Shown: piece after piece, positions 1 through 64,000 of the stretch
Layout of the letters: the number at the start of each line of letters is the position of its first letter
Position numbering within the stretch: position 1 is the stretch's first letter
Source of the DNA: Fimbriiglobus ruber
Lineage (GTDB): Bacteria; Planctomycetota; Planctomycetia; Gemmatales; Gemmataceae
NCBI RefSeq assembly: GCF_002197845.1
Contig: NZ_NIDE01000005.1
Location: 62,001-126,000 of the forward strand
DNA length: 64,000 bases
Direction: 5' to 3'
Program-made: the position numbers and the translations under genes
The notes under the pieces: generated by a model
Seen by the model: only the letters and a program-made list of their open reading frames with translations
What the model was told of the DNA's origin: nothing
Databases searched by the model: none

Positions 1-48
1 GCCGACGATCGCGATCGAGACCGCGACGCCCAAGACACGCTTCCACAT
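1..48 (-). CDS. Truncated gene, N-terminal signal/membrane segment only
   Basis: An ATG at position 48 reading leftwards opens a frame with no stop before the window edge. The visible residues begin MWKRVLGVAVSIAIVG, a short positive start followed by a hydrophobic stretch, which looks like a signal peptide or membrane anchor. A GAGGG sequence lies about 10 bases upstream of the ATG and could be the ribosome binding site. It is divergent from selD. Only 16 residues are visible, so no function can be given; the call rests on start, binding site and composition. Confidence 0.4.
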   Translation of the reverse strand, partial: MWKRVLGVAVSIAIVG

Positions 49-263
49 GTCAGCTGCCCTCGCCCGGCTACTCACGGGAACACCACTCATGATTTCGTTC
101 GCGGCACAATCTTCTTGTGTGCGAAAGACTAGCACATTTTTCCCAAGTTGCGCGGCCGGCGGCCGACGACTCTTTCCGACCGTCGTGGGCCGGGCCGGCG
201 GGCGGCCGTAGAATGACTCGGACGCGGGCGGGCCGCGCCACGAACCCCGGCCGAGACACTGCC

Positions 264-1316
264 ATGCAGCCCGACCAAGAACTGCGGCTCTCCGACTTCG
301 CGTCCTGCGCGGGCTGCGCGAGCAAATTGCCGCCCACCAGCATCTCCCAACTTCTGGGCTTCATCCCCCCGACGCACGACCCGAACCTGCTCGTCGGCAC
401 CGAAACGCACGACGACGCGGGCGTCTACCGCATCGCGCCCGACCTGGCCCTGGTGCAGACCGTCGACTTCTTCCCGCCGGTCGTCGACGACCCGTTCGTG
501 TACGGCCAAATTGCCGCCGCGAACGCGCTCAGCGACGTGTACGCAATGGGCGGCGTGCCGGCCACCGCACTCAACCTCGTCGCCTACCCGGACGACAAGA
601 TCGGCCCCGAGTGGCTCGGCCGGATCCTCGCCGGCGGCGCCGAGCGGTGTCGGGCGGCCACGTGTACGATCGTCGGCGGCCACACGATCCGTGACGCCGT
701 CATCAAGTTCGGCATGGCCGTGACCGGGACCATCCACCCGGACCGGGTCGTGACCAACGCCGGCGCGCGGCCCGGCGACGTGCTGGTGTTGACCAAGCCG
801 CTCGGGGTCGGGTTCGTCACTACCGCGGCCAAGAAGCGCGGGTGCCCGCCGGACCTGCTGGCCGCCGCGTACGCGAGCATGGTGCGGCTCAACAAGGACG
901 CCTGTACCGCCATGCTCGCGGTCGGGGTCAGCGCGGCGACGGACGTGACCGGGTTCGGCCTCGCCGGCCACGGCTTCGAGATGGCGGACGGGTCGAAGGT
1001 CACTCTCCGGCTCCGGCTCGCCGCGCTGCCCCTCCTCCCGGGGATCGAGCAAATCGACGTGGTCACCTACCGCACCCGGGCGAGCAAGACGAACCGCGAA
1101 TACACGGAGTCGCAGACCCGCTTCGAGGGAACGCCGGACGCCTACCGGCGCGAGTTCCTGTACGACCCGCAGACGTCCGGCGGCCTGCTCATCAGCGTCC
1201 CGGCGGCCCGCGCGGCCGCGCTCGTCGGGCGGCTGAAAGAGTCGGGCGAACTCGCGGCGGCGGTCATCGGCGAAGTCACCGAGCAAGACGGCGCCGCGCT
1301 GGTCGTGACGGGGTGA
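264..1316 (+). CDS. selD: Selenide, water dikinase (selenophosphate synthetase)
   Basis: Makes selenophosphate from selenide and ATP, the selenium donor for selenocysteine and selenouridine synthesis in the cytoplasm. The 350-residue protein has the usual SelD length. The catalytic pair of the family appears as Cys18 and Lys21 in the N-terminal AGCASK motif (E. coli Cys17/Lys20 equivalent), so this is the cysteine form, not the selenocysteine form. The PurM-like ATP-binding core follows (Gly/Asp-rich stretches after residue 100, VTGFGLAGHG near residue 235, and DPQTSGG near the C-terminus). The frame is open upstream to an ATG at 117, but homology starts right after the ATG at 264, so I chose that start. 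No selA, selB or tRNA-Sec gene is visible nearby, so the user of the selenophosphate is not known from this window. Confidence 0.95.
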   Translation: MQPDQELRLSDFASCAGCASKLPPTSISQLLGFIPPTHDPNLLVGTETHDDAGVYRIAPDLALVQTVDFFPPVVDDPFVYGQIAAANALSDVYAMGGVPATALNLVAYPDDKIGPEWLGRILAGGAERCRAATCTIVGGHTIRDAVIKFGMAVTGTIHPDRVVTNAGARPGDVLVLTKPLGVGFVTTAAKKRGCPPDLLAAAYASMVRLNKDACTAMLAVGVSAATDVTGFGLAGHGFEMADGSKVTLRLRLAALPLLPGIEQIDVVTYRTRASKTNREYTESQTRFEGTPDAYRREFLYDPQTSGGLLISVPAARAAALVGRLKESGELAAAVIGEVTEQDGAALVVTG

Positions 1317-1343
1317 CCGAAGAAATGTCGCGAGGGAACGGAC

Positions 1344-1796
1344 ATGATCCAGGGCCTACGGACGGTGATTTATCACGTCTCGGACTTGAATCGGGCGAAG
1401 GCGTGGTACGCGCAGGTCGTCGGGCGGGAGCCGTATTTCGACGAGCCGTACTACGTCGGATTTGACGTCGGTGGGTTCGAACTCGGGTTGGTCCCGGACG
1501 GAAAGTCCGGGCCGGGCGGGACCGTGGCCTACTGGGGCGTCCCGGACGCGGCCGCCGAGTGGGACCGCTTGCTCGCGCTCGGGGCGACGCCGCGGGAACC
1601 CGTGCAGGACGTCGGCGGGGGCATCAAAGTCGCCACCGTCGCCGACCCGTTCGGGAACTCGTTCGGCGTCATCGAGAACCCGCACTTCTCGGTCGAGAAA
1701 GTGCGGCAGTCAGTCGTCGACGTCGGCCCGCGGTTAATGCCGGTTACTGCCCGGGGACCGCGGGGGGTACGGCGGCCGCCGGGGCCGGGTCCGTGA
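1344..1796 (+). CDS. VOC-fold (glyoxalase/bleomycin-resistance-like) protein
   Basis: Small cytoplasmic protein of the vicinal-oxygen-chelate superfamily; these are metal-dependent lyases, dioxygenases or drug-binding proteins, and the substrate cannot be read from the sequence. Residues 1-120 give a VOC module: IYHVSDLNRAKAWYAQVVG at the start, a central strand region with PGGTVAYWGV, and the typical ending DPFGNSFGVIENP. The His in IYHV and the Glu in VIEN are plausible metal ligands. It starts 27 bases after selD and is probably co-transcribed. The last 20 or so residues (Arg/Pro/Gly-rich) lie past the domain and overlap the 3' end of the convergent TPR gene by 53 bases, so the C-terminus may simply be read-through to the first stop. 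Confidence 0.85.
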   Translation: MIQGLRTVIYHVSDLNRAKAWYAQVVGREPYFDEPYYVGFDVGGFELGLVPDGKSGPGGTVAYWGVPDAAAEWDRLLALGATPREPVQDVGGGIKVATVADPFGNSFGVIENPHFSVEKVRQSVVDVGPRLMPVTARGPRGVRRPPGPGP

Positions 1797-2679
1797 AGCC
1801 GGTCTGCTGGACCGGACCTTGCGCGTTCGGCGGGACCGCGGTCATGTCTTCGAGGAACTGCCGGGCGTCGGCGTACTGCGGGTCGATGGCGAGGGCCGCC
1901 TGGATCTGTTGCTTGCCTTCGTCGACCCGGTTCATGTCGATCAGTACGCGGCCCAGGTAGAAACGGGCCTGGGACTCCGGCATCACCTTCACGAACGCCG
2001 CGTACGACTCCTGCCACCGCCCGAGTTGGGCCAGGCTGTACGCGAGCGTCTTCTGGTACTTGCGGTTTTCGGGGTCCAGGGCCAGCGCCCGGGTGGCCGC
2101 CTCGGCCACCCCGGCCCAGTCGCCGAACCGCGCCTCGGCCGACGCGAACTGGTAAGCCAGCTCGGCGTCCTTCGGGTGGTACTGGACCGCCGTCTTATAC
2201 GTCGCGATCGCCTTGTCCCGGTCCCCGATCCGCGTGTAGAGGTGGGCCAAACCCACGAGGGCCGTTTTGTTCTTGGGGTCGGTCGCGAGTACCCGCTGGT
2301 ACCGCTGGCGGGCCGAATCGAGGAGCTGATCCCGCTCGACCGAACTCTTGCCTTCGGCGAACGCGGCCTCCACTTCGGGGACGGCGAACGCGAGTTCGGT
2401 TTCGGGCTTGATCGGCTGGTTGGCCTTGGAGGCCGGCAGTGCGACCACGGGCGCGGGCGCCGGCGGCTGCGGGAAATTGCTCTTCGGCCCGAGCATGCCC
2501 GACAACATCGACGGGCGGTTCTGCGGCGTCGGCAGGCCCGGGGGCGGCGGCTGGACCGTCTCGGTCCGGGTACACCCGACCGCGCCGGCCATCAGCCCCA
2601 CACATGCCCACCGGCCCCACCGGCCGCCCGCGCGGGCGGTCGTCGGGTGAGTCCGGCGGTCGTTCCTGAGCCCGTCCAT
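1744..2679 (-). CDS. TPR-repeat lipoprotein, last gene of the Tad locus (TadD-like)
   Basis: Probable exported lipoprotein of 311 residues with tetratricopeptide repeats. After a basic N-terminus and hydrophobic segment comes the lipobox AGAVGC (Cys near residue 36), then a Pro-rich linker, then at least four TPR units between about residues 110 and 290 (for example DPKNKTALVGLAHLYTRIGD and ALDPENRKYQKTLAYSLAQL). TPR lipoproteins such as TadD serve in assembly of Tad pili, and its place at the 3' end of the Tad cluster fits, but the match is by architecture only. Start ATG 2679 is preceded by AAGGGA. Its 3' end overlaps the convergent VOC gene. Confidence 0.75.
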   Translation of the reverse strand: MDGLRNDRRTHPTTARAGGRWGRWACVGLMAGAVGCTRTETVQPPPPGLPTPQNRPSMLSGMLGPKSNFPQPPAPAPVVALPASKANQPIKPETELAFAVPEVEAAFAEGKSSVERDQLLDSARQRYQRVLATDPKNKTALVGLAHLYTRIGDRDKAIATYKTAVQYHPKDAELAYQFASAEARFGDWAGVAEAATRALALDPENRKYQKTLAYSLAQLGRWQESYAAFVKVMPESQARFYLGRVLIDMNRVDEGKQQIQAALAIDPQYADARQFLEDMTAVPPNAQGPVQQTGFTDPAPAAAVPPAVPGQ

Positions 2680-2727
2680 GGGCCGTCCCTTTTTTACAGT
2701 GGTGTGGGCCCCGGCAGGCCGCGGAGT

Positions 2728-4077
2728 TTACGTAAACTCGGCGATGAAACTGGCCGACGCCTCGACGATCAGGTCGCGCGTAAGATGCACGGGCTGACGT
2801 CTGTATCGACAGATCGACTGAACGATTTCCAACAAATCGCGGCAATCGCTGGCCCGCGGCACCCGCCCGCGGTTGTAGTACCGCTCGTAGAGGTACTCGA
2901 CCGCGTCCGCGCTGTAGTTCATCCCCAGCCGCTTGCACACGCTCGCGAAAATCTTCTCGTACACCTCGCGGACCGGGGCGAGGATGCCGACCTTGTGCCG
3001 GATCCGCCGCAGGAACGCGTCGTCGACCAGGTCCTTGGGGTCCAGGTTGGTCGAGAAGATGATGAGCTGCTCGAACGGGACCTGGAACTTCTTCCCGTTC
3101 GACACGGTCAGGAAGTCGTGCCGGTCTTCGAGCGGGAGGATCCACCGGTTCAGGAGTTCCTTCGGGCTGCACAGCTGGCGGCCGAAGTCGTCGATCAGGA
3201 ACACCCCGCCGTTGGCCTTGAAGTGGATGGGGGCCTGGTAGAAGTTCGCCTCGGCGTTGAACCGCAGGTCGAGCATGGCCAGGTTCAGTTCGCCGCCCGT
3301 CACGATCACCGGCCGGCGGATGCGGAGCCACCGCTGGTCCATCGCCCCGGTACTGAGGAGGCGGCGGACGGTCGCGTCGGCCTCGTCCCCGAACTCGGTC
3401 GGGGTGTCGTCGATGACGTGGAGCGACGGGTCGTACACGGTCACGATGTTCCCGTCCGCGATGAACGCGTACGGGATGTAAATCGACCCCCCGGCGGTGT
3501 TCATGAAGTCGCCGATCGCGCGGGCCATCGCGGTCTTCCCGTTCCCGGGCGGGCCGTAGATGAACACCGACCGGCCGCTGATGATGGCCGGGCCGATGGC
3601 GGTGAACATCTCCTCCCGCAGCACCAAGTGGCTGAACGGCGCCCGGAGCGATTCGGGGTAACACTGGAGGCCGGTGACGGTCTGGCGGTAGCACTGTTCG
3701 ACGTAGTCTTCGAGCGGGACCGGGGCCGGGCCGACGTACGCGCACTGCTTCATCGCGTCTTGCGCCCGCCGCCGGCCGAGGTCGGTCAGGCTGTACTTGT
3801 AGCTGACCTCCCCGACCAGGTCCCCGCCGTCCACCTGGATGCACTTCTCGTCCTTCAAGAACTTGAGCGAGTCGCGGACCACCTTGAACGGCAGGCACAT
3901 GTACTGGGCCAGGTCGCGGCCCAGCTGGGGCCCGCGGACGTAAATGGTCCGTAGGATCTGGTCGGTCAGAAAGGCCGTGGACAGGCCGGCTTCCCGGAGC
4001 GTCTCCGGCGCGCTCGGGGCTTCCGGGGTCGGGTTCGATTCCCAGTCGACGATCGGCTGGCGGGGTTGCAGGGCCAT
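2728..4077 (-). CDS. AAA+ ATPase with N-terminal winged-helix-like region
   Basis: A 449-residue cytoplasmic ATPase. Walker A is GPPGNGKT at residues 175-182 and Walker B VFLIDDFGR at 292-300; sensor-like STNLDP follows. This is MoxR/ATPase-chaperone style, where such proteins remodel partner complexes. Residues 35-110 look like a winged-helix module (LAQYMCLPFKVVRDSLKFLKDEKCIQ, then a SLTDLGRRRA turn), which could bind nucleic acid or protein. It stands 48 bases upstream of the TPR lipoprotein gene and 55 bases downstream of the small membrane protein gene, all in the Tad direction, so it is likely part of the same transcription unit. It is not one of the standard Tad proteins, and its client is unknown. 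Confidence 0.75.
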   Translation of the reverse strand: MALQPRQPIVDWESNPTPEAPSAPETLREAGLSTAFLTDQILRTIYVRGPQLGRDLAQYMCLPFKVVRDSLKFLKDEKCIQVDGGDLVGEVSYKYSLTDLGRRRAQDAMKQCAYVGPAPVPLEDYVEQCYRQTVTGLQCYPESLRAPFSHLVLREEMFTAIGPAIISGRSVFIYGPPGNGKTAMARAIGDFMNTAGGSIYIPYAFIADGNIVTVYDPSLHVIDDTPTEFGDEADATVRRLLSTGAMDQRWLRIRRPVIVTGGELNLAMLDLRFNAEANFYQAPIHFKANGGVFLIDDFGRQLCSPKELLNRWILPLEDRHDFLTVSNGKKFQVPFEQLIIFSTNLDPKDLVDDAFLRRIRHKVGILAPVREVYEKIFASVCKRLGMNYSADAVEYLYERYYNRGRVPRASDCRDLLEIVQSICRYRRQPVHLTRDLIVEASASFIAEFT

Positions 4078-4132
4078 GACGGCGTCCTCGGTGCTGGGCG
4101 CGGGTGCGGCGAATGAGTGTGTGACGAAGTGG

Positions 4133-4405
4133 TTACTTCAACCACTTGCCCCGGGTGATGATGAAGATGCAGATGACCGCGAGCCCGAGCATACCCATGA
4201 CCACGCCGCTCTGCTTTTTGAACGCCGTGGTCCAGAACTCGACGAACCCGTCGGCGTAGCCCGTCCGGGCCACGACCGCCGGGGCGGACGCCGGCGGCCC
4301 GTCCGCCGCCCCGGCCACCGCGGCGGCGAGGAGCGAAAGCGCGAGGGCGAGGAGCGAAAGCGCGAGAACCCGGCGGCCCGCGGTGTACGTCGAGGTGTGC
4401 GTCAC
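4133..4405 (-). CDS. Small secreted/membrane protein in the Tad cluster
   Basis: A 90-residue protein with a signal-peptide-like N-terminus (hydrophobic residues 13-33) and a C-terminal membrane segment (about residues 66-85) ending in Arg-Gly-Lys. I chose the GTG at 4405, which has AAGGGG seven bases upstream, over the longer open frame from 4465. The hydrophobic core is built from a duplicated heptad, encoded by a perfect 21-base tandem duplication (4325-4345 and 4346-4366). No family recognised. Its position between the lipoprotein and the AAA+ ATPase suggests a role in or near the pilus machine, which is inference. Confidence 0.6.
   Translation of the reverse strand: MTHTSTYTAGRRVLALSLLALALSLLAAAVAGAADGPPASAPAVVARTGYADGFVEFWTTAFKKQSGVVMGMLGLAVICIFIITRGKWLK
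4325..4366. repeat. 21-bp tandem duplication inside a signal sequence
   Basis: Two perfect adjacent copies of a 21-base unit (GGCGAGGAGC start). On the minus strand they code for the repeated Leu/Ala/Ser heptad in the signal peptide of the small Tad-cluster protein, so the duplication keeps the frame and lengthens the hydrophobic core. Confidence 0.9.
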
Positions 4406-4530
4406 GGTAAACCCCTTAACAATTAACACTCGCGGGCGGCAGTCCCGGCCCGCGGCCGTCGTCAAAAACAGCGAGGCGGTCGGCCGCGGTCCGGCCGATC
4501 GCCTCGCGAATCCGTGCGCCCGGTCCGGGG

Positions 4531-5238
4531 TTAGCGGCCGGTCGGCCCGACGGTCGTCCCGCCGCCGGTACCCGTCCCGCCGCCGGTGCCCGTCCCGCCG
4601 CCAATGTTGCCCTGGCCCGCGGCTCCACCCTGGATGCCCTGGCCACCGGCCCCGGTCCCGAGGTTGCTGCCGAACCCGGTCAACCCGGCGGTAAACCGCA
4701 GCGGGTACGCGCGGGCCGCGTTGGACGGCCCCTGGGCGTTCATCAGGACGTCACTCGGGTCGATGACCGCGACCTCGAACGTCATCGGCCGGCCGGCGGT
4801 CGACGCGGAGAGGTACTGCTGGATCGCGCGGACGCGCTTGGCGTCCAGCTCCGCCCGGTCGGCGGCGTACTTGTCCGGGGTGGCCGCGTTGTACGCGAGG
4901 TCGCGGGACGTCTGGAGGAACACCTTCGCGTCCGGGGCCGGCCGCCGCCGCGTCACGTAGTCGAGTTTCTCGAGCCCGGCCGAGTTCAGCTTGTCCGTGC
5001 CGGGCTCGAAGAAGTACGTGAACACCGTCTGTTCGATGACCCGCCCGTTCTCGACGTGGGCGGAGAACGGGGCCAGGACTTCCTGCCGGGCCACGTAGGA
5101 ATACCGCTCGGGCCAGCACGGGTCCGCCACGTCGGCGTACCGGGCCTGGAGGCCCGGGCGGTCGCCCGACATGCACCCGACCGACCCGAGCCCGCCGCAC
5201 GCGACCGCCGCAGCCGTCGCCTTCACAAACCGGTTCAT
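4531..5238 (-). CDS. Predicted lipoprotein with Gly/Thr-rich tail
   Basis: A 235-residue putative lipoprotein: signal sequence with lipobox GSVGC (Cys near residue 22), a globular region of about 160 residues, then a Gly/Thr/Gln-rich tail of low complexity. The central part has an OmpA/TadG-like flavour (VFTYFFEPGTDKLNSAGLEKLDYVTRR, followed by DRAELDAKRVRAIQQYL), as in OmpA C-terminal domains that bind peptidoglycan, but I cannot confirm that family. The ribosome binding site GGAGGAG is well placed before ATG 5238. The gene follows tadC by 49 bases in the same direction, so it likely acts in the envelope with the pilus apparatus. Confidence 0.7.
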   Translation of the reverse strand: MNRFVKATAAAVACGGLGSVGCMSGDRPGLQARYADVADPCWPERYSYVARQEVLAPFSAHVENGRVIEQTVFTYFFEPGTDKLNSAGLEKLDYVTRRRPAPDAKVFLQTSRDLAYNAATPDKYAADRAELDAKRVRAIQQYLSASTAGRPMTFEVAVIDPSDVLMNAQGPSNAARAYPLRFTAGLTGFGSNLGTGAGGQGIQGGAAGQGNIGGGTGTGGGTGTGGGTTVGPTGR

Positions 5239-5287
5239 CGCGCTCTCCTCCTTGAGGGCGTTAGGGCGTCCTGCCCGCGGCCCGGGT

Positions 5288-6241
5288 TCAGCCTTTCAAC
5301 AAGTTTCGTTGGATCTGGATGGCCGCCGGGCCACACAGGACCACGAAGATCGCCGGGAAGATGAACAACACCAGCGGGAAAATCAGCTTCACGGCCGTCT
5401 TGGCCGCCTTCTCTTCGGCGATCTGCCGCCGGCGGACCCGCATCGAGTCCGACTGGACGCGGAGCGCCTGGGCGATGCTCGACCCGAACCGGTCGGCCTG
5501 GATCAGGATGGCCGCCAGGCTCCGGACGTCGTCCACCCCGGTCCGCACCCCGAGGTCGTGGAGGACCTCGCGGCGGGGCCGGCCCATCTGGAGCTGGAGG
5601 TTCGCCAGGGCGAACTCCTCGGTCAGCACTTTCGCGTGCCCCTTCATCTCGTCCGTCACCTTCCGCATCGCGGCGTCCAGCCCGAGCCCGCTCTCGACGC
5701 ACACGACCAACAGGTCGAGGCCGTCCGGCAGGGTCAGGAAGATTTCCATCTGGCGGGTCTTCTTCAGGTGATTCAGCCCGATCACCGGGAAGTAGAGCCC
5801 GAGCCCGAGGACCCCGGCCAGGAGCAACAGGCCCATGGACGAGAACCCGAACATGCAGTACACGAAGATCAGCCCCGGCACCGCGCACCCGAGGCAGAAC
5901 ACGCGGATGCCGAGGAAGATCCCCGGGGCCGCCTCGCTCCGGAACCCGGCGTTGGCCAGCTTCACCCGGAGCGAGTTCTTCTCCAGCTCGGACTGCGGTT
6001 CCATCGAGGCGCCGAGGCTGGTGATCGCGTCCTTCAGCCCGGCGAACCGGTTCCGCGATTCGGCCTGGGACATCTCCAGGTCGACCAGCGACTTCGGCCG
6101 GCCGATCCGGTCCAGCCGGTCTTCGGCCTGGCTGTTGCGGTTCGAGATCGCCGACAGGAGCCAGAACGTCCCCGCCATAAACCCGACGAACACGACCACG
6201 GGCAACAGGTCGTCGGCCGACACTAACGCGAACAGGTCCAC
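5288..6241 (-). CDS. tadC: Tad pilus inner-membrane platform protein (type II secretion F family, TadC-like)
   Basis: Inner-membrane platform protein that, with TadB, couples the CpaF motor to pilin assembly. The 317 residues hold an N-terminal membrane segment, two central membrane segments (about residues 100-160) and a C-terminal one, with the T2SSF cytoplasmic domain between them (LPDGLDLLVVCVESGLGLDAAMRKV, the usual start of this domain, and QADRFGSSIAQALRVQSDSMR). The start is a GTG at 6241 with GGAG nine bases upstream. It lies 47 bases after tadB and is of normal family length. Confidence 0.85.
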   Translation of the reverse strand: MDLFALVSADDLLPVVVFVGFMAGTFWLLSAISNRNSQAEDRLDRIGRPKSLVDLEMSQAESRNRFAGLKDAITSLGASMEPQSELEKNSLRVKLANAGFRSEAAPGIFLGIRVFCLGCAVPGLIFVYCMFGFSSMGLLLLAGVLGLGLYFPVIGLNHLKKTRQMEIFLTLPDGLDLLVVCVESGLGLDAAMRKVTDEMKGHAKVLTEEFALANLQLQMGRPRREVLHDLGVRTGVDDVRSLAAILIQADRFGSSIAQALRVQSDSMRVRRRQIAEEKAAKTAVKLIFPLVLFIFPAIFVVLCGPAAIQIQRNLLKG

Positions 6242-6288
6242 GGTGAATCTCCGGCAGGTGTCTCAGTAGGTGGTCCGCACGACCGGCG

Positions 6289-7254
6289 TTACACTTTGAT
6301 GTCGATAATTTTCTTGATCGAGTACGACCCGATCAGCATGAGCACGACCGCCCCGATCGACATCTTGACGCCAATCGGGTCTTTCCACAGCAGGGCCACG
6401 TAGTCCGGCTTCATCCACAGCATGAGCAGGAACAGGCCGATCGGCAGGGCGACCAGGACGATCCCGGACAGGCGGCCTTCGGCCGTCAGGGCCTTGACCT
6501 GGCCCAGGATCTTGAACCGCTCGCGGATCACGTACCCGATCCGGTCCAGGATCTCGGCCAGGTCGCCCCCGGTCTGCCGCTGGATCGCGACGCTCGTGAC
6601 GAAGAACTTGAGGTCCAGGTTGGGCACCCGGTCGCACATGTTCTTGAGCGCCTCCTCCAGCGGGATGCCGAGGTTCTGCTCCTCGTACACCCGGCCGAAC
6701 TCCTTGGACACCGGGGCCGGCATCTCGTCGGCGACGACGTGCATGCCGGCGGCCAGCGAGTGCCCGGCCCGCAGGGCCCGGGCGACCAGCTCCATCGCGT
6801 CCGGGAGCTGGGCGGCGAAGTTCTTGAGCCGGGACGTCCGCTTCATGAACAGCCAGATGAACGGGGCCGTCAGCCCGCCCAGGGCGGTCACGGGGGCGAC
6901 GTACGGGTTCACCATCCACGCCCCGACCAGGCCGAGGACGACCGCCCCGACCAGGCCGATCCCGAACAGCGCGCCCGGCTTGATGTTCGCGTCCGCCTGC
7001 TCGATGACCTTCGGCAGGTTGAAGAACTCCGGGGTCAGCTTGTCGAGGACGTTCTTCTTATCGACCTCCTGGAGGGCCTGCTTCAGTAACAGGTCGGCGG
7101 ACGAGTCTTTCCGCCCGCCCCGGCCGACCAGCAGGTCGAGCCGCTCGGACGCCTTCCCTTCCTCCTGGTTCCGCACGAGCGCGAGCATCAGGATGAACAC
7201 CGCGGCGACGACGAGCGCGCCGACCAGCAGGGACAACACGAGGGGGCTGAGCAT
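6289..7254 (-). CDS. tadB: Tad pilus inner-membrane platform protein (type II secretion F family, TadB-like)
   Basis: Partner of TadC in the inner-membrane platform. The product from ATG 7254 is 321 residues with an N-terminal membrane segment (residues 3-25), a pair of segments near 95-140, and a C-terminal hairpin. The T2SSF domain is visible in LPDAMELVARALRAGHSLAAGM and QRQTGGDLAEILDRIGYVIRER. A much longer open frame continues upstream through the cpaF gene region, but the hydrophobic start at 7254 and the gene order fix the true start. It sits between cpaF and tadC, the canonical Tad order; the 150 bases between cpaF and tadB show nothing recognisable. Confidence 0.87.
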   Translation of the reverse strand: MLSPLVLSLLVGALVVAAVFILMLALVRNQEEGKASERLDLLVGRGGRKDSSADLLLKQALQEVDKKNVLDKLTPEFFNLPKVIEQADANIKPGALFGIGLVGAVVLGLVGAWMVNPYVAPVTALGGLTAPFIWLFMKRTSRLKNFAAQLPDAMELVARALRAGHSLAAGMHVVADEMPAPVSKEFGRVYEEQNLGIPLEEALKNMCDRVPNLDLKFFVTSVAIQRQTGGDLAEILDRIGYVIRERFKILGQVKALTAEGRLSGIVLVALPIGLFLLMLWMKPDYVALLWKDPIGVKMSIGAVVLMLIGSYSIKKIIDIKV

Positions 7255-7406
7255 GGTGTGGACACCTGACACGGGGTGCGCTAATCGGCTCGGCCGGCAG
7301 TCCGCCGGGCTCGACCGGGCCCGTCCGTGGGCGGTGATTCGGGTACCCGCCGGCACGCGCCGGCGGGGGGACGACTGGGGCGGCCGCGGGCGGGCCCGCG
7401 GCCGGG

Positions 7407-8798
7407 TCAGTCGCGCATCAACACGCGCTCCGCGAACATGTTCGACGGGAGCTTGATACCTTTGGCCTCGAGCCGCGGCACGAACGTCGGGCGGACGCCG
7501 GTGGCTTCGAACTGGCCGTACGCCCGGGCGTTCTGGTCGACCCCGGCCTGCCGGTAGCGGAACACTTCCTGCATGATGATGATGTCCTGCTCCATGTTCA
7601 TCACCTCGGTGATGCTGGTCATCTTCCGGGGCCCGCCCTGGAGGCGGTTGACCTGGATGATGAGGTCGACGGCCGAGCTGATCTGCTGCCGCATGGCCTT
7701 CACCGGGAGCTCGGCCCCGGCCATCATGATCAGCGTCTCGAGGCGGGACAGGGCGTCCCGCGGGCTGTTCGAGTGGATGGTCGTCATCGACCCCGAGTGC
7801 CCGGTGTTCATGGCCTGGAGCATGTCCATCGCCTCGCCGCCGCGGCACTCGCCGACGATGATCCGGTCGGGCCGCATCCGCAGGGCGTTCCGCACCAGGT
7901 CGCGGGTGTTCACGGCCCCCTTGCCCTCGATGTTCGGCGGGCGGGTCTCCAGGCGGACGACGTGGTCCTGCTGGATCTGGAGTTCGGCCGCGTCCTCGAT
8001 CGTGACCAGCCGCTCGTCCCCCGGGATGAACGCCGACAAGGTGTTCAGCAGGGTCGTCTTCCCGGACCCGGTGCCGCCGCTGATGATGATGTTCAGCCGG
8101 GCCTTGATCGCGCCCTCCAGGAGCATCGCCATTTCCGGGGTGAACGCCTTGTAGTTCAGCAGGTCTTCGAGCTTCAGCGGGTTCGCCCCGAACCGGCGGA
8201 TGGACAGGGACGCCCCGTCCAGCGCGATCGGCGGGATGACCACGTTGACCCGCGACCCGTCCGGCAGGCGGGCGTCGCACAGGGGGCTCGTCTCGTCCAC
8301 CCGCCGGCCGACCTTCGACACGATCCGGTCGATGATCTGGAGCAGGTGGTCGTTGTCCCGGAAGACGACTTCCGACTTCTCGATCTTGCCCCGCCGCTCG
8401 ACGTAAATCTTCCGCGGCCCGTTGACCATGATTTCGCTCACGGTCGGGTCCTTGAGCAGCGGCTCCATCGGCCCGAACCCGAGCGTCTCGTCGAGGATCT
8501 CCTCGATCAACTTCTCCCGCTCGATCCGGTTCAGGAGCGGGTTCTCGGTGTCGCACAGGTGCTCGATCGCGCGGCGGATGTCCCGCCGCATGGTGTCGCT
8601 GGACAGGTCCTTGACCCGCGACAGGTCGAGCCGCTCGACCAGCTTCGAGTGGATCTGCCGCTTGAGGTCCTCGAAGTTCTTCCCGCCGCCCCCGCCGGAC
8701 CCGCCGAAGCTCGGGCTGGACAGCCGGGACAGGCCGCTGTGGCTGCCCTGGCTGCTCAGGCTGTTGAGCTTCGAGATCCCCTGCTGCAACCGCGACAT
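7407..8798 (-). CDS. cpaF: Tad pilus secretion ATPase (CpaF/TadA)
   Basis: Hexameric motor ATPase that powers pilus assembly at the inner membrane. The 463-residue product starts at ATG 8798 and has a Ser/Gly-rich N-terminal stretch (residues 12-40), the CpaF N-terminal domain (to about 215), and the VirB11-like core with Walker [10 protein letters not shown] at 241-249, and the Asp/His-box regions typical of secretion ATPases ([19 protein letters not shown], then [19 protein letters not shown]). The frame is open for another 460 codons upstream, overlapping cpaE, but that is antisense-like GC-rich shadow. Next to cpaE (50 bases) and tadB. Confidence 0.93.
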
Positions 8799-8848
8799 AC
8801 GAGTCGTCCTCTGGGCGCGCGTCCGTTGGTGCTTCGTTTTCCGTGGGG

Positions 8849-10081
8849 TTACGACCGGCGGCCGAACAGCCACCCGCCCTTGGCCTTGGCGTCCCCGCCG
8901 GCAGGGCCGGCGGCCGGCTTCCCGCTCACCGCCTGGGCCAGGCCGGCGATCGCCACCTGGGCCCGCGACTTCGGGTTGTGCCGGACGAGGGGGGCGCCGG
9001 CGACCCGGGCCGCGATCATGGCCTTGGCGTCGTTCGGGATCTGCCAGAAGATCGGCTTCCCGATCACCTCTTCGGCCTTCTTCATGCTGATCCCCTCCTC
9101 GACCGACTCGGCCCCGACCCGGTTCACGACCACCCGGACCTTCTCGGCCAGGTTCTCGTCCGGGAGGCTCGACATCCAGTGGATCAGCCGGACGACGTTC
9201 CGCAGGCTGCTCAGCTCGAGCTGGGCGACCAGGACGATCATGTCGGCCATCCGCAGGGCCATCAGGTCGCCCGCCAGGAGCGACTTGCTCAGGTCGAGGA
9301 TCAGGTGCGAGTAGCTCACCTTGAGCAGGTTCAGGATCCGCTCGACGTGCAGCTCGTGGATCAGGCCGATTTCCCCGATCTCGAGCGGGTGCCGGAGGAT
9401 CGCCAGGCCGGTGTCCTCGTGCTTGACGAGGGCCCGGCGGAGGAAGTTCATGTCCAGGCGTTCGATGTTCCGGGCCAGGTCGGCGATGCTGATGTTCTCG
9501 CTCCCGTGGACCTCCAGGGCGATGTCCGCGTCCCCGAGGGCCAGGTCGAGGTCGATCAGGGCGACGCTGTTCGTCGCGTCCGAGGCCAGGGTCGCGGCCA
9601 GGTTGACCGTCAGGCTCGTCGTCCCGACCCCGCCGCGGGACCCGAGGACGGCGATCAGGGTCGACGCGGCCGGCTGGCGGCCGAGCGACCCGGACCCGCC
9701 GCCCGACGTCTCCGCCGCGCCGGCCTCGCCGAGGGCCCGCCGGAGGGCGGCCAGCATGTCTTCGAGGCCGACCGGGTGGGTCAGGAAGTACTTCGCCCCC
9801 CGCTGGAGGGACTGGAGCAGGGCCTGGTGGTCGTGGCTGATCGTTAGGATCGGGAGCCGCGGGTACTCGACCGAGATCTGGCCGATCATCTGCAGCGCCC
9901 GCTGCTTGTCGGCGTCCAGGGCGACGATGGCCAGGTCCGGCGTCGACCCCTGGATGACGTCGAAGAAGTATTCGTACCGGGCGCACTCGGCCTCGAGCCA
10001 CACGAAGTCGACCCCGAGCAACAAGGTGCGGAGGGACTCGCGGGTCGATTCGGTCGGGTCTACGATCGCAATTCGTTGCAT
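8849..10081 (-). CDS. cpaE: Tad pilus localisation ATPase (CpaE/TadZ)
   Basis: Positions the Tad apparatus in the cell. The 410-residue protein has an N-terminal receiver-like domain (residues 1-115, with Asp in the VALDAD strand end) and a ParA/MinD-type ATPase domain. The P-loop is deviant, [10 protein letters not shown] instead of the KGGVGKT form, so the signature lysine is replaced; this is known for CpaE/TadZ proteins. The switch region [16 protein letters not shown] follows. I chose ATG 10081 (GGTGG five bases upstream) over the in-frame GTG three codons before it. It lies between the secretin and cpaF genes. Confidence 0.9.
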
Positions 10082-10191
10082 GTCCGCCACCCAAAAACAA
10101 GGGTGTTCCGTCGGGGTCCGTCGGGCTCACACGGTCAGCCGGCCCCCGGTTGTGATCCGGGGACCGGCCTCGTTGGTCGCCCAACGAGCTG

Positions 10192-11973
10192 CTACTTCGA
10201 GATCGGCACCACGTCGGCCGGGAAGACCGAGGGGGGCACCGGGGCCGTCGGGTCGGTCGCCGCCGCCGGCTGAACCGCTTCCGCCGCCGGGGGTACCGGG
10301 ACCACCGGGGCCGCGGCCTGGGTCGTCGCGGCCGCGGGCCGGAACTTGGCCGCCGACTGGCTCACGACCGGGGCCGGGGCCGGCGTCACCGCCAGGGCCG
10401 CCGGGGACGTCGACGCCCGGACCGACGAGCCGAGGATCGGACCGAACAGGGACCCCGGCGTCTGGCAGGTGCCGGACGCACACCCGGCCGCCCCCGCCGC
10501 CCCGCCCGCACACGCACCACCCGGGCACGGGTAGTTCGCGAACGTCGGGTCGCACTTGTAGGCCGCGTTGTACCCGCCGCCGGGGGTCCAGGGCTTCCGC
10601 GGCCCGCGCGGCGCCTCAATCAACGATTCCAAGAATAGTTCATAATCGTCGGGGTTGCGCGTTTCTCGGGTCGGAACTCGTTTGGGCACCTGGCCGCAGT
10701 CCATCGGCTCGACCAGCCGCGGGGTCACCAGGATCAGCAGTTCGGTCTCCCGCTGGTCGGAAGACACGCTGCTGAAAAGGGTTCCGAAGTACGGGACGTC
10801 CCCGAGGTACGGCACCTTCTGGACGGTCGTCTGCGTCTGGGTCTCGAGCAACCCGCCGATGGCGAACGTCTGCCCGGACTCGAGCATCACCGACGACCGC
10901 GTCTCTTGCGTGTTGAAGCCCGGGGTGAACCCGAACGAGGTGGTGATCCCGTTCCCGTTGTTCACCGAGGTGAACGACGGGTTCACTTCCAGGTAGATCT
11001 TCCCGTTCCCGAACACGATCGGCAGGACGTCGAGGGTCGTCCCGATGGGCTGCAGGGTGACCCCGGGGCCGTTGATCCCGGACGACGGGCTCAGGATCGC
11101 CTGTTGACCGCCGGACAAGAGGTGGGCAGCCCGGCCGGTCTGGGTGATCACCTTCGGCTCGGACAGGAACTTGGCGACGCCCTCGGTTTTGAGCGCCTGG
11201 AGGGCGCCGATCGTCCCGGCCGGGACGATCGAGGCGACGATGTTCGGACCCGCCGTGGCCGGGGTGAACGACGACGGGAGGCCGCTCGTGTTCGACGCCA
11301 GGCCGTTGATGATGCTGGAGACCCCGAACGACGACCCGTTGACGGCGAAGCTGAACCCCCGCTGCCGGAGCAACGTCCGGTCGATCTGGGCCACCGTCAC
11401 GTCGATCAGGACGTGCTGGGAGCCGCCGATCTGGAGGGCGTTGATGACGTTGTTCGCGGTCCCGCCGACCGCACTACTGGCGATCCGGATGACCGTGTCC
11501 GAGTCCTCCGGCTTGGTCACGTACCCCGAGAGGATGATCACGTTCCCGACCCCGGGAATGACCTTCACGCTCGCGGTCGGGACCGTCTGCCGGATGACGT
11601 TTTCGAGCAGGGCGTAGTCCGGCTGGACGACGACGTCGTACTTCAACTGGGTCCGGTCGTCGAACGTCAGGGTCAGGACGGTCGCCCCGGCCTGCCGGCC
11701 GCTCAGGATGCGGACTTTCGGGTTGGTCGGGTCGGGCCGTTCCTGCAACACGTCTTCGTTGCGGATGAACGACTCGGTGATCTTCTTGTCGCTCTTCGGG
11801 TCGAAGCGGACCGCCCCGCCGAGCGGGACGATCATCGCCCCGGTGTTCTTTTCGAATCTCACTTCGGGCGTCGGCGGGGCCGGCGGTTGGGCGTAAGCCG
11901 CCCCGCCAGTCAGACCGGCAGCGGCGGTCAACCCCGCGAGCAACCGGCGCCGAACTAGTGATGTCAGGTGCAT
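10192..11973 (-). CDS. cpaC: Tad pilus outer-membrane secretin (CpaC/RcpA)
   Basis: Forms the outer-membrane channel for the Flp pilus. The 593-residue protein has a signal peptide (cleavage probably after AYAQ near residue 30), an N-terminal pilus/BON-like domain, and the secretin core: [21 protein letters not shown] followed by [15 protein letters not shown] is the classic secretin ending. About 150 Pro/Ala/Thr-rich residues follow the core, an unusually long tail. Start ATG 11973 is preceded by GAGGAGAGG. It is 186 bases after cpaB in the same direction. Confidence 0.93.
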
Positions 11974-12159
11974 CCTTTCACCTCTCCTCACAAGGGGTTA
12001 GGCCGCGGGTACGCAACCCGCCACCGTTGGGGTCAACTCACGACCGCCCGGGCTCCGCCCGGGCGGGGCCGCCGCCCGCGGTCGGGCGGCGACACGGGCC
12101 GGGGCGGCAGTCGCCACCCCGGCAAGTACGGTCCGACCGCGGGCGGCGGCCGGCTGTGG

Positions 12160-13482
12160 TCACACGTCGTCGTCGGCCGGCTTCTTCTCGTCCGACTTCT
12201 TCTTCTTTTCGCCCGGGGCCGGCTTCGGGTCCGGCTTCGACTCCGGCTTCGACTCCGGGACCGGCAACGTCTTGTCGTCGTCCTTCGCGTCGGCGTTCGG
12301 GTCCTCGTCGCGGACCGGCCCGAGGAACCGGTATTCGCCCGAGTCGAGCCGCTGGTACCGGTACTTCTGGGTGCCGCTGCTGGTCTGGACGACGGTGTCG
12401 AAGTAGTCCGGCTTCGGCTTCGCCTTGGCCGGGTCCGCCGGGGCCTGCTTCTGGCCGGCCTGTTCGCCGACCGGGCCGGGCTTCACGAACTTGTCGTCGT
12501 CCGGCTTGGCGCCGATGAACGTCTTCGGGATGAAGGTGTTCGCCCCGAGGTCCTTGGTCACGTACTTGCCGGCGAACTCCTTCAGGTTTTGCACGACGTT
12601 CGCCGGGGCCGGCGGGATGAAGTCCGTGGTCTTGAACTTCGTGTCGAGCACTTCCTGGGTCAGCTGCGTGCCGGCCGGGATGTCCTCGACCGGGACTGGC
12701 AGTTTGACCACGTCGGGCGCCTTTTCTTCCTTGGGCTTGTTCCCGGTGTCGGCCCGCGGGTCGTCGGCCAGGATCCGCAAGATCTCTTCTTCCGACGGGA
12801 TATCTTTTTCTTTCCAGGTCGCGGACTTCTCGGCGTCCGGGTGCCGGAGGAGCAACCGCAGGTCGGCCCCGCGGCCGATCGCCGCGTGCAGCATCAGGGC
12901 CTGCTTGGTGTCGACGGCCAGGGAGACCATCCCGACGTTCGGCATCGCCCCGCCGGTCGGGGACGGCGCGGTCGCCGTGTCGATGGCCAGGACGAGCATG
13001 TCCGTGAAGAGCGGGAACACGACCGCGCGCTCGTTCCCCAGGCTCTTCATCTTGATGGACGCCAGGACGTCGACCTTCGACCCCGGCCCGGCGAACCCGG
13101 CCACGCCCTTTTCCGCGGTGGCCACGAACGTGATCACGTCCTTGCCGGGCGGCGGCTGGATCGGGACGAGGGTCGTCATGTCGGTCGGCGCGAACGGGAA
13201 CCCGGCGTTGACGGCGCGGGCGAGCTTCTTGTCCGTCAGCTCCTCGATCTTCTCGACGCACCCGTTCGGCACGTTGTCCTTGGTAAACTTCTTGTACACG
13301 ACGAGGCTGTTCAGCTCGTCCTTCGACAGTTTCGTCCCGAGCGGCAGGTCTTTAGCCGCGACGGGAACCTCTACGGTGTCTTCGACCTTGGCAGGTCCGG
13401 CGCTCATCCGCGACGTCAGGATCGCTGCCACCAGCCCGCAGCCGACGGCCACCGCGACCAGAATAATGTTCTTCTGTTTCAT
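12160..13482 (-). CDS. cpaB: Flp pilus assembly protein CpaB (RcpC), double SAF domain
   Basis: Periplasmic, membrane-anchored protein that works with the secretin; SAF domains of CpaB-like proteins bind peptidoglycan or glycans. An N-terminal membrane anchor (residues 7-24) precedes a first SAF-like motif (VPVAAKDLPLGTKLSKDEL, about residues 41-60) and the CpaB core. A second similar stretch (VPVEDIPAGTQLTQEVLDT) lies near residue 255, so the protein seems to hold two SAF modules. The C-terminal 60 residues are Lys/Pro/Asp-rich and disordered. ATG 13482 has AGGGG nine bases upstream and is preferred over a GTG three codons earlier. First gene of the main Tad block. Confidence 0.88.
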   Translation of the reverse strand: MKQKNIILVAVAVGCGLVAAILTSRMSAGPAKVEDTVEVPVAAKDLPLGTKLSKDELNSLVVYKKFTKDNVPNGCVEKIEELTDKKLARAVNAGFPFAPTDMTTLVPIQPPPGKDVITFVATAEKGVAGFAGPGSKVDVLASIKMKSLGNERAVVFPLFTDMLVLAIDTATAPSPTGGAMPNVGMVSLAVDTKQALMLHAAIGRGADLRLLLRHPDAEKSATWKEKDIPSEEEILRILADDPRADTGNKPKEEKAPDVVKLPVPVEDIPAGTQLTQEVLDTKFKTTDFIPPAPANVVQNLKEFAGKYVTKDLGANTFIPKTFIGAKPDDDKFVKPGPVGEQAGQKQAPADPAKAKPKPDYFDTVVQTSSGTQKYRYQRLDSGEYRFLGPVRDEDPNADAKDDDKTLPVPESKPESKPDPKPAPGEKKKKSDEKKPADDDV

Positions 13483-14300
13483 TGCTGCCACCCCTCACGG
13501 GAGTAGGTACTGTGCGGCGCTCGGCCGCCGGCCCCGGGATTCGTCACGCCCGACCACCCGCTGAGGGGGGCGAAGGGTCGGCGTGTGTCAACCACTACCG
13601 GACGCCCGGCAGGATGACCCGCGGGCCGGACCGGATGGCCACCGCGGGAACTCTCAACCCGGCCGCCGACCGCTTCTCCCGCGGGCGGCCCGCGCGGGTG
13701 CCGCGAACACTCGCGGCGAGGGAAACTCGGTTCGGGGTCGGATTGAGACACCCAACACTAGAGCGCGTCCTGCCATTCGCAAGGACTTAACGGGTTGAAT
13801 CCTCTTTCCGGACCATACCCGGTTTACGCGTGGTAGCAGCTCGGTTAACACGCTGAATGATTCGACCGGGACGGCGCCAAACCTTCAACTTTTCCGAAAG
13901 TACGGGGCATGAGGATATTTCGCAGTTTGACAAGTTTCGTGAGATGACCGGAAATACGACACCCGCGCCATTCGCGGATTCTTTGGAAATAAGGGAATGT
14001 GCCGTGTGCGCGGGCGTGTGACGGCCCAACTTGAGAGGAAGTCCGCAATGTGTAATGAAAAAGCAGGGTCTAACGTGTCGCCGAACTCGGTCCGTTCAAA
14101 GCAACGGCCCGGGCGATTGCGCCCGGGCCGTGAGGTCGGCTTATCGTTGCCGTAGCCGAATTCCGCCCCGCCCTGAGTACGGCCCGTTAACAGCGGCCTG
14201 TGACCGCCGGGGCCGAATCGTCAGCTGGAGCGAAAAAAATCCGCCGACAATTTGCGGGCTCAATCCCGCCCCCGGGTCAGCCGCGGGCCGCAATTCTTCA
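13483..14300. other. Intergenic region between cpaB and the prepilin peptidase gene
   Basis: About 800 bases without a convincing gene; open frames here are short and of mixed composition. The base composition drops in GC around 13850-14090, as expected for a promoter region of the cpaB-led operon. A 12-bp perfect hairpin at 14104-14131 probably ends the pilin/peptidase transcript. No clear -10/-35 pair could be assigned. Confidence 0.5.
14104..14131 (-). terminator. Hairpin downstream of prepilin peptidase gene
   Basis: Perfect 12-bp stem (ACGGCCCGGGCG) with the four-base loop ATTG. On the minus strand it lies about 170 bases after the tadV stop. There is no clear T-run after it, so it is a candidate terminator or a repeat-type hairpin. 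Confidence 0.5.
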
Positions 14301-15071
14301 TCAGGCCACGAAGAACGAGTACCAGAGGTAGCCGATGAAGCCGACGCAGAGCGGCACCCCGTACGGCAGGCGCACCCAATCCTTGCGGCGCTCGTTGGCC
14401 CGCGCGGCCGCTTTGCCCGGGCCGTGGGCCACGAGAACCCGCAGGTCGGTGATGATTTCCTGGAAATTCTTCATGTTCTTGTAGAACTGGCGGCGGAGGG
14501 CCATCATCACGAGGCCGAACACCCCGCCGACGAGCACCCCGATCGCGAACGACCACCACAACACCCAGGCCCCGGTGCCGAGCCCGAAGAACGCGGCGAC
14601 CCACGAGCCGAAGCCCATCGTCATCTTCACGTCCCCCTGGCCCATCCCGCCGATGAACAGGGCCGGGAACAGGAAGGCGAACCCGAGCGCGGTCCCGCCC
14701 AGGGCGGCCAGGAACCCGCCGCCGCCGGGGACGGCCGTCGAGCCGACGTCGTGCAGCAAGCCGATGTACCACCCGCTCACGACCAGCGACAGCGTACACC
14801 AGTTCGGCACCTTGAACGCGTACCCGTCGATGAACGCGGCGAGCAGCATGCCCCCGCAGATCACGACCAGCGGTCCCAGGTTAATTGCGTCGTCGTTGAC
14901 GGTCAGGTACCAGCCGAACTGGTCGATGACGGCGGACACGCCCCACGCGGCGGCGGCCCACAGTACGGCGATCAGCGGCACGCGGGCCATGCCCACGACG
15001 AATTCGCGGTCGATACCGAGGTCGTCCGGGGTGGCGGTCGCGGGCGGGGGGGCGGTCAAATCGGAGGCCAT
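14301..15071 (-). CDS. cpaA: Prepilin peptidase (CpaA/TadV, A24 family)
   Basis: Inner-membrane aspartic protease that cleaves the leader from Flp prepilins. The 256-residue product has six or so membrane segments. The two catalytic aspartates of the A24 family are seen as Asp82 in FIDGYAFKVPN and Asp147 in the GMGQGDVKM motif. I chose ATG 15071, with GAGGAC nine bases upstream; an open frame extends 42 codons more but is Arg/Pro-rich and unlike the family. It lies 144 bases downstream of the flp gene it would serve, and about 820 bases before cpaB. Confidence 0.9.
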   Translation of the reverse strand: MASDLTAPPPATATPDDLGIDREFVVGMARVPLIAVLWAAAAWGVSAVIDQFGWYLTVNDDAINLGPLVVICGGMLLAAFIDGYAFKVPNWCTLSLVVSGWYIGLLHDVGSTAVPGGGGFLAALGGTALGFAFLFPALFIGGMGQGDVKMTMGFGSWVAAFFGLGTGAWVLWWSFAIGVLVGGVFGLVMMALRRQFYKNMKNFQEIITDLRVLVAHGPGKAAARANERRKDWVRLPYGVPLCVGFIGYLWYSFFVA

Positions 15072-15215
15072 GATCGGGGTGTCCTCAGGGGTATTCGAAC
15101 GGGGGCGCTCGTAGGGGGAGCGGTTTGGTCGAACGGCCCCGCCGCGGGGCGGCGGGAACAAAGCGGGCCGGGCCGACGTCGGCCCGGCCCGGAACACTGC
15201 TGGTTGGAACCCGAC

Positions 15216-15404
15216 TTAGCTCGCGGTGGCGGGCTTGATGGCCGAGCCGACGGCGGAGAAGGTGCTGTTCGCGTTCGTCCCGATCGCGGTGATGGCCGCG
15301 ATGCAGACGACGACGATGAGGGCCAACATGACGGCGTACTCGACCGCGGTCGGGCCGTCTTCCTTCTTCATGAACTCGACGACCGACTTCGTGATAGCGC
15401 GCAT
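15216..15404 (-). CDS. flp: Flp-type pilin (second gene)
   Basis: Structural subunit of the Tad/Flp pilus, 62 residues. A short basic leader ends at Gly17 (KKEDG), followed by PTAVEY with the Glu at +5 and Tyr at +6 that define Flp pilins, then the hydrophobic helix VMLALIVVVCIAAITAIG and a short tail. ATG 15404 has GGAG seven bases upstream; the open frame to 15464 is not needed. Paralogue of the gene at 15508-15696; the two share an almost identical core and equal length. Confidence 0.93.
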   Translation of the reverse strand: MRAITKSVVEFMKKEDGPTAVEYAVMLALIVVVCIAAITAIGTNANSTFSAVGSAIKPATAS

Positions 15405-15507
15405 GAACGATCTCCGAACAAGTGGTGTAAATGAAACAGACACAAAAAGTTCTGGGGTCGACACCCGCGTTCCCCGCGCGGCCGCCGCTCCCCGCCGACT
15501 GCCCTGA

Positions 15508-15696
15508 CTACGAGCCCTTAACGGCCGTATTCAGCTGGACGTTCCCGAAGGTCGAATTGGCGTTGGCGCCGATGGTCGTGACCGCAGCGATGCAGACGAC
15601 GACGATGAGGGCCAACATGACCGCGTACTCGACCGCGGTCGGACCGTCTTCCTTCTTCAAGAACTCCACGGCGCTCCTGGCAATAATGCCGAGCAT
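15508..15696 (-). CDS. flp: Flp-type pilin (first gene)
   Basis: Structural subunit of the Tad/Flp pilus, 62 residues. Leader cleavage is expected after Gly18 in KKEDG, with PTAVEY giving Glu+5 and Tyr+6, then the hydrophobic helix. The ATG at 15696 is chosen because GGAG lies six bases upstream; that same GGAG overlaps another in-frame ATG four codons earlier (15708), which has no good binding site. It is the first gene of the pilin/peptidase group, 103 bases ahead of its paralogue. Confidence 0.93.
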   Translation of the reverse strand: MLGIIARSAVEFLKKEDGPTAVEYAVMLALIVVVCIAAVTTIGANANSTFGNVQLNTAVKGS

Positions 15697-16419
15697 GGAA
15701 TTCTCCATTACTTGAGAGGATCGACCGGTCCCCCGATTCCCCCCACGAGCCCGACCGTTCGTCCCATCCCTCGCCGGCGAGCCGGGTCGAGTGGTTGGAA
15801 GCGATTGGGCCGCAGGTCGTTCGTGGCGTCACCGTCGGATCACTCACGCCCCAACCGTAGGTCAGGCGCCAAAGGCTGTCAAACCGGTCCGTTCGTGAAA
15901 CTCGGGCTCCCGACCACCCGGTACGGGTGGTGACGGAATTCCGGGCGCGAAATTGGCCACGGGCGCATCGCCGGGAGAAGAATTTCGCGGCCCGTCCTGC
16001 TGGGCCGGATGGGTTTTCGCGCGGGGGTATGAAGGAATCGCGATAACCGCCAGCTCGGAGGGCTGAAAACTGCGGAAAAAAAAGTGGAAAAATGAGTTAT
16101 ACGGAACGGCTGATCTTGCCCGCGGCTCCGGATTCGCTCGGGAGGCCGTCGCTCGGCGCGGGTCTCCGACCCCGCCGTTCGGCCCGACCGCAGGTCTCCC
16201 GTTCCCCGGCGTCCCCATCCGGTCGGTGACTCATGCGGCGCTCGCCGGAAAGGGAGACCTACGGTCGGGCCGAACGGCGGGGTCGGAGACCCGCGCCGAG
16301 CGCGACCGCCGAACGGCGGGGTCGGAGACCCGCGCCGAGCGCGACCGCCGAACGGCGGGGTCGGAGACCCGCGCCGAGCGCAGATCCCAGATTCTCTCGG
16401 AACGCCGAGGAGTTAGCGG
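15697..16419. other. Intergenic region upstream of the Flp pilin genes
   Basis: About 720 bases with no credible gene, lying between the stop of the beta-propeller gene and the pilin start, both on the minus strand. It holds a 51-base near-perfect inverted repeat with a 39-base tandem array grown from its right arm (16150-16381). A TATAAC hexamer on the minus strand at about 16096-16101 could be a -10 box, but it is 400 bases from the pilin start and no good -35 was seen. Confidence 0.5.
16150..16381. repeat. 51-bp inverted repeat with 39-bp tandem array on one arm
   Basis: Left arm 16150-16200 and right arm 16252-16302 pair over 51 bases with one mismatch. The right arm continues into a tandem array: a 39-base unit starting GAACGGCGGG begins at 16272, 16311 and 16350, the third copy ending after 32 bases at 16381. 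All visible copies are identical. There are no spacers between the units, so this is not a CRISPR array. Confidence 0.93.
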
Positions 16420-19400
16420 TTATTTTTTTCGCGGCTCGGGCGCGACTTCTGCCTGCGGCGAAAGCTCGACGACCGTTCCCGTCCCGTCGGCCAGCACGAC
16501 CAGGGCCGCGGACTCGGACAGGGGCACCGCCGGCACGGTCGCGACGGCCCCGGAGATCGGCGGGGGAATGTCCGCGACGTCAGTTCCGGTCGCGACGTCG
16601 ACCACGACGAGGTGGCCCCGCTGGTCGGTCGCCACGACCCGGTCGCCGCGAACCACCCACCCGGCCAGGTCTCCGGCGTCGGGCTGGGCGGCCGGGGTTT
16701 TGACCCACGCCGGCTCGCCGCGGTCCAGGTCGAGCGCGACCAGAATCTTGTGGTTGACGGAGTAGATGGCGATCGCGCGATCGCCCGGCCCGGCGACCAC
16801 GAACCGGTCGGTCGGGGTGCCCGCGGGGATCGGCCCGTCGGCGGAGCCGCGGAGGCGGGCGACCGGCGGTCCCGGCTTGTCGACCGCGAACACGTACACG
16901 ACCCCGGCCTCGTCCGCGGCGACGACCCGGCCGCCGGCCGCCGTTGGCACCACCGCCGGGGGGATCGCGATCTTCCCGCCGGCTTCCCACGACCCGCCTT
17001 TCTTCTCGGGCTTGGCCCCGGCTGCGACGGGCCACTTCCAGAGCAGGATCGCCCGCCCGCCGTCGGTTGCCAGAAATTCGTCCGCGCCTTCCGGGGCCAG
17101 GTGGCAGACCGGGTCTGCCGCCCCGGGTTCGCCGCGGGCGGTGTCGCCGCGCCACAAGGGGCCTTGAGAAAATTGTGCGGCGCCCGGGGCGAGTCGGTAC
17201 ACGTACCCGTTCGCGAGGGGGACCAGAACTGCCCCGCCCATCACGACTGGCGCCCCGGCGAGCTGGTCGGGGAGCGGGACGACGGCGTCCATCTTGAGTA
17301 CGCCGCCCACGGTCGCGCGGGCCCGGACCCGCCGCCCGTTCGGCCCGACTTCGGGCACCAGCACCCACGCGGTCTGGCCGTCCGTCGACCCGACGGTCAC
17401 GGCCCGGGTCGCGAGGTCGGCGTAAGGCGGGGCCACGACCGCGGCGGCCGAGGGATTCGCGGCGGAAACCGCGTAGACGCCGCCGTCCTCGTCGGCCACG
17501 ACCAGCGGGCCGTTCTCCGGGCCGACGGGCGGACCGGCCGGGGTTACGCCGACCCGCCGCTGCCAGCGAATCTGCCCGGTCCGCACGTCGAAGCCGACGG
17601 CCTGGACGTTCCCCGAGAGCCCGACCCGCGTGACGATCACGCCGAGGTCCGAGGCCGGGCGAATCTGCGCCCGGTGGACCGGCTCGCCGACCGCCCGGCC
17701 GGCGCCCATCGCGACGATCCGCAACCCGCCCGCCGGGCCGACGGCCGTCCGAAATCGGGTGAGCTGGCCGCCGAGCACCGCCCAGTACGAATCTTCGTCG
17801 GCCGACACGATTTGCGACCGGGCGACCGCGTCCGCGTCGGCCACCGGCTTCGGCGCCGGGAGGGCGAACAAGGGGCGGTCGGTGTTTCCGGCCTGGTTCA
17901 CCCCGAACGCGAGGAACGCACCGGCGTCGGTCGCCAGCACCACCCGCTCGCCGTCCGAAACGGCCGGGAACCACGACCACCCGGGGACGGACACCTCGGC
18001 GGCGGTCGGCGCGTCGACCGGCGTCGCAGCCGCGGGAGATGCGGGCGCCGCGGGGTCGGTGGCGGCCGTCGGTTCGGGCGCGACGGTCGCCGGGAGCGGG
18101 AACGTGCGCAGTTTCATTCCGGTCGCACCGTCGATCTGCGTGAGAATCAAGAACCGCGGCCCGCCCGGGTCGGCGGACGCGAGGACCAGCGGCTCGCCGC
18201 GGAGCGACCCCCGCGGGTGTTCGGTCAACATCACCCGCACGACCCGCGGCGGGAGTTTCTCGCCGCGGGCGTCCTCGCTCCCGACTTCGAGGGCGAAGAC
18301 CCGCTTGGCGTCCCCCGCGACGAACAGGTAATCGACCCCGGGCTGGGTGCCCGGGAGGACGGCCATGCCGGCCCCGATCGGCTGCCGCAGCGCGATCTCG
18401 CCCGTCCGGTCGCCGGTCGCGGTGTCGAATTCGACCACCGTCCCGAGGCGGTCGGCGAGCGGGACGTAGGCCCGGGTGCCGATCACGACGGGCCGGCCCG
18501 CCGGGGCAACGGGTTCACCCTTGGCAGTCGGGGTGAGCGGCTGGTACCACACGACCTCCCCGGTTCGGGCCAGGCGGGCGGTCATCGACGGCACCCCGGC
18601 CCATTCGCCGGCGATCAACACCCAGTCGTCGGCCCCGCCCCCGGGCGAGACGCGGACCGGCAGGTCGGCCGCCTGCGGGCCGGCGGTCGGGGCCGCGATG
18701 CGGCTCCCCCAGAGGAGGCCGCCGGTCTGGGCGTCGAGTGCGTACAGCACGCCGCGGGCGACCGCGAAGACCACGTCGGCCGCGGTGCCGGGGACCGGGC
18801 GCGGCAGCGGGCTGTTCGCGACCGCCGCCGCGAAGAGGACCGGCGGGTACGGATCGGGCGGCGGGCGGCGGGCGGGGACCGGGGTGTAGACCTGTTGCCG
18901 AATGATGTCCCGGAGCCGGGCCTCGGCCTTGGCCTTCATCTGCTTCGCCTCTTCGTCGTCGGTCAATTTGTTGTCGGCGAGAGCCTTTTCAAATACCTCG
19001 ATCCGCGCGGCCGTCGGGTCGTCAGCCAGGTTGCGGAACGGGGCCAGGACGGCGAGCCGGGCCCGCTCGGCCGCGACCTCCTTCGCCAGCGCGTCGAACC
19101 GGCCCCGCTGCGGGTCGAGCGAGCCGGCCTCCTTGTCGCGGAACTTGTCGACCTGGGGAATGAGCGCGCGGCCGTCCGCGATCGACCGGTCGGTCGCCTC
19201 GAGTTCGTCCGCTTTCTTGCGGTCCGCCTTAAACGTCTTGAGGTGGTCTCCCCCGTTGTCGGCGACGGTGTCGGCCAACCGCCGCCCGACCTGGACGATG
19301 TCTGTGCCGTACCCGGTCCCGGGTTGGGCGTGCGGGGACGTGCCGTACTCGGCGACGAACCCCTGGAAGGACTTCATCGCCGGCGCCGGGTTTTCCCGCG

Positions 19401-20418
19401 CCGTCACCGACCCGACGGCCGCCTGGGTTTCGCAAAGGGCCGCGAAGAACTGATACCGGCTGGTATTTTCGCTACCGGGGAAATCTTTTAAAAGTTGTTC
19501 GTACTTTTTCTGAGAAACCGGGTAGTTGGCCTCCTTGTAAGCCTCTTGCGCCTCTTCGACTAACCGCTCCTCAGTCAGCGCGAAGTGTCGAAACAGCATG
19601 ACGACCGTCGCGACCACGGTCAGGACCAGGAGGCTGGCGACCGAGGCTAACAACACCTTGGACCATCCCCGGCCGCCCCGCCGACCGCTGCGCACGAACG
19701 GCGTCCCATCGTCCACGGGTTGGCGGGGCGGTGGGATCGTGATCGCGGGCGGCGCGGCCCCGGACCAATCGAGTTCCTTCGGTCCGCCTGCCGATTTCGG
19801 GGGCGGCAGAAGGATTGCGGGTGGGGCGTCGCCGGACCACGCGACTTCTTTCGGCCCGGTCGTTGTTCCCAGACCCGGCGTCCGTCCCGACCACGGCCCG
19901 GCCTCCCGGGCGACCGGCACGTTCAGCAGCTTGGCCTCGGGCGGGGGCGGCAGAAGGACCGCGGGTGGAGCCGGTGGCCGACCGGGCGGGCCGGGGAGCA
20001 GGATCGCGGGCGGCGCCGGCGGGGGCGCGGGCAGTCGTTCGGCGGGGCGCGGGGCGGGGCGGCCGGAGTCGCCCGCGAGGGTGGGCGTAAACGGCTCCGA
20101 TTCCCGGACGACCTCGAACCGCTCCGCCGCCTGGCCCTCGATCCGTTCGTAGGGCCGGCCGGTTTGCGGCGCGGCTTCGACTTCCAGAAAGGGCACGAAA
20201 TCCGACACGCGCCCCGCACTCGGGATCGGGGCGGGCGGCCCGGGCGGTGAGTGTTCGGGCGTGGCGGCCGGGGGTGGTTCGGGGGCCGTGGGCGGTCCCG
20301 CCTTCTCTTGAACCTCGAAGACTTCGCGGCATTCGGGACACCGCATCGACTTGCCGCGCAAGTCTGGGCTGAGCTGGAACTCGGTTTCGCAGTGCGGACA
20401 AACAACGGCGATCGTCAC
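16420..20418 (-). CDS. Giant zinc-ribbon, membrane-anchored PQQ/beta-propeller protein
   Basis: A 1332-residue protein. It opens with an MJ0042-type zinc ribbon (Cys7, Cys10, Cys27, Cys30), then a Pro-rich linker to about residue 255, one membrane segment (SKVLLASVASLLVLTVVATV), a helical TPR-like part (EAYKEANYPVSQKKYEQLL), and a long C-terminal half with PQQ/WD-like blades (LYALDAQTGGLLWGSRI, DVRTGQIRWQRRV, VALDLDRGEPAW). Such proteins in planctomycetes are of unknown function; the propeller probably faces the periplasm or lumen and binds a partner. The start chosen is GTG 20418 with GGGGAG five bases upstream; a GTG two codons earlier overlaps that site. It stands alone between two long intergenic regions. 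Confidence 0.8.
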   Translation of the reverse strand: MTIAVVCPHCETEFQLSPDLRGKSMRCPECREVFEVQEKAGPPTAPEPPPAATPEHSPPGPPAPIPSAGRVSDFVPFLEVEAAPQTGRPYERIEGQAAERFEVVRESEPFTPTLAGDSGRPAPRPAERLPAPPPAPPAILLPGPPGRPPAPPAVLLPPPPEAKLLNVPVAREAGPWSGRTPGLGTTTGPKEVAWSGDAPPAILLPPPKSAGGPKELDWSGAAPPAITIPPPRQPVDDGTPFVRSGRRGGRGWSKVLLASVASLLVLTVVATVVMLFRHFALTEERLVEEAQEAYKEANYPVSQKKYEQLLKDFPGSENTSRYQFFAALCETQAAVGSVTARENPAPAMKSFQGFVAEYGTSPHAQPGTGYGTDIVQVGRRLADTVADNGGDHLKTFKADRKKADELEATDRSIADGRALIPQVDKFRDKEAGSLDPQRGRFDALAKEVAAERARLAVLAPFRNLADDPTAARIEVFEKALADNKLTDDEEAKQMKAKAEARLRDIIRQQVYTPVPARRPPPDPYPPVLFAAAVANSPLPRPVPGTAADVVFAVARGVLYALDAQTGGLLWGSRIAAPTAGPQAADLPVRVSPGGGADDWVLIAGEWAGVPSMTARLARTGEVVWYQPLTPTAKGEPVAPAGRPVVIGTRAYVPLADRLGTVVEFDTATGDRTGEIALRQPIGAGMAVLPGTQPGVDYLFVAGDAKRVFALEVGSEDARGEKLPPRVVRVMLTEHPRGSLRGEPLVLASADPGGPRFLILTQIDGATGMKLRTFPLPATVAPEPTAATDPAAPASPAAATPVDAPTAAEVSVPGWSWFPAVSDGERVVLATDAGAFLAFGVNQAGNTDRPLFALPAPKPVADADAVARSQIVSADEDSYWAVLGGQLTRFRTAVGPAGGLRIVAMGAGRAVGEPVHRAQIRPASDLGVIVTRVGLSGNVQAVGFDVRTGQIRWQRRVGVTPAGPPVGPENGPLVVADEDGGVYAVSAANPSAAAVVAPPYADLATRAVTVGSTDGQTAWVLVPEVGPNGRRVRARATVGGVLKMDAVVPLPDQLAGAPVVMGGAVLVPLANGYVYRLAPGAAQFSQGPLWRGDTARGEPGAADPVCHLAPEGADEFLATDGGRAILLWKWPVAAGAKPEKKGGSWEAGGKIAIPPAVVPTAAGGRVVAADEAGVVYVFAVDKPGPPVARLRGSADGPIPAGTPTDRFVVAGPGDRAIAIYSVNHKILVALDLDRGEPAWVKTPAAQPDAGDLAGWVVRGDRVVATDQRGHLVVVDVATGTDVADIPPPISGAVATVPAVPLSESAALVVLADGTGTVVELSPQAEVAPEPRKK

Positions 20419-21537
20419 AATCACTCCCCGCGGCAGACGGGATCGGGGCGGCCTCGTGGCATTTTAGAGATGAAACGCCCGGACCGGAACGCTGTTTGTA
20501 TCGCGGCTGAGCTGACGGCCGAAGTGCGGCCGGTGGTTTGGGATCGGTTCGCCGGATTCCGGAGACTGGTGCGGACTGAACGATGGGAAGCGCTGCGCGG
20601 GATTCCGTATCCCGGTCCGCATCAACCCCGTATGCGACGCCACCACCTGGACCGTGAATCCGCTTCAGTCAGGAAGTGCGTTCAGATCCGTGCTTGTTCG
20701 CGAAACGCGGCAGACGGCGCAAAAAGCGCAAAAACCCCTCCGACATACACACACGGTTTCGCTCAGTTGTCACGGACCGTCCCCCGCACCGGCGCGGGTT
20801 AATCTGAGGTCAGACGAGGGGCCGGCCGGTCGAGGGTCCACGTCGTCTCCACGCCTGGCGCCGAGTCACTTTCCGGAAAGCGGCGACAGAGTTCGCGTCG
20901 GGATTTGGGGCAACGGTCCGTACCTAGATTCGCGGTTGCGGTTCAACTCCTTCGGCCGCGACTTCGAGACCCGGCCGTCTGCAGGTAAATGCGGGCCATC
21001 CATCCCGGACTCGATACTACCTTGGCAAAGTGACGGCTCGGAGCCCTTGTGCGGTCCGGGTGTGAGCCGGTACGAACCGGAGACCGCATCTCGTATCAGA
21101 ACCACGTCCTGGGTACGGCACCCACAGGAGGGAGGTCCGGCGAGAAATTGGGTTCGTTTTGCAAAAACGGGTACCGGGTTGCCTCGGCGACGGCCGCAAG
21201 TCCATGCACGTCGCCGCAAATTGGGTTCGTTTTGCAAAAACGGGATGTTTCGGAACGCGTCGGTCCTGGGAGCCCCAATCCCGGACGGCCGCTCTCGTGG
21301 CGCATTCACCAAGAAGTCTCGCCATTTCTGACTTTTTTCCCGTTCCGATCGGTCTTAACCCCGACTTTAGCTTGATCCCGTTACCATCCCCCCAGTCGTC
21401 ACGTGGGCGCCCGCCAGACGACGGCACCCCGTCACCGCGCCCGTGCCCCTCGATCCGGGGCCAGTGGATCCGTTCCCAAAACGCCCCGCCAGCCGCCTTC
21501 CGGCAGGGCGACTCACATTTTTCCAGGAACTCGGCTC
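20419..21537. other. Long intergenic region with dispersed repeats
   Basis: About 1.1 kb between the divergent beta-propeller gene and the FG-GAP gene. Open frames in it have no family resemblance and run through the repeat copies at 21145-21171 and 21218-21244. Lower GC than the neighbouring genes. It must hold the promoters of both flanking genes; none could be assigned with confidence. Confidence 0.5.
21145..21244. repeat. Two direct copies of a 27-bp dispersed repeat
   Basis: Perfect copies at 21145-21171 and 21218-21244, 73 bases apart, each holding the palindrome TTTTGCAAAA. In translation the two strands give FCKTNP/NEPNF/KRTQF-like peptides that I recall as common in wrongly called planctomycete ORFs, so the element is likely a dispersed DNA repeat, not coding. 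Confidence 0.8.
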
Positions 21538-24105
21538 ATGTCGCAAAACAAGAAAATCGAACGCCGGTCGCTGCTGTCGGTTACCTCTCTCGAAGACCGC
21601 ACCACCCCCACGACCGCCACGGGGACGGACGCCCTGACCGGGGCGTACGCCATCGGGACGGTCGCCGGCCAGTCGGGCCAGGCCACGGTGTACAACGCCG
21701 ACCAGTCGGTCGCGTTCCAGGTCACCCCATACGGGGCCAACTTCACCGGCGGGGTCCGCGTCGCCTTCGCCGACGTAACCGGCGACGGGACGCCCGACCT
21801 GATCACCGCCCCCGGGCCGGGGACCGCCCCGACGGTGGACGTGTACGACGGGGTGAGCCACGACCTCATCGCGTCGTTCAACGTCTTCGAGTCCACTTTC
21901 ACCGGCGGCGTGTCGCTGGCCGCGGCCGACCTGAACGGCGACGGCAAGGCGGAAATCATTACCGGGGCCGACGAAGGCGGCGGGCCGCGGGTCCGGGTGT
22001 TCGACGGGGCGTCCGTGGCCGCCCTCGGGACCGGGGCGAACGGCACGCCGGCCGCGACCACGCCGACCGTCCTGGACGACTTCATGGCGATCGACGACCC
22101 GGGCTTCCGCGGCGGGGTGCGGCTCGGGGTCGGGGACGTGAACGGGGACGGGGTCGCCGACCTGATCGTCGGGGCCGGGTACGGCGGCGGCCCGCGGGTG
22201 GCCGGGTTCGACGGCGCGGCGCTCGGCCAGGGCCAGCAGGTCAAGCTGTTCGGTGACTTCTACGCGTTCGAATCGTCGCTCCGCAACGGGGTCAACGTGG
22301 CCGTCGGCGACGTCGGCGGAAACAGCGACGGCGACATCATCCTGGGCGGCGGCCCGGGCGGGGCCCCGCGGGTCCGCGTGGCGGACGGCACGGCCCTGAT
22401 CGCCAACGACACGAGCGGCAGCCTGGACGATATGACCGGCGTGCAGATCGCGAACTTCTTCGCCGGTGACCCGTCCTCCCGGGACGGCGCCCTGGTGGGC
22501 ACGACGTCGCAGAGTACGGGGAGTTCCGGCACGTCCAGCCAACAAGTGGTGGCGATCGACGTGGCGACCGAGTCCGTGGGCGTTTACAACACGAGCGGCC
22601 AGCAGACGAACACGCTGGCGGGTTCCGGCAGCGGCGCCGGGTACTACGCCTGCCCGCCACAAAACGGCTCCGGCGGGTCGGGCGGTCAACAACAAGGCGG
22701 CGCTCAGCAGCAGGGCGGGTCGGGCGGCCAACAAATGGGTAATCCTGGTGGAGATGGCGGTACCTCCCAGAGCGGGCAAGGCGGCCAGCAACAGGGCGGT
22801 GGCCAACAGCAAGGTGGCGGCCAGCAACAGGGCGGTGGTCAGCAACAGGGTGGTGGCCAGCAGCAGGGTGGCGGTCAGCAGCAGGGCGGCGGCCAGCAAC
22901 AAGGTGGCGGCCAACAGCAAGGTGGTCCTGGAAATGGTGGAACCAGCACGGATGTTGCCACGCATTTCGTGGTTCACGTATCGCCGCAGTCCTTCTCCGG
23001 GACCGCGGACCCGGTGACGGTGGTGGCGTTGGACGCGTCGAACAACCCGGTCCCGACGTACACCGGCACCGTCCAACTCACCAGCACCGGGGCCGGCGAC
23101 ACCCTACCCGCCGCGTACACCTTCACTGCCACCGACCAGGGCACCCACACCTTCACCGTTACCCCGGCGTCGACCGGCTCCGACACGCTTACGGCCACCG
23201 ACACGGGCGACAGCAGCCTGATCGGCTCGGTCGTCATGACGGTGACGACAGCCCCGGCGGTCACCCACTTCCAGGTTCAGATCGTGCCGCCTCAAGGTCA
23301 GCAGGGTGGCCAGGGCGGGCAACAGGGTGGACAGAACGGCGGCCAACAGGGTGGTCAAAACGGCCAATCGAGTGGCGGGGTCCAGATCCTGGTGGTGGCC
23401 CTGGACGCGTCGAACAATCCGGTCCCGACGTACACCGGGACTGTCGCGCTGACCAGCACCGGGGCCGGCGACACCCTGCCGGCCGCATACACGTTCACGG
23501 CCGACGACAAGGGCGCTCACGTGTTCACCGTCACCCCGGCGTCGCCCACCACGGCCGACACGATTACCGCCACCGACACCGGCAACAGCAGTCTGACCGG
23601 CTCCGTGACCCTCCAGTCGTCGACAAACCCGGTGGCGACGCACTTCCAAGTGCAGATACTGCCCCCTCAAGGTCAACAGGGCGGCCAGAACGGCGGACAG
23701 CAGGGTGGGCAGAACGGCGGCCAAGGCAATCAAGGTGGACAGAACGGCCAGCAAGGTGGGCAGGGCGGTCAGGGGAGTCAGGGCGGCGCCAAATCCAGGT
23801 GGTGGCGTTGGACGCGTCGAACAACCCGGTCCCGACGTACACCGGCACCGTCCAACTCACCAGCACCGGGACCGGGGATACCCTGCCAGCCGCGTACACG
23901 TTTACCGCCGATGACAAGGCCGCGCGCACGTGTTCACCGTCACCCCGGCGTCGACCACCCCGGCCGACACGATTACCGCCACCGACACCAGCAACAGCAG
24001 CCTGACCGGATCGGTCACCTTACCGGCCTTGCCCCCTCAAGTGGCGACCCACTTCCAGGTTCAGATCCTGCCCCCTCAGAGCCAGCAGGGCGGACAGGGC
24101 GGTAA
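21538..24105 (+). CDS. Secreted FG-GAP/VCBS and Ig-like repeat protein (reading frame breaks near 23785)
   Basis: Large surface or secreted protein. The N-terminus carries the planctomycete motif LEDRTTP (residues 19-25), then four FG-GAP/VCBS-like blades (about residues 35-320; e.g. DVTGDGTPDLITA, DLNGDGKAEIITG, DVNGDGVADLIVG), calcium-binding loops being likely. A Gly/Gln linker of eight six-residue units follows (22783-22926), then Ig-like modules of about 75 residues (ALDASNNPVPTYTGTV ... TFTVTPAS ... TDTGDSS), separated by Gln/Gly/Asn linkers. From about 23785 the frame is wrong: the third module continues in another frame, so residues past there are not the native sequence. Start ATG 21538 has AGGAA about ten bases upstream; the open frame to 21403 lacks family features. 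Two complete Ig-like modules are in frame. Confidence 0.8.
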   Translation: MSQNKKIERRSLLSVTSLEDRTTPTTATGTDALTGAYAIGTVAGQSGQATVYNADQSVAFQVTPYGANFTGGVRVAFADVTGDGTPDLITAPGPGTAPTVDVYDGVSHDLIASFNVFESTFTGGVSLAAADLNGDGKAEIITGADEGGGPRVRVFDGASVAALGTGANGTPAATTPTVLDDFMAIDDPGFRGGVRLGVGDVNGDGVADLIVGAGYGGGPRVAGFDGAALGQGQQVKLFGDFYAFESSLRNGVNVAVGDVGGNSDGDIILGGGPGGAPRVRVADGTALIANDTSGSLDDMTGVQIANFFAGDPSSRDGALVGTTSQSTGSSGTSSQQVVAIDVATESVGVYNTSGQQTNTLAGSGSGAGYYACPPQNGSGGSGGQQQGGAQQQGGSGGQQMGNPGGDGGTSQSGQGGQQQGGGQQQGGGQQQGGGQQQGGGQQQGGGQQQGGGQQQGGGQQQGGPGNGGTSTDVATHFVVHVSPQSFSGTADPVTVVALDASNNPVPTYTGTVQLTSTGAGDTLPAAYTFTATDQGTHTFTVTPASTGSDTLTATDTGDSSLIGSVVMTVTTAPAVTHFQVQIVPPQGQQGGQGGQQGGQNGGQQGGQNGQSSGGVQILVVALDASNNPVPTYTGTVALTSTGAGDTLPAAYTFTADDKGAHVFTVTPASPTTADTITATDTGNSSLTGSVTLQSSTNPVATHFQVQILPPQGQQGGQNGGQQGGQNGGQGNQGGQNGQQGGQGGQGSQGGAKSRWWRWTRRTTRSRRTPAPSNSPAPGPGIPCQPRTRLPPMTRPRARVHRHPGVDHPGRHDYRHRHQQQQPDRIGHLTGLAPSSGDPLPGSDPAPSEPAGRTGR
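22783..22926 (+). repeat. 18-bp tandem repeat coding for a Gly/Gln linker
   Basis: Eight 18-base units coding for a repeating three-Gln/three-Gly hexapeptide. The units vary at third positions (CAG/CAA, GGC/GGT) while keeping the amino acids, which shows they are under protein-level constraint and not a recent pure expansion. Confidence 0.9.
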
Positions 24106-24308
24106 CCAACAGGGTGGTCAAAGCGGTCAAGGTGGCGGCCAGCAGGGTGGTCAGGGGAGCCAGGGCGGAGCCCAGATTCTGGTCGTGGCGTTGGACGCGT
24201 CGAACAACCCGGTCGCGAACTATACCGGGACTGTCGCGCTGACTAGTACCGGAACCGGGATACCCTACCGCCGCCTACACGTTCACGGCCGCGGACGCCG
24301 GAGCCCAC

Positions 24309-24851
24309 GTGTTCACCGTCACCCCGGCGACGCCTACCACGGCCGACACGATCACCGCCACCGACACCACGGACAGCACCATCACCGGGTCTGTCACCCT
24401 GCCGGCGCAGTCCACTCAAGTGGCGACCCACTTCCAGGTCCAAATTCTCCCCCCGCAGGGTCAGCAAGGCGGGCAGAACGGCGGCCAGCAAGGCGGGCAA
24501 AACGGCGGACAACAGGGTGGGCAGAACGGCGGCCAGCAAGGCGGGCAGAATGGTGGACAGCAAGGCGGACAGAACGGCGGTCAACAGGGCGGTCCAGGAG
24601 GCGTCCAGATCCTGGTGGTAGCCCTGGATGCCTCGAACAACCCGGTCGTGAACTATACCGGGACCGTCCAGATCACTAGCACCGGGACCGGCGACACCCT
24701 ACCGGCCGCCTACACGTTTACGGCCGGGGACGCCGGAGCCCACGTGTTCACCGTCACCCCGGCGTCGCCCACCACGGCCGACACGTTCACTGTCACTGAT
24801 ACCACGGACAGCAGTTTGACCGGATCGGCCGTCTTGCCGGCCCTGACGTAA
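24309..24851 (+). pseudogene. Out-of-frame C-terminal part of the FG-GAP/Ig-like protein
   Basis: In this frame the sequence again gives the Ig-like repeat: FTVTPATPTTADTITATDTTDS, then a Gln/Gly/Asn linker of 8-residue units (about 24466-24593), then a complete last module ending in LTGSAVLPALT and a TAA at 24849. It is plainly the continuation of the gene starting at 21538. Comparison with the intact modules places a one-base loss near 23785, a two-base gain near 23925 and a net two-base loss near 24262. Intervening parts are coded in other frames (23799-23925 and 23930-24262). The module count in the restored protein would be five. Confidence 0.75.
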
Positions 24852-24881
24852 CGAAGCCGACTGGTCGGTCGCGAAGCAGTC

Positions 24882-24912
24882 ATTTCACCGGGCTTTGAAC
24901 GCCCGGTGAAAT
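24882..24912. terminator. Bidirectional terminator hairpin
   Basis: Perfect 12-bp stem (ATTTCACCGGGC) with a seven-base loop, placed between the convergent FG-GAP gene and the SEC-C gene, with T/A-rich flanks. Likely ends both transcripts. Confidence 0.8.
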
Positions 24913-24934
24913 GCTTTGTTAATAGGGCTCACCT

Positions 24935-26365
24935 TCAACCGGCGGGCGTCGCGGGCTCCTTCGCCGCGTCCGCCGGCCACGCCTGGCCGTCGCGGTACAG
25001 GGTCGGATCGTCCGGGAATTTTTTCCAAATACCGAGCAGCGTGGTGTGCAGGGGGCGCAGGTCGTTCAGAACCCTGTTTCGGATGCCGGCGTCGATCAAC
25101 CGCCGCGACTCCAGGAATCGCAGCCAGGCGGGCGTGATCAGAAACAGAGCCGTCATTGTGTGGTACAGCAGGTTGAGCATGCCGATCATCCCGCCGAGGC
25201 ACTTGTCGAACGTCACCCGTTCGGGGCAAAGGGGGTGAATCGGCCGGGGCGGTTTCGGGAGTTTGAGCCTCGGGTTCATCGCCTGTTCCAACATGCTCGG
25301 ATGGGGATCGAGATCGCCCTCGTGCCGCCGCACGAAATATTCCAGGAGTTCGCTCCGGATCAGTTCCCACCGCGTGAAGGGAACTTGTTCCTCGCGGCGC
25401 AGGTAGCCGAGGAACTCGTCGATCAACCGCCCCAGGTTGACCACCGCGGGGTCCGGCGGTCGGCGGTCGCTCCGGTCGTCCCACCCGCCGCGTTTCCGCG
25501 GCGGCTTCATCTCGAAGTCTTCGGCCCGCCACTCCCGACCGGACTTGCCCGTCACGTCGGCGATGAAATCCCGGAGCAACTCCGGGTTCGGATCGTCGAA
25601 GTAGGGCTCGAGACGGTCGAGCAGGCCGCGGTCGGCCGGGTCGGGCGCGGTCGCGTGTTCGAGGTAGTGGTAAATCTCGAACCTGCAGGCCTGCTCCGCG
25701 AACCGATCAATGCCCCAAGACATGATGTTTTTGGTATTGCCTTTCACGCCCGACCAGGCGGTCCGAAACGTCTCCAGGAGAACGTCGAACTGGCCGTGGT
25801 ACTCCAGGGCTTCCACGTCGCGGCTGAACATGTCGATGTTCGCCCCGGCCAGGGCAGCCGACTCGCGGGCGAAGGCGACGACCGCGTCCTGCCGGCCGTC
25901 CGCCAGGGCGTCCTGTAAACACCAGGACATGTAATAAACCGCATCCTTCTGGTATGCACCGGCCTGCCGCTCGCGGAGGGCGGCGACGCACTCCGCGAAG
26001 CGTGCACGGTTCCCGTCCTGCAAGGCGTCCGAATGGATTTGGCTCAGCATCTCGTAGGCCAGGCCGTCGATCATCTCGGCGTCTTCCAGCGTCTCGCGGA
26101 AGACCCGGACGCGGCCCCCGGCGGTCTGAGCCTCGAACTCCGCCCAAATCCCGTCCATTTTCTCCGTAACGGGGTTGGGCGGCGGGGGCGGCGGCGTGGG
26201 CGGCGGCGGAAGTAACGCGGGACGGGGCGAACCGGCAGCTCGCGGCGGCGGCGGAGGCGGTGCCAAGACCTGCTTCGCCTTGGCTTCCGAGTCTTTGCCG
26301 AAGCAGCACTTCTTATACTTCTTCCCGCTGCCGCACGGACAGGGATCATTTCGTCCCGCGCTCAT
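24935..26365 (-). CDS. SEC-C motif protein of unknown function
   Basis: A 476-residue protein with an N-terminal SEC-C zinc motif (Cys9, Cys11, Cys20, Cys21 in NDPCPCGSGKKYKKCC), the module found at the C-terminus of SecA where it binds zinc and contacts SecB and ribosomes. A Pro-rich linker (residues 30-65) and a mostly helical, TPR-like region of 400 residues with no recognised family follow. ATG 26365 begins two residues before the motif region and has AGGAAG seven bases upstream; the longer frame to 26422 adds nothing conserved. It is transcribed towards the terminator at 24882. Confidence 0.75.
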   Translation of the reverse strand: MSAGRNDPCPCGSGKKYKKCCFGKDSEAKAKQVLAPPPPPPRAAGSPRPALLPPPPTPPPPPPNPVTEKMDGIWAEFEAQTAGGRVRVFRETLEDAEMIDGLAYEMLSQIHSDALQDGNRARFAECVAALRERQAGAYQKDAVYYMSWCLQDALADGRQDAVVAFARESAALAGANIDMFSRDVEALEYHGQFDVLLETFRTAWSGVKGNTKNIMSWGIDRFAEQACRFEIYHYLEHATAPDPADRGLLDRLEPYFDDPNPELLRDFIADVTGKSGREWRAEDFEMKPPRKRGGWDDRSDRRPPDPAVVNLGRLIDEFLGYLRREEQVPFTRWELIRSELLEYFVRRHEGDLDPHPSMLEQAMNPRLKLPKPPRPIHPLCPERVTFDKCLGGMIGMLNLLYHTMTALFLITPAWLRFLESRRLIDAGIRNRVLNDLRPLHTTLLGIWKKFPDDPTLYRDGQAWPADAAKEPATPAG

Positions 26366-26522
26366 ACGTGACTTCCTGACGAGACATAACGAGATCGTGC
26401 CGAACGCGAGTCGATCGGTCACGAGCCGCGGACCGGCCAGCTTGCGGGCTCACCCGCGCCCGGTTACTTTATCCGCTGCCACCGCTACTGGAACCCACCG
26501 GCTCAATCGGGGAGTGTTCTCC

Positions 26523-26747
26523 GTGGTCGACGCTAACCCCGGCGCGGATTTTCGTGCGCAGGCGACGGTCGTCTTCGCTATCTTCATGGCCGCGCTGGTC
26601 GTGATCGCCTTCGGCCTGACCGCCCTCGGCTGGTGGCTGGGCCGGTGGTGGGGGGCGGCTATCGGGGCGGTCGTCGGCGCGTTGTTGTTTCTCGCCGGAC
26701 TCGCGGGAGCAGGCTTACTCTACGCGATGACGCAAGACGGTGCGTGA
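26523..26747 (+). CDS. Small two-helix membrane protein
   Basis: A 74-residue protein with two or three strongly hydrophobic segments (about residues 16-38 and 43-66, rich in Gly/Ala/Leu/Trp). The start is a GTG at 26523 with GGGGAG eight bases upstream. The stop codon falls in the loop of a perfect 12-bp hairpin (26731-26765), which supports this being a real transcription unit end. No family recognised; function unknown. Confidence 0.55.
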   Translation: MVDANPGADFRAQATVVFAIFMAALVVIAFGLTALGWWLGRWWGAAIGAVVGALLFLAGLAGAGLLYAMTQDGA

Positions 26748-26765
26748 TTCGGCCACCGTCTTGCG
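26731..26765. terminator. Bidirectional terminator between the small membrane gene and nuoN
   Basis: Perfect 12-bp stem (CGCAAGACGGTG) with an 11-base loop that holds the TGA of the small membrane gene. It lies about 50 bases past the nuoN stop on the other strand, so it can end both transcripts. Confidence 0.75.
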
Positions 26766-26815
26766 CAAGCGAACGATGTGACGGCACGGATTACACGAAA
26801 GCCGGCGGAAGAATC

Positions 26816-28444
26816 TCAGGGCTGCCCCGCGTCGGCGACCGCGGCGGGCTGGTCGTCTTTGACCGGCAGGGCGGCGCGGGCGGCGTCGACGAGCGGTTTC
26901 GGGTACGCGCCCAGCACGACCGTCGCGACCGCGCACACGACGGCCGCGGCCAGCGGCCAGCGCGCGGGGACCGAGGCGGGCACCGCGGCCGGGTCTTTCG
27001 GCGTCCCGAGGTACATCACGCCGATGAGCCGCAGGTAGTACACCGCTCCGATCGCCGCGTTGACGGCCGCGATGACCACCAGGATGCGGTACATGCCTTT
27101 CATCGGCGTGTCGGTCGGGGCGTCGAACGCGCTCAGGAACACCAGGAACTTCCCGGCGAACCCGGCCGTCAGCGGCATCCCGATCATGCTAAACAAGAGG
27201 ACGGCGAACGCGCCGGCCGCGACCGGGTTCGACTTCGCCACCCCGGCCAGGTCGGCCACCGTCTCGGTCGACCGGCCCGGGCCGTTCAGGTGGGCGATGA
27301 CCGCGATGGCGCCGACCGTCATCAGGCCGTAAGCCACGAGGTAAACGAGCAGGGCGTCCGGCCCGGTCACGCCCGGGACCGCTCCCCGACCCGTCGTCAG
27401 GCTCGCCGCGACGACCAGCCCGATCAACATGTACCCGCCGTGCGCGATCCCGGAGTAAGCAAGTAGCCGCTTCAAATTGTCCTGCAGAAGTGCCAGGAAG
27501 TTTCCGAACGTCATGGTCACGACCGCGACGACCCAGAGGGTGAGCGGGACGAGCGTGCGGGCGGCATCGAACGGGATCTGGTCGGCCGACGGGGTCAGGA
27601 AGCCGAGGAGCCGCGCGAGGGCGATGAACCCGGCCACCTTCGGGACGAACGCGATCTGGGCGACCACGCCGGTCGGCCCGCCCTCGTACACGTCCGGGGC
27701 GTAGAAGTGGAACGGCACCGCCGTCACCCGGAAGCCGAGCCCGGCCACCACCATGATGATCGCGACCAGGGCCATCGGGCTGACGCCGGCGGTCCGGTGG
27801 GCCTCGGTCAACCCGTCCAGAATCGCCCCGATGTTCGTCGACCCGGTCAGGCCGAACAGGTAGCTGAACCCGAACAGCAAGATACCGGACGACAAGATAC
27901 TGAGCAGGAAATACTTTACCGCCGCTTCCTGCCCCGCCTTCGTTCGGGCGGGCAGGTAGAGCAGGATGTACGTCGGGATCGAGATCAGTTCCAGCGCGAG
28001 GAACAGGGCGACGAGGTCGTTAGCCCGGCCGACCAGGGACGTGCCGGCGACGACCACGAGCAGGCACGCGACGTACTCGGCCGCGGTCTCGTCCGCCAAC
28101 TCGGCCCAGCTAATCAACAAGAAGATTGCCCCGGCCCCGAGCGCGAGCCACCGGACGAACGCGGCCGCGCCGGTTGGGTCGAACGGGGCGATCGACCGAG
28201 CCGCATACGGGGTGCCCTCGACCACCTTCCAGAAGTCGGCGACCTCGTGCCGGCCGACCAGCACCGCCGCGACGACGGCCCCGATCAGGCCCACCCACCC
28301 GATGACGAACGCCGGGCACCGCTTGGCGCGGAGCAGGCCGACCACAAAGAGGAGGCACGCGACCCCGACCAGCACCATCTCGGGCACGACGAGCTGGACC
28401 GCGCCGGTCAGAAACTCTTGTTGGACCTGGAGCAGCGACTTCAC
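26816..28444 (-). CDS. nuoN: NADH-quinone oxidoreductase subunit N
   Basis: Antiporter-like membrane subunit of complex I, in the proton-pumping arm. The 542 residues form about 14 membrane segments, with the proton-antiporter core (AVPFHFYAPDVYEGGPTGVVAQIAFVPK region, and YSGIAHGGYMLIGL). The start is a GTG at 28444, with GAGGAC about nine bases upstream. It is the last nuo gene, 291 bases after nuoM; the gap is filled by an inverted-repeat element. Length is somewhat above the E. coli protein (485). Confidence 0.93.
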   Translation of the reverse strand: MKSLLQVQQEFLTGAVQLVVPEMVLVGVACLLFVVGLLRAKRCPAFVIGWVGLIGAVVAAVLVGRHEVADFWKVVEGTPYAARSIAPFDPTGAAAFVRWLALGAGAIFLLISWAELADETAAEYVACLLVVVAGTSLVGRANDLVALFLALELISIPTYILLYLPARTKAGQEAAVKYFLLSILSSGILLFGFSYLFGLTGSTNIGAILDGLTEAHRTAGVSPMALVAIIMVVAGLGFRVTAVPFHFYAPDVYEGGPTGVVAQIAFVPKVAGFIALARLLGFLTPSADQIPFDAARTLVPLTLWVVAVVTMTFGNFLALLQDNLKRLLAYSGIAHGGYMLIGLVVAASLTTGRGAVPGVTGPDALLVYLVAYGLMTVGAIAVIAHLNGPGRSTETVADLAGVAKSNPVAAGAFAVLLFSMIGMPLTAGFAGKFLVFLSAFDAPTDTPMKGMYRILVVIAAVNAAIGAVYYLRLIGVMYLGTPKDPAAVPASVPARWPLAAAVVCAVATVVLGAYPKPLVDAARAALPVKDDQPAAVADAGQP

Positions 28445-28541
28445 GGCGGGCGGTCCTCGGGGGCGCGGCGGGCCTGGCGGAACAGGGGGCGGTCAACGAT
28501 CAACAGTCAACCCAGAGCGTTGCCCTGGGCTGAGCAGACCA

Positions 28542-28708
28542 CCCAGGGCGTTGCCCTGGGCTGAGAACCGTCAGTCCTTCGGACTGAAGAACAGCGGTTG
28601 TTGGTCCATCCGCCTAATGTTCGGCGGAAAAATTCTTCCGCAGTAGTGGTTCATAGCGTTCTTCAGTCCGAAGGACTGACGGTTCTCAGCCCAGGGCAAC
28701 GCCCTGGG
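28542..28708. repeat. Composite inverted repeat, family A copy 1 (nuoM/nuoN gap)
   Basis: Arms 28542-28592 and 28658-28708 are perfect reverse complements over 51 bases, with a 65-base spacer. Each arm is made of two small hairpins, CCCAGGGC-GTT-GCCCTGGG and CAGTCC-TTC-GGACTG. A further partial direct copy of the first hairpin lies at 28511-28534 with one mismatch in its stem. Confidence 0.95.
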
Positions 28709-28735
28709 GTTCGCCCGACGAACCCCAAACGGCAT

Positions 28736-30916
28736 CTACTTCTTGGGCGTCGGGGCCGGCGCGGCAGCCGGCGGTCCCTTCTCGTCGGCGCCCTTGGGAT
28801 TGCCGCCCTTGGGATTGCCGCCCTTGGGGTTCCCGCCTTTAGGATTGCCACCCTTGGGGTTTCCACCCCCGCCCGGGCCACCGGCGGCAGCCCCGAACGG
28901 CTGCGGCACCCCACCCCGGAACGGCGGAGCCGGGTTCTTGATCGGGCGGTCCTCGATCGACGCCCCGGCCGCCCGCTCGCGGGCCTGCAGGCCGATCGTC
29001 GCGACGACCGCCACATCGGCCTTCATGGTGTCGATGACCGGCTGGGGATAGACGCCGAGGTACAGGCAGGCGGCTGCAGGCAGGCCGAACGCGATCCACT
29101 CGCGGACGCTGAGGTCTTTGGGGGTACTGACAACGGCGGCCGGCTCCCGGAGCGGCCCGAAGACCACCCGGCGGATCATCGTGAGTACGTACCACGCGGA
29201 CAGGAAGACCCCGATCGCCGCGGCCGCCGCCAGACCGTACCCGGCGGCCCGCGTGTACGACGGGTCGAACAGACCGGCCAGCATCAGCATTTCGCTCACG
29301 AAGTTGTTCAGCCCCGGCAACCCGATGCCCGCGAGGGCGATCACGAACAGCAGGAACGTGAACGCCGGGTACTTCGCCATCAACCCGCCGTACTGGTTCA
29401 TGTCCAGCGTCCGGTACCGGTCGAGCAGGAACGCGAGCAACGCGAACATCGCCCCGGTCGCCAGCCCGTGGTTGACCATGTGCAGGGACGCACCCGTCAT
29501 CCCTTCGGTGTTTAAGGTAAACAGGGCGGCCACCAGGAACCCGAGGTGGGACACGCTGCTGTACGCGGTCAGGAGCTTGATGTCCTTCTGGGCGTACGCG
29601 CAGAACGCCCCGTACACGATCCCGGCCGCCCCGAGGGTGCCGAACACCGCCAGGCCGTAGGCCGCCGCCGGGTCCGGAGACAGGGGCAGGACGATCCGCA
29701 GGATGCCATACGTCCCGAGCTTGCCGAGCAGGGCAGCCAGCAGGACCGTCACCCCGATCGGCGCCTCGTTGTACGCGGCCGGCAGCCAGGTGTGGAACGG
29801 CACGATCGGCACCTTGACGGCAAACCCCGCCATCAGCGCGAAGAACAGCCACACCTGAACGGCCCGGTAGGAGGCGTTGTCGGCCGCGGCTGCCGCTTTC
29901 TCGTCTTCGGACCGCTTCAGTTCGCTCCGGGCGGCGTCCGCGGCCCGCCTGAGTTGGGCGTCCGCGGGGGCGGCGGCCGCCTTGGCGTCGGCGGCCTTCG
30001 CTACGTCGGCTTGAAAAGCGGCTTTCGCGGCCGTGTACCGCGCGCCGAAGTCCTTGAACTTCGCCCACGCCGAGACGCTCTTCATCAGCACCGGCAGCGA
30101 GAACGTCCGCGGGCCCGGTCGCGGCGCCAGATAGTGGCCGTTCGGCGGGTCGGCCGGCTGGTTGAAGTACGGCATCTTGCTGTCGCCGTACGGGTTCAGC
30201 GGGACCGGGTTGGTGAGGATCACGCCGATCAACCCGGTCAGGGTGATCAGGCTGCCGAACAGCGTGTACAGGAAAAACCGCCGGGCCGCGTCCCGCGGGG
30301 CCGGGCCGGAGCCCCAAGAGCCGATCAGGAAGAACGACGGGATCAACGTCAGCTCGAAAAACACGTAGAAGAGAACCACGTCGAACGCGGTGAACGCCCC
30401 GAGGAGGGCGGACTGGAGGACGAACAGCCAGGCGTAGAACCCGGCCGCCCGGTCGCCGATCGCGTCCCACGAGACCAGGACCGCCACGACGGTCATCAGG
30501 CTCGTGAGCAGCACGAGCCACACGTTCAGGCCGTCCAGCCCGATGAAGAACTGGATCGAGGTCGGCGCCTGGATGGTGGGCGGGTCGAGCGTGAACACGT
30601 CCCAATTGGTCGCGTTCGTGTCGGACTCGGGCGACCCGAGGACCGCCGGGTCACCCGGGACGAACAGCGGCGAGAACCCCGCCTCGCCCCGCTGCACGGC
30701 CCGGGCCATCGGGGTCTCGCCGCGGGCGGACAATACGGGGGCGGCGAACAGGACGACCCCGCCGGTCAGCACCAGGTGGGCGAGCGCCAGCCACAGCGCG
30801 AGCCGCCGCGGGTTCACCCCGCGCGTGCCGGCCAGGGCCAAGGCGAGCGCCCCGGCGAGCGGCGCGAGGACCACGGCCAACAGCGCGATCCGAAGGTATA
30901 TCGTTGGGTTGTCCAT
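28736..30916 (-). CDS. nuoM: NADH-quinone oxidoreductase subunit M, enlarged
   Basis: Antiporter-like membrane subunit of complex I. Core motifs are present (VKVPIVPFHTWLPAAYNEAP near residue 370, SSVSHLGFLVAALFTLN near 455). At 726 residues it is about 200 longer than E. coli NuoM. Two additions account for this: a soluble Ala/Lys-rich, probably helical insert between membrane segments (about residues 235-350) and a C-terminal tail after the last segment with five GGNPK pentapeptides, ending in a Pro/Ala/Lys stretch. The pentapeptides are coded by 15-base tandem units (28792-28866). ATG 30916; 30 bases after nuoL. Confidence 0.93.
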   Translation of the reverse strand: MDNPTIYLRIALLAVVLAPLAGALALALAGTRGVNPRRLALWLALAHLVLTGGVVLFAAPVLSARGETPMARAVQRGEAGFSPLFVPGDPAVLGSPESDTNATNWDVFTLDPPTIQAPTSIQFFIGLDGLNVWLVLLTSLMTVVAVLVSWDAIGDRAAGFYAWLFVLQSALLGAFTAFDVVLFYVFFELTLIPSFFLIGSWGSGPAPRDAARRFFLYTLFGSLITLTGLIGVILTNPVPLNPYGDSKMPYFNQPADPPNGHYLAPRPGPRTFSLPVLMKSVSAWAKFKDFGARYTAAKAAFQADVAKAADAKAAAAPADAQLRRAADAARSELKRSEDEKAAAAADNASYRAVQVWLFFALMAGFAVKVPIVPFHTWLPAAYNEAPIGVTVLLAALLGKLGTYGILRIVLPLSPDPAAAYGLAVFGTLGAAGIVYGAFCAYAQKDIKLLTAYSSVSHLGFLVAALFTLNTEGMTGASLHMVNHGLATGAMFALLAFLLDRYRTLDMNQYGGLMAKYPAFTFLLFVIALAGIGLPGLNNFVSEMLMLAGLFDPSYTRAAGYGLAAAAAIGVFLSAWYVLTMIRRVVFGPLREPAAVVSTPKDLSVREWIAFGLPAAACLYLGVYPQPVIDTMKADVAVVATIGLQARERAAGASIEDRPIKNPAPPFRGGVPQPFGAAAGGPGGGGNPKGGNPKGGNPKGGNPKGGNPKGADEKGPPAAAPAPTPKK
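28792..28866 (-). repeat. 15-bp tandem repeat coding for the NuoM tail
   Basis: Five 15-base units coding on the minus strand for Gly-Gly-Asn-Pro-Lys, with third-position differences between units. Confidence 0.9.
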
Positions 30917-30946
30917 GGCGGAAAGCTCTCGGCCCGTCCGGGCAGG

Positions 30947-32959
30947 TCAGCGGGTCGAGCGGAACACGATGACGGTGACGTAGACGGCCAACCCGAGCAC
31001 CATGCCCAGGGCGTAAAACTGCACGAGTCCGTTTTGCAGCGGCCGCAGGACGGCGCCGACGAACCGCGGGACGAAACTGATCAACTCGGCCAGCCAACTT
31101 ACCAGCACGTCGAACTGTCGGCCGGCGGTGGCCAGCCCCTCGGCCGGGCGGACCAGGGCTGCGGCATAGACCTCGTCCACGTACAACTTGTTCCGGGACA
31201 GGTTGAACACGCCGGTGAGTCCCGCCGGCACGTGTTCCGGGCCGCCCTTGCCGTACAGCCGCCACGCCAGCCCGATGCCGGCCAGGGCGACGATCGTGCT
31301 GACCGCGGCGACGGTCAGATTCAGGTGCGGGGTCGGGGGCTCGACCTCGCGGGCGCCGCCGGGGATGTTGCGGGCGAGTTCGTTCGCCTTCAGGATCGCG
31401 GGCGTCTTGGCCAGGAAGCCGCTGAAGCTGTGCCCGAGCGGTTCGGCGACCGCCCCGGCCCCGACGGCCCCGACGGCCAGCACGATCAGCGGGATGAGCA
31501 TCCCCCACGGCGATTCGTGGGCGTGGCCGTGGGCTTCCTCCGGAATCTTGACTTCGCCGAAGAACGTCAGGAAGTACGCGCGGAAGGTGTAGAACGCGGT
31601 CAACCCGGCCGTCACGACGGCCACGGCCAGGACGATCCAGTAAACGTCGTGGTTCGGCCCGTGCGCCTCGGCCGCTTCGTACAGGCTATCGAGGATCTGG
31701 TCCTTGCTCCAGAAGCCGGACAGCAGCGGGAACCCGGCGAGGGCCGCGGCCCCGGCGAGGAACGTCAGGTGCGTGACCGGCATGACCTTGCGGAGACCGC
31801 CGAACCGCCGCATGTCGATCACGTTCCCCATCGCGTGCATGACCGAGCCGGACCCGAGGAACAGGAGCGCCTTGAAGAAGGCGTGCGTGAACAGGTGGAA
31901 GATGGCGGCTGTCACGGCCAGGCTCGGCGCGACTTGCCCGCCGCACCCGAGGGCCATGAACATGAACCCGAGTTGGCTCACCGTCGAATACGCGAGAACC
32001 CGCTTCAGGTCTGTCTGGGCGACCGCGATGAACGCCGCGAGCAGGGCCGTCGCTCCACCGATCAGGGAGACGACGAGCTGGGCGTCCGGGGCCAGGACGA
32101 ACAGCGGCGAGCAGCGGGCGAGCAGGTAAACGCCGGCCGTCACCATCGTCGCCGCGTGGATCAGTGCGGAGACCGGCGTCGGGCCTTCCATCGCGTCCGG
32201 CAGCCAGACGTACAGCGGCAGCTGGGCCGACTTGCCGACCGCCCCGCAGAACAAGAGCAGGCAGGCGGCCGTCATCCGGTGGTGAGTTTCCGGGTGGTCG
32301 GCGATGTACTTGAAGAGGTCGTTCAGGTTCGTGTGGTAGTTGCCAGTTTGCCAGAGCAGGAAGATGCCCAGGATCAGCCCCACGTCCCCGAGCCGGGTAA
32401 CGAGGAACGCTTTGCGTGCAGCGGCGGCGGCCGACGGCTTCGCGTAGTAATACCCGACGAGCAGGTAGCTACAGAGGCCCACCCCTTCCCACCCGGCAAC
32501 TAACAGGAAGAAGTTATTCGCCAGCACCAGCAGGCACATGGCGAACACGAACAGGCTCATCACCGAAAAGTACCGGGCGTACCCCTCGTCCCCGTGCATG
32601 TAACTGGCCGAGAAGATCGCGATCCAGGTGGCGACGAACGTGATTGTCGCCAGCATGATGGACGACAGTGGGTCGACGGTGATCGAGAAGCTGACGTCGA
32701 AACTGCCGGCCCCGAACCAGATGTAAGCCGGGTCGTAGGAGAGCGCGGGCAGTGTGAACGCGATCTGCTCGCCTTCCGCCCCGGCGACCTTGACGAGCCC
32801 GAGCAGCGCGAAAACGGCGCTGCCGGCAAACGCGAGGACGGTCGGGACGTGGGCGTAGTGGGCGATCTTGTGGCCCGCGGCTCCCATCAGCGCCGCGACG
32901 ATGGCGGCCGCGAGCGGGAGCAGGAGGGCAACGAGTGCGTAGCCGGTCGGGTCAGACAC
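30947..32959 (-). CDS. nuoL: NADH-quinone oxidoreductase subunit L
   Basis: Largest antiporter-like membrane subunit of complex I, carrying the lateral helix. The 670 residues show the conserved blocks WEGVGLCSYLLVGYYY, LPDAMEGPTPVSALIHAATMVTAG and AYSTVSQLGFMFMALG. The start is a GTG at 32959, which lies inside the end of nuoK (8-base overlap), so translation of the two is likely coupled. About 12-16 membrane segments; the C-terminal part has the long amphipathic and final membrane helix as expected. Confidence 0.95.
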   Translation of the reverse strand: MSDPTGYALVALLLPLAAAIVAALMGAAGHKIAHYAHVPTVLAFAGSAVFALLGLVKVAGAEGEQIAFTLPALSYDPAYIWFGAGSFDVSFSITVDPLSSIMLATITFVATWIAIFSASYMHGDEGYARYFSVMSLFVFAMCLLVLANNFFLLVAGWEGVGLCSYLLVGYYYAKPSAAAAARKAFLVTRLGDVGLILGIFLLWQTGNYHTNLNDLFKYIADHPETHHRMTAACLLLFCGAVGKSAQLPLYVWLPDAMEGPTPVSALIHAATMVTAGVYLLARCSPLFVLAPDAQLVVSLIGGATALLAAFIAVAQTDLKRVLAYSTVSQLGFMFMALGCGGQVAPSLAVTAAIFHLFTHAFFKALLFLGSGSVMHAMGNVIDMRRFGGLRKVMPVTHLTFLAGAAALAGFPLLSGFWSKDQILDSLYEAAEAHGPNHDVYWIVLAVAVVTAGLTAFYTFRAYFLTFFGEVKIPEEAHGHAHESPWGMLIPLIVLAVGAVGAGAVAEPLGHSFSGFLAKTPAILKANELARNIPGGAREVEPPTPHLNLTVAAVSTIVALAGIGLAWRLYGKGGPEHVPAGLTGVFNLSRNKLYVDEVYAAALVRPAEGLATAGRQFDVLVSWLAELISFVPRFVGAVLRPLQNGLVQFYALGMVLGLAVYVTVIVFRSTR

Positions 32960-33374
32960 GGACGGGTTCCTCCGTGGCGGCGGGCTTCCGGCCGGCGGTG
33001 GGCAACTTGGGGTCGTCCAGCGGTTTGGGCTCGACCGGCAGCGGTTCGGTGTCGACCGTGGCCGACAGCCCTTCCTCGCGGAGGCTTTGCCACGCGCCGG
33101 AGTCGAGCGTCTTCCCGCGGCGGTACATGGTGAGGAAGAGAGCCAGGGCCAAGCCCGCCTCGCACGCGGCGACGGTGATGACGAACAGGGCGAAGACCTG
33201 CCCGTTGATCGTGCCGTGGTAGCGGCCGAACGCGAGCAGGTTCAGGACGACGCCCTGGAGCATCATCTCCGAACAAAGGAACATGGTGATCAGGTTCCGG
33301 CGGGACAGAAACCCGACCAGCCCGATCCCGAACAGCACGGCCCCGACGGCCAGATAGTGCCAGAGCGAAATCAC
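32952..33374 (-). CDS. nuoK: NADH-quinone oxidoreductase subunit K
   Basis: Small membrane subunit of complex I (three helices) with the conserved Glu residues of proton transfer in SEMMLQGVVLNL and ACEAGLALAL. It is 140 residues, about 40 longer than the E. coli protein, because of a soluble Pro-rich C-terminal tail. The start is a GTG at 33374 that overlaps the nuoJ stop by four bases, and its end overlaps nuoL, the usual tight nuoJKL arrangement. Confidence 0.95.
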   Translation of the reverse strand: MISLWHYLAVGAVLFGIGLVGFLSRRNLITMFLCSEMMLQGVVLNLLAFGRYHGTINGQVFALFVITVAACEAGLALALFLTMYRRGKTLDSGAWQSLREEGLSATVDTEPLPVEPKPLDDPKLPTAGRKPAATEEPVRV

Positions 33375-34495
33375 GCCGCGCCCCCCTGTTTACGGTGGGC
33401 GATGGCGACCGCCCCGATGGTGGCGACGAGGAGCAGGGTTCCGGCCATTTCGACCGCCAGCAGGTGTTCGGAATAAAGGGCGTACCCGATCGCCGCCACG
33501 TTCCGGGCGGGCAAGTCGCCGCGGCCGGCGAGTCGCAGCACGTCGTTCCGCAGGACGAGGAGCTGGTCGTGGGCTGCGTTCAGGTCCGGGTTCGGTCCCA
33601 GGAGCAGGTTCTCGATGTCGTCGAAGGTCTGTTGGCTCTTAATCTTCAGCGCCTGGGTTTGCTTGGCCGTGGTCGGCGGGAACGGGACGGCCCGCGTGGG
33701 TCGGGCCACGTCCGCCGGGATCGACTGGCCGGCTTCCGCGGACGACGTCCCGATGAGGGCGAGGCGGTCGCGCGTCTTGGCGTTGAAGTCGCGGCCGAGC
33801 AGTTCGTCTTTTGTCCCTGATTTCGCGGCCCGATCGAGTTCCGTGGCGATCTCCCGGAGGATGGCCTTGTCGGTCATACCCGGCGGGGCGGACGGGAGGG
33901 GGAAGCCGTCGACCGGGCTCTCGCCCGCGTCGGCCGCGGCGGGGGAACTCAGGTACAGCGTAAACAACACCAGCCCGGCGAACGCCAGTCCACCGAGACT
34001 GCCGAGCAGCGGCTCGCGGCTCCGGTCGTTTTCGTCGGACGGCCCGCCCGCGTGCGACAGCATCAGCACGAACAGGAACGTCACGATGATCGCGCCGGCG
34101 TAGATGATGATGGTCGCGGCCATCAGGAACGGCGCGGCGAGGAGCAGGAACAAGCCGCACGAACTGAGGATGACGAAGGCGAAGGCCATCGCGCCGCGGG
34201 CGGGATTCTTTTGCGTGACTAGGATGCCGCCGAACAGCACCGCCCCGCCCGAGAAGAGCCAGAACAACACCTGCCCGACGATGTCCCCCGCCGGCTTTCC
34301 GAACGCGGTGTAGAGGAACGCGCCAGTCGCGACCGCCGAGGCGATGGCGAGGAAGGTTCCGAGCGCGACCGACCGGCCGCGGGGCCGGGGGAGCAGGAAG
34401 TAGAATCCGAGCGTCCCGAGGACGACGGCCGCGGCCACCTGCCCGGAGGCGACGCGACCGGCGGGAGTGTCGAAGATCGCGGCTAGTGGGGTCAT
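33371..34495 (-). CDS. nuoJ: NADH-quinone oxidoreductase subunit J, with large soluble insert
   Basis: Membrane subunit of complex I. Membrane segments with the NuoJ signature (VILSSCGLFLLLAAPFLMAATIIIYAGAI, near residues 110-140) are normal, but the protein is 374 residues, twice the usual length. The extra part is a soluble, mostly helical region of about 140 residues (roughly 190-330: TDKAILREIATELDRA ... QQTFDDIENLLLG) placed before the last membrane helix. A CRP-like palindrome lies just upstream of ATG 34495. Follows nuoI by 132 bases. Confidence 0.92.
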   Translation of the reverse strand: MTPLAAIFDTPAGRVASGQVAAAVVLGTLGFYFLLPRPRGRSVALGTFLAIASAVATGAFLYTAFGKPAGDIVGQVLFWLFSGGAVLFGGILVTQKNPARGAMAFAFVILSSCGLFLLLAAPFLMAATIIIYAGAIIVTFLFVLMLSHAGGPSDENDRSREPLLGSLGGLAFAGLVLFTLYLSSPAAADAGESPVDGFPLPSAPPGMTDKAILREIATELDRAAKSGTKDELLGRDFNAKTRDRLALIGTSSAEAGQSIPADVARPTRAVPFPPTTAKQTQALKIKSQQTFDDIENLLLGPNPDLNAAHDQLLVLRNDVLRLAGRGDLPARNVAAIGYALYSEHLLAVEMAGTLLLVATIGAVAIAHRKQGGAA

Positions 34496-34503
34496 TCGCG
34501 GCT

Positions 34504-34519
34504 CGTGAATTCGTTCACA
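34504..34519. promoter_or_regulatory. CRP/FNR-type half-perfect palindrome upstream of nuoJ
   Basis: CGTGA-N6-TCACA, one base off the TGTGA-N6-TCACA consensus, nine bases before the nuoJ ATG. In this place it would overlap the ribosome binding region, so it might act at RNA level or be chance. Confidence 0.3.
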
Positions 34520-34627
34520 AAGTCAGTGATTGTGGTATGGACTCGACCCGCGGGCGTCAGCCCTGGGTCGGCGACGGGGTCGGGAATCCGGTGGTTTTCA
34601 CTGCGAAACTGGGGCGGCGGGCGCGTT

Positions 34628-35191
34628 TTACTTTTGGGGCGGCGCCTCGGAGGCCGGGCCGAGTTTCCCGGCCTGTGTGCGGACGGGGTCGGTCCCCGCC
34701 TTGGTGGTCATGTCGAAGACACTGAGCAGCTTTTCCTTGTCGAAGATCATCTGTTCGCGGCTGAGCCCGGTCAGGTCGTAGAGGGTGGTGAGTTCGATCG
34801 CGTCGACCGGGCACGCCTCCTCGCACATCCCGCAGTAGATGCAGCGGAGTTCGTCGATGACGAACGTCTCGGGGTACTTCTCGCGATCGGTCCAGCCGAC
34901 GGGCGCGGGGGCGGCGACGATGTCGATGCAGTGGGCAGGGCAGGCGGTCGCGCACATGTAGCACGCCACGCACTTCACGTGACCGTCGTGGTCGCGGTTG
35001 AGCCGGTGAACGCCGCGGTAATTCGCGGGCAACTTCGGCTCCTGCTCCGGGTACTGCTCCGTGACCTTCTTCTGGAACATGTGGCTGATGGTGGTCGTCA
35101 GCCCGTCCATCACGAGTGGTAGGTAGAGCTGCCCGAACAGGCCGAGTTTCGGTTCCTGCACCCACTTCACGTCTTGTTCGGCGATCGGCAT
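34628..35191 (-). CDS. nuoI: NADH-quinone oxidoreductase subunit I (two 4Fe-4S clusters)
   Basis: Peripheral-arm subunit of complex I with clusters N6a and N6b. Two ferredoxin motifs are complete: Cys74, 77, 80 with Cys84, and Cys117, 120, 123 with Cys127, each followed by Pro. The 187-residue length is normal. ATG 35191. It lies downstream of nuoH, but separated from it by 211 bases that hold an inverted-repeat element. Confidence 0.96.
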   Translation of the reverse strand: MPIAEQDVKWVQEPKLGLFGQLYLPLVMDGLTTTISHMFQKKVTEQYPEQEPKLPANYRGVHRLNRDHDGHVKCVACYMCATACPAHCIDIVAAPAPVGWTDREKYPETFVIDELRCIYCGMCEEACPVDAIELTTLYDLTGLSREQMIFDKEKLLSVFDMTTKAGTDPVRTQAGKLGPASEAPPQK

Positions 35192-35234
35192 GATCTTGTC
35201 CCGCAGGTCCGAAGTCCGAAGAACATTGTGTTTC

Positions 35235-35393
35235 CCGCCCCTCTGGGGCGGCCGGGCGTAGACCCGGGCGGGAGCCCGGGGACACCTGCCCGAGTCATCA
35301 TCCCGAATCAGTCTGATTGAGCAGGCGTGCGGTCGGCGCCCGGTGTCCCCGGGCTCCCGCCCGGGTCTACGTTAGGCCGCCCCGGAGGGGCGG
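35235..35393. repeat. Composite inverted repeat, family C (nuoH/nuoI gap)
   Basis: Arms 35235-35286 and 35342-35393, 52 bases each, with four mismatches, spacer 55 bases. Inside the arms are smaller palindromes (CCGCCCC...GGGGCGG and CCCGGGCGGGAGCCCGGG). Confidence 0.92.
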
Positions 35394-35402
35394 AAAACCA
35401 AC

Positions 35403-36614
35403 CTACACCCCCACCGTCTCCCGCACCGCGTGCTTCGCCGGCCGCCGCGGCAGGTTGTTCGGTCCGCCGCTCCGGGCCGCGATGAACCCCGCCCCGACGA
35501 ACAGCGCCAGCGACATCCCGGTCAATGACACCAACGGCAGGTTGAACTGGCGGACGATCAGCGCTGCGACCAGGTGCAGCAGCGCCAGCGGCATCATCAC
35601 CTTCCACGCCAGGGTCATGAGCTGGTCGAACCGGAAGCGGGGGATCGTCCAGCGGACGAGCAGGTAGAGTCCCACGAAGGCCGTCATCTTGCCGCCGAGG
35701 ATGGCCGTCTTGAGGACGGCCGAGCCGATCGGGTCGGTGACGAGGTCTTCCACCCCGAACAGGCTCCAGCCGCCCCAGAACAGGATCGACATCAGGAAGC
35801 TGGTCGTGATCATGTGGATGTATTCGGCCATCAGCATCAGGCCGAGCTTCATGCTGCTGCTGTATTCGGTGTGGTAGCCGCCCACGAGTTCCTGTTCGGC
35901 TTCCGGCAGGTCGAACGGCAGGCGGTTACATTCGGCGTACACGCTGGTCATGAACAGGAGGAACGCCAGCGGCTGGTAGAACAGGTTCCACCCGTGCTTG
36001 GCCTGCCACGCGATGATCGTTTCCAGGTTCATCGACCCGGCGAACAGCAGCACGCCGACGACCGACATGCCGAGCGGGATCTCGTAGCTGATGATCTGGG
36101 CGGACGACCGGAGCGAGCCGAGCAGAGAATACTTGTTGTTGGCCGACCAGCCCGCCAGGATCACGCCGTACACGGCCAGCGACCCGATGGCGAACGAGTA
36201 CAGGATGCCGATGTCCAGGCCCGGCACGATCACCATCGAAAAGTGGCTGGCGTACTCGGCTTGCGTCTCGTTGAATGCGGCCAGCGTCTCCTGCGGCCCC
36301 GGCGGGGCGACCGTGGTGCCGACCGGGACGACCGCCAGCGCCAGGAGCGCGGTGCTGAACGCGACAATCGGGGCCAGCACGAAGAAGATCTTGTCCACGT
36401 GGGACGGGATGACTTCTTCCTTGAGGAAGAGCTTCCCGCCGTCCGCGATCGGCTGGAGCAGGCCGAACGGCCCGACGCGGTTCGGCCCGAGCCGGTCCTG
36501 CACCCACGCGGCCACCTTCCGCTCGGCCAGGATCAGGTACGCGACGAACCCCTGAGTGAAGGCGATCACGCCCGCGATCAGCAGTCCGGTATACAGCAGG
36601 TTGAACTCGGGCAT
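35403..36614 (-). CDS. nuoH: NADH-quinone oxidoreductase subunit H
   Basis: Membrane subunit at the junction of the two arms of complex I, lining the quinone site. The 403-residue product has eight or nine membrane segments and the conserved motifs AWVQDRLGPNRVGPFGLLQPIADGGKLF (residues 34-60), and ECNRLPFDLPEAEQELVGGYHTEYSS. ATG 36614 is preferred over the GTG two codons upstream by family comparison. The C-terminal tail (Arg/Pro-rich) is longer than in E. coli (325 residues). Confidence 0.95.
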   Translation of the reverse strand: MPEFNLLYTGLLIAGVIAFTQGFVAYLILAERKVAAWVQDRLGPNRVGPFGLLQPIADGGKLFLKEEVIPSHVDKIFFVLAPIVAFSTALLALAVVPVGTTVAPPGPQETLAAFNETQAEYASHFSMVIVPGLDIGILYSFAIGSLAVYGVILAGWSANNKYSLLGSLRSSAQIISYEIPLGMSVVGVLLFAGSMNLETIIAWQAKHGWNLFYQPLAFLLFMTSVYAECNRLPFDLPEAEQELVGGYHTEYSSSMKLGLMLMAEYIHMITTSFLMSILFWGGWSLFGVEDLVTDPIGSAVLKTAILGGKMTAFVGLYLLVRWTIPRFRFDQLMTLAWKVMMPLALLHLVAALIVRQFNLPLVSLTGMSLALFVGAGFIAARSGGPNNLPRRPAKHAVRETVGV

Positions 36615-36717
36615 AATCACTCACTCTTCACAAGGACCGGGTCGCACCCCGATTCCTGATTTCCGACGCGATCCTTGTCCTTGGCGTATGGCCGGAGAAC
36701 GCACCTAACCACGGTAC

Positions 36718-36824
36718 TCTTCAGTCCGAAGGACTGGTGGTTCTCAGCCCAGGGCAACGCCCTGGGTTAAGATGTCCCAGGGCGTTGCCCTGGGCTGAGA
36801 ACCACCAGTCCTTCGGACTGAAGA
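36718..36824. repeat. Composite inverted repeat, family A copy 2 (nuoG/nuoH gap)
   Basis: Perfect 49-base arms 36718-36766 and 36776-36824 around a nine-base spacer. Same two-hairpin arms as copy 1, differing from it in two bases between the hairpins. Confidence 0.95.
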
Positions 36825-36857
36825 ACTGCGGCCGTGCTTTCCAACACGATCCGTCAT

Positions 36858-36901
36858 CCGGTAATCGGGCCTCACATCCCCGGTAATCGGGCCTCACATC
36901 C
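36858..36901. repeat. 22-bp tandem duplication after nuoG
   Basis: Two perfect adjacent copies (36858-36879 and 36880-36901) starting CCGGTAATCGGG, 11 bases past the nuoG stop. Noncoding. Confidence 0.9.
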
Positions 36902-36912
36902 CTTCTTGCCCA

Positions 36913-38616
36913 TCAAATCGTCTGCAATTCCAGCCGCTTGCCCGCCTTCGGCGCCTTCTCTTCGGCTAGGTGCGCAAACGCGGCGATCGCCTTGGCCACT
37001 TCCTTGCGGATCGCGGCGGCCTGCACCAACCCGCGACGGCCGAGCAGGTCGAAGGCGATCTGCAACTCGCTCCGGGCTTCCTTCGGCGGCAGCGTGGCGC
37101 GGGGGAAGGTCTGGGCGAGACCGGCGTGGTTGACGAACGTGCCGTCCTTCTCGAAGGACGCCGTGGCCGGGAGGACGTACTTCGCGGCGGCCGTCAGCGC
37201 GGTCGGGAAGAGGTCTTGCACGACCAGCAGCGCGGGGGCGGTCCAGCCCGACCCGACAGCCGCTTCGACCGCTTCCTTGTTCGGGTAGCCGCCGACGAAG
37301 ACCAGCGCGGCGAGCGAGCCGGCCTTCGCCGCCACGTCTGCGAACGGGATCACCGAGCCCTGGAACTGCTTCAACACGGCCTCGACGCCGCGGCGGTTCG
37401 GGCACTTCTCGGCGCGGATGGTGAACTTGGTCGGCTCGACCGCGTTGCCCTTCACGTCCTTCGGGTACTTGTCGTCTTGGCCGATGACCGGGACCGGGCC
37501 GAGGACGAGGCGAACGTCCTTCGACAAACCCTTGAAGTACGTCGCGAAGAGGAACGCTTCCTCGACCGTCAGGAACGGCGAGAGGACGGCGACGACGCCC
37601 TTGGCGTCTTTCTTCGCGGCGGCTTCGATGTCGGCCTTGAGTGTGGGCAGGACTTCGTGCCACGCCGCGTTCTTGACGGCGTCGCCGGCTTTCACTTGCG
37701 GCCGGGCGATACGGTCGGCCGCGCTGGCGAAGTGGTAGCCGTACCGGCCGTCGTCGCACATGAAGTACCCCTGTGCGTCGGGGTTCTCTCGGGCCCGGAG
37801 GCGGTAGACGCGGTCCTTGTTCACGTCGACGTGGATGCTACAGCCGGTGCTGCACAGCGAGCAGACACCGTCCACGTCCTTCATGTACCAGACGCGCTGG
37901 GTGTAGAGGAAGTCCTTGGAGCCGAGGGCGCCGACCGGGCAGAGGTCGACGACGTTCCCGGCCAGCTTGTTCTCCAGCGGGTGGCCGGGGAAGACGTCGA
38001 TTTCCGAGTGGTGGCCGCGGTTGGTTACGGTCAGTTCGGCCGTCCCGGAAATCTCGCGGGTGAACCGGACGCACCGCGTACACATGATGCAACGATCGGT
38101 GAAGAGCGTGATCTTCGAGCTGATGCCCGGCTTGTTCGGCGGCTGGTTCTTCGAATCCACCATGCGGGATTCGGACCGGCCGAACTCGTAGCTGTAGTCC
38201 TGCAGTTTGCACTCGCCGGCCTTGTCGCAAACCGGGCAGTCGAGCGGGTGGTTGAGGAGCAAGCCTTCGAGCGTGTCCGCCTGGGCACCCTTCGCCCGCA
38301 CGCCGGGCTTGTACGCCGGGTCGTACGCGAGGGCGGGGACCGATTTATCCTTCTTGACGTAGTCGCCGGTGACGATCACGCTCCCGTCTTTGACCGGGGT
38401 TTGGCACCCGGGCAGCACTTTGGGCTGCATCGTCACCTTGCCGTCCTTCAACTCGCCGACTTCGACGAGGCACATCCGGCAGGACGCGACGACGGTCAGC
38501 GCGGGGTGGTAGCAGTAGTGCGGGACCATCACCCCGGCGAGTTCGGCCGCCTGGACGCAGTTCAGGCGCTGCGTGCCGATGTCGACCGGTTTGTCGTTCA
38601 CGTAAACAGTTGGCAT
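36913..38616 (-). CDS. nuoG: NADH-quinone oxidoreductase subunit G, short form
   Basis: Iron-sulfur subunit of the NADH-oxidising arm. The [2Fe-2S] ligands are Cys35, 46, 49 and 71; the His-ligated 4Fe-4S site is His123, Cys127, 130 and 136; two further 4Fe-4S sites follow (RCIMCTRCVRF with NVVDLCPVGAL, and VCSLCSTGCSIHVD). At 567 residues it lacks much of the molybdopterin-like C-terminal part found in the 908-residue E. coli protein, but all electron-transfer clusters of the main path are kept. ATG 38616. The lipoprotein gene at 38653 lies just upstream. Confidence 0.95.
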   Translation of the reverse strand: MPTVYVNDKPVDIGTQRLNCVQAAELAGVMVPHYCYHPALTVVASCRMCLVEVGELKDGKVTMQPKVLPGCQTPVKDGSVIVTGDYVKKDKSVPALAYDPAYKPGVRAKGAQADTLEGLLLNHPLDCPVCDKAGECKLQDYSYEFGRSESRMVDSKNQPPNKPGISSKITLFTDRCIMCTRCVRFTREISGTAELTVTNRGHHSEIDVFPGHPLENKLAGNVVDLCPVGALGSKDFLYTQRVWYMKDVDGVCSLCSTGCSIHVDVNKDRVYRLRARENPDAQGYFMCDDGRYGYHFASAADRIARPQVKAGDAVKNAAWHEVLPTLKADIEAAAKKDAKGVVAVLSPFLTVEEAFLFATYFKGLSKDVRLVLGPVPVIGQDDKYPKDVKGNAVEPTKFTIRAEKCPNRRGVEAVLKQFQGSVIPFADVAAKAGSLAALVFVGGYPNKEAVEAAVGSGWTAPALLVVQDLFPTALTAAAKYVLPATASFEKDGTFVNHAGLAQTFPRATLPPKEARSELQIAFDLLGRRGLVQAAAIRKEVAKAIAAFAHLAEEKAPKAGKRLELQTI

Positions 38617-38652
38617 CTCGAAACCCGCTCGGGATGATGTCGTCGACCCGTA

Positions 38653-39129
38653 TTACTGTTGCGCGAGCAGTTGTTGCACTTCGGTCGCTTCGGCCCGTCT
38701 GGCGACCCCGCCGACCAGCACGAGCCCGCCGACCCGGTTCGCGTCGACCTCGTAGGCCCAGAGCCCGCCCGAATTCATTGTCCCGGTCAGGATGATGACG
38801 CCTTCGTTGATCGCGGCCGGGATGTTCGGGTACGTCTTCACTTCTTCGATGATCCGGGCTTTGTCCGGCATGCGGCCGTCGAGCGTCTCGACCTGCTTGA
38901 TCGCGAGGCCGAGATTGTGCAGGTCGTTGAGGGCAACGGTCCGGCGCCCGGCCTGGCGGACGTTCTGGACGGCCCCGCCGCCGGCCTGGTAGTTCGTGTT
39001 GCCCGGGTTCGGGGCCGCCGGCGCAGCGGGCGGCGGGGTCGACGTCGTGGCCGCCGTGATCGGCTGGGATTTCTTGCAGCCCACCGTGACGAGCACGGCG
39101 ATCAACCCGAGTGCGAACAGCGAACGCAT
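38653..39129 (-). CDS. Putative lipoprotein between nuoF and nuoG
   Basis: A 158-residue predicted lipoprotein: signal sequence of residues 1-17 with lipobox VTVGC, a Thr/Pro/Ala-rich linker, then a small globular region (LHNLGLAIKQVETLDGRMPDKARIIEEVKTYPNIPAAINEGVIILTG ... WAYEVDANRVGG). The latter resembles pilin-like DUF proteins common in planctomycetes, but no family is certain. ATG 39129 has GGAGG six bases upstream. It sits 13 bases after nuoF and 36 before nuoG, so it is co-transcribed with complex I; a role with the complex is not established. Confidence 0.7.
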   Translation of the reverse strand: MRSLFALGLIAVLVTVGCKKSQPITAATTSTPPPAAPAAPNPGNTNYQAGGGAVQNVRQAGRRTVALNDLHNLGLAIKQVETLDGRMPDKARIIEEVKTYPNIPAAINEGVIILTGTMNSGGLWAYEVDANRVGGLVLVGGVARRAEATEVQQLLAQQ

Positions 39130-39142
39130 CGCCAGCCTCCGG

Positions 39143-40510
39143 TTAGTGTCCCGCCCCCACCAGTGGGAGCGCCTTCGCGTATTTGCTCTTACCCCCGCCT
39201 TTAATCGCCGCCTCGAACTCCGCACGGAACTTCCGAATCGCGGTCTTCACCGGCCACCCGGCCCCGTCGGACAGCCCACAGATCGTCGTCCCCGGCATGA
39301 TCCCGATCCGGTCGGAGACTTCGACGAGGATGTCGAGGTCTTCTTTCCGCCCCTGCCCGCGGCGGAGCCGGTCGACGATCTTGAGCATCCACCCCGTCCC
39401 CTCGCGGCACGGGGTGCATTGCCCACACGACTCATGGCTGAAGAACTGGCAGACGTTGTGGAGGACGTCGACCATGCTCGTCTCGTCGTCGATGACGGTG
39501 ACGGCCGCCGTCCCGAGGCCGAGGCACTGGACCTTGCCGGGGCCGTTGAAGTCGAGCGGGATGTCGTATTCGGTCAGGTCCGAGTCCTTGAGCTTGGCGT
39601 TCACGTCCACGAACCCCATGCTCAGCCCGCCGGGGTTCACGGCCTTGGCCTTGCGGCCCTTCCACACGCCGCCACCGTGCTTGTCCACGAGGTCGCGGAT
39701 GGTGATGCCCATCGGCAGCTCGACGCACTTGGGCGTGTTCACGTGTCCGGCGATGGTGTACAGCTTGGGCCCGTAACTCCCGGCGTCCCGCGGGTTCTTC
39801 GGGTCGGGCGGGACGCCGAGGGACTTGAACCAGTCGTTGCCCCGCTTCATCACCTGCGTGACGCAAGCCAGCGTTTCGACGTTGTTCACGATCGTCGGCT
39901 TGCGGAAGGCACCTTCGATGGCCGGGAACGGCGGCTTGATCCGCGGCCACGCCCGCTTACCTTCGAGGCTCTCGATCAGCCCGGTCTCCTCGCCGCAGAT
40001 GTAGGCCCCGGCCCCGCGGTGCAGGAAGATGTCGAGGTCGAAGCCGCTACCGTGAATGTTCTTACCGAGCAGGCCGGCCGCGTAGCACTCGTCGACGGCC
40101 GCCTGGAGCGTGCGGTACGCGGTGCCGTATTCGTAGCGGATGTAGAAGTACGCGCACCGGGACTTGATGGCGTAGCACGCCAGCATGATCCCTTCGAGAA
40201 CCTGGTGCGGGTCTTTCTCCATCAGGATGCGGTTGTTGTACGTACACGGCTCGGATTCGTCGGCGTTCACGCACAGGTAAATCGGGCCGGGGTGGTCTTT
40301 GGGCAGGAACGTCCACTTGAGCCCCGTCGGGAACCCGGCACCACCGCGGCCGCGGAGGCCCGAGTCCTTGACCTGCGCCGTCACCTCTTCGGGCTTCTTC
40401 TCCTTCAGCGCCCGCTCGAACGTGGCGTACCCGCCGTCGGCCCGGTAGCCCTCAAGTTTGGGGCTGTCGGGCTTGTTGATGCGGGCGAGGAGTACGGGCT
40501 CAAAGCTCAT
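39143..40510 (-). CDS. nuoF: NADH-quinone oxidoreductase subunit F (NADH/FMN-binding)
   Basis: Binds NADH and FMN and passes electrons to its 4Fe-4S cluster. The glycine-rich NADH site GRGGAGFP is at residues 54-61, and the FMN site is in NADESEPCTYNNR. The cluster motif SCGQCTPCREG lies near residue 355, followed by the fourth Cys in TTICGLSDG. Normal length (455 residues). ATG 40510 with GGAG six bases upstream. The presence of NuoE, F and G shows this is the full NADH-using enzyme and not the 11-subunit form. Confidence 0.97.
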   Translation of the reverse strand: MSFEPVLLARINKPDSPKLEGYRADGGYATFERALKEKKPEEVTAQVKDSGLRGRGGAGFPTGLKWTFLPKDHPGPIYLCVNADESEPCTYNNRILMEKDPHQVLEGIMLACYAIKSRCAYFYIRYEYGTAYRTLQAAVDECYAAGLLGKNIHGSGFDLDIFLHRGAGAYICGEETGLIESLEGKRAWPRIKPPFPAIEGAFRKPTIVNNVETLACVTQVMKRGNDWFKSLGVPPDPKNPRDAGSYGPKLYTIAGHVNTPKCVELPMGITIRDLVDKHGGGVWKGRKAKAVNPGGLSMGFVDVNAKLKDSDLTEYDIPLDFNGPGKVQCLGLGTAAVTVIDDETSMVDVLHNVCQFFSHESCGQCTPCREGTGWMLKIVDRLRRGQGRKEDLDILVEVSDRIGIMPGTTICGLSDGAGWPVKTAIRKFRAEFEAAIKGGGKSKYAKALPLVGAGH

Positions 40511-40620
40511 GACGGTCTCCGGCAGGCAAGCATCATTCTCTCGCAGAGGCGGTTCATGCCGCGATTTCTACACTGGGTCGTCGAGAATTACGTCAATGTT
40601 TCGCCGCTGGGAGCCTTTCA

Positions 40621-40763
40621 AATAACCGGTCCGCACAGCGGACCCTACAAAACCGCGTCGCGACCGCGGAGCAAGCCAGTTATCCGATCCAGTCACATCC
40701 ACGGAAATCAGCACAATAGACCAGGAATCGGTTTTGTAGGGTCCGCTGTGCGGACCGGTTATT
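40621..40763. repeat. Composite inverted repeat, family B (nuoE/nuoF gap)
   Basis: Perfect 35-base arms 40621-40655 and 40729-40763 with a 73-base spacer. Each arm holds the hairpin GGTCCGC-ACA-GCGGACC. The element occupies most of the 309-base gap between nuoE and nuoF; nothing else was seen there. Confidence 0.95.
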
Positions 40764-40820
40764 CAACCCCGCCTCGGTGGGCGTCTGCAATAAATTCACA
40801 TCGACGTTTCACGCCCCTCG

Positions 40821-41303
40821 CTACTTCTTCAGCTTCTCGAACAGCTCGTCCGCCTTCTCGGGCGTCACGTCCATCACGTGCTCGTCGTTCAGCAACACCG
40901 CCGGGGCGCCCTCGCAGGCGCCGATGCACTCGGCGAATTCGAGCGTGATCTTGCCGTCGTCGGTCCGGTGGCCACAGGTAACGCCGAGCTTGTGTTCGCA
41001 GTGGTCGATCAACTCGTAGGCCCCGCGGAGCATGCAGGCGAGACCGCGACAGACCCAGACGCGGTTCTTGCCGAGCTTGTCCGCCTCCTTCTCCTTGAAG
41101 AACTGGTAGAAGGTCATCGTGTCCTGCACCTCGGACGGGTGCAGGTCGAGGATCTCGGCGATCTCCTCGATCGCGGCCGTCGGCACGTACCGCAACTCGT
41201 CGTGGACGAGGTGCAGCGCCGGCAGCGTGACCGCCTGCTTGCGCGGGTACCGCGGGATGTACGCCCGGATGCGGTTCTTCAGGTCTTCGGACAGTACGCC
41301 CAT
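40821..41303 (-). CDS. nuoE: NADH-quinone oxidoreductase subunit E (thioredoxin-like, 2Fe-2S)
   Basis: Subunit of the NADH-oxidising module with the [2Fe-2S] cluster N1a. Ligands Cys85, Cys90, Cys126 and Cys130 are in the CxxxxC and CxxxC spacing of the family. 160 residues, normal length. ATG 41303 with GGTGG six bases upstream; the frame stays open 100 codons more into the nuoD region but that part is shadow. 68 bases after nuoD. Confidence 0.95.
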   Translation of the reverse strand: MGVLSEDLKNRIRAYIPRYPRKQAVTLPALHLVHDELRYVPTAAIEEIAEILDLHPSEVQDTMTFYQFFKEKEADKLGKNRVWVCRGLACMLRGAYELIDHCEHKLGVTCGHRTDDGKITLEFAECIGACEGAPAVLLNDEHVMDVTPEKADELFEKLKK

Positions 41304-41371
41304 CGGTGCCACCGTGAGTAACGCGGTCGAGGCGGCCCGTCGTGCCGCCGGCGTGAGGTCGTCGGGTGCGG

Positions 41372-42598
41372 TTAGCGGTCCAGTTCCGCGGCGATGATGT
41401 TCAGGCTGCCCAGAATCGCGGGCACGTCCGAAATCTGGTGCCCTTCCATGATCTTCGGGAAGATCCCGAAGTGGATGAACGACGGCGGCCGGGTCCGCGC
41501 CCGGAACGCCTTGCCGCTGCCGTCCGCCACCAGATAGAACCCGAGTTCGCCGTTGGCCGTCTCGTTCGCCCCGTACAGTTCTTCCACCGGCGTCTCGAAC
41601 CGGCGGTTCCACATGAACAGTTCAAAGTGCTGGATCAGCCCCTCAATGCTCCGGTAGGTCGCGCTCTTGTCCGGGATCACGAGTTTGCTGTCGAGGGCCA
41701 CGTTCACCGGGCCGCTTGGGATGTTCTCGACGGCCGCCGCGATGATCTTGGCCGACTCCAACATCTCGTCCATGCGAACCAGGTACCGGGCCAGACAGTC
41801 CCCGCCGTTCGAGCAGACGACTTTGAACGCGCTTTGGAGTTCGGGGTACGCGAGGTACGGCTCGTCCTTCCGCAAGTCGCGGACGACGCCGGACGCGCGG
41901 GCCACCGGGCCGGAGCAACTCGTGTTGATCGCCTCGGCCTTCGTGAGGACGCCGACGCCCTTGGTGCGGTCGATGAAGATCTTGTTCCGGTTCAGCAGGC
42001 GAACGACGTCGGCATGTGCTTTCGCGAAGCTCTTGGCGAAGTCCCGCACCTGGGTCACGAACTCGTCGTTCACGTCCGCCATCAACCCGCCGACCCGCGT
42101 GTAGCTCGGGTGGAACCGCTGGCCGGACGCGTTCTCGATGATGTTGTAGACCTTTTCCCGCTCGTTGAACGCGTACAGGAAGGCGGTCAGCCCGCCGAGG
42201 TCGAGGGCGGCCGCCCCGATGCAGAGCAGGTGGTCCGAGATGCGGGCTAGTTCGGCGAGGATGGTGCGGATGTACTTGCACCGCGGCGTGATCTCGATGC
42301 CGAGCAGTTTCTCGACCGTGTGGTGCCAGGCGATCTCGTTGGCGACCGGCGAGATGTAGTTCATCCGGTCGACGACGGTGACGTACTGGTTGAAGTCGAG
42401 GTCTTCGCCGAGCTTTTCGAACCCGGAGTGCAGGTAGCCGATGTCCGGGACGGCCTTGACGATCGTCTCGCCGTCGAGGGTGAGGACGAGGCGCAGGGTG
42501 GTGTGCGTGGCCGGGTGCTGCGGGCCGAAGTTCAGGGTGTACAGGTACTCCTGGTCGGCACCCGCGTCGTCGATCTGGGCCACGGCTTCGAGAGGCAT
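41372..42598 (-). CDS. nuoD: NADH-quinone oxidoreductase subunit D
   Basis: 49-kDa-type subunit that forms the quinone-binding site with NuoB. The 408 residues show LNFGPQHPATHTTLRLVLTLDGE (the conserved His pair of the quinone site), DRMNYISPVANE, and SFIHFGIFPKIMEGHQISDVPAILGSLNI-type C-terminal motifs. ATG 42598 has GGAG six bases upstream. NuoC and NuoD are separate genes here, and a repeat-flanked GxxExxY gene lies between them, its left repeat starting just outside the nuoD binding site. Confidence 0.96.
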   Translation of the reverse strand: MPLEAVAQIDDAGADQEYLYTLNFGPQHPATHTTLRLVLTLDGETIVKAVPDIGYLHSGFEKLGEDLDFNQYVTVVDRMNYISPVANEIAWHHTVEKLLGIEITPRCKYIRTILAELARISDHLLCIGAAALDLGGLTAFLYAFNEREKVYNIIENASGQRFHPSYTRVGGLMADVNDEFVTQVRDFAKSFAKAHADVVRLLNRNKIFIDRTKGVGVLTKAEAINTSCSGPVARASGVVRDLRKDEPYLAYPELQSAFKVVCSNGGDCLARYLVRMDEMLESAKIIAAAVENIPSGPVNVALDSKLVIPDKSATYRSIEGLIQHFELFMWNRRFETPVEELYGANETANGELGFYLVADGSGKAFRARTRPPSFIHFGIFPKIMEGHQISDVPAILGSLNIIAAELDR

Positions 42599-42612
42599 GA
42601 CAAGCTCCAAAT

Positions 42613-42652
42613 CCTTTTTCACCGCAGAGGGCACGAGAGGGCGCGGAGAAGA
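42613..42652 (+). repeat. Left 40-bp inverted repeat of the GxxExxY cassette
   Basis: Perfect reverse complement of 43282-43321. Starts CCTTTTTCAC and ends GCGGAGAAGA. Confidence 0.95.
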
Positions 42653-42750
42653 ACCAGAATGATAAATTCAATCTGGAAAAACCGCCGGGGCTCTCGTCAT
42701 GCCACTTACACACCAACAGAGAGCAGAGAGTACGCGGAGAAAAACCGGGA

Positions 42751-43152
42751 TCAATCCGGGAAGTCTCGCACGACTCTCTTCACGCCGTCCACCAACCGCG
42801 TCACGTTAAAGTTCATTAATAGCCCGAGGTTCAAGCCCATAAGCCGCAGGTAGGTTTGGACCTGGGCTTCGTGAACCCGCTCGAACCGTTCGATCGCCTT
42901 GACCTCCACAAGCAGTGCGTCGTTGACGAGCAAGTCGATTCGGAATCCGCAATCGACCTTCATCCCACGGTAAACAACCGGTAGGGCTTTCTGTCGTTCG
43001 ACCGTCATCCCGCGGCTCAGAAGTTCAAATTCCAGGCACGCTTCGTAAGCCGATTCCAGCAACCCTGGCCCTAATTCTCGGTGGACAGCAATCGCGGCCC
43101 CGATCACTGCCTCGGAGAGCCGATTCAACTCATCTTTTGTCGTTACCCTCAT
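42751..43152 (-). CDS. GxxExxY protein, putative PD-(D/E)xK-fold nuclease
   Basis: A 133-residue protein with the family signature Gly30-Leu-Leu-Glu33-Ser-Ala-Tyr36. Asp73 (GFRIDLLV) and the Glu83-Val-Lys85 pair (LLVEVKAIE) fit the catalytic D...ExK pattern of the PD-(D/E)xK nuclease superfamily, to which GxxExxY proteins are assigned. Biological role unknown; such genes occur in many copies in some planctomycete and other genomes. It lies in the nuo operon direction between nuoC and nuoD, inside a pair of perfect 40-base inverted repeats. The ATG at 43152 lacks a good ribosome binding site. All proposed catalytic residues are present, so it may be active. Confidence 0.88.
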   Translation of the reverse strand: MRVTTKDELNRLSEAVIGAAIAVHRELGPGLLESAYEACLEFELLSRGMTVERQKALPVVYRGMKVDCGFRIDLLVNDALLVEVKAIERFERVHEAQVQTYLRLMGLNLGLLMNFNVTRLVDGVKRVVRDFPD

Positions 43153-43281
43153 GAACGATCAACGCATTGGGGTGAAGCATGAACTCCCGAACTCTTAAAC
43201 GTTACTTTCTCTCTTCTTCTCTGCGCCCCTCTGCGGTGAAATCTCTTCTTTGTCTTCTCTGAAATCTCTTCTCTGTTTTTG

Positions 43282-43321
43282 TCTTCTCCGCGCCCTCTCG
43301 TGCCCTCTGCGGTGAAAAAGG
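43282..43321 (-). repeat. Right 40-bp inverted repeat of the GxxExxY cassette
   Basis: Perfect reverse complement of 42613-42652; ends two bases before the nuoC stop codon. Confidence 0.95.
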
Positions 43322-43323
43322 TT

Positions 43324-43830
43324 TTATCCTTCTGCCCGCGTCACGGTCACGAAGTTGTGCCGTTCGCCGGCGCCACGTAGCGGGTAGTCTTTTCGTAGTG
43401 GGAAGCTCGTGAACTCGTCCGGCATGAGGATGCGGCGGAGGTCCGGGTGGCCGGTGAAGGTCACGCCGAACATGTCGTACACCTCGCGCTCCATCCAGTT
43501 CGCCCCCTCCCACAGCGGGACCGCGGACGGCAGCGCGGGGTCGGGGTCGTTGGCGTGCGCCTTCACGAAGACGCGCTCGCCGGTCGCCGTGTTGGTCAGG
43601 GCGTAGACCACGGCGAAACGGTCGGCCGCACCGGGGTAATTCAGGTAGTCGATGCCCGCGAGGTCGGCGAGCATGTCGAACCCGCACTCGTTTTTCAGGC
43701 ACGCGAGCAGGCCGAAGATCACGTCCGGCGACTTGTCCGCGGCCACCGACACGCGGCGGTTGTCGCGGAACTCGGAGGTCGTGAAGGCGCCGTTAAACTT
43801 CTGCGTCAGAACGTCGAGGTAACCGGGCAT
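43324..43830 (-). CDS. nuoC: NADH-quinone oxidoreductase subunit C
   Basis: 30-kDa-type subunit of the peripheral arm of complex I, 168 residues. The family motif WMEREVYDMFGVTFTGHPDLRRILMP (residues 110-136) is complete, followed by FPLRKDYPL. ATG 43830, 28 bases after nuoB. The TAA stop at 43324 lies directly beside the right repeat of the GxxExxY cassette. Confidence 0.95.
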   Translation of the reverse strand: MPGYLDVLTQKFNGAFTTSEFRDNRRVSVAADKSPDVIFGLLACLKNECGFDMLADLAGIDYLNYPGAADRFAVVYALTNTATGERVFVKAHANDPDPALPSAVPLWEGANWMEREVYDMFGVTFTGHPDLRRILMPDEFTSFPLRKDYPLRGAGERHNFVTVTRAEG

Positions 43831-43858
43831 GTCAAAGTCCCATTCGCGGAAGCGGTGG

Positions 43859-44449
43859 CTAATTCAGTGACACGCGGGTGCCGGTCTTGAAATTACCGGG
43901 AGCCACGACCAGTTCTTTCGGGTCGAGTTCTTTCGACAATGCCCCGGGGCCTTCGTAGGCCGTCCGCCGGTCGAACTCGCGGGCGTTGATGGTACCGGTC
44001 TTCTGGATCTTCTCTTGCAGGTCGATCACGGCCCGGATGAGCTGTTCCGGCCGCGGCGGGCAGCCGGGCACGTATACGTCCACCGGGATGAAGCGGTCGA
44101 TCCCCTGCACGACGGCGTAGGTATCGAACACGCCGCCGGAGGACGCACAGGCGCCCATGCTGATGCACCACTTCGGCTCGGACATTTGCAGCCAGATCCG
44201 CTGCATGACCGGGACCATCTTCATCACCACCCGCCCGGCGACGATCATCACGTCGCACTGCCGCGGGCTGAACCGCATGGCCTCGGACCCGAACCGGGCG
44301 ATGTCGTACCGGCTGCTGGCCGTGGCCATCAGCTCGATGCCGCAGCAGGCCGTCGCGAACGGCATCGGCCAGAGGCTGTGCTTGCGGACCCAGTTGGCCA
44401 ACTGGTCGAGCTGCGTGACGAAAATGTTGTCGTCGAGTTTCAGCGCCAT
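43859..44449 (-). CDS. nuoB: NADH-quinone oxidoreductase subunit B (cluster N2)
   Basis: Carries the terminal 4Fe-4S cluster N2 that reduces quinone. Ligands are the tandem Cys35-Cys36 (ACCGIEL), Cys101 (MGACASSGG) and Cys130 ([10 protein letters not shown]). 196 residues from ATG 44449, which overlaps the nuoA end by ten bases; the open frame continues 320 codons upstream but is shadow. Normal operon position after nuoA. Confidence 0.97.
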
Positions 44450-44877
44450 TGGAACACGCCCTTCCGCCACGCGTAGGCGTACGCGATCGCCAGGGTGGCG
44501 AGGAAGATCAGGATTTCCACGAACACGATCGGCCCGAACGCGCCCCGCCAGGCCGGGTCGCCGCCCTCGGCGTACGCCGTCACCGCCCACGGGTACAGGA
44601 ACAGTAGTTCCACGTCGAACACGAGGAACAGGATCGCGATCAGGTAGAACTTCACGTCGAACTGCATCCGGGCCGACCCGATCGGGTCCATGCCCGACTC
44701 GTAGGTCATCTGCTTGGTCCGGGTCGTCTTGCGGGGCTTGATGATCGGCAAGTGCGACGAGGCCACGATCCCGATCGCCATGGCTACGACGATGGCCGCG
44801 TAAATCAGGACCGGGTAATATGCGGCGATGTCGAACGCGGGTTCGATGCCGGCGGGAGTCAAAACCGGTGTCGCCAC
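44440..44877 (-). CDS. nuoA: NADH-quinone oxidoreductase subunit A, first gene of the nuo cluster
   Basis: Small membrane subunit of complex I, 145 residues with three membrane helices and the conserved loop and helix motifs [32 protein letters not shown]. The start is a GTG at 44877. It leads a minus-strand cluster of 14 nuo genes running to 26816. A perfect CRP/FNR-type palindrome lies 51 to 68 bases upstream, and an 8-bp hairpin 86 to 104 bases upstream, in the region shared with the divergent YbjN-like gene. Confidence 0.95.
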
Positions 44878-44927
44878 GGCGCGGGCACTCCGTTTCGTGC
44901 GGGGCGGGCATCAGCATTGTAGCGACC

Positions 44928-44945
44928 TTGTGAAAAACTTCACAA
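44928..44945. promoter_or_regulatory. Perfect CRP/FNR-type palindrome upstream of nuoA
   Basis: TTGTGA-AAAACT-TCACAA, an exact match to the TGTGA-N6-TCACA consensus with one more paired base on each side. It is 51 bases before the nuoA GTG and 117 before the divergent YbjN-like ATG. A CRP/FNR-family protein could control complex I from here. Confidence 0.6.
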
Positions 44946-44962
44946 AGATCGCGAAAAACAAA

Positions 44963-44981
44963 CCTCGACAAAATGTCGAGG
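44963..44981. promoter_or_regulatory. Hairpin in the nuoA/ybjN divergent region
   Basis: CCTCGACA-AAA-TGTCGAGG, a perfect 8-bp stem with a three-base loop. It could be an operator or leader hairpin; no partner is known. Confidence 0.4.
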
Positions 44982-45061
44982 TGCGGCGAATCTGATCCCG
45001 GGTATAGTACCGGCAGAGGGGGGAGCGTCAAGAAACCCTCGCCGCCAACTGTGGAGTACGC

Positions 45062-45484
45062 ATGTCGCAGACGACAGACCTCGTCACCCCGGACAACGTC
45101 ACGATCGAGATGATTCGGGACATTTACGATGCGGCCTTCATGGAGGCCACGCTGGACGAGGAGAAGAAGCAGATCCGCATCCGCGAAGAGGTTCTGGCCC
45201 GCGCGTTCCTGGCCGAATCGAAGGAGCGGCTGCAACTCGTCGCGTACTACGGCATCAAGGAAGACGCCCAGCGGATCGACCGCCTCGAACTGGTGAACCG
45301 GGTCAACGAGAACTACGTCCTCATCCGCGCCGGCATCGATGACGATGGCGACCTCTGGTTCGACTACTGCGTCCTCCTCAAGGGCGGCGTGACCAAGAAG
45401 GCGATCGTGCAAGCCACCCGCGTCTTCCTGATGCTCGTGCCCCGGGCGGTCAACGAGTGCGACGAGGACGGGATCGTGGACTGA
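45062..45484 (+). CDS. YbjN-domain protein
   Basis: A 140-residue cytoplasmic protein resembling the YbjN/type III secretion chaperone-like fold ([29 protein letters not shown] at the C-terminal helices). Members of this family act as chaperones or regulators; the partner here is unknown. ATG 45062 has GGAG six bases upstream. A TATAGT hexamer at 45003-45008 could be its -10 box, without a convincing -35. Divergent from nuoA. Confidence 0.7.
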
Positions 45485-45619
45485 TCGCTACTTTTGCGGT
45501 GGCTACGGTTTTCCGCGACCAATGTGCTTTTCGGCAACCGCCTCATGTCCGAAACCGGTATCGTTGTCCCGTCTCATCAGTGTGCCATCTCACGACGGGG
45601 AAAACAAACAAAGCAGTTT

Positions 45620-45740
45620 TCAGCCTGAAGGGCTGATGGTTCTCAGCCCAGGGCAACGCCCTGGGTCATACGACGGCCAGAATTTTTCAGCAATCCCAGG
45701 GCGTTGCCCTGGGCTGAGAACCATCAGCCCTTCAGGCTGA
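45620..45740. repeat. Composite inverted repeat, family A copy 3
   Basis: Perfect 46-base arms 45620-45665 and 45695-45740, spacer 29 bases. The first hairpin is the same as in copies 1 and 2; the second is CAGCC-CTTCA-GGCTG, with paired changes that keep the stem. It lies in the 367-base gap between the convergent YbjN-like gene and panC and may also end both transcripts; nothing else was seen in that gap. Confidence 0.95.
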
Positions 45741-45851
45741 GCAGAACAGATCGGTCTACCCCCCGAATCAACAAGGACACGACACGCTTCTCGGCAACCG
45801 CTTCAGAGCCGCTTCCAGTGCGACACGCGCTCGTATTCGCGTCCACTCGAC

Positions 45852-46706
45852 TCACGGGATGGTCACGTTGTCGATGAGCCGGGTCGTCCCCAGGAACACG
45901 GCGACCGCCGCCAGCGCGGGGCGGTCGAGCCGGGCGATCGGTTGGAGGGTGTCGTCGTCCACGATCGAGGCGTAGTCGATCCTCGCCCCGGGGATAGCCA
46001 CCAAATCAGCCCGGAGGGCGGACTCCAGCCGGGCCACGTCCCATTCGCCGGCCAGCGCCCGGTCGCGGACGGCCCGCAGCGCCCGGTAAATCCCCGACGC
46101 TAACGCCCGGTCCGCGGGCGACAGGTATCGGTTCCGCGAACTCATGGCCAACCCGTCCGCCTCGCGGACTGTCGGCTCGATCCGCACGTCGACCGGCACG
46201 TTCAGGTCGCGGACCATCTGGCGGATGATCCGGGCCTGCTGGGCGTCCTTCTGGCCGAACACGGCCACGTCCGGCAGCGCCATGTTGAACAGCTTGAGCA
46301 CGACCGTGCAGACCCCGCGGAAGTGCCCGGGGCGACTCGGCCCGCACAGGCTCGCGTCGAGTTTCGGCACTTCCACGAACGTCACCGCGCCCGGCGGGTA
46401 GACCTCCTCGACCGGCGGGGCGAAGACCAGATGCGCGCCGGCCGCCCCACAGATCGCCCGATCCGCGTCGAGTGTCCGCGGGTACTTGGCGAAGTCCTCG
46501 GCCGGCCCGAACTGGGTCGGGTTCACGAACACGGACACGACCACGAACCCGCTCACCCGGGCGGCCGCGCGGACGAGTTCGGCGTGACCCTCGTGCAGCG
46601 CGCCCATCGTTGGGACGAGCCCGATGACGCGGCCCGCGGCCCGTGCAGCGGCGACGGCCGCGCGGAGGTCGGCGATCGTGGTCACAACCGTCGGCAGATC
46701 GGGCAC
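45852..46706 (-). CDS. panC: Pantothenate synthetase (pantoate-beta-alanine ligase)
   Basis: Joins pantoate and beta-alanine with ATP in the last step of vitamin B5 synthesis, in the cytoplasm. The 284-residue product has the HxGH nucleotide motif in PTMGALHEGHAELV (near residue 35), the pantoate-binding VNPTQFGPAEDFAKYPRTLDAD stretch, FGQKDAQQ and the KMSKS-like MSSRNRYLSP. I chose the GTG at 46706 with GAGGG seven bases upstream; the open frame continues far upstream over the CYTH gene but is shadow there. 32 bases after the CYTH gene, same direction. Confidence 0.93.
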   Translation of the reverse strand: MPDLPTVVTTIADLRAAVAAARAAGRVIGLVPTMGALHEGHAELVRAAARVSGFVVVSVFVNPTQFGPAEDFAKYPRTLDADRAICGAAGAHLVFAPPVEEVYPPGAVTFVEVPKLDASLCGPSRPGHFRGVCTVVLKLFNMALPDVAVFGQKDAQQARIIRQMVRDLNVPVDVRIEPTVREADGLAMSSRNRYLSPADRALASGIYRALRAVRDRALAGEWDVARLESALRADLVAIPGARIDYASIVDDDTLQPIARLDRPALAAVAVFLGTTRLIDNVTIP

Positions 46707-46738
46707 GGGAAAACCCTCGTTCCGGTAACGGACCGGCG

Positions 46739-47317
46739 TCACGCGCGGGGGGCCGGCGTTTTCGCGGTCGCGGACTGGTTGAGGAGGAGTTCCAGGTACG
46801 ACCTTCGCTCCTGGTCGGTCAGTCCGAGGTCGGCGGCCGTCGCGATTACGGCCGCCTTGGCCGCCTCGAATCGTGGCTCGTCCGCCATGATCTCGATTTC
46901 CACGAACCGGCCGATGGCTCCGACGTCGTCCAGGCACACCTCGACGGCAAACCCGGCCCGCTCGAATCGGTAGACCCGCCGGACCTTGGACACGACCGCG
47001 ACCGGGCGGTATCCGAGGTGGGCAAGGAATTTTACCGCGGTCGCAGCCGCGGCTGACCCGCCCGCGACGGGGAGTTCGATCTCGGTCCGGGTCTTGGTGG
47101 CCGCGTCCCGCCGCGGCCCCTTGTACGTGAGGAAGTTGTCGGTCCCGATGCGGCGGAGGCGGAGGGCCTCGTCCGTCTTGGCGAAGTCCCGGTCCGGGGA
47201 ATTGAAGTAGTGGTCGGTGTCCTCCCGGGCCGCGGCCGCGGTCGCCCCCCACCCGGCGAGGGTCGCGACCACCCGGTCCCAGTCGGCGACCCGGTACTTG
47301 ACCTCGACTTCCAACAT
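46739..47317 (-). CDS. CYTH-domain protein (class IV adenylate cyclase-like)
   Basis: A 192-residue CYTH phosphatase/cyclase-fold protein. The ExExK signature is Glu3, Glu5, Lys7 at the very N-terminus, followed by tunnel residues (DEALRLRR, TYKGPR, TRTEIELP, VEVCLDDVG, FVEIEIM). Family members act on triphosphates: some make cyclic AMP (CyaB), others cleave thiamine triphosphate or inorganic tripolyphosphate. The substrate is not decided by the sequence. If it makes cAMP, it could link to the CRP-type site before nuoA, which is speculation. ATG 47317 with AGGGAA upstream. Confidence 0.87.
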   Translation of the reverse strand: MLEVEVKYRVADWDRVVATLAGWGATAAAAREDTDHYFNSPDRDFAKTDEALRLRRIGTDNFLTYKGPRRDAATKTRTEIELPVAGGSAAAATAVKFLAHLGYRPVAVVSKVRRVYRFERAGFAVEVCLDDVGAIGRFVEIEIMADEPRFEAAKAAVIATAADLGLTDQERRSYLELLLNQSATAKTPAPRA

Positions 47318-47415
47318 TCGCGTTCCCTCGGCGGCGCCGCAACCGCGGCTTTTCCTGGTAGAATAGCCTTCGGAGGCCGGACGGGTATGCGGGCGCGCGG
47401 AAAGCGGGGTACGAC

Positions 47416-47733
47416 GTGGGCCAGGTGGTCGCGGTGGCGCGGGTCGGGGACGTCCCGGACGGCGGCAGTATTGTCGTCGAGGTGAATCAGAAGGACGTCG
47501 CCGTGTTCCTGGTCGACGGCCAATATTACGCGATCGACGACCGGTGCCCGCACGCCGGCGCCTCTCTGTCGGGGGGCGGGGTCGAGGACGGCGTCGTCAC
47601 GTGCCCGTGGCACTACTGGCGGTTCCGGCTGACCGACGGGGCCTGGGCCGACAACCCCCGGATCAAAACCGGGTGCTACCGGGTCCACGTCGCCGGGGAC
47701 GAGATCCGGCTCGAACTCCCGGATCGGGTTTGA
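47416..47733 (+). CDS. Rieske [2Fe-2S] ferredoxin-like protein
   Basis: A 105-residue soluble Rieske protein of the type found as nitrite-reductase small subunit or dioxygenase ferredoxin. Cluster ligands are Cys44-Pro-His46 and Cys63-Pro-Trp-His66. No signal peptide, so it is cytoplasmic; no dioxygenase or reductase gene is next to it, so its electron partner is unknown. The start is a GTG at 47416 with GGGG six bases upstream. The c-type cytochrome gene follows by 54 bases. Confidence 0.9.
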   Translation: MGQVVAVARVGDVPDGGSIVVEVNQKDVAVFLVDGQYYAIDDRCPHAGASLSGGGVEDGVVTCPWHYWRFRLTDGAWADNPRIKTGCYRVHVAGDEIRLELPDRV

Positions 47734-47787
47734 ACACCACACCGCCCGGTCGCGCCCGCGGGCGCGCGGGCACGGGAGGAACAAATT

Positions 47788-48273
47788 ATGCGTCGCGCAC
47801 GGTTCTGGCTCGCGGCCGCCGGCCTGGGCGGGGTCTTGTTATGCACGTCGTTCTCGCCGTCGCAGACGCAGACGCGGGTGGCCGCCACGTACAAGATGGA
47901 GCCCGTGGCCGAGACGAGACTGATCATGGAAGGGATCACGAAGCCCAACTTCGACGGGCTGACGAAGCTCCTCAAACAGCAGCCGACCGAGGCCGACAGC
48001 TGGACGTTCGCCCGCGGACAGGCGCTAGTCGTGGCCGAGACCGGAAACCTGCTCATGCTCCGCCCGCCGAAGACGAAGGCGGCCCAGGACGTGTGGCTGG
48101 CCCGGGCGGCCGAGGTGCGGGAGGCAGGGGTGAAAGTGGCCCGGGCGGCCGGGACGAAGAACTACGCCGAGGCCCGGGTGGCCCTGACGGAAATGGTAAA
48201 CGCCTGCAACCGCTGCCACTCCGGCTTCGCGGTCAAGACCCGGCTGACTGTAGCAGACGAAGGCGACAAATAA
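47788..48273 (+). CDS. Exported c-type cytochrome (cytochrome c'-like)
   Basis: A 161-residue exported haem protein. It has a signal sequence (residues 1-20; VLLCTS could serve as a lipobox) and a single haem-binding site Cys140-Asn-Arg-Cys143-His144 close to the C-terminus, on a four-helix-type body. This layout is that of class II (c'/c556) cytochromes. ATG 47788 has GGAGG nine bases upstream. It follows the Rieske gene in the same direction; joint function in electron transfer is possible but the two are in different compartments. Confidence 0.82.
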   Translation: MRRARFWLAAAGLGGVLLCTSFSPSQTQTRVAATYKMEPVAETRLIMEGITKPNFDGLTKLLKQQPTEADSWTFARGQALVVAETGNLLMLRPPKTKAAQDVWLARAAEVREAGVKVARAAGTKNYAEARVALTEMVNACNRCHSGFAVKTRLTVADEGDK

Positions 48274-48310
48274 GTGGCCTGTCGCCGGGTCGTGCAATGG
48301 TTGGTTCGGC

Positions 48311-48370
48311 AGTTGGAGTCCCGGCTCGAGCCGGTTCGAGACAGCACCGGTTCGAGCCGGGACTCCAACT
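48311..48370. repeat. Composite inverted repeat, family D
   Basis: Arms 48311-48335 and 48346-48370, 25 bases, one mismatch, ten-base spacer. Each arm holds a CCGG...CCGG palindrome (CCGGCTCGAGCCGG in the left arm). It lies 38 bases after the cytochrome gene and could also end its transcript. Confidence 0.85.
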
Positions 48371-48559
48371 CGACCGGCTAGGAATTCCAACAGCCGGCTA
48401 TTCCCGCATCTCCAGAAGCCCCGATTCGCTTGACGGTTGCTCGCGCCGGTCTTAGTTTGTCCCCGATTCTTTAAAGCCCGGCCGGTCGCGGCCGAAATAC
48501 CCGGCAGAGTTCCCGCGCAGCCGCGCGCTCACCCGCTCACCGCAAAGGTAGCCCGAATC

Positions 48560-49513
48560 ATGTCTACCGTTCCACCGGTCCCGCCGGAAACGTCGGTCGC
48601 GCCGCCCGCGCCGCTGCACCCGTCGTCGTCCGCCGTACTCCCGCTGGCCTCGACCGGCGGGAAAGCCCGCGAGATCAAGGTCATCAGCCACTCGACGCTG
48701 TTCTACTGGTGGCCGGTCTGGGTACTCGCGTTCCTCATGGCCGGCGTGACCCTGGTCGAAAACCACCGGCTCGCCATCCTCCCGGCCGGGACCACGGTCG
48801 CGGCCGAGAGTGATCCGCCGGCCGGCGGGGCGGTGTACCGCATCCAGGTGCCCCGGAAGCCGAGCGACGCCGAGTCGGGTGCGCGGACGTCCCTACTCCG
48901 GGCGAAGAACACGACCGAGAATAACGCGAGCTACAACGCGAAAGACCCCGTTTTCCCGATCCGGATGTCCCAGCAGTCGTGGCCGGGGGCGGTGTTCGTG
49001 ATCGGCCTGATCATGACGATCATGATCACCAACGTCACCCTCCGCGGACTCTGGTCGTTCATCAGCATCGCCCTGGTCCTGGTACTCGTGCTGACGATCT
49101 CGCTGTTCAAAGTGTGGGAACACATCTTCGACGCCCTCGGCGACCTGCACATTCACATCAACATGGCCGGGTACCTGTTCATCGGCGTCTGCGTGTTCGT
49201 CCTCTGGGCCGTCGCGACGTTCATCTTCGACCAGCGGACGTACGTGATCTTCACCCCTGGCCAGATCCGGGTCTGTGAACACATCGGGGCGGCAGTCCAG
49301 GCGTACCCGACCATGAACGTGACGCTGGAAAAGCAGCGGGACGACCTGTTCCGGCACTACATTCTGGGGTTCGGGTCCGGGGACCTGATCCTGCGGATCT
49401 CGTCCGGCGGGGACAAGCGGGAGATCAAGTTGCCGAACGTGATGTGGATCGGGTCGAGGCAGCGGGAGATCGAAGACATGCTGCGGTCGATGATGACGAC
49501 GACGGCGGCGTGA
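48560..49513 (+). CDS. Integral membrane protein of unknown function
   Basis: A 317-residue protein with a Pro-rich N-terminus, one membrane segment near residues 50-68, a soluble loop, three more segments (about residues 148-225: VFVIGLIMTIMITNV, ISIALVLVLVLTISLF, GYLFIGVCVFVLWAVATFIF), and a C-terminal soluble domain of about 90 residues (TYVIFTPGQIRVCEHIG ... ILRISSGGDKREIKLPNV) that resembles bacterial PH-like domains. No family is certain. The ATG at 48560 is the first residue with protein-like sequence; the upstream part of the open frame is not. Confidence 0.72.
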   Translation: MSTVPPVPPETSVAPPAPLHPSSSAVLPLASTGGKAREIKVISHSTLFYWWPVWVLAFLMAGVTLVENHRLAILPAGTTVAAESDPPAGGAVYRIQVPRKPSDAESGARTSLLRAKNTTENNASYNAKDPVFPIRMSQQSWPGAVFVIGLIMTIMITNVTLRGLWSFISIALVLVLVLTISLFKVWEHIFDALGDLHIHINMAGYLFIGVCVFVLWAVATFIFDQRTYVIFTPGQIRVCEHIGAAVQAYPTMNVTLEKQRDDLFRHYILGFGSGDLILRISSGGDKREIKLPNVMWIGSRQREIEDMLRSMMTTTAA

Positions 49514-49537
49514 CCCCCGGAGACCCCGGAAAACGCC

Positions 49538-49564
49538 CGAACCCCCGGCCGGGCCGGGGGTTCG
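49538..49564. terminator. Terminator hairpin between convergent genes
   Basis: Perfect 12-bp GC-rich stem (CGAACCCCCGGC) with a three-base loop, between the stop of the membrane protein gene (49513) and that of the convergent charged protein gene (49602). Confidence 0.8.
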
Positions 49565-49601
49565 CGTGCGATCGGTGGATAATCCGCGGGCGGGGAGCCG
49601 G

Positions 49602-50015
49602 TCAGCTGTCGAGCGGTTCCTTGACGAGTTGCAGGTAGAAGGTGCCCTTCTTTTCTTCCTGCTTCTTGGCGAGGGCCGCCTCGGCGTCGGCCTTCTGCGC
49701 GAACGGGTACGTGTCGATCCGCTTGCTGCCGTTGTCGAAAACCACCCAGATGGCCTTCATGCGGACTTCCTTCGGGGTGCGGGTCCGCTTGACGGCCGGC
49801 TTCTTGACGGCCACCTTTTTCGGCTTCGCCTTCGGAGCCTCCCCGTCCTCGTCGCCGTCTTCGGCCACCTCGGCATCAGGCTCGTCGCCCTCTTCTTCTT
49901 CGCCTTCTTCGACTTCTTCGCCTTCCTCAGCCCCCTCGGTGCGCTCCTTGGCCTCGAGCGCCTCGGCCTGCCGCCGCAAGTCCATCCGGCTCGGGGCACC
50001 CTTCTTACGAGCCAT
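49602..50015 (-). CDS. Small highly charged protein
   Basis: A 137-residue protein: basic start (MARKKGAPSR), a long Glu/Asp-rich acidic stretch (residues 25-60), a Lys/Pro-rich stretch (62-85), and a folded-looking C-terminal part (MKAIWVVFDNGSKRIDTYPFAQKADAEAAL ... GTFYLQLVK). No family recognised. ATG 50015 has GGAGGAG about nine bases upstream; the in-frame ATG seven codons earlier lies within the Arg-rich leader and is less likely. Confidence 0.65.
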   Translation of the reverse strand: MARKKGAPSRMDLRRQAEALEAKERTEGAEEGEEVEEGEEEEGDEPDAEVAEDGDEDGEAPKAKPKKVAVKKPAVKRTRTPKEVRMKAIWVVFDNGSKRIDTYPFAQKADAEAALAKKQEEKKGTFYLQLVKEPLDS

Positions 50016-50262
50016 ACCGCGTCTCCTCCGCCTCAACGGAATGGGAATCTAGACAGATTACCGTACCCGGCGGGGGCCGGTTCGACAAGTCGTGCGGGCG
50101 GTAGCGGTCCGGATATGAACCGCTCGGCTCCGCACAGGGTATTGTTCACTCCTTCGGCATGCGGGGCTTTTTCTAACAGATGTGAATCGGTCGGTGGGCT
50201 GTCACCAGGTCCCCCGTTCTTACGCCCGGGGGTACTTTCTTTTCCTACCGCCCCCGCGGCAC

Positions 50263-51159
50263 TCAGCCGATCGCGAGCCGACCGATGAGGAGCAACCCCC
50301 CGGCGAACAGGGCGGCCGCCAGCACCATCGCGACCGGGAGCGTGAGAACCCACGCCAGCGCGATCCGGCGGAGCGTCTTGCCCTGGATGCCCGAGTGGTT
50401 GGCGGCCATCGTGCCCGCCACCCCGCTCGACAGGACGTGCGTCGTACTCACGGGCAGGTGGGCGACGTCCGCCAGGCCGATCGTCATCGCCGCCACCATT
50501 TCGGCGGCCGCCCCCTGGGCGTACGTCAGGTGCGTCTTGCCGATCTTCTCCGCCACCGTGACGACGATCCGCTTGTACCCGATCGTGGTCCCGACGCCGA
50601 GCGCCACGGCTACCCCGACGACGACCCACAAGGGGACGAACTCGATCGCACGGAGCATCGTCTTCCGGTGCGGGTCGACGACCCGTCGGACCTCCTCTGA
50701 GGGTTGACCGGCCAGCGCCTTTGTCGTTCGCAGGATCGCCCCCCGGACGTGCCAGCGGACATCCGCTTCGGGGTTCTCGGACAACTCGGACAGGTCCTTT
50801 TTCCCGGCCAATTCCTTTTCAATCACGTCGAAATCGGCCGCCAGGTCGCCGTCGACCGACACGCCCGCGGCCACGAGTTCCGCGCGGGCCGCGGCCGCGG
50901 CCTCCCGGACCTCGGCGGCCAACCCCACCTTCTGTGCGTTCAGCGCGTAGTGGAACGGCACGAACCCGATCAGGACGAGGAGGATGAGCCCCATCCCCTT
51001 CTGGCCGTCGTTCGACCCGTGGGCGAAGCTCACCCCGCCGCACGTAATCAGCAGCCAGACGCGAATCCAGGTCGGCGGCCGGTCGTCGCCCTCGGGGGTT
51101 GGTAGAGGCGCGGCTCGCGAATCAGTCGCTTCATCGCCAGTAACACCCCGCCCGCGCAC
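50263..51159 (-). CDS. PiT-family phosphate transporter, C-terminal part (frameshifted)
   Basis: C-terminal half of an inorganic phosphate transporter of the inner membrane. The second PiT signature is intact (FAHGSNDGQKGMGLI), followed by a soluble loop of about 115 residues and four or so membrane segments ending near the stop. The true protein part starts about 51098; the residues coded from 51159 to there are read out of frame. The missing first half is coded at 51048-51668 in another frame. The junction is a run of five C on the minus strand (about 51095-51100); six C would join the frames. Confidence 0.8.
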   Translation of the reverse strand: MRGRGVTGDEATDSRAAPLPTPEGDDRPPTWIRVWLLITCGGVSFAHGSNDGQKGMGLILLVLIGFVPFHYALNAQKVGLAAEVREAAAAARAELVAAGVSVDGDLAADFDVIEKELAGKKDLSELSENPEADVRWHVRGAILRTTKALAGQPSEEVRRVVDPHRKTMLRAIEFVPLWVVVGVAVALGVGTTIGYKRIVVTVAEKIGKTHLTYAQGAAAEMVAAMTIGLADVAHLPVSTTHVLSSGVAGTMAANHSGIQGKTLRRIALAWVLTLPVAMVLAAALFAGGLLLIGRLAIG

Positions 51160-51668
51160 AGGAACCCGACCAGGGGCGAGACGAGTAGGGCCAGCATGGT
51201 CTCCCCGGCCTTCGCCCAGTTGACCCCGCCCAGCCCGCGCCCGTTCAGCAAACTATTCATTACCCCCACCCCGAGGATCGACCCGATGAGCGTGTGCGAA
51301 CTCGACACGGGCAGGCCCACGTACCACGTGCCGAGGTTCCAGATGACCCCGGCCAGAAGCAACGAGAGCACCATCACCAGCGAATCGGCCGAGGCCCCGG
51401 CTTTCACCAGGAGGTCGACCGGCAACAGGTTCACGATCCCGAACGCGACCCCGGTGCCGCCGAGCAGCACGCCGAGGAAGTTCAAAAACCCGGAGTACAC
51501 GACCGCCAGACTGGCGCGGAGGGTGCGGGTGTAAATGACGGTCGTGACCGCGTTCGCCGTGTCGTGAAATCCGTTGATGAACTCGAAGCCGAAGGCTACG
51601 GCCAAGGCGATGAGAAAAAAGACCTGCTGCACCGGGGCGAGCGAACGGGCGGCGTCCCAAAACCACAT
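51048..51668 (-). CDS. PiT-family phosphate transporter, N-terminal part (frameshifted)
   Basis: N-terminal half of the same transporter. The first PiT signature is intact (FINGFHDTANAVTTVIYTRTL, residues 29-49), followed by five to six membrane segments and the conserved VSSSHTLIGSILGVG. After LIREPRLYQPP the frame runs out into a non-native tail (about 15 residues) and stops at 51048. ATG 51668. No PhoU or DUF47 partner gene is adjacent. Confidence 0.82.
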   Translation of the reverse strand: MWFWDAARSLAPVQQVFFLIALAVAFGFEFINGFHDTANAVTTVIYTRTLRASLAVVYSGFLNFLGVLLGGTGVAFGIVNLLPVDLLVKAGASADSLVMVLSLLLAGVIWNLGTWYVGLPVSSSHTLIGSILGVGVMNSLLNGRGLGGVNWAKAGETMLALLVSPLVGFLCAGGVLLAMKRLIREPRLYQPPRATTGRRPGFASGC

Positions 51669-52164
51669 GCTGCGCTCCGGGGGGTGAGCGGGGGCGTCGA
51701 AGTCGACACGGTCATACTACGGTTACGCGACTTTACCGATGTTGGACGCGGGCATTCCGTTCGCCAACTTCCCCAAACCTTCACGGTCTCGAAGTGACGT
51801 AGCCGGCACGCCGTGAGAGTCTTCCGTTCGGATCGGACGGGCAGCCCGGCGCGATCTCGGTAACAAGATCAACGCCGCCAATAAGATCCGGATTCGGTAA
51901 CTGGTCGAATGTCGGCCCTTCCCGCCGCAAAACTTCGCCACTTAACGCGCTCCGCACGCGCAACAGGATTTCGCGTGGGGACAATATCCCCTTAATCGGT
52001 CTATTCTCCCAATTTCGCCCCTCTCGCCAAATCGGCTGATTTGGATCCATCGTCATGCCCGATCTGTTCATCAGAACCCGCACGTAAAGGATGCTCGGGG
52101 GTGGTGAGGCGACCCGCCTGCCGCTCTGTCCGTCTGAATCCGCGGTGGCTTAACGGGGACACTG
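51669..52164. other. Divergent intergenic region, PiT gene and tolC genes
   Basis: About 500 bases with no credible gene; it must hold promoters for both directions. A small palindrome GGGGA-CAATA-TCCCC lies at 51977-51991 and could be an operator. No sigma-54 type element was seen. Confidence 0.4.
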
Positions 52165-53811
52165 ATGCGTCCGAAACGCCGAAGATGGTTCCGATTCGCG
52201 GCCGGCATCCTGGGGACCGGGCTCGCTTCCGCGGCCGTCGCCCAGTTGCCAGCGGATGCTCCTCCGTTCAAGAAAGCCCCACCAGGTCAGGCGGGCCGCC
52301 AAGGAAAGGTGGCCCCCGACCCGCCCCCGGCGACCATCCTTCAGGCCGGCGAAAACCCGATCGATCTGGAGACGGCTCTCCGGTTGGCTGGCGTCGAGAA
52401 CCCCGAACTCCTGCTCGCGCGCCAGCGCATTTCCGAAGTCACGGCCCAGAGACAATTGGCCGTCGCGCAGATCCTGCCGAACCTGAACGTCGGCACCAAC
52501 TTCGACCAGCACACCGGCGCCCTCCAGCAGTCCAACGGGAACATCCTGAACGTCAACCGGGACGCCCTGTATTTCGGGATGGGGGCGAACGCGGTCGCCG
52601 CCGGGACGCTCCAAATCCCCGGCCTGAATTACAACCTGAACGTCGGCGAGGCGTGGTACGGGTTCCTGTCCTCCCGCCAGCGCGAGCGGACGGCCGCGGC
52701 CGCCGCCGAAGCGACCAACAACGACGTCCTCCTCCGCGTCTGTCTCGCCTACCTCGACTTACTCCGGGGCGAGGGGCGGCGGGCGATCGCGAAGAAGAAC
52801 CGGGACGAGGCCGCCCAGGTCGAGCGGATCACGAGAGACTTCGCGGAGACCGGCCAGGGCCGGAAGGCGGACGCCGACCGGGCCGCGGTCGACCTCCGCC
52901 AGCGGGACGCCGCGTTGTCCCAGGCCGAGGCCGCCACGCTGGTCGCGTCCACCCGCCTCTGCCAACTCTTGAACCTCGACCCGTCGACCCGGCTCAAGCC
53001 GATCGACGGGTGGGCCGTTCCCGCGCCGCTCGTCCCGGACCCGATCCCGCTGACGGAACTGCTCGCGATCGCGCTGCTCCAGCGCCCCGAGTTGGCGGCC
53101 CGCCGGTCGGAGGTGCGAACCGCCTTGTACGACCTGTCGCTCTCGAAAATTCTGCCGTTTTCGCCCAACGTGATCCTGGGCTTCAGCGCGGGCGGCTTCG
53201 GGGGCGGTAGCAATCTCATCAGCACCCCGCCGGGGTTTCTCAACAGTAACGGGCAAGTCTTTACCGACCCGCGGTTCGGCAACTTCGCCGCCCGGACGGA
53301 CCTCGACGTGGCGGTGTTCTGGACGTTCCGGAACATGGGCGTCGGGAACGTCGCCCTCATCCGCGCCGCCGACAGCCGGGTCCGGCAGTCGCAGTTCCGG
53401 GAGATGGAGACGCTGAATCTGGTCCGCGGGCAGGTGGCGGAGTCGCACGCGCTGGTGTCCGCCCAGTACCTCCAGATCGACGCGGGCGAGCGGGCCGCGC
53501 GGTCGAGCCAGGCCGCGTTTTCGCAGGACCTGGAACGGATTCGCGGCGGCCAGGGGCTCCCGCTGGAAGTCCTGGACAGCATGCGGCTCCTCGGCCGGTC
53601 GCGGTACGAATACCTCGACGCGATCATCGATTACAACCGTGCCCAGTTCCAACTCTGGGTCGCCCTCGGCCGCCCGCCGGCCGGCTACCTGGCCCGCCCG
53701 GTGCCGCCCGAGTTCGTACCCCCGTCGGGCCTCCCGATCCCCCCCGGGCCGCGCGTCCTGCCGCCCGGCGCTCTCCTCCCCATCGCCACGTCCGTCAGGC
53801 CGCAGTCGTAA
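52165..53811 (+). CDS. TolC-family outer-membrane efflux protein
   Basis: Outer-membrane exit duct of a tripartite efflux system. The 548-residue protein has a signal peptide (cleavage after AVAQ near residue 27) and two outer-membrane-efflux repeats with long helices (DLETALRLAGVENPELLLARQRI near 70, and RPELAARRSEVRTALYDLS near 310), ending in a Pro-rich tail. ATG 52165 with GGGG upstream. It is followed after 42 bases by a second TolC-family gene and faces the RND pump genes, its likely partners. Confidence 0.88.
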   Translation: MRPKRRRWFRFAAGILGTGLASAAVAQLPADAPPFKKAPPGQAGRQGKVAPDPPPATILQAGENPIDLETALRLAGVENPELLLARQRISEVTAQRQLAVAQILPNLNVGTNFDQHTGALQQSNGNILNVNRDALYFGMGANAVAAGTLQIPGLNYNLNVGEAWYGFLSSRQRERTAAAAAEATNNDVLLRVCLAYLDLLRGEGRRAIAKKNRDEAAQVERITRDFAETGQGRKADADRAAVDLRQRDAALSQAEAATLVASTRLCQLLNLDPSTRLKPIDGWAVPAPLVPDPIPLTELLAIALLQRPELAARRSEVRTALYDLSLSKILPFSPNVILGFSAGGFGGGSNLISTPPGFLNSNGQVFTDPRFGNFAARTDLDVAVFWTFRNMGVGNVALIRAADSRVRQSQFREMETLNLVRGQVAESHALVSAQYLQIDAGERAARSSQAAFSQDLERIRGGQGLPLEVLDSMRLLGRSRYEYLDAIIDYNRAQFQLWVALGRPPAGYLARPVPPEFVPPSGLPIPPGPRVLPPGALLPIATSVRPQS

Positions 53812-53853
53812 GCAGGCCCGGGACGTAAGCAACAGTATGAGGGGAGAAATTCG

Positions 53854-55560
53854 ATGGCACGGGTTCGACGAGTGTGGCGGGCGGTCCCGACCTGGCACTG
53901 GACGGCGGCGGGCGTGGTCGTCGTGGGCGTCGGGTGTGAGTCGCTGCAACATGAGCAAGCGCTTCCGCTAGCCAACCCCGGCTACGGCAGTCAGACAGCT
54001 CGGTACGCCCCGCCCGGGGTCGTTCAGGGCGATCGTTCGGCGGCGGTCCAACTGGCCTCGGCCCGCGAACCCGTACCACCTACCGGGCCGACAGCGGGGC
54101 CACCGGCGCCCGCCGCGGACACGGGAGCCACCACACCATCCGCGCCGCCCGGACCCACGGGAACGATTCTGCCACCCGTTCCGGACGTTCCCGACCCGAC
54201 CCAGCAACCGACCGCGGAGAGGATCGACCTCGGCGCGGCGCTCCAACTCGCCGGGATCGACAACCCGACGATTAGCCTGGCCCGCGAAGTGGTCCGGGAG
54301 GCGCTCGCCAGCCAACTCGCCGCACGGTCCCTCCTCCTCCCGAACATCACGATGGGCGGGAACTACCGATACCACAGCGGCCCCCTTCAAGACGACCCGG
54401 GCGAACTGCGGACGCCGACGCTCCAGAGCTTCAACCTCGGCTTCGGCACCATGGCGGTGGGGACGAACCCCGCGACGATCCCGGGCGTCCGCCTGTTCGC
54501 GCACCTGGGCGACGCCCTGTACGAGCCGTTGGCGGCCCGCCAGCGGGTGTCCGCCCGTCAGTCGGACGCGCAAGCCACCCAGAACACCGTCCTCCTGGAC
54601 GTGGCGGCGGCTTATCTGGAGTTGATGGGGGCGGAGGCCCAGATCGAGATCCTCCGGCGGGCCGGGGCGGACGTCGCCGAGATTTCCCGCGTGACGAGTG
54701 AGTTCGCCAAGGTCGGCCAGGGAGCCCCGTCCGACGCCAACCGGGCGGCGGGGAATACGGACTTGATCCGCCGCCAGACGCGGCAGGCGGAAGGGCGGGC
54801 CGCGGTCGCGTCCGCCCGCCTGTGCCGGTTGCTCAACCTCGACCCGTCCGTCCGCTTGCGCACGCCCGGCGGCGCGGTCGAGCCCGTGTGTCTGATTCCC
54901 GAAGGGACCGACCTGGAAGCCCTCGTCGGCGTGGCGACGGCCGCCAGACCGGAAGTGTTCGCCCGCTCGGCCGAGATTCTGGAAGCACAGACCCGCGTCC
55001 GCCAGGAGCGCACCCGGCCGCTGTTCCCGACCCTCTCGGTCGGCTACAGCGCGGACCTGTTCGGCGGCGGCAGCAATCAGACGAGCCCGACGTTCGGGCC
55101 GCTACAAGGACGGAGCGATTTCGACGTGGCGGCCGTGTGGACGGTCCAAAATCTCGGGTTCGGGAATACGGCCCGCGTCCGGCAGGCGAAGGCCACGGTC
55201 GGCGTTTCGGTGGCCGCGTTCAACGCCGCCGTCAACCAGATCCGCCGCGAGGTCGCCGAGGCCAAGGCCCTCGCCCAGACCGGCGCCGAGCAGATCACAC
55301 TGGCGCGGGTCACACTCACCGCCGCCGAAGAAGGGTTTCAATTGGAGAGCGAGCGGATCAAGCGGGGCGAAGGGCTGCCGATCGAGACGCTGGACAGCTT
55401 TCGCCAGCTCGTCGACGCCCGGCTCGAATTCCTGGCCGCCGTGGTGGCCTACAACGTGGCACAGTTCCGCCTGTACGTCGCCCTCGGGCGAACGCCCTTG
55501 CCGGAGACGTCCGCCGCGACCGGGCAGAATTCGCTGCCGGGATTCAACCCACCCCGGTGA
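53854..55560 (+). CDS. TolC-family outer-membrane efflux lipoprotein
   Basis: Second TolC-like duct, 568 residues, with a lipobox (GVGC, Cys near residue 29) after the signal segment, so it is anchored by lipid, unlike its neighbour. The efflux repeats are in DLGAALQLAGIDNPTISLAREVVREAL and RPEVFARSAEILEAQTRVRQER, both similar to the neighbour, which suggests gene duplication. ATG 53854 has GGGGAG seven bases upstream. Two ducts and one pump lie here; which duct serves the pump is not known. Ends 42 bases from the convergent permease stop. Confidence 0.87.
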   Translation: MARVRRVWRAVPTWHWTAAGVVVVGVGCESLQHEQALPLANPGYGSQTARYAPPGVVQGDRSAAVQLASAREPVPPTGPTAGPPAPAADTGATTPSAPPGPTGTILPPVPDVPDPTQQPTAERIDLGAALQLAGIDNPTISLAREVVREALASQLAARSLLLPNITMGGNYRYHSGPLQDDPGELRTPTLQSFNLGFGTMAVGTNPATIPGVRLFAHLGDALYEPLAARQRVSARQSDAQATQNTVLLDVAAAYLELMGAEAQIEILRRAGADVAEISRVTSEFAKVGQGAPSDANRAAGNTDLIRRQTRQAEGRAAVASARLCRLLNLDPSVRLRTPGGAVEPVCLIPEGTDLEALVGVATAARPEVFARSAEILEAQTRVRQERTRPLFPTLSVGYSADLFGGGSNQTSPTFGPLQGRSDFDVAAVWTVQNLGFGNTARVRQAKATVGVSVAAFNAAVNQIRREVAEAKALAQTGAEQITLARVTLTAAEEGFQLESERIKRGEGLPIETLDSFRQLVDARLEFLAAVVAYNVAQFRLYVALGRTPLPETSAATGQNSLPGFNPPR

Positions 55561-55602
55561 AATAGTGAAATACCCGACGGGGCGAACTCGGCCGCGCCGC
55601 GT

Positions 55603-58600
55603 CTATCCCGCCTCGTGGCCGGGCGTGGCCGGAAGGACGCCCCCGTTCTCCGGCACGACCGGCGTATCGTGGGCGGGCGGCGGGCCCTCCGGTGCCGCGG
55701 CGCGGGCGCCCCGGCGCGGGGTCTCGAACTTGTTCGGAACGATCAACGAATAGACGCACGGGACGACCAGCAGGGTCGTGAACAGGCCCGCCACCAACCC
55801 GCCGAGGACGGCCCGGCCGAGGGGGACGTTCGCCTCGCTCCCCTGGCTCGCGCCGAGCGACATCGGGATCAGCGCGAAGAACGTCGCGAGGGCGGTCATG
55901 ACCACCGGCCGCACGCGGATCGCCGCCGCCCGGCGGATCGCCTCCAGCGGCGTCACCCGGTCGGCCTTCCGGACGTTCTCCGCGAAGTCGACGAGGAGGA
56001 CGGTGTTCGAGACCACGATCCCGACCATGAAGATCACGCCCAGGAGCGATTGCACGTTGAGCGCCGTCCCGGTGACGTAGAGCATCAGGACGACGCCGAC
56101 GACCCCGATCGGGACGGCCGAGAGGACGACCAGCGGGATCAGGTACGACCGGAACAGGGCGACCATCAGGAAGTAAATGAGCAGCACCGCGCCGACCATC
56201 CCCAGCGCCTGGAACCGGAACGTGTCCTGCATCTTCTGGTATTCCCCGGTCAGGACGATGCGGGAGCCCTCCATCGGCTTCTCCCCCTCGGCGGTCGGGT
56301 CGAACGGCGTCCACCCGCCGTCCGCCCGCTCCTTCCCGTACCGGGCCACCACCTTCTGGACGTCCGCCGCCACGTGCCCGAGGTCGCGGCCGTAGACGCC
56401 CATCGTCAGTTCCATCGTGGCCTGGAGGTTCGTGTGGTTGATCTCGGCCGGGACGCTGTTCCGCTTCAGGGTGGCGATGTTCCGCAGCGGGATCGGCTTC
56501 TTCTGGCCCGGACCCGTGATCGGGACGTCCAGTAGGGTCTCGATCGAGGACATGTCCTCTTCCGGGTACTGGACGCCGACGAAGTACTGGTTCGAACTCT
56601 TCGGGTCGATCCAGAAGTTCCGCTTGTTGAACTGGACACTACTGTTGAACGCCGACACGACGTTTTGCATCACGTCGAGCTGGGTGAGTCCCGTGGCCGA
56701 CGCCTTGGCTTGGTCCACGTCCAGAACGTACTGCGGGTAGTCGAGCCGCTGAATGATACGTGCGTCCACGACCCCGTCGATACCACGAACATCGGGCAGA
56801 ATACGGTCGGCGACCGCGCGAGCCTTCTTCATATCCTTGGACGTGATGCGAACATTCAAAGGTGTCGATTTCCCCTCGTTCATGGCCGCCCGGACCATAC
56901 CGCCCGAGTCGAACGCGAACTCCAGGTCGGCGAACTCGGGGGTCGCGGCCGCCGACCGCCGTAAGAGGTCGACGTATTCCTGGGCGGTTTTCGTCCGTTC
57001 CGACTTGAGTTGGATCTTCACGACCGTGTCCATCGTCCCGGCGTTCGGGGTGAACGCGGACGACCAGTTCGCCGTCAGGCCGATTTCGCTGATGACCAGT
57101 TCCAGGTCGTCCCCGATCTTGTCTTTGACGAACTGCTCGACCCGGGCGATCTTTTCCTCGGTGATCTCGATTCGGGTACCGGACGGGGCCCGAACGAACA
57201 TCTCGAACGACCCGGCGTCCACCTCCGGGAAAAACTCCTGCCGGAGGTTGCTACCGAACACGAGCAGGACCACGGCCAGGAGCGTGAACGCCCCGCCGAT
57301 CACCGCGCCGCGGGCACGGAGGACCCGTTCGAGCAGTCGAGTGTAGGCCGAGATCCCGGCGGCGAGTATCGACTCCCACCGCTCGAAAAGTCGGCCGAGC
57401 GGGCTCTTCACGGGGGCGTTCTCGTGCTCGTTGCGGTGTTCGTAGTCGGTTCCGTGTACCTCGACCGGCTTGTGCCCGTGCCCCCGGAGCCACGCGGCGC
57501 AGCGGGCCGGCACGAACGTCCGGGACAGGATGTACGCGATCGTCATGGCGAGCGCGACGGAGAAGAACAGCGGCCGGAACAGGAACGCCCCGAGCCCGGG
57601 CATGAGGGCCAACGGCAGGAGGACGAGCAGGGTGCAGAGGCTGGCCACCAACTCCGGCATGGCCACCTCGCTCGCCCCCAGGAACGCGGCCTCGTCCGGC
57701 TCGGCGCCGAGCCCCAGATGGCGGTGGGTGTTCTCCAGGCAGATGATCGCGCTGTCCACCAGCGGGCCGATCGCCAGGGCCAACCCGGCCAGGGTCATGA
57801 CGTTCACCGTCTGCCCGAACCCGTACAGGCCGGCGAGCGACCCGAGGACGGCGACCGGGATCGTCAGGATGGCGATCACCGTCATCCGCCATTCACCGAG
57901 GAAGACCAGGATGACGAGCGAGCAGAGGATGGCCCCGAGGACGCCTTCTTCCACCAAGCTCTCGATCGCCTTGCGGACGTAAATCGATTGGTCCATCACG
58001 ACCTTCAGGTCGACGTCCGGGGTGGTGAGCCGGTCTTTCATGTCCGGCAGGTTGTTCCGGAGGTTGTCGACGACGCTGATCGTGCTGTACCCGGCCTGCC
58101 GGTAGACCGGGATGTACACCTGGCGCCGGCCGTCGACCCGCACCACGTTCGTCTGGATCGCGGCCGCGTCTTTCGGGGTGGCCACCTCTTTCAGGAAGAC
58201 CGTCCGCCCGTCGGCGTCGGTCTTGACCGGCACGTCGCCCATCTGGTCGACCGCGGTGTACATCGCGTTCGAGTCCAGGGTGTAATCGAAGTTGCCGAAC
58301 TTGGCGTCGCCGGCCGGGATGAAGATGTTGAACCGGTCGAGGGCGCTCATGAGGTCGACCGGGGAGAGACCGTGGGCCTGGAGCTTGTTCCGGTCCATGT
58401 AGGCCAGGATGGTGCGGATCTTGCCCCCGTACACGACCGGGGCGTTCGCACCACGGGAGGACATGATCATCATCCGCACCTGATACCGGGCCGTGTCGTA
58501 CAGCACCGACTCGTTCTGCGTTCGACTGTTGAGGGCGACCAGACAGACCGGGACGGATGACGTCGGGTCGTACGGCAGGATGACCGGCGGAAGGGTGCCC

Positions 58601-58965
58601 GGCGGAAGGGTCGGGATCTCCACAGTGACCAGGGAGTTCACCTGGGTCAGGGCGGAACTCGGGTCGATGTCCTCGGAGTAGAAGTTGCGAACGATGCTCA
58701 CCCCGAGCAGCGACCGGGATTCCTGCCGGATCGTCCCGGCCGCCTGCCCGCTTCCCCGCTCCATCCGGGCGGTGATCCCGGACTCGACGCTGGTCGCGGC
58801 CATCCCGTTGTAGAACGTCAGGACCTGGACGGCCGGGCTCCGGTAGACCGGGAGAATGTCGCGGGGCAGCAGGTTCACCGCCACCGCCCCGGCGACCACG
58901 ATGGTCAACGTCATGACCGTGATGGCCCGGGGGTTGCCCAGCGAGAAGTGAATTAAGCCGTTCAT
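55603..58965 (-). CDS. RND efflux permease (AcrB/CusA superfamily)
   Basis: Inner-membrane drug, solvent or metal exporter, 1120 residues with twelve membrane helices and two large periplasmic loops. The start ATG 58965 begins MNGLIHFSLGNPRAITVMTL, usual for the family; the open frame to 59100 is not. In helix 4 the AcrB Asp407-Asp408 pair reads Val-Asp-Ser (LVDSAIICLEN), and the helix 10 Lys940 site reads Ser-Asn (VSNTVLLVDFAEN), so only one of the classic relay residues is kept. The adaptor gene is 153 bases upstream, same direction. A likely sigma-54 promoter drives both. Confidence 0.92.
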   Translation of the reverse strand: MNGLIHFSLGNPRAITVMTLTIVVAGAVAVNLLPRDILPVYRSPAVQVLTFYNGMAATSVESGITARMERGSGQAAGTIRQESRSLLGVSIVRNFYSEDIDPSSALTQVNSLVTVEIPTLPPGTLPPVILPYDPTSSVPVCLVALNSRTQNESVLYDTARYQVRMMIMSSRGANAPVVYGGKIRTILAYMDRNKLQAHGLSPVDLMSALDRFNIFIPAGDAKFGNFDYTLDSNAMYTAVDQMGDVPVKTDADGRTVFLKEVATPKDAAAIQTNVVRVDGRRQVYIPVYRQAGYSTISVVDNLRNNLPDMKDRLTTPDVDLKVVMDQSIYVRKAIESLVEEGVLGAILCSLVILVFLGEWRMTVIAILTIPVAVLGSLAGLYGFGQTVNVMTLAGLALAIGPLVDSAIICLENTHRHLGLGAEPDEAAFLGASEVAMPELVASLCTLLVLLPLALMPGLGAFLFRPLFFSVALAMTIAYILSRTFVPARCAAWLRGHGHKPVEVHGTDYEHRNEHENAPVKSPLGRLFERWESILAAGISAYTRLLERVLRARGAVIGGAFTLLAVVLLVFGSNLRQEFFPEVDAGSFEMFVRAPSGTRIEITEEKIARVEQFVKDKIGDDLELVISEIGLTANWSSAFTPNAGTMDTVVKIQLKSERTKTAQEYVDLLRRSAAATPEFADLEFAFDSGGMVRAAMNEGKSTPLNVRITSKDMKKARAVADRILPDVRGIDGVVDARIIQRLDYPQYVLDVDQAKASATGLTQLDVMQNVVSAFNSSVQFNKRNFWIDPKSSNQYFVGVQYPEEDMSSIETLLDVPITGPGQKKPIPLRNIATLKRNSVPAEINHTNLQATMELTMGVYGRDLGHVAADVQKVVARYGKERADGGWTPFDPTAEGEKPMEGSRIVLTGEYQKMQDTFRFQALGMVGAVLLIYFLMVALFRSYLIPLVVLSAVPIGVVGVVLMLYVTGTALNVQSLLGVIFMVGIVVSNTVLLVDFAENVRKADRVTPLEAIRRAAAIRVRPVVMTALATFFALIPMSLGASQGSEANVPLGRAVLGGLVAGLFTTLLVVPCVYSLIVPNKFETPRRGARAAAPEGPPPAHDTPVVPENGGVLPATPGHEAG

Positions 58966-59118
58966 GGAATGGGCCTCGGGGCGCTCCCGGCACGAGGTCG
59001 GTCGCCGGGACGAAGGAAAACGAGTCGGCAGGGGGGGGTGGGGTACGGCTCCCGTCAGGGCCAGTGCTGGCCCGACGGAAGCCCGGTCGGCAGAGTGCAA
59101 TCGAGTGCAATCGATGGG

Positions 59119-60519
59119 TCAGCTTTTCGTCTTGCCGGCGTGCGTGGTCGTGACCTGCGTCCCGTTTTCGACCGGGCCGCTCGCCCGGATAATGACGCGG
59201 TCTGCCGGGGTCAGACCGGACACGATTTCCATCTCCGTCCCGTTGTCGGCCCCGTACCGGACCGGGACGATGTGGACGACGTCGTCCCGAACCACCCGGA
59301 CGGACGCCTTCCCGTCCTCCGCTTTCCCGACGAGGGCCGCGGACGGGACGCAGACGGCGCTCGCCGCCCCGGGGCAGAGGGTCAGGTTGACGCGGCCGTA
59401 CATCCCCCGGCGGAGTTTCCCGGTCGGGTTCTTGACGTCGACCTCGACCCGCATCATGCGGGTGTGCGGGTCTTCGGACGCGGCCAACCGGGAGATCTCG
59501 ACCTTGTTGTCCGCCCCGGTGGTCTTGAAGACGACCCCCGGCAGCGCGTCGACGGTGACAACGGCCGGGTCGCCCGGGTCGGCGAAGGGGACGTCCCGCT
59601 CGGGCACCTGGATGACGACCCGCATCACGTCCGTCCGCTCGACCGCGAGGACCGGCACCCGCTCGCCGCCGGAGTCGGCCGCCCGGATGAAGTCGCCCTT
59701 GTAGAAATTCCGCTTGGTAATCACGCCGGTGTAGGGCGAGCGGATGACGGTGTAGTCGAGCAGGACTTGCGATTTTTCCTTCCGCGCCTTGGCCACGGCG
59801 ACTTCCGCCGCGGCGTACCGGAGGTCGGCCTGGGCTTGTTTGATCCGGGCCCGGGCGGCCACTTCTTTTTGCTTGCTCGCGTTGACCGCTTCCATCGCCG
59901 CCAGTTCGGCCGAGACGGCGGACTGGAATTGATCTTCCTGCTCGTCCGCCAGTTTCGCGTCGATCGCCATGCGGCTGGCGAGTTCGCGGATGCGTTCCCG
60001 TTGCTTTTCGCGGTACGTCCGGTGCGACGTCTTGCTCTTGAGTTCGGCCCCGGCCAGCGCGACGGCCGCGGTCGCGGCCCCGAGGTCGGCGTCGGCGGTG
60101 GTGACGGCCGCCGTCATCTGGTCGACCCGCGCCTCCGTCCGGGTCACGTCGGCCGCGTCCTGAATCATTTGCTTTTCGTACTCGGGGACCGAAATCCGCG
60201 CGAGGACGTCGCCTTCCTTGACCAGCGACCCGATGTCGACTTTTTGGTCCACCAGGAACCCGGACACCTTGGCGTACAGGTCGGCGGACTCGAACGGCTC
60301 GACGGTACCGGGCTGCACGCACACGCGGTCGATACCCCCGGCCCGGGGCGAAACGACTTCGACCGAGGTGCCCGAGCCGGCGGTCGCGTTCGTGGGGACG
60401 CTGCCCAGGGCAGGCTTCCCGCGCCCGAGGACGTGCCACGCCCCGGCCGCGACGACCGCCAACACGACGAGGCCGACCAGCCAGCGAGTCCGTTTCGTTC
60501 CTGATTGCTTCGGTTGCAT
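59119..60519 (-). CDS. RND efflux periplasmic adaptor (membrane fusion protein)
   Basis: Connects the permease with an outer-membrane duct. The 466-residue protein has an N-terminal membrane anchor (residues 13-30), a biotinyl/lipoyl half-motif (VQPGTVEPFESADLYAKVSGFL, about 67-88), a coiled-coil hairpin of 130 residues (DAADVTRTEARVDQ through KARKEKSQ), the second lipoyl half (TVIRSPYTGVITKRNF), and beta-barrel domains. ATG 60519. It is the first gene after the sigma-54 site at 60601-60616, so regulated start of transcription is likely. Confidence 0.93.
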   Translation of the reverse strand: MQPKQSGTKRTRWLVGLVVLAVVAAGAWHVLGRGKPALGSVPTNATAGSGTSVEVVSPRAGGIDRVCVQPGTVEPFESADLYAKVSGFLVDQKVDIGSLVKEGDVLARISVPEYEKQMIQDAADVTRTEARVDQMTAAVTTADADLGAATAAVALAGAELKSKTSHRTYREKQRERIRELASRMAIDAKLADEQEDQFQSAVSAELAAMEAVNASKQKEVAARARIKQAQADLRYAAAEVAVAKARKEKSQVLLDYTVIRSPYTGVITKRNFYKGDFIRAADSGGERVPVLAVERTDVMRVVIQVPERDVPFADPGDPAVVTVDALPGVVFKTTGADNKVEISRLAASEDPHTRMMRVEVDVKNPTGKLRRGMYGRVNLTLCPGAASAVCVPSAALVGKAEDGKASVRVVRDDVVHIVPVRYGADNGTEMEIVSGLTPADRVIIRASGPVENGTQVTTTHAGKTKS

Positions 60520-60600
60520 GACTGACCCTCGGGCTCTCCTTCCCGACGGAAAGGGCGGCCGGAAATGCGTGGGGGTGGGAATGAGGTCGAAACTACTTAA

Positions 60601-60616
60601 AGCAAATCACGAGCCA
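60601..60616 (-). promoter_or_regulatory. Sigma-54 (-24/-12) promoter of the efflux operon
   Basis: On the minus strand the sequence is TGGCTCG-TGAT-TTGCT, one base off the TGGCACG-N4-TTGCW consensus, with the invariant GG and GC exactly ten bases apart. The start would be near 60590, giving a leader of about 70 bases before the adaptor ATG. The neighbouring gene codes for an NtrC-type sigma-54 activator. Confidence 0.7.
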
Positions 60617-60804
60617 GACAAAGATTGGCTAAGTGCGTCGGCGCAAATGCTTTTGGAACAGGCAATTGTGTTGCTGGAAAAATGTCAGGGTGCGAAGCGA
60701 CTTCAAACGAATGGCCACGGCGGACTGAGAGCTATTCCCAACGAGAGGGAGAAAGTCCCAATCGCCAGTGGGGAAAGGATCTCTGGCGCAAGAGGCAAAC
60801 GATA

Positions 60805-62259
60805 TCAGTCGTCGGACGGGTCGGCCCGGTCGGTGACGACTTTATCCAGGGTGATGCCCAGGTCGCGGAGTTTGTTCCGCAACGTTTTTCGGTCGATGCC
60901 GAGCTGGGTACACGCTTGCCCCTGATGGCCGCGCGTGTGGCGGAGGACGCGGGTGATCAGTTCCCGCTCCACCTCGCCGACCACGCGGGCGTACATCCCT
61001 TTTTCGCCCGCCTGCAACATCGCTTCGATATTCCCCGCGAGGTCGAACTCGACGGGACGTTCCGCGCCGTTCGGGGCGGGAGGGGCGGAAGGTTCTCCCG
61101 TTTGGCTCGTGAACCCGGGCGGTAAAAACTCCGGCAGGATGACCCGGCCGGTGGTCTTGAGGACCGCTTCCTTGATGACGCCCCGGAGTTCGCGGATGTT
61201 GCCCGGCCACGAGTACCGCTGGAACATCTCCAGGACGTCCGGGTCGAACCCGCTGACGTCCCGCCCCGTCTCGCGGACGAACTGAGCTAGCAGGTGGTGG
61301 GCCAGATCCGGGAGGTCTTCGAGCCGGTCGCGCAGCGGCGGCAGGCGGAGCGTCACTTCTTTCAGCCGGTAGTACAGGTCGTTGCGAAACCGCCCTCCGG
61401 CGATCAGGTTCTCCAGGTCGTGGTTCGTCGCGGCCAGCACCCGAACCCGCGTGCTGATCGACTCCCGGCCGCCGACCCGCTCGAACGTCTGGTCCTGGAG
61501 CAGCCGCAGCACCTTGGCCTGGACGGCCAGCGGCATGTCGCCGATTTCGTCGAGGAACAGGGTGCCGCCGTTCGCCTGCTCGAACCGGCCGATCTGCCGG
61601 CGGCCGGCTCCGGTGAAGGCGCCGCGCTCGTGCCCGAACAGCTCGCTCTCGACCAGCCCCTCGGGGATCGCCGCGCAGTTGATGACGTGGAACGGCTTGT
61701 CCGCCCGCCGGCTGTGCTGGTAAATCGCCCGGGCGACGAGTTCCTTGCCGGTGCCGCTCTCGCCGAGGATCAGGACGGTCACGTCCAGCGGGGCGACCCG
61801 GCCGATCTGCTTGCTGATTTCCCGCAAGGCCGGCGACCGGCCGACGATCAGATCGGCCCGCACCTCGGCCGCCGGCCCGCCCGGCTCCCGCACCAGCCGC
61901 GCGGCCTCGAACGCCCGTTCGAGGAGCCCGCTCATCTGTTCGAGATCGAACGGCTTGGCGAGGTAGTCGAACGCCCCCCGTTTCATCGTTTCGATGGCCG
62001 TATCGGTAGTGCCGTGGGCGGTCAGGAAGATCACCGGCAGCCGCGGGTCGGCGGCCCGGATGCGGTCGAACAGGTCGATCCCGGACCCGTCCGGCAACTG
62101 GTAATCGAGTACGACGACGTCCGGCCGGCACTCCTCGACCTTGCGCCACCCGTCCGCGAGGGTGCCCGCCGTGACGACCTCGACGTCCGGCGACGAGAAC
62201 ACCCAGGTGAACGACTGGCAGATGACCGGCTCGTCGTCAACGACCAGGAGTTTCGGCAT
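60805..62259 (-). CDS. NtrC-family sigma-54 response regulator
   Basis: Transcription activator for sigma-54 promoters, 484 residues. Receiver domain 1-118 with phospho-acceptor Asp52 and Lys102; AAA+ domain with Walker A GESGTGKE at 166-173, the sigma-54 contact loop GAFTGA at 213-218, and Walker B LFLDEIGD; C-terminal Fis-type helix-turn-helix at about 445-475. The gene overlaps the kinase gene by 23 bases, so the two are translationally coupled. The efflux genes just downstream have a sigma-54 promoter, making them the prime target. Confidence 0.96.
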   Translation of the reverse strand: MPKLLVVDDEPVICQSFTWVFSSPDVEVVTAGTLADGWRKVEECRPDVVVLDYQLPDGSGIDLFDRIRAADPRLPVIFLTAHGTTDTAIETMKRGAFDYLAKPFDLEQMSGLLERAFEAARLVREPGGPAAEVRADLIVGRSPALREISKQIGRVAPLDVTVLILGESGTGKELVARAIYQHSRRADKPFHVINCAAIPEGLVESELFGHERGAFTGAGRRQIGRFEQANGGTLFLDEIGDMPLAVQAKVLRLLQDQTFERVGGRESISTRVRVLAATNHDLENLIAGGRFRNDLYYRLKEVTLRLPPLRDRLEDLPDLAHHLLAQFVRETGRDVSGFDPDVLEMFQRYSWPGNIRELRGVIKEAVLKTTGRVILPEFLPPGFTSQTGEPSAPPAPNGAERPVEFDLAGNIEAMLQAGEKGMYARVVGEVERELITRVLRHTRGHQGQACTQLGIDRKTLRNKLRDLGITLDKVVTDRADPSDD

Positions 62260-63727
62260 GGGCTCTCTCCGCGACGGGCAAGGCGAGGGTAAAGCGGGCC
62301 CCGCCGTCCGGCCCGTTGGCGGCGGTGACGGCCCCGCCGTGTTCCCGGGCGATCCGCCGGGCGACGGTCAGGCCGAGCCCGGTCCCGGTCGGTTTAGTAG
62401 TCGCGAACGGGGTGAACAGGCGGCCCGCGAGGGCGGGGTCGATGCCGGGCCCGGTGTCGGCCACGTCTACCCGAATCATACCGTCCGCGTCGACCGCGGT
62501 TGTCACCTCGACGCGGCCGCCCGCCGGCGTCGCGTCGATCGCGTTGACGAGCAGGTTGGTGAACAGCGAGAGCATTTGGTCGTGGTCGACCTCGACCGGC
62601 AGAGGTTCGGCGGGGTAGTGAACGTGAACGTCGATCGTTTTCAAGTCGGCCCGGCTCTGGGCGATTTTCACGGCCGCCCCGAGGACGTCGCGGAGGTCGT
62701 GGGGCTTACGGTCGGGCGGCGGCGTCCGGGCGAAGTCGATCAGCCCCTGCACGGTCCGCTCGATCCGGGCGATCTCCTGAAGGAGCAAGTGAACCCGTTC
62801 CGGTGTGAGCGGCGTCGGGTTCAGTGGGCGGGCCGCGGCCTGGAGGAGAAACTTCACCCCGGTTAGGGGGTTGCGGACCTCGTGGGCCACGCCCGCGGCC
62901 AGGTGCCCGACCGCGGCCAACTGCTCGGCCCGGAGTAGATCCCGCTCCTGCTCCTGGAGCCGCTGGCAGACCGCCTTCACCCGGTCGACGACCTGATCCA
63001 GTTGCTCGTCCACGTCCCCCGTGTGCGGCCCTTCCACGATCATCGCCCCGACTTCCTGGTCGAGGTGGGCCTGGACGGCCCGGACGCGGACGGACAGCTG
63101 GGCCACCCGCCGGGTCAGCCCCCGGGCCGTCGCGTACCCGCTCAGCAACCCGGCGAGGACGCCCGCGAGGCCCAGACTGAGGAGCCCCTGGCCCGCCCAC
63201 GCGACTTGCGTTTCGCTCCGCTCCAGACTCTCGTTCATTCGCTCCCGCTGCCGGTCCGCGAGTTCCCGACACGGGACGAGGAGCTCGCCCATGTGGTGGG
63301 CGTCGGACCAGAGTGCCAGGTCGCTGATGGGCCGGGCGGACGCACGAAGGCCGTCGAAGTTCAGGTTCGCCCGGTACTGCTGGTAGTCTTGCTCGATGCG
63401 GTCTGCCAGCAGTACGTCTTCCGCCGTCGTGGCCGTTTGGCGGATCGCCTCGAAGGCGGCGTCGATCCGCGCCAGGTCGGCCTGGACCACCTCCCGGCGG
63501 GCGTCCGTCGGGTCGGCGACGAGGACCAACGAGTGGACGCGGAGGTGGCGGAGCTGGAGTTGGAAGTCCTGGGCCGCTTCCATCCCGGCGGCGTCGCGGC
63601 GGCCGGCCCGGGCGAGATCGACCTGGAGCCGGTTGAGGTACCAGGTACACGCCAGGCTGGCGACGGCGACGATCCCCCCGAGTACGACGAAGAGTCCCGA
63701 ATACCGCCCGACGAATAACGGCTTCAT
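62237..63727 (-). CDS. Sensor histidine kinase, partner of the NtrC-type regulator
   Basis: Inner-membrane sensor kinase, 496 residues. Two membrane segments (about 11-30 and 178-200) enclose a helical periplasmic sensor of 145 residues; a HAMP-like stretch follows. The phospho-acceptor is His282 in GVAHEVRNPLTG; the ATP-binding domain has the N-box (NLLVNAIDATPAGG), G1 (VADTGPGID) and G2 (GTGLGLTVARRIA). ATG 63727; the open frame to 63751 adds eight residues without a better start. First gene of the two-gene operon. Confidence 0.94.
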   Translation of the reverse strand: MKPLFVGRYSGLFVVLGGIVAVASLACTWYLNRLQVDLARAGRRDAAGMEAAQDFQLQLRHLRVHSLVLVADPTDARREVVQADLARIDAAFEAIRQTATTAEDVLLADRIEQDYQQYRANLNFDGLRASARPISDLALWSDAHHMGELLVPCRELADRQRERMNESLERSETQVAWAGQGLLSLGLAGVLAGLLSGYATARGLTRRVAQLSVRVRAVQAHLDQEVGAMIVEGPHTGDVDEQLDQVVDRVKAVCQRLQEQERDLLRAEQLAAVGHLAAGVAHEVRNPLTGVKFLLQAAARPLNPTPLTPERVHLLLQEIARIERTVQGLIDFARTPPPDRKPHDLRDVLGAAVKIAQSRADLKTIDVHVHYPAEPLPVEVDHDQMLSLFTNLLVNAIDATPAGGRVEVTTAVDADGMIRVDVADTGPGIDPALAGRLFTPFATTKPTGTGLGLTVARRIAREHGGAVTAANGPDGGARFTLALPVAERAHAETPGR

Positions 63728-63887
63728 CGCCCGCGCCCCCCGGAGTCGCAAGAGCCGCGGCCGCCCGCTCGCTTCAGGGTATCCTATCCGACGGGTTCCC
63801 GATTCGTTCGGGTCGACACACGGGAGACCGGCGGGTGAATTACGCCCCGCCGGCCGTGCGCCAAAAGCCCCGCCCGCAGGCGGCCGC

Positions 63888-64000
63888 TCATCGGCCGGCC
63901 GGCGCGGCCGGGACGTAGATGACGAGTGGGCCGAACAGCTCCGCCGGCCGCATCGGCACGTCGAACCATTTCAGGTAATCTGCGGCCCACTCCTGGTCTT
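63888..64000 (-). CDS. C-terminal end of a gene running off the window
   Basis: On the minus strand a frame open at the window edge ends at a TGA at 63888-63890. Its last residues read DQEWAADYLKWFDVP and then a stretch ending in VIYVPAAPAGR, with the amino-acid mix and third-position GC of a real gene. It lies 160 bases upstream of the kinase start in the same direction. No family can be given from 36 residues. Confidence 0.5.
   Translation of the reverse strand, partial: DQEWAADYLKWFDVPMRPAELFGPLVIYVPAAPAGR

Follow-up and report, generated by a model that had tools for sequence, protein, structure and literature searches.

The closest described counterparts of the locus analysed here are the REPtrons, in which RAYT (TnpA-REP) genes are associated with REP and BIME palindromes (PMC2817692, PMC8266576, PMC3733652). 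In the accessible parts of these sources, including the study of RAYTs by Nunvar et al. 2010 (PMC2817692), the gene is flanked by two inverted REPs, gene-less repeats are dispersed and occur as BIMEs, gene and repeat co-evolve, and repeat abundance is correlated with the gene. RAYT proteins are HUH single-tyrosine transposases of the IS200/IS605 group, and the REP is a tagged single-strand stem-loop.

For the GxxExxY genes that are the subject of this analysis, literature searches by the names GxxExxY, TIGR04256 and PF13366, by unit strings of the repeats and by REP/RAYT and MITE terms found, among the papers listed, neither a link between gene and repeat nor an experiment, most subscription papers and all bioRxiv preprints lying outside their scope. 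MITEs with a parent DDE insertion sequence combine terminal inverted repeats with short gene-less copies and intergenic placement. Among PD-(D/E)XK enzymes, the Rpn/YhgA-like recombination-promoting nucleases and TnsA are tied to DNA movement; we know of no partnership with arms of the GxxExxY kind for either. To our knowledge no PD-(D/E)XK enzyme of the size of GxxExxY transposes DNA alone.

The window, i.e. the whole stretch of 64,000 nucleotides of Fimbriiglobus ruber DNA that was analysed, carries a GxxExxY gene between nuoC and nuoD with the following features.

42613 to 42652, + strand: outer inverted arm beside nuoD, perfect over 40 nt, with a 44-nt extension from 42609 to 42652
43282 to 43321, − strand: outer inverted arm beside nuoC, perfect over 40 nt, with an extension up to 43325
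42751 to 43152, − strand: GxxExxY / PDDEXK_3 gene of 133 aa, predicted PD-(D/E)XK nuclease
43217 to 43244, − strand: inner copy of the arm, lying 5' of the gene, CACCGCAGAGGGGCGCAGAG, boundaries judged by eye
42726 to 42751, + strand: degenerate inner copy of the arm, lying 3' of the gene, 81% over 26 nt
43324 to 43830, − strand: nuoC, intact, upstream neighbour, its stop ending at 43324
41372 to 42598, − strand: nuoD, intact, downstream neighbour, ATG at 42598, GGAG ribosome binding site retained

The preliminary description had proposed a minimal mobile cassette, one nuclease gene between perfect 40-bp inverted repeats that was inserted between nuoC and nuoD without harm. Computation re-found these arms, which are 98% complementary over 44 nt (42609-42652 and 43282-43325) with the central 40 perfect. 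The 133-aa frame is the sole ORF of at least 80 aa that lies wholly between them, and it matches both PF13366 and TIGR04256. The signature residues G30, E33, Y36, D73, E83 and K85 are invariant or nearly so in alignments of 26 and 47 sequences. Both neighbouring frames, which are co-directional with the GxxExxY gene, are intact and nuoD keeps its GGAG, bearing out the harmless insertion. Of the inner repeat copies described at both ends, the 5' one is clear, with a 15-nt exact pair and a two-unit match at 43219-43235. The 3' copy is degenerate, and the alignment of the two with each other (score 14) does not rise above shuffled sequence (maximum 15 in 300 shuffles). The inner repeats are no more than a hint of a second cassette nested here. 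Elsewhere in the window, at 19431-19447 (+), lies a solitary unit pair, CGCAAAGGGCCGCGAAG, perhaps a decayed arm.

The window protein belongs clearly to its family (PF13366, E 5.4e-42, 143.3 bits against a curated cut-off of 22; TIGR04256, E 1.9e-42, 144.3 bits against 35), the G..E..Y signature being invariant in 47 sequences. A domain search of the protein returned PF13366 alone and no HUH Y1 transposase domain (PF01797). An AF2 model built from 47 sequences has a pLDDT of 94.8, and its comparison by Foldseek ranked LHK-Exo first (E 3e-3), followed by Cas4 SSO0001 (E 5e-3), lambda exonuclease and Holliday resolvase, with no match at E <= 1e-3; tRNA-splicing endonucleases are also among the structural matches. 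VIA-align likewise placed Cas4 SSO0001 (4ic1) on top, with 99 residues aligned at an rmsd of 3.3 Å and Z 9.2, all others having Z 8.0 or less, a range where middling Z values are common. At the sequence level PADLOC gave Cas4 at E 9e-4 and PHROGs a single weak unnamed match (E 0.05), and a search of the PDB gave no match at E <= 10. The model thus predicts a Cas4/lambda-exonuclease-like PD-(D/E)XK fold, and both fold and active-site arrangement, as predicted, are shared with Cas4, lambda exonuclease, RecB-type nucleases and Hjc. We take the E...D...ExK...Q...Y pattern of the protein to resemble that of RecB/Cas4 enzymes. Cas4 needs a four-cysteine Fe-S cluster; the window protein differs from Cas4-type enzymes in its size of 133 aa, in having only two cysteines and hence no Fe-S set, and in its tie to palindromic arms. 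A survey of reverse transcriptases mentions a neighbouring gene to which one program gave the name cas4 and another the name GxxExxY (PMC8934634).

The arrangement at the nuo locus is not an isolated one: matching inverted repeats enclose the GxxExxY gene in numerous bacteria and in one archaeon at least. In named genomes, where 80 loci were taken from the matches listed in one scan and 76 were testable, an arm score of at least 18 was reached at 39/76 loci and in 0/250 control intervals from the same loci. Pooling the named loci with those of Planctomycetes relatives, the Niabella group and others gave 245 unique genes, 239 of them testable (six lie at contig edges; the 76 named loci are a subset). 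Here 138/239 loci reached a score of 18 as compared to 2/317 control intervals, and 180 of 239 reached 14 as compared to 10 of 317. By set, scores of at least 18 were found at 77/110 loci in the Planctomycetes class, 38/71 named loci, 11/15 of their other copies, 8/38 in the Niabella group and 4/5 others. Arms are frequent and not universal, 101/239 loci scoring below 18 and 59/239 below 14. An initial control, in which the left flank of one locus was paired with the right flank of another (381 pairings, 95% point 34), was dropped, since it was inflated by repeat words shared between loci and by looser scoring; same-locus intervals and stricter scoring replaced it. At L172, L196 and their Niabella-group orthologues the gene lies inside tandem arrays of ~104 bp, with arm words that differ (CGCGAAG versus CGCAATG).

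Within the 12.4-Mb genome of F. ruber the 35-nt core of the arm occurs in 16 copies at up to three mismatches, the reversed control giving none. Two are the window's own arms, and of the other 14, 13 form head-to-head gene-less palindromes and one (L016) has no partner arm that could be seen. Of the 16 arm loci only the window's own two gave a GxxExxY match, and no remnant of the gene was detected in 20 palindromes of this genome or in 16 empty loci of sister species. The genome has one further GxxExxY gene, within inverted arms of another word, GGCCACAAAAAGGCACAAAAA. Most copies of the repeat thus lie far from GxxExxY, a distribution that the preliminary description would have taken as refuting the cassette idea. 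We do not count it as a refutation, because 13 of the 14 remote copies form gene-less palindromes, as expected for non-autonomous copies, and because repeat abundance follows gene presence across genomes (see below). What holds of the cassette idea is the one-gene unit in inverted repeats, with no recognised transposase inside and the same architecture in many phyla; what does not is its stand-alone, minimal character, as a dispersed repeat population exists beside the gene. We read the segment, with a probability of roughly 0.66, as the autonomous member, the one with the gene, of a family of REP-like palindromes whose partner is a small Cas4/lambda-exonuclease-like GxxExxY nuclease.

In the gene-less palindromes listed for this genome, unlike at the gene loci (see below), the two arms often share their spacer variants, yet these variants differ from palindrome to palindrome, which would point to arm-to-arm homogenisation or fold-back copying. 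At L389 (G000:C5:228558-229749) and L383 (G000:C2:340575-341661) the loops of CACAGAG palindromes hold a long palindrome family, GGTCTCCGACCC..., and L389 appears by eye to be a triple nesting.

Across 119 genomes a triple of the CAGAG-type word was found in 45, with five matches of the reversed control in all 119 (one in G019, four in G023). The word was present in 39/70 gene-bearing genomes (488 matches) and in 6/49 gene-less ones (13 matches; Fisher p=1e-6). Leaving out the genome of the window, which accounts for 72 of the 488, gives 38/69 gene-bearing genomes and 416 matches, and collapsing to genera with at least two matches per genome gives 21/46 gene-bearing versus 0/22 gene-less (p=4.6e-5). 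In 58 genomes, from each of which some but not necessarily all genes were read, the number of CAGAG matches goes with the GPGLLE clade (mean 14.0 vs 1.5, p=8e-6). The number of CACGGAT matches goes with the PGLDE clade (17.2 vs 3.0, p=0.006), though not with the GYGF clade (0.7 vs 5.5). The fit of the CACGGAT word is incomplete: several genomes rich in it, this one included (36 matches beside the 72 of CAGAG type; reversed control 0 here), lack a PGLDE gene in the set that was read, likewise G006, G032 and G072, and neither of the two GxxExxY genes of F. ruber falls in clades carrying CACGGAT. The six gene-less genomes with the CAGAG-type word also speak against the autonomous-element reading. 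Repeat words that persist with no matching gene among the genes read would be accounted for if another enzyme (a RAYT/IS200-type or DDE transposase, or host recombination) spread the palindromes and GxxExxY were a passenger settled in the loop. The F. ruber genome does contain three Y1_Tnp genes; the 1.5 kb on each side of them, however, hold no pair of CRCNRAG units, the one word scanned there.

The content of the head-to-head pairs also argues against a passenger. In G003, G051 and G065, whose 48, 38 and 30 CAGAG-type matches were all listed, 11, 16 and 9 adjacent head-to-head pairs lie within 3 kb. The spacing is 54-131 bp in 33/36 of them, and the three gene-sized pairs (493, 424 and 489 bp) contain GxxExxY in 3/3 cases. 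G082, with 34/35 matches listed, is less clean, as its gene lies amid tandem arms and its wider pairs measure 315 and 2137 bp. Regular, BIME-like arrays occur in the Niabella group (~104 bp), G003 and G082.

Protein and arm vary together. Over 162 loci with an arm score of at least 16, protein distance is correlated with the distance of arm 5-mers (Mantel r=0.294, p=0.001, permutation maximum 0.104), and arms grow less alike as proteins diverge, with a mean similarity of 0.61 at protein distances <0.2 (10 pairs) and 0.06 at >0.7. The correlation is retained across phyla, with phylum labels assigned by the analyst (r=0.323, p=0.001; maximum 0.181 with arms shuffled within phyla), and is 0.304 for cross-phylum pairs at distances >0.4. 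In 30 genomes with at least two such genes, an arm was nearer to that of the closest protein in another genome, possibly of the same genus, than to the arms of its own sister copies in 65 comparisons versus 15 (p=5e-11); the strict within-genome Mantel test is weak (p=0.036). Clades and words pair as GPGLLESAYE with CACAGAG/CGCAGAG, PGLDEKLYE with CACGGAT, GCGFLEAVYQECLE with CACGAAAAG, GHLEKVYENAL with CACAAAAAGG and GSGFLEKVYENALA with ACAGGATTA-like words, and paralogues with different words coexist in single genomes. Common descent of the linked gene and arm adds to this co-variation; at cross-phylum distances neutral flanks should be saturated. Such a cross-phylum match of clade and word would not be expected of a passenger, and even though no target duplication was seen (see below), which fits the action of another enzyme, we regard that explanation as unlikely. 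The partnership of GxxExxY gene and palindrome, on which the autonomous-element reading builds, is well supported.

Mobility is supported indirectly. One line of evidence is the distribution of occupied and empty sites. A search for nuoC in 41 genomes gave matches in 39 and returned 30 loci, one being the window itself. Both nuoC and nuoD were visible in 27 of the 29 others, relatives at genus to class level and hence too distant to show the precise insertion point, and none of the 27 has GxxExxY between them, confirming the empty junctions that the preliminary description had suggested looking for. The gap measures 4-290 bp in 26/27 and 922 bp, with a different ORF, in one; a scan of the 29 non-window nuo loci with the GxxExxY profile gave no match. 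Closer comparisons come from the Niabella group, where GxxExxY is present in 17/17 genomes with 2-11 matches each, fragments counted, and where the flanks of occupied loci were searched in ten genomes. The flank-to-flank span of L221 is 2228 bp in the occupied genome (G135) and 1831-1898 bp in nine others, that of L223 is 2248 bp (G135) and 1804 bp in two sisters with full flanks (G146, G139), and that of L229 is 2243 bp (G146) as compared to 1708 (G135), 1808 (G145) and 1877 bp (G139). The flanks are thus 330-535 bp closer in sister species than in the occupied genome, and alignment of some of the loci places the absence of the gene at the same intergenic position. In each of the three occupied copies the gene is broken by in-frame stops or split frames, so that at each locus the sisters may instead have lost the gene. 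Neither flank search and alignment of the three Niabella-group loci nor inspection by eye of the F. ruber copies revealed a consistent target-site duplication. The Niabella-group flanks are 74-90% identical with poorly aligning intergenic DNA, and this divergence leaves neither a duplication nor an exact empty-site junction readable.

The arms themselves consist of about 3-4 short units (e.g. CRCNRAG) that are, by eye, about 9-11 bp apart. At the 86 loci whose arms each hold two or more CRCNRAG units, arms >70 nt being excluded, arm-to-arm mismatches affect 8/990 positions of the unit core C.C..AG, 98/744 variable positions within units and 137/433 (32%) spacer positions. The core figure is somewhat favoured, as units were defined on one arm and loci picked for units; the contrast to the spacers is large. 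Conserved units with drifting spacers indicate that what is conserved is the motif and not the pairing of a hairpin.

A motif of this kind fits a binding site, and the arms might accordingly be operators or host nucleoprotein sites, GxxExxY regulating itself or processing cruciforms without mobility, with an old and incidental dispersal. Three further observations agree with a host function. At 139 loci with an arm score of at least 16, enough flank and clear longest frames, an approximate count (nine unclear) found both neighbours co-directional with GxxExxY at 97, both opposite at 10 and a mixed orientation at 32, as if the gene relied on operon read-through or inserted with orientation; annotated contexts are fabD-GxxExxY-fabG, radA-GxxExxY and ade-GxxExxY. 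The gene is under purifying selection in four orthologous Niabella-group pairs (dN/dS about 0.07-0.23), and Holliday resolvases are among its structural neighbours. The many head-to-head gene-less copies per genome, the presence and absence between sister species together with decayed copies, and the paralogues with different words in one genome are not what operators would lead one to expect, and we consider this explanation slightly less probable than that of a passenger. That the repeats act as RNA, transcribed hairpins being cut by GxxExxY or RNase III to separate gene expression inside operons, would suit the perfect 40-nt arms around a co-directional gene in the window and the orientation bias across loci, and is very improbable given the unconserved pairing between arms, the numerous gene-less copies and structural matches that are mainly DNA nucleases, tRNA-splicing endonucleases notwithstanding.

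Returning to the autonomous palindromic element, its sites include older palindromes. In 5/30 elements of the F. ruber genome, chosen for easily found arms rather than at random, the palindrome continues for at least 12 nt beyond the arms, compared to 1/870 mismatched pairings. L389, L017, L385 and L386 end in an inner arm, of ATCAGAA or TCAGAA type, that belongs to an older element; this suggests insertion at palindrome centres. These four loci and L380 sit at the centres of older palindromes, whose outer complementarity reaches the insert; inspection by eye showed no direct repeats at them.

Carriage by other replicons was also considered. At E <= 1e-5 the window protein had no match in 50,697 phage records and matched 7 of 72,556 plasmid records, so that GxxExxY genes are probably not mainly phage- or plasmid-borne. 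Three loci on viral contigs were found by one peptide pattern. L079, on a putative viral contig of 34.7 kb, has a GxxExxY gene with CACGGATGAA-type arms. A GxxExxY gene is tabulated for an algal virus genome in the accessible part of PMC12085832.

From these patterns we infer how such an element might work. The nuclease, probably an oligomer, would recognise the units of each arm, about three in helical phase, and would nick or cut at the palindrome. Replication or repair by the host would then copy or move the palindrome, whether or not its loop holds the gene. New sites would be intergenic DNA and the centres of older palindromes, targeting of the apex being conjectural like the role of the nuclease as mover. 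Gene-less palindromes would be non-autonomous derivatives served in trans, and the gene would probably be expressed through read-through from the host operon.

By analogy, such a system would work like a REPtron and not be one. As far as the accessible parts of the REPtron literature go, the likeness extends, in tendency, to the gene between two inverted repeats, the dispersed gene-less repeats with tandem BIME-like arrays at some loci, the co-evolution of gene and repeat, seen here as co-variation, and the link of repeat abundance to the gene, evident here for the CAGAG-type word and weaker or partly contrary for the CACGGAT type. The differences lie in the enzyme, an HUH single-tyrosine transposase in one case and a predicted PD-(D/E)XK protein with no HUH domain found in the other, and in the repeat, a tagged single-strand stem-loop as opposed to arms of three or so helically spaced units. 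With MITE/DDE elements the GxxExxY element shares terminal inverted repeats, short gene-less copies and intergenic sites; the window unit contains no DDE transposase, and no target duplication was seen, the empty sites being too diverged to read one.

A wider proposal, which we put forward tentatively and rate at somewhat below even chances, is that of an undescribed class of mobile palindromes, in which a stand-alone Cas4-like nuclease reads phased words, a word of its own in each clade, and spreads palindromes in many phyla of bacteria and in at least one lineage of archaea, with a preference for palindrome apices, i.e. the tips of hairpins or cruciforms. If the nuclease does spread palindromes, the system would be a convergent counterpart of RAYT and REP built on unrelated chemistry. 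The table of clades and words would supply natural pairs of protein-DNA recognition. For the very widespread uncharacterised family TIGR04256/PF13366 the analysis offers a candidate function and a DNA partner. It also offers a candidate agent for extragenic repeats that are dispersed in genomes, with words such as CACAGAGGACACAGAG and CACGGATGAACACGGAT.
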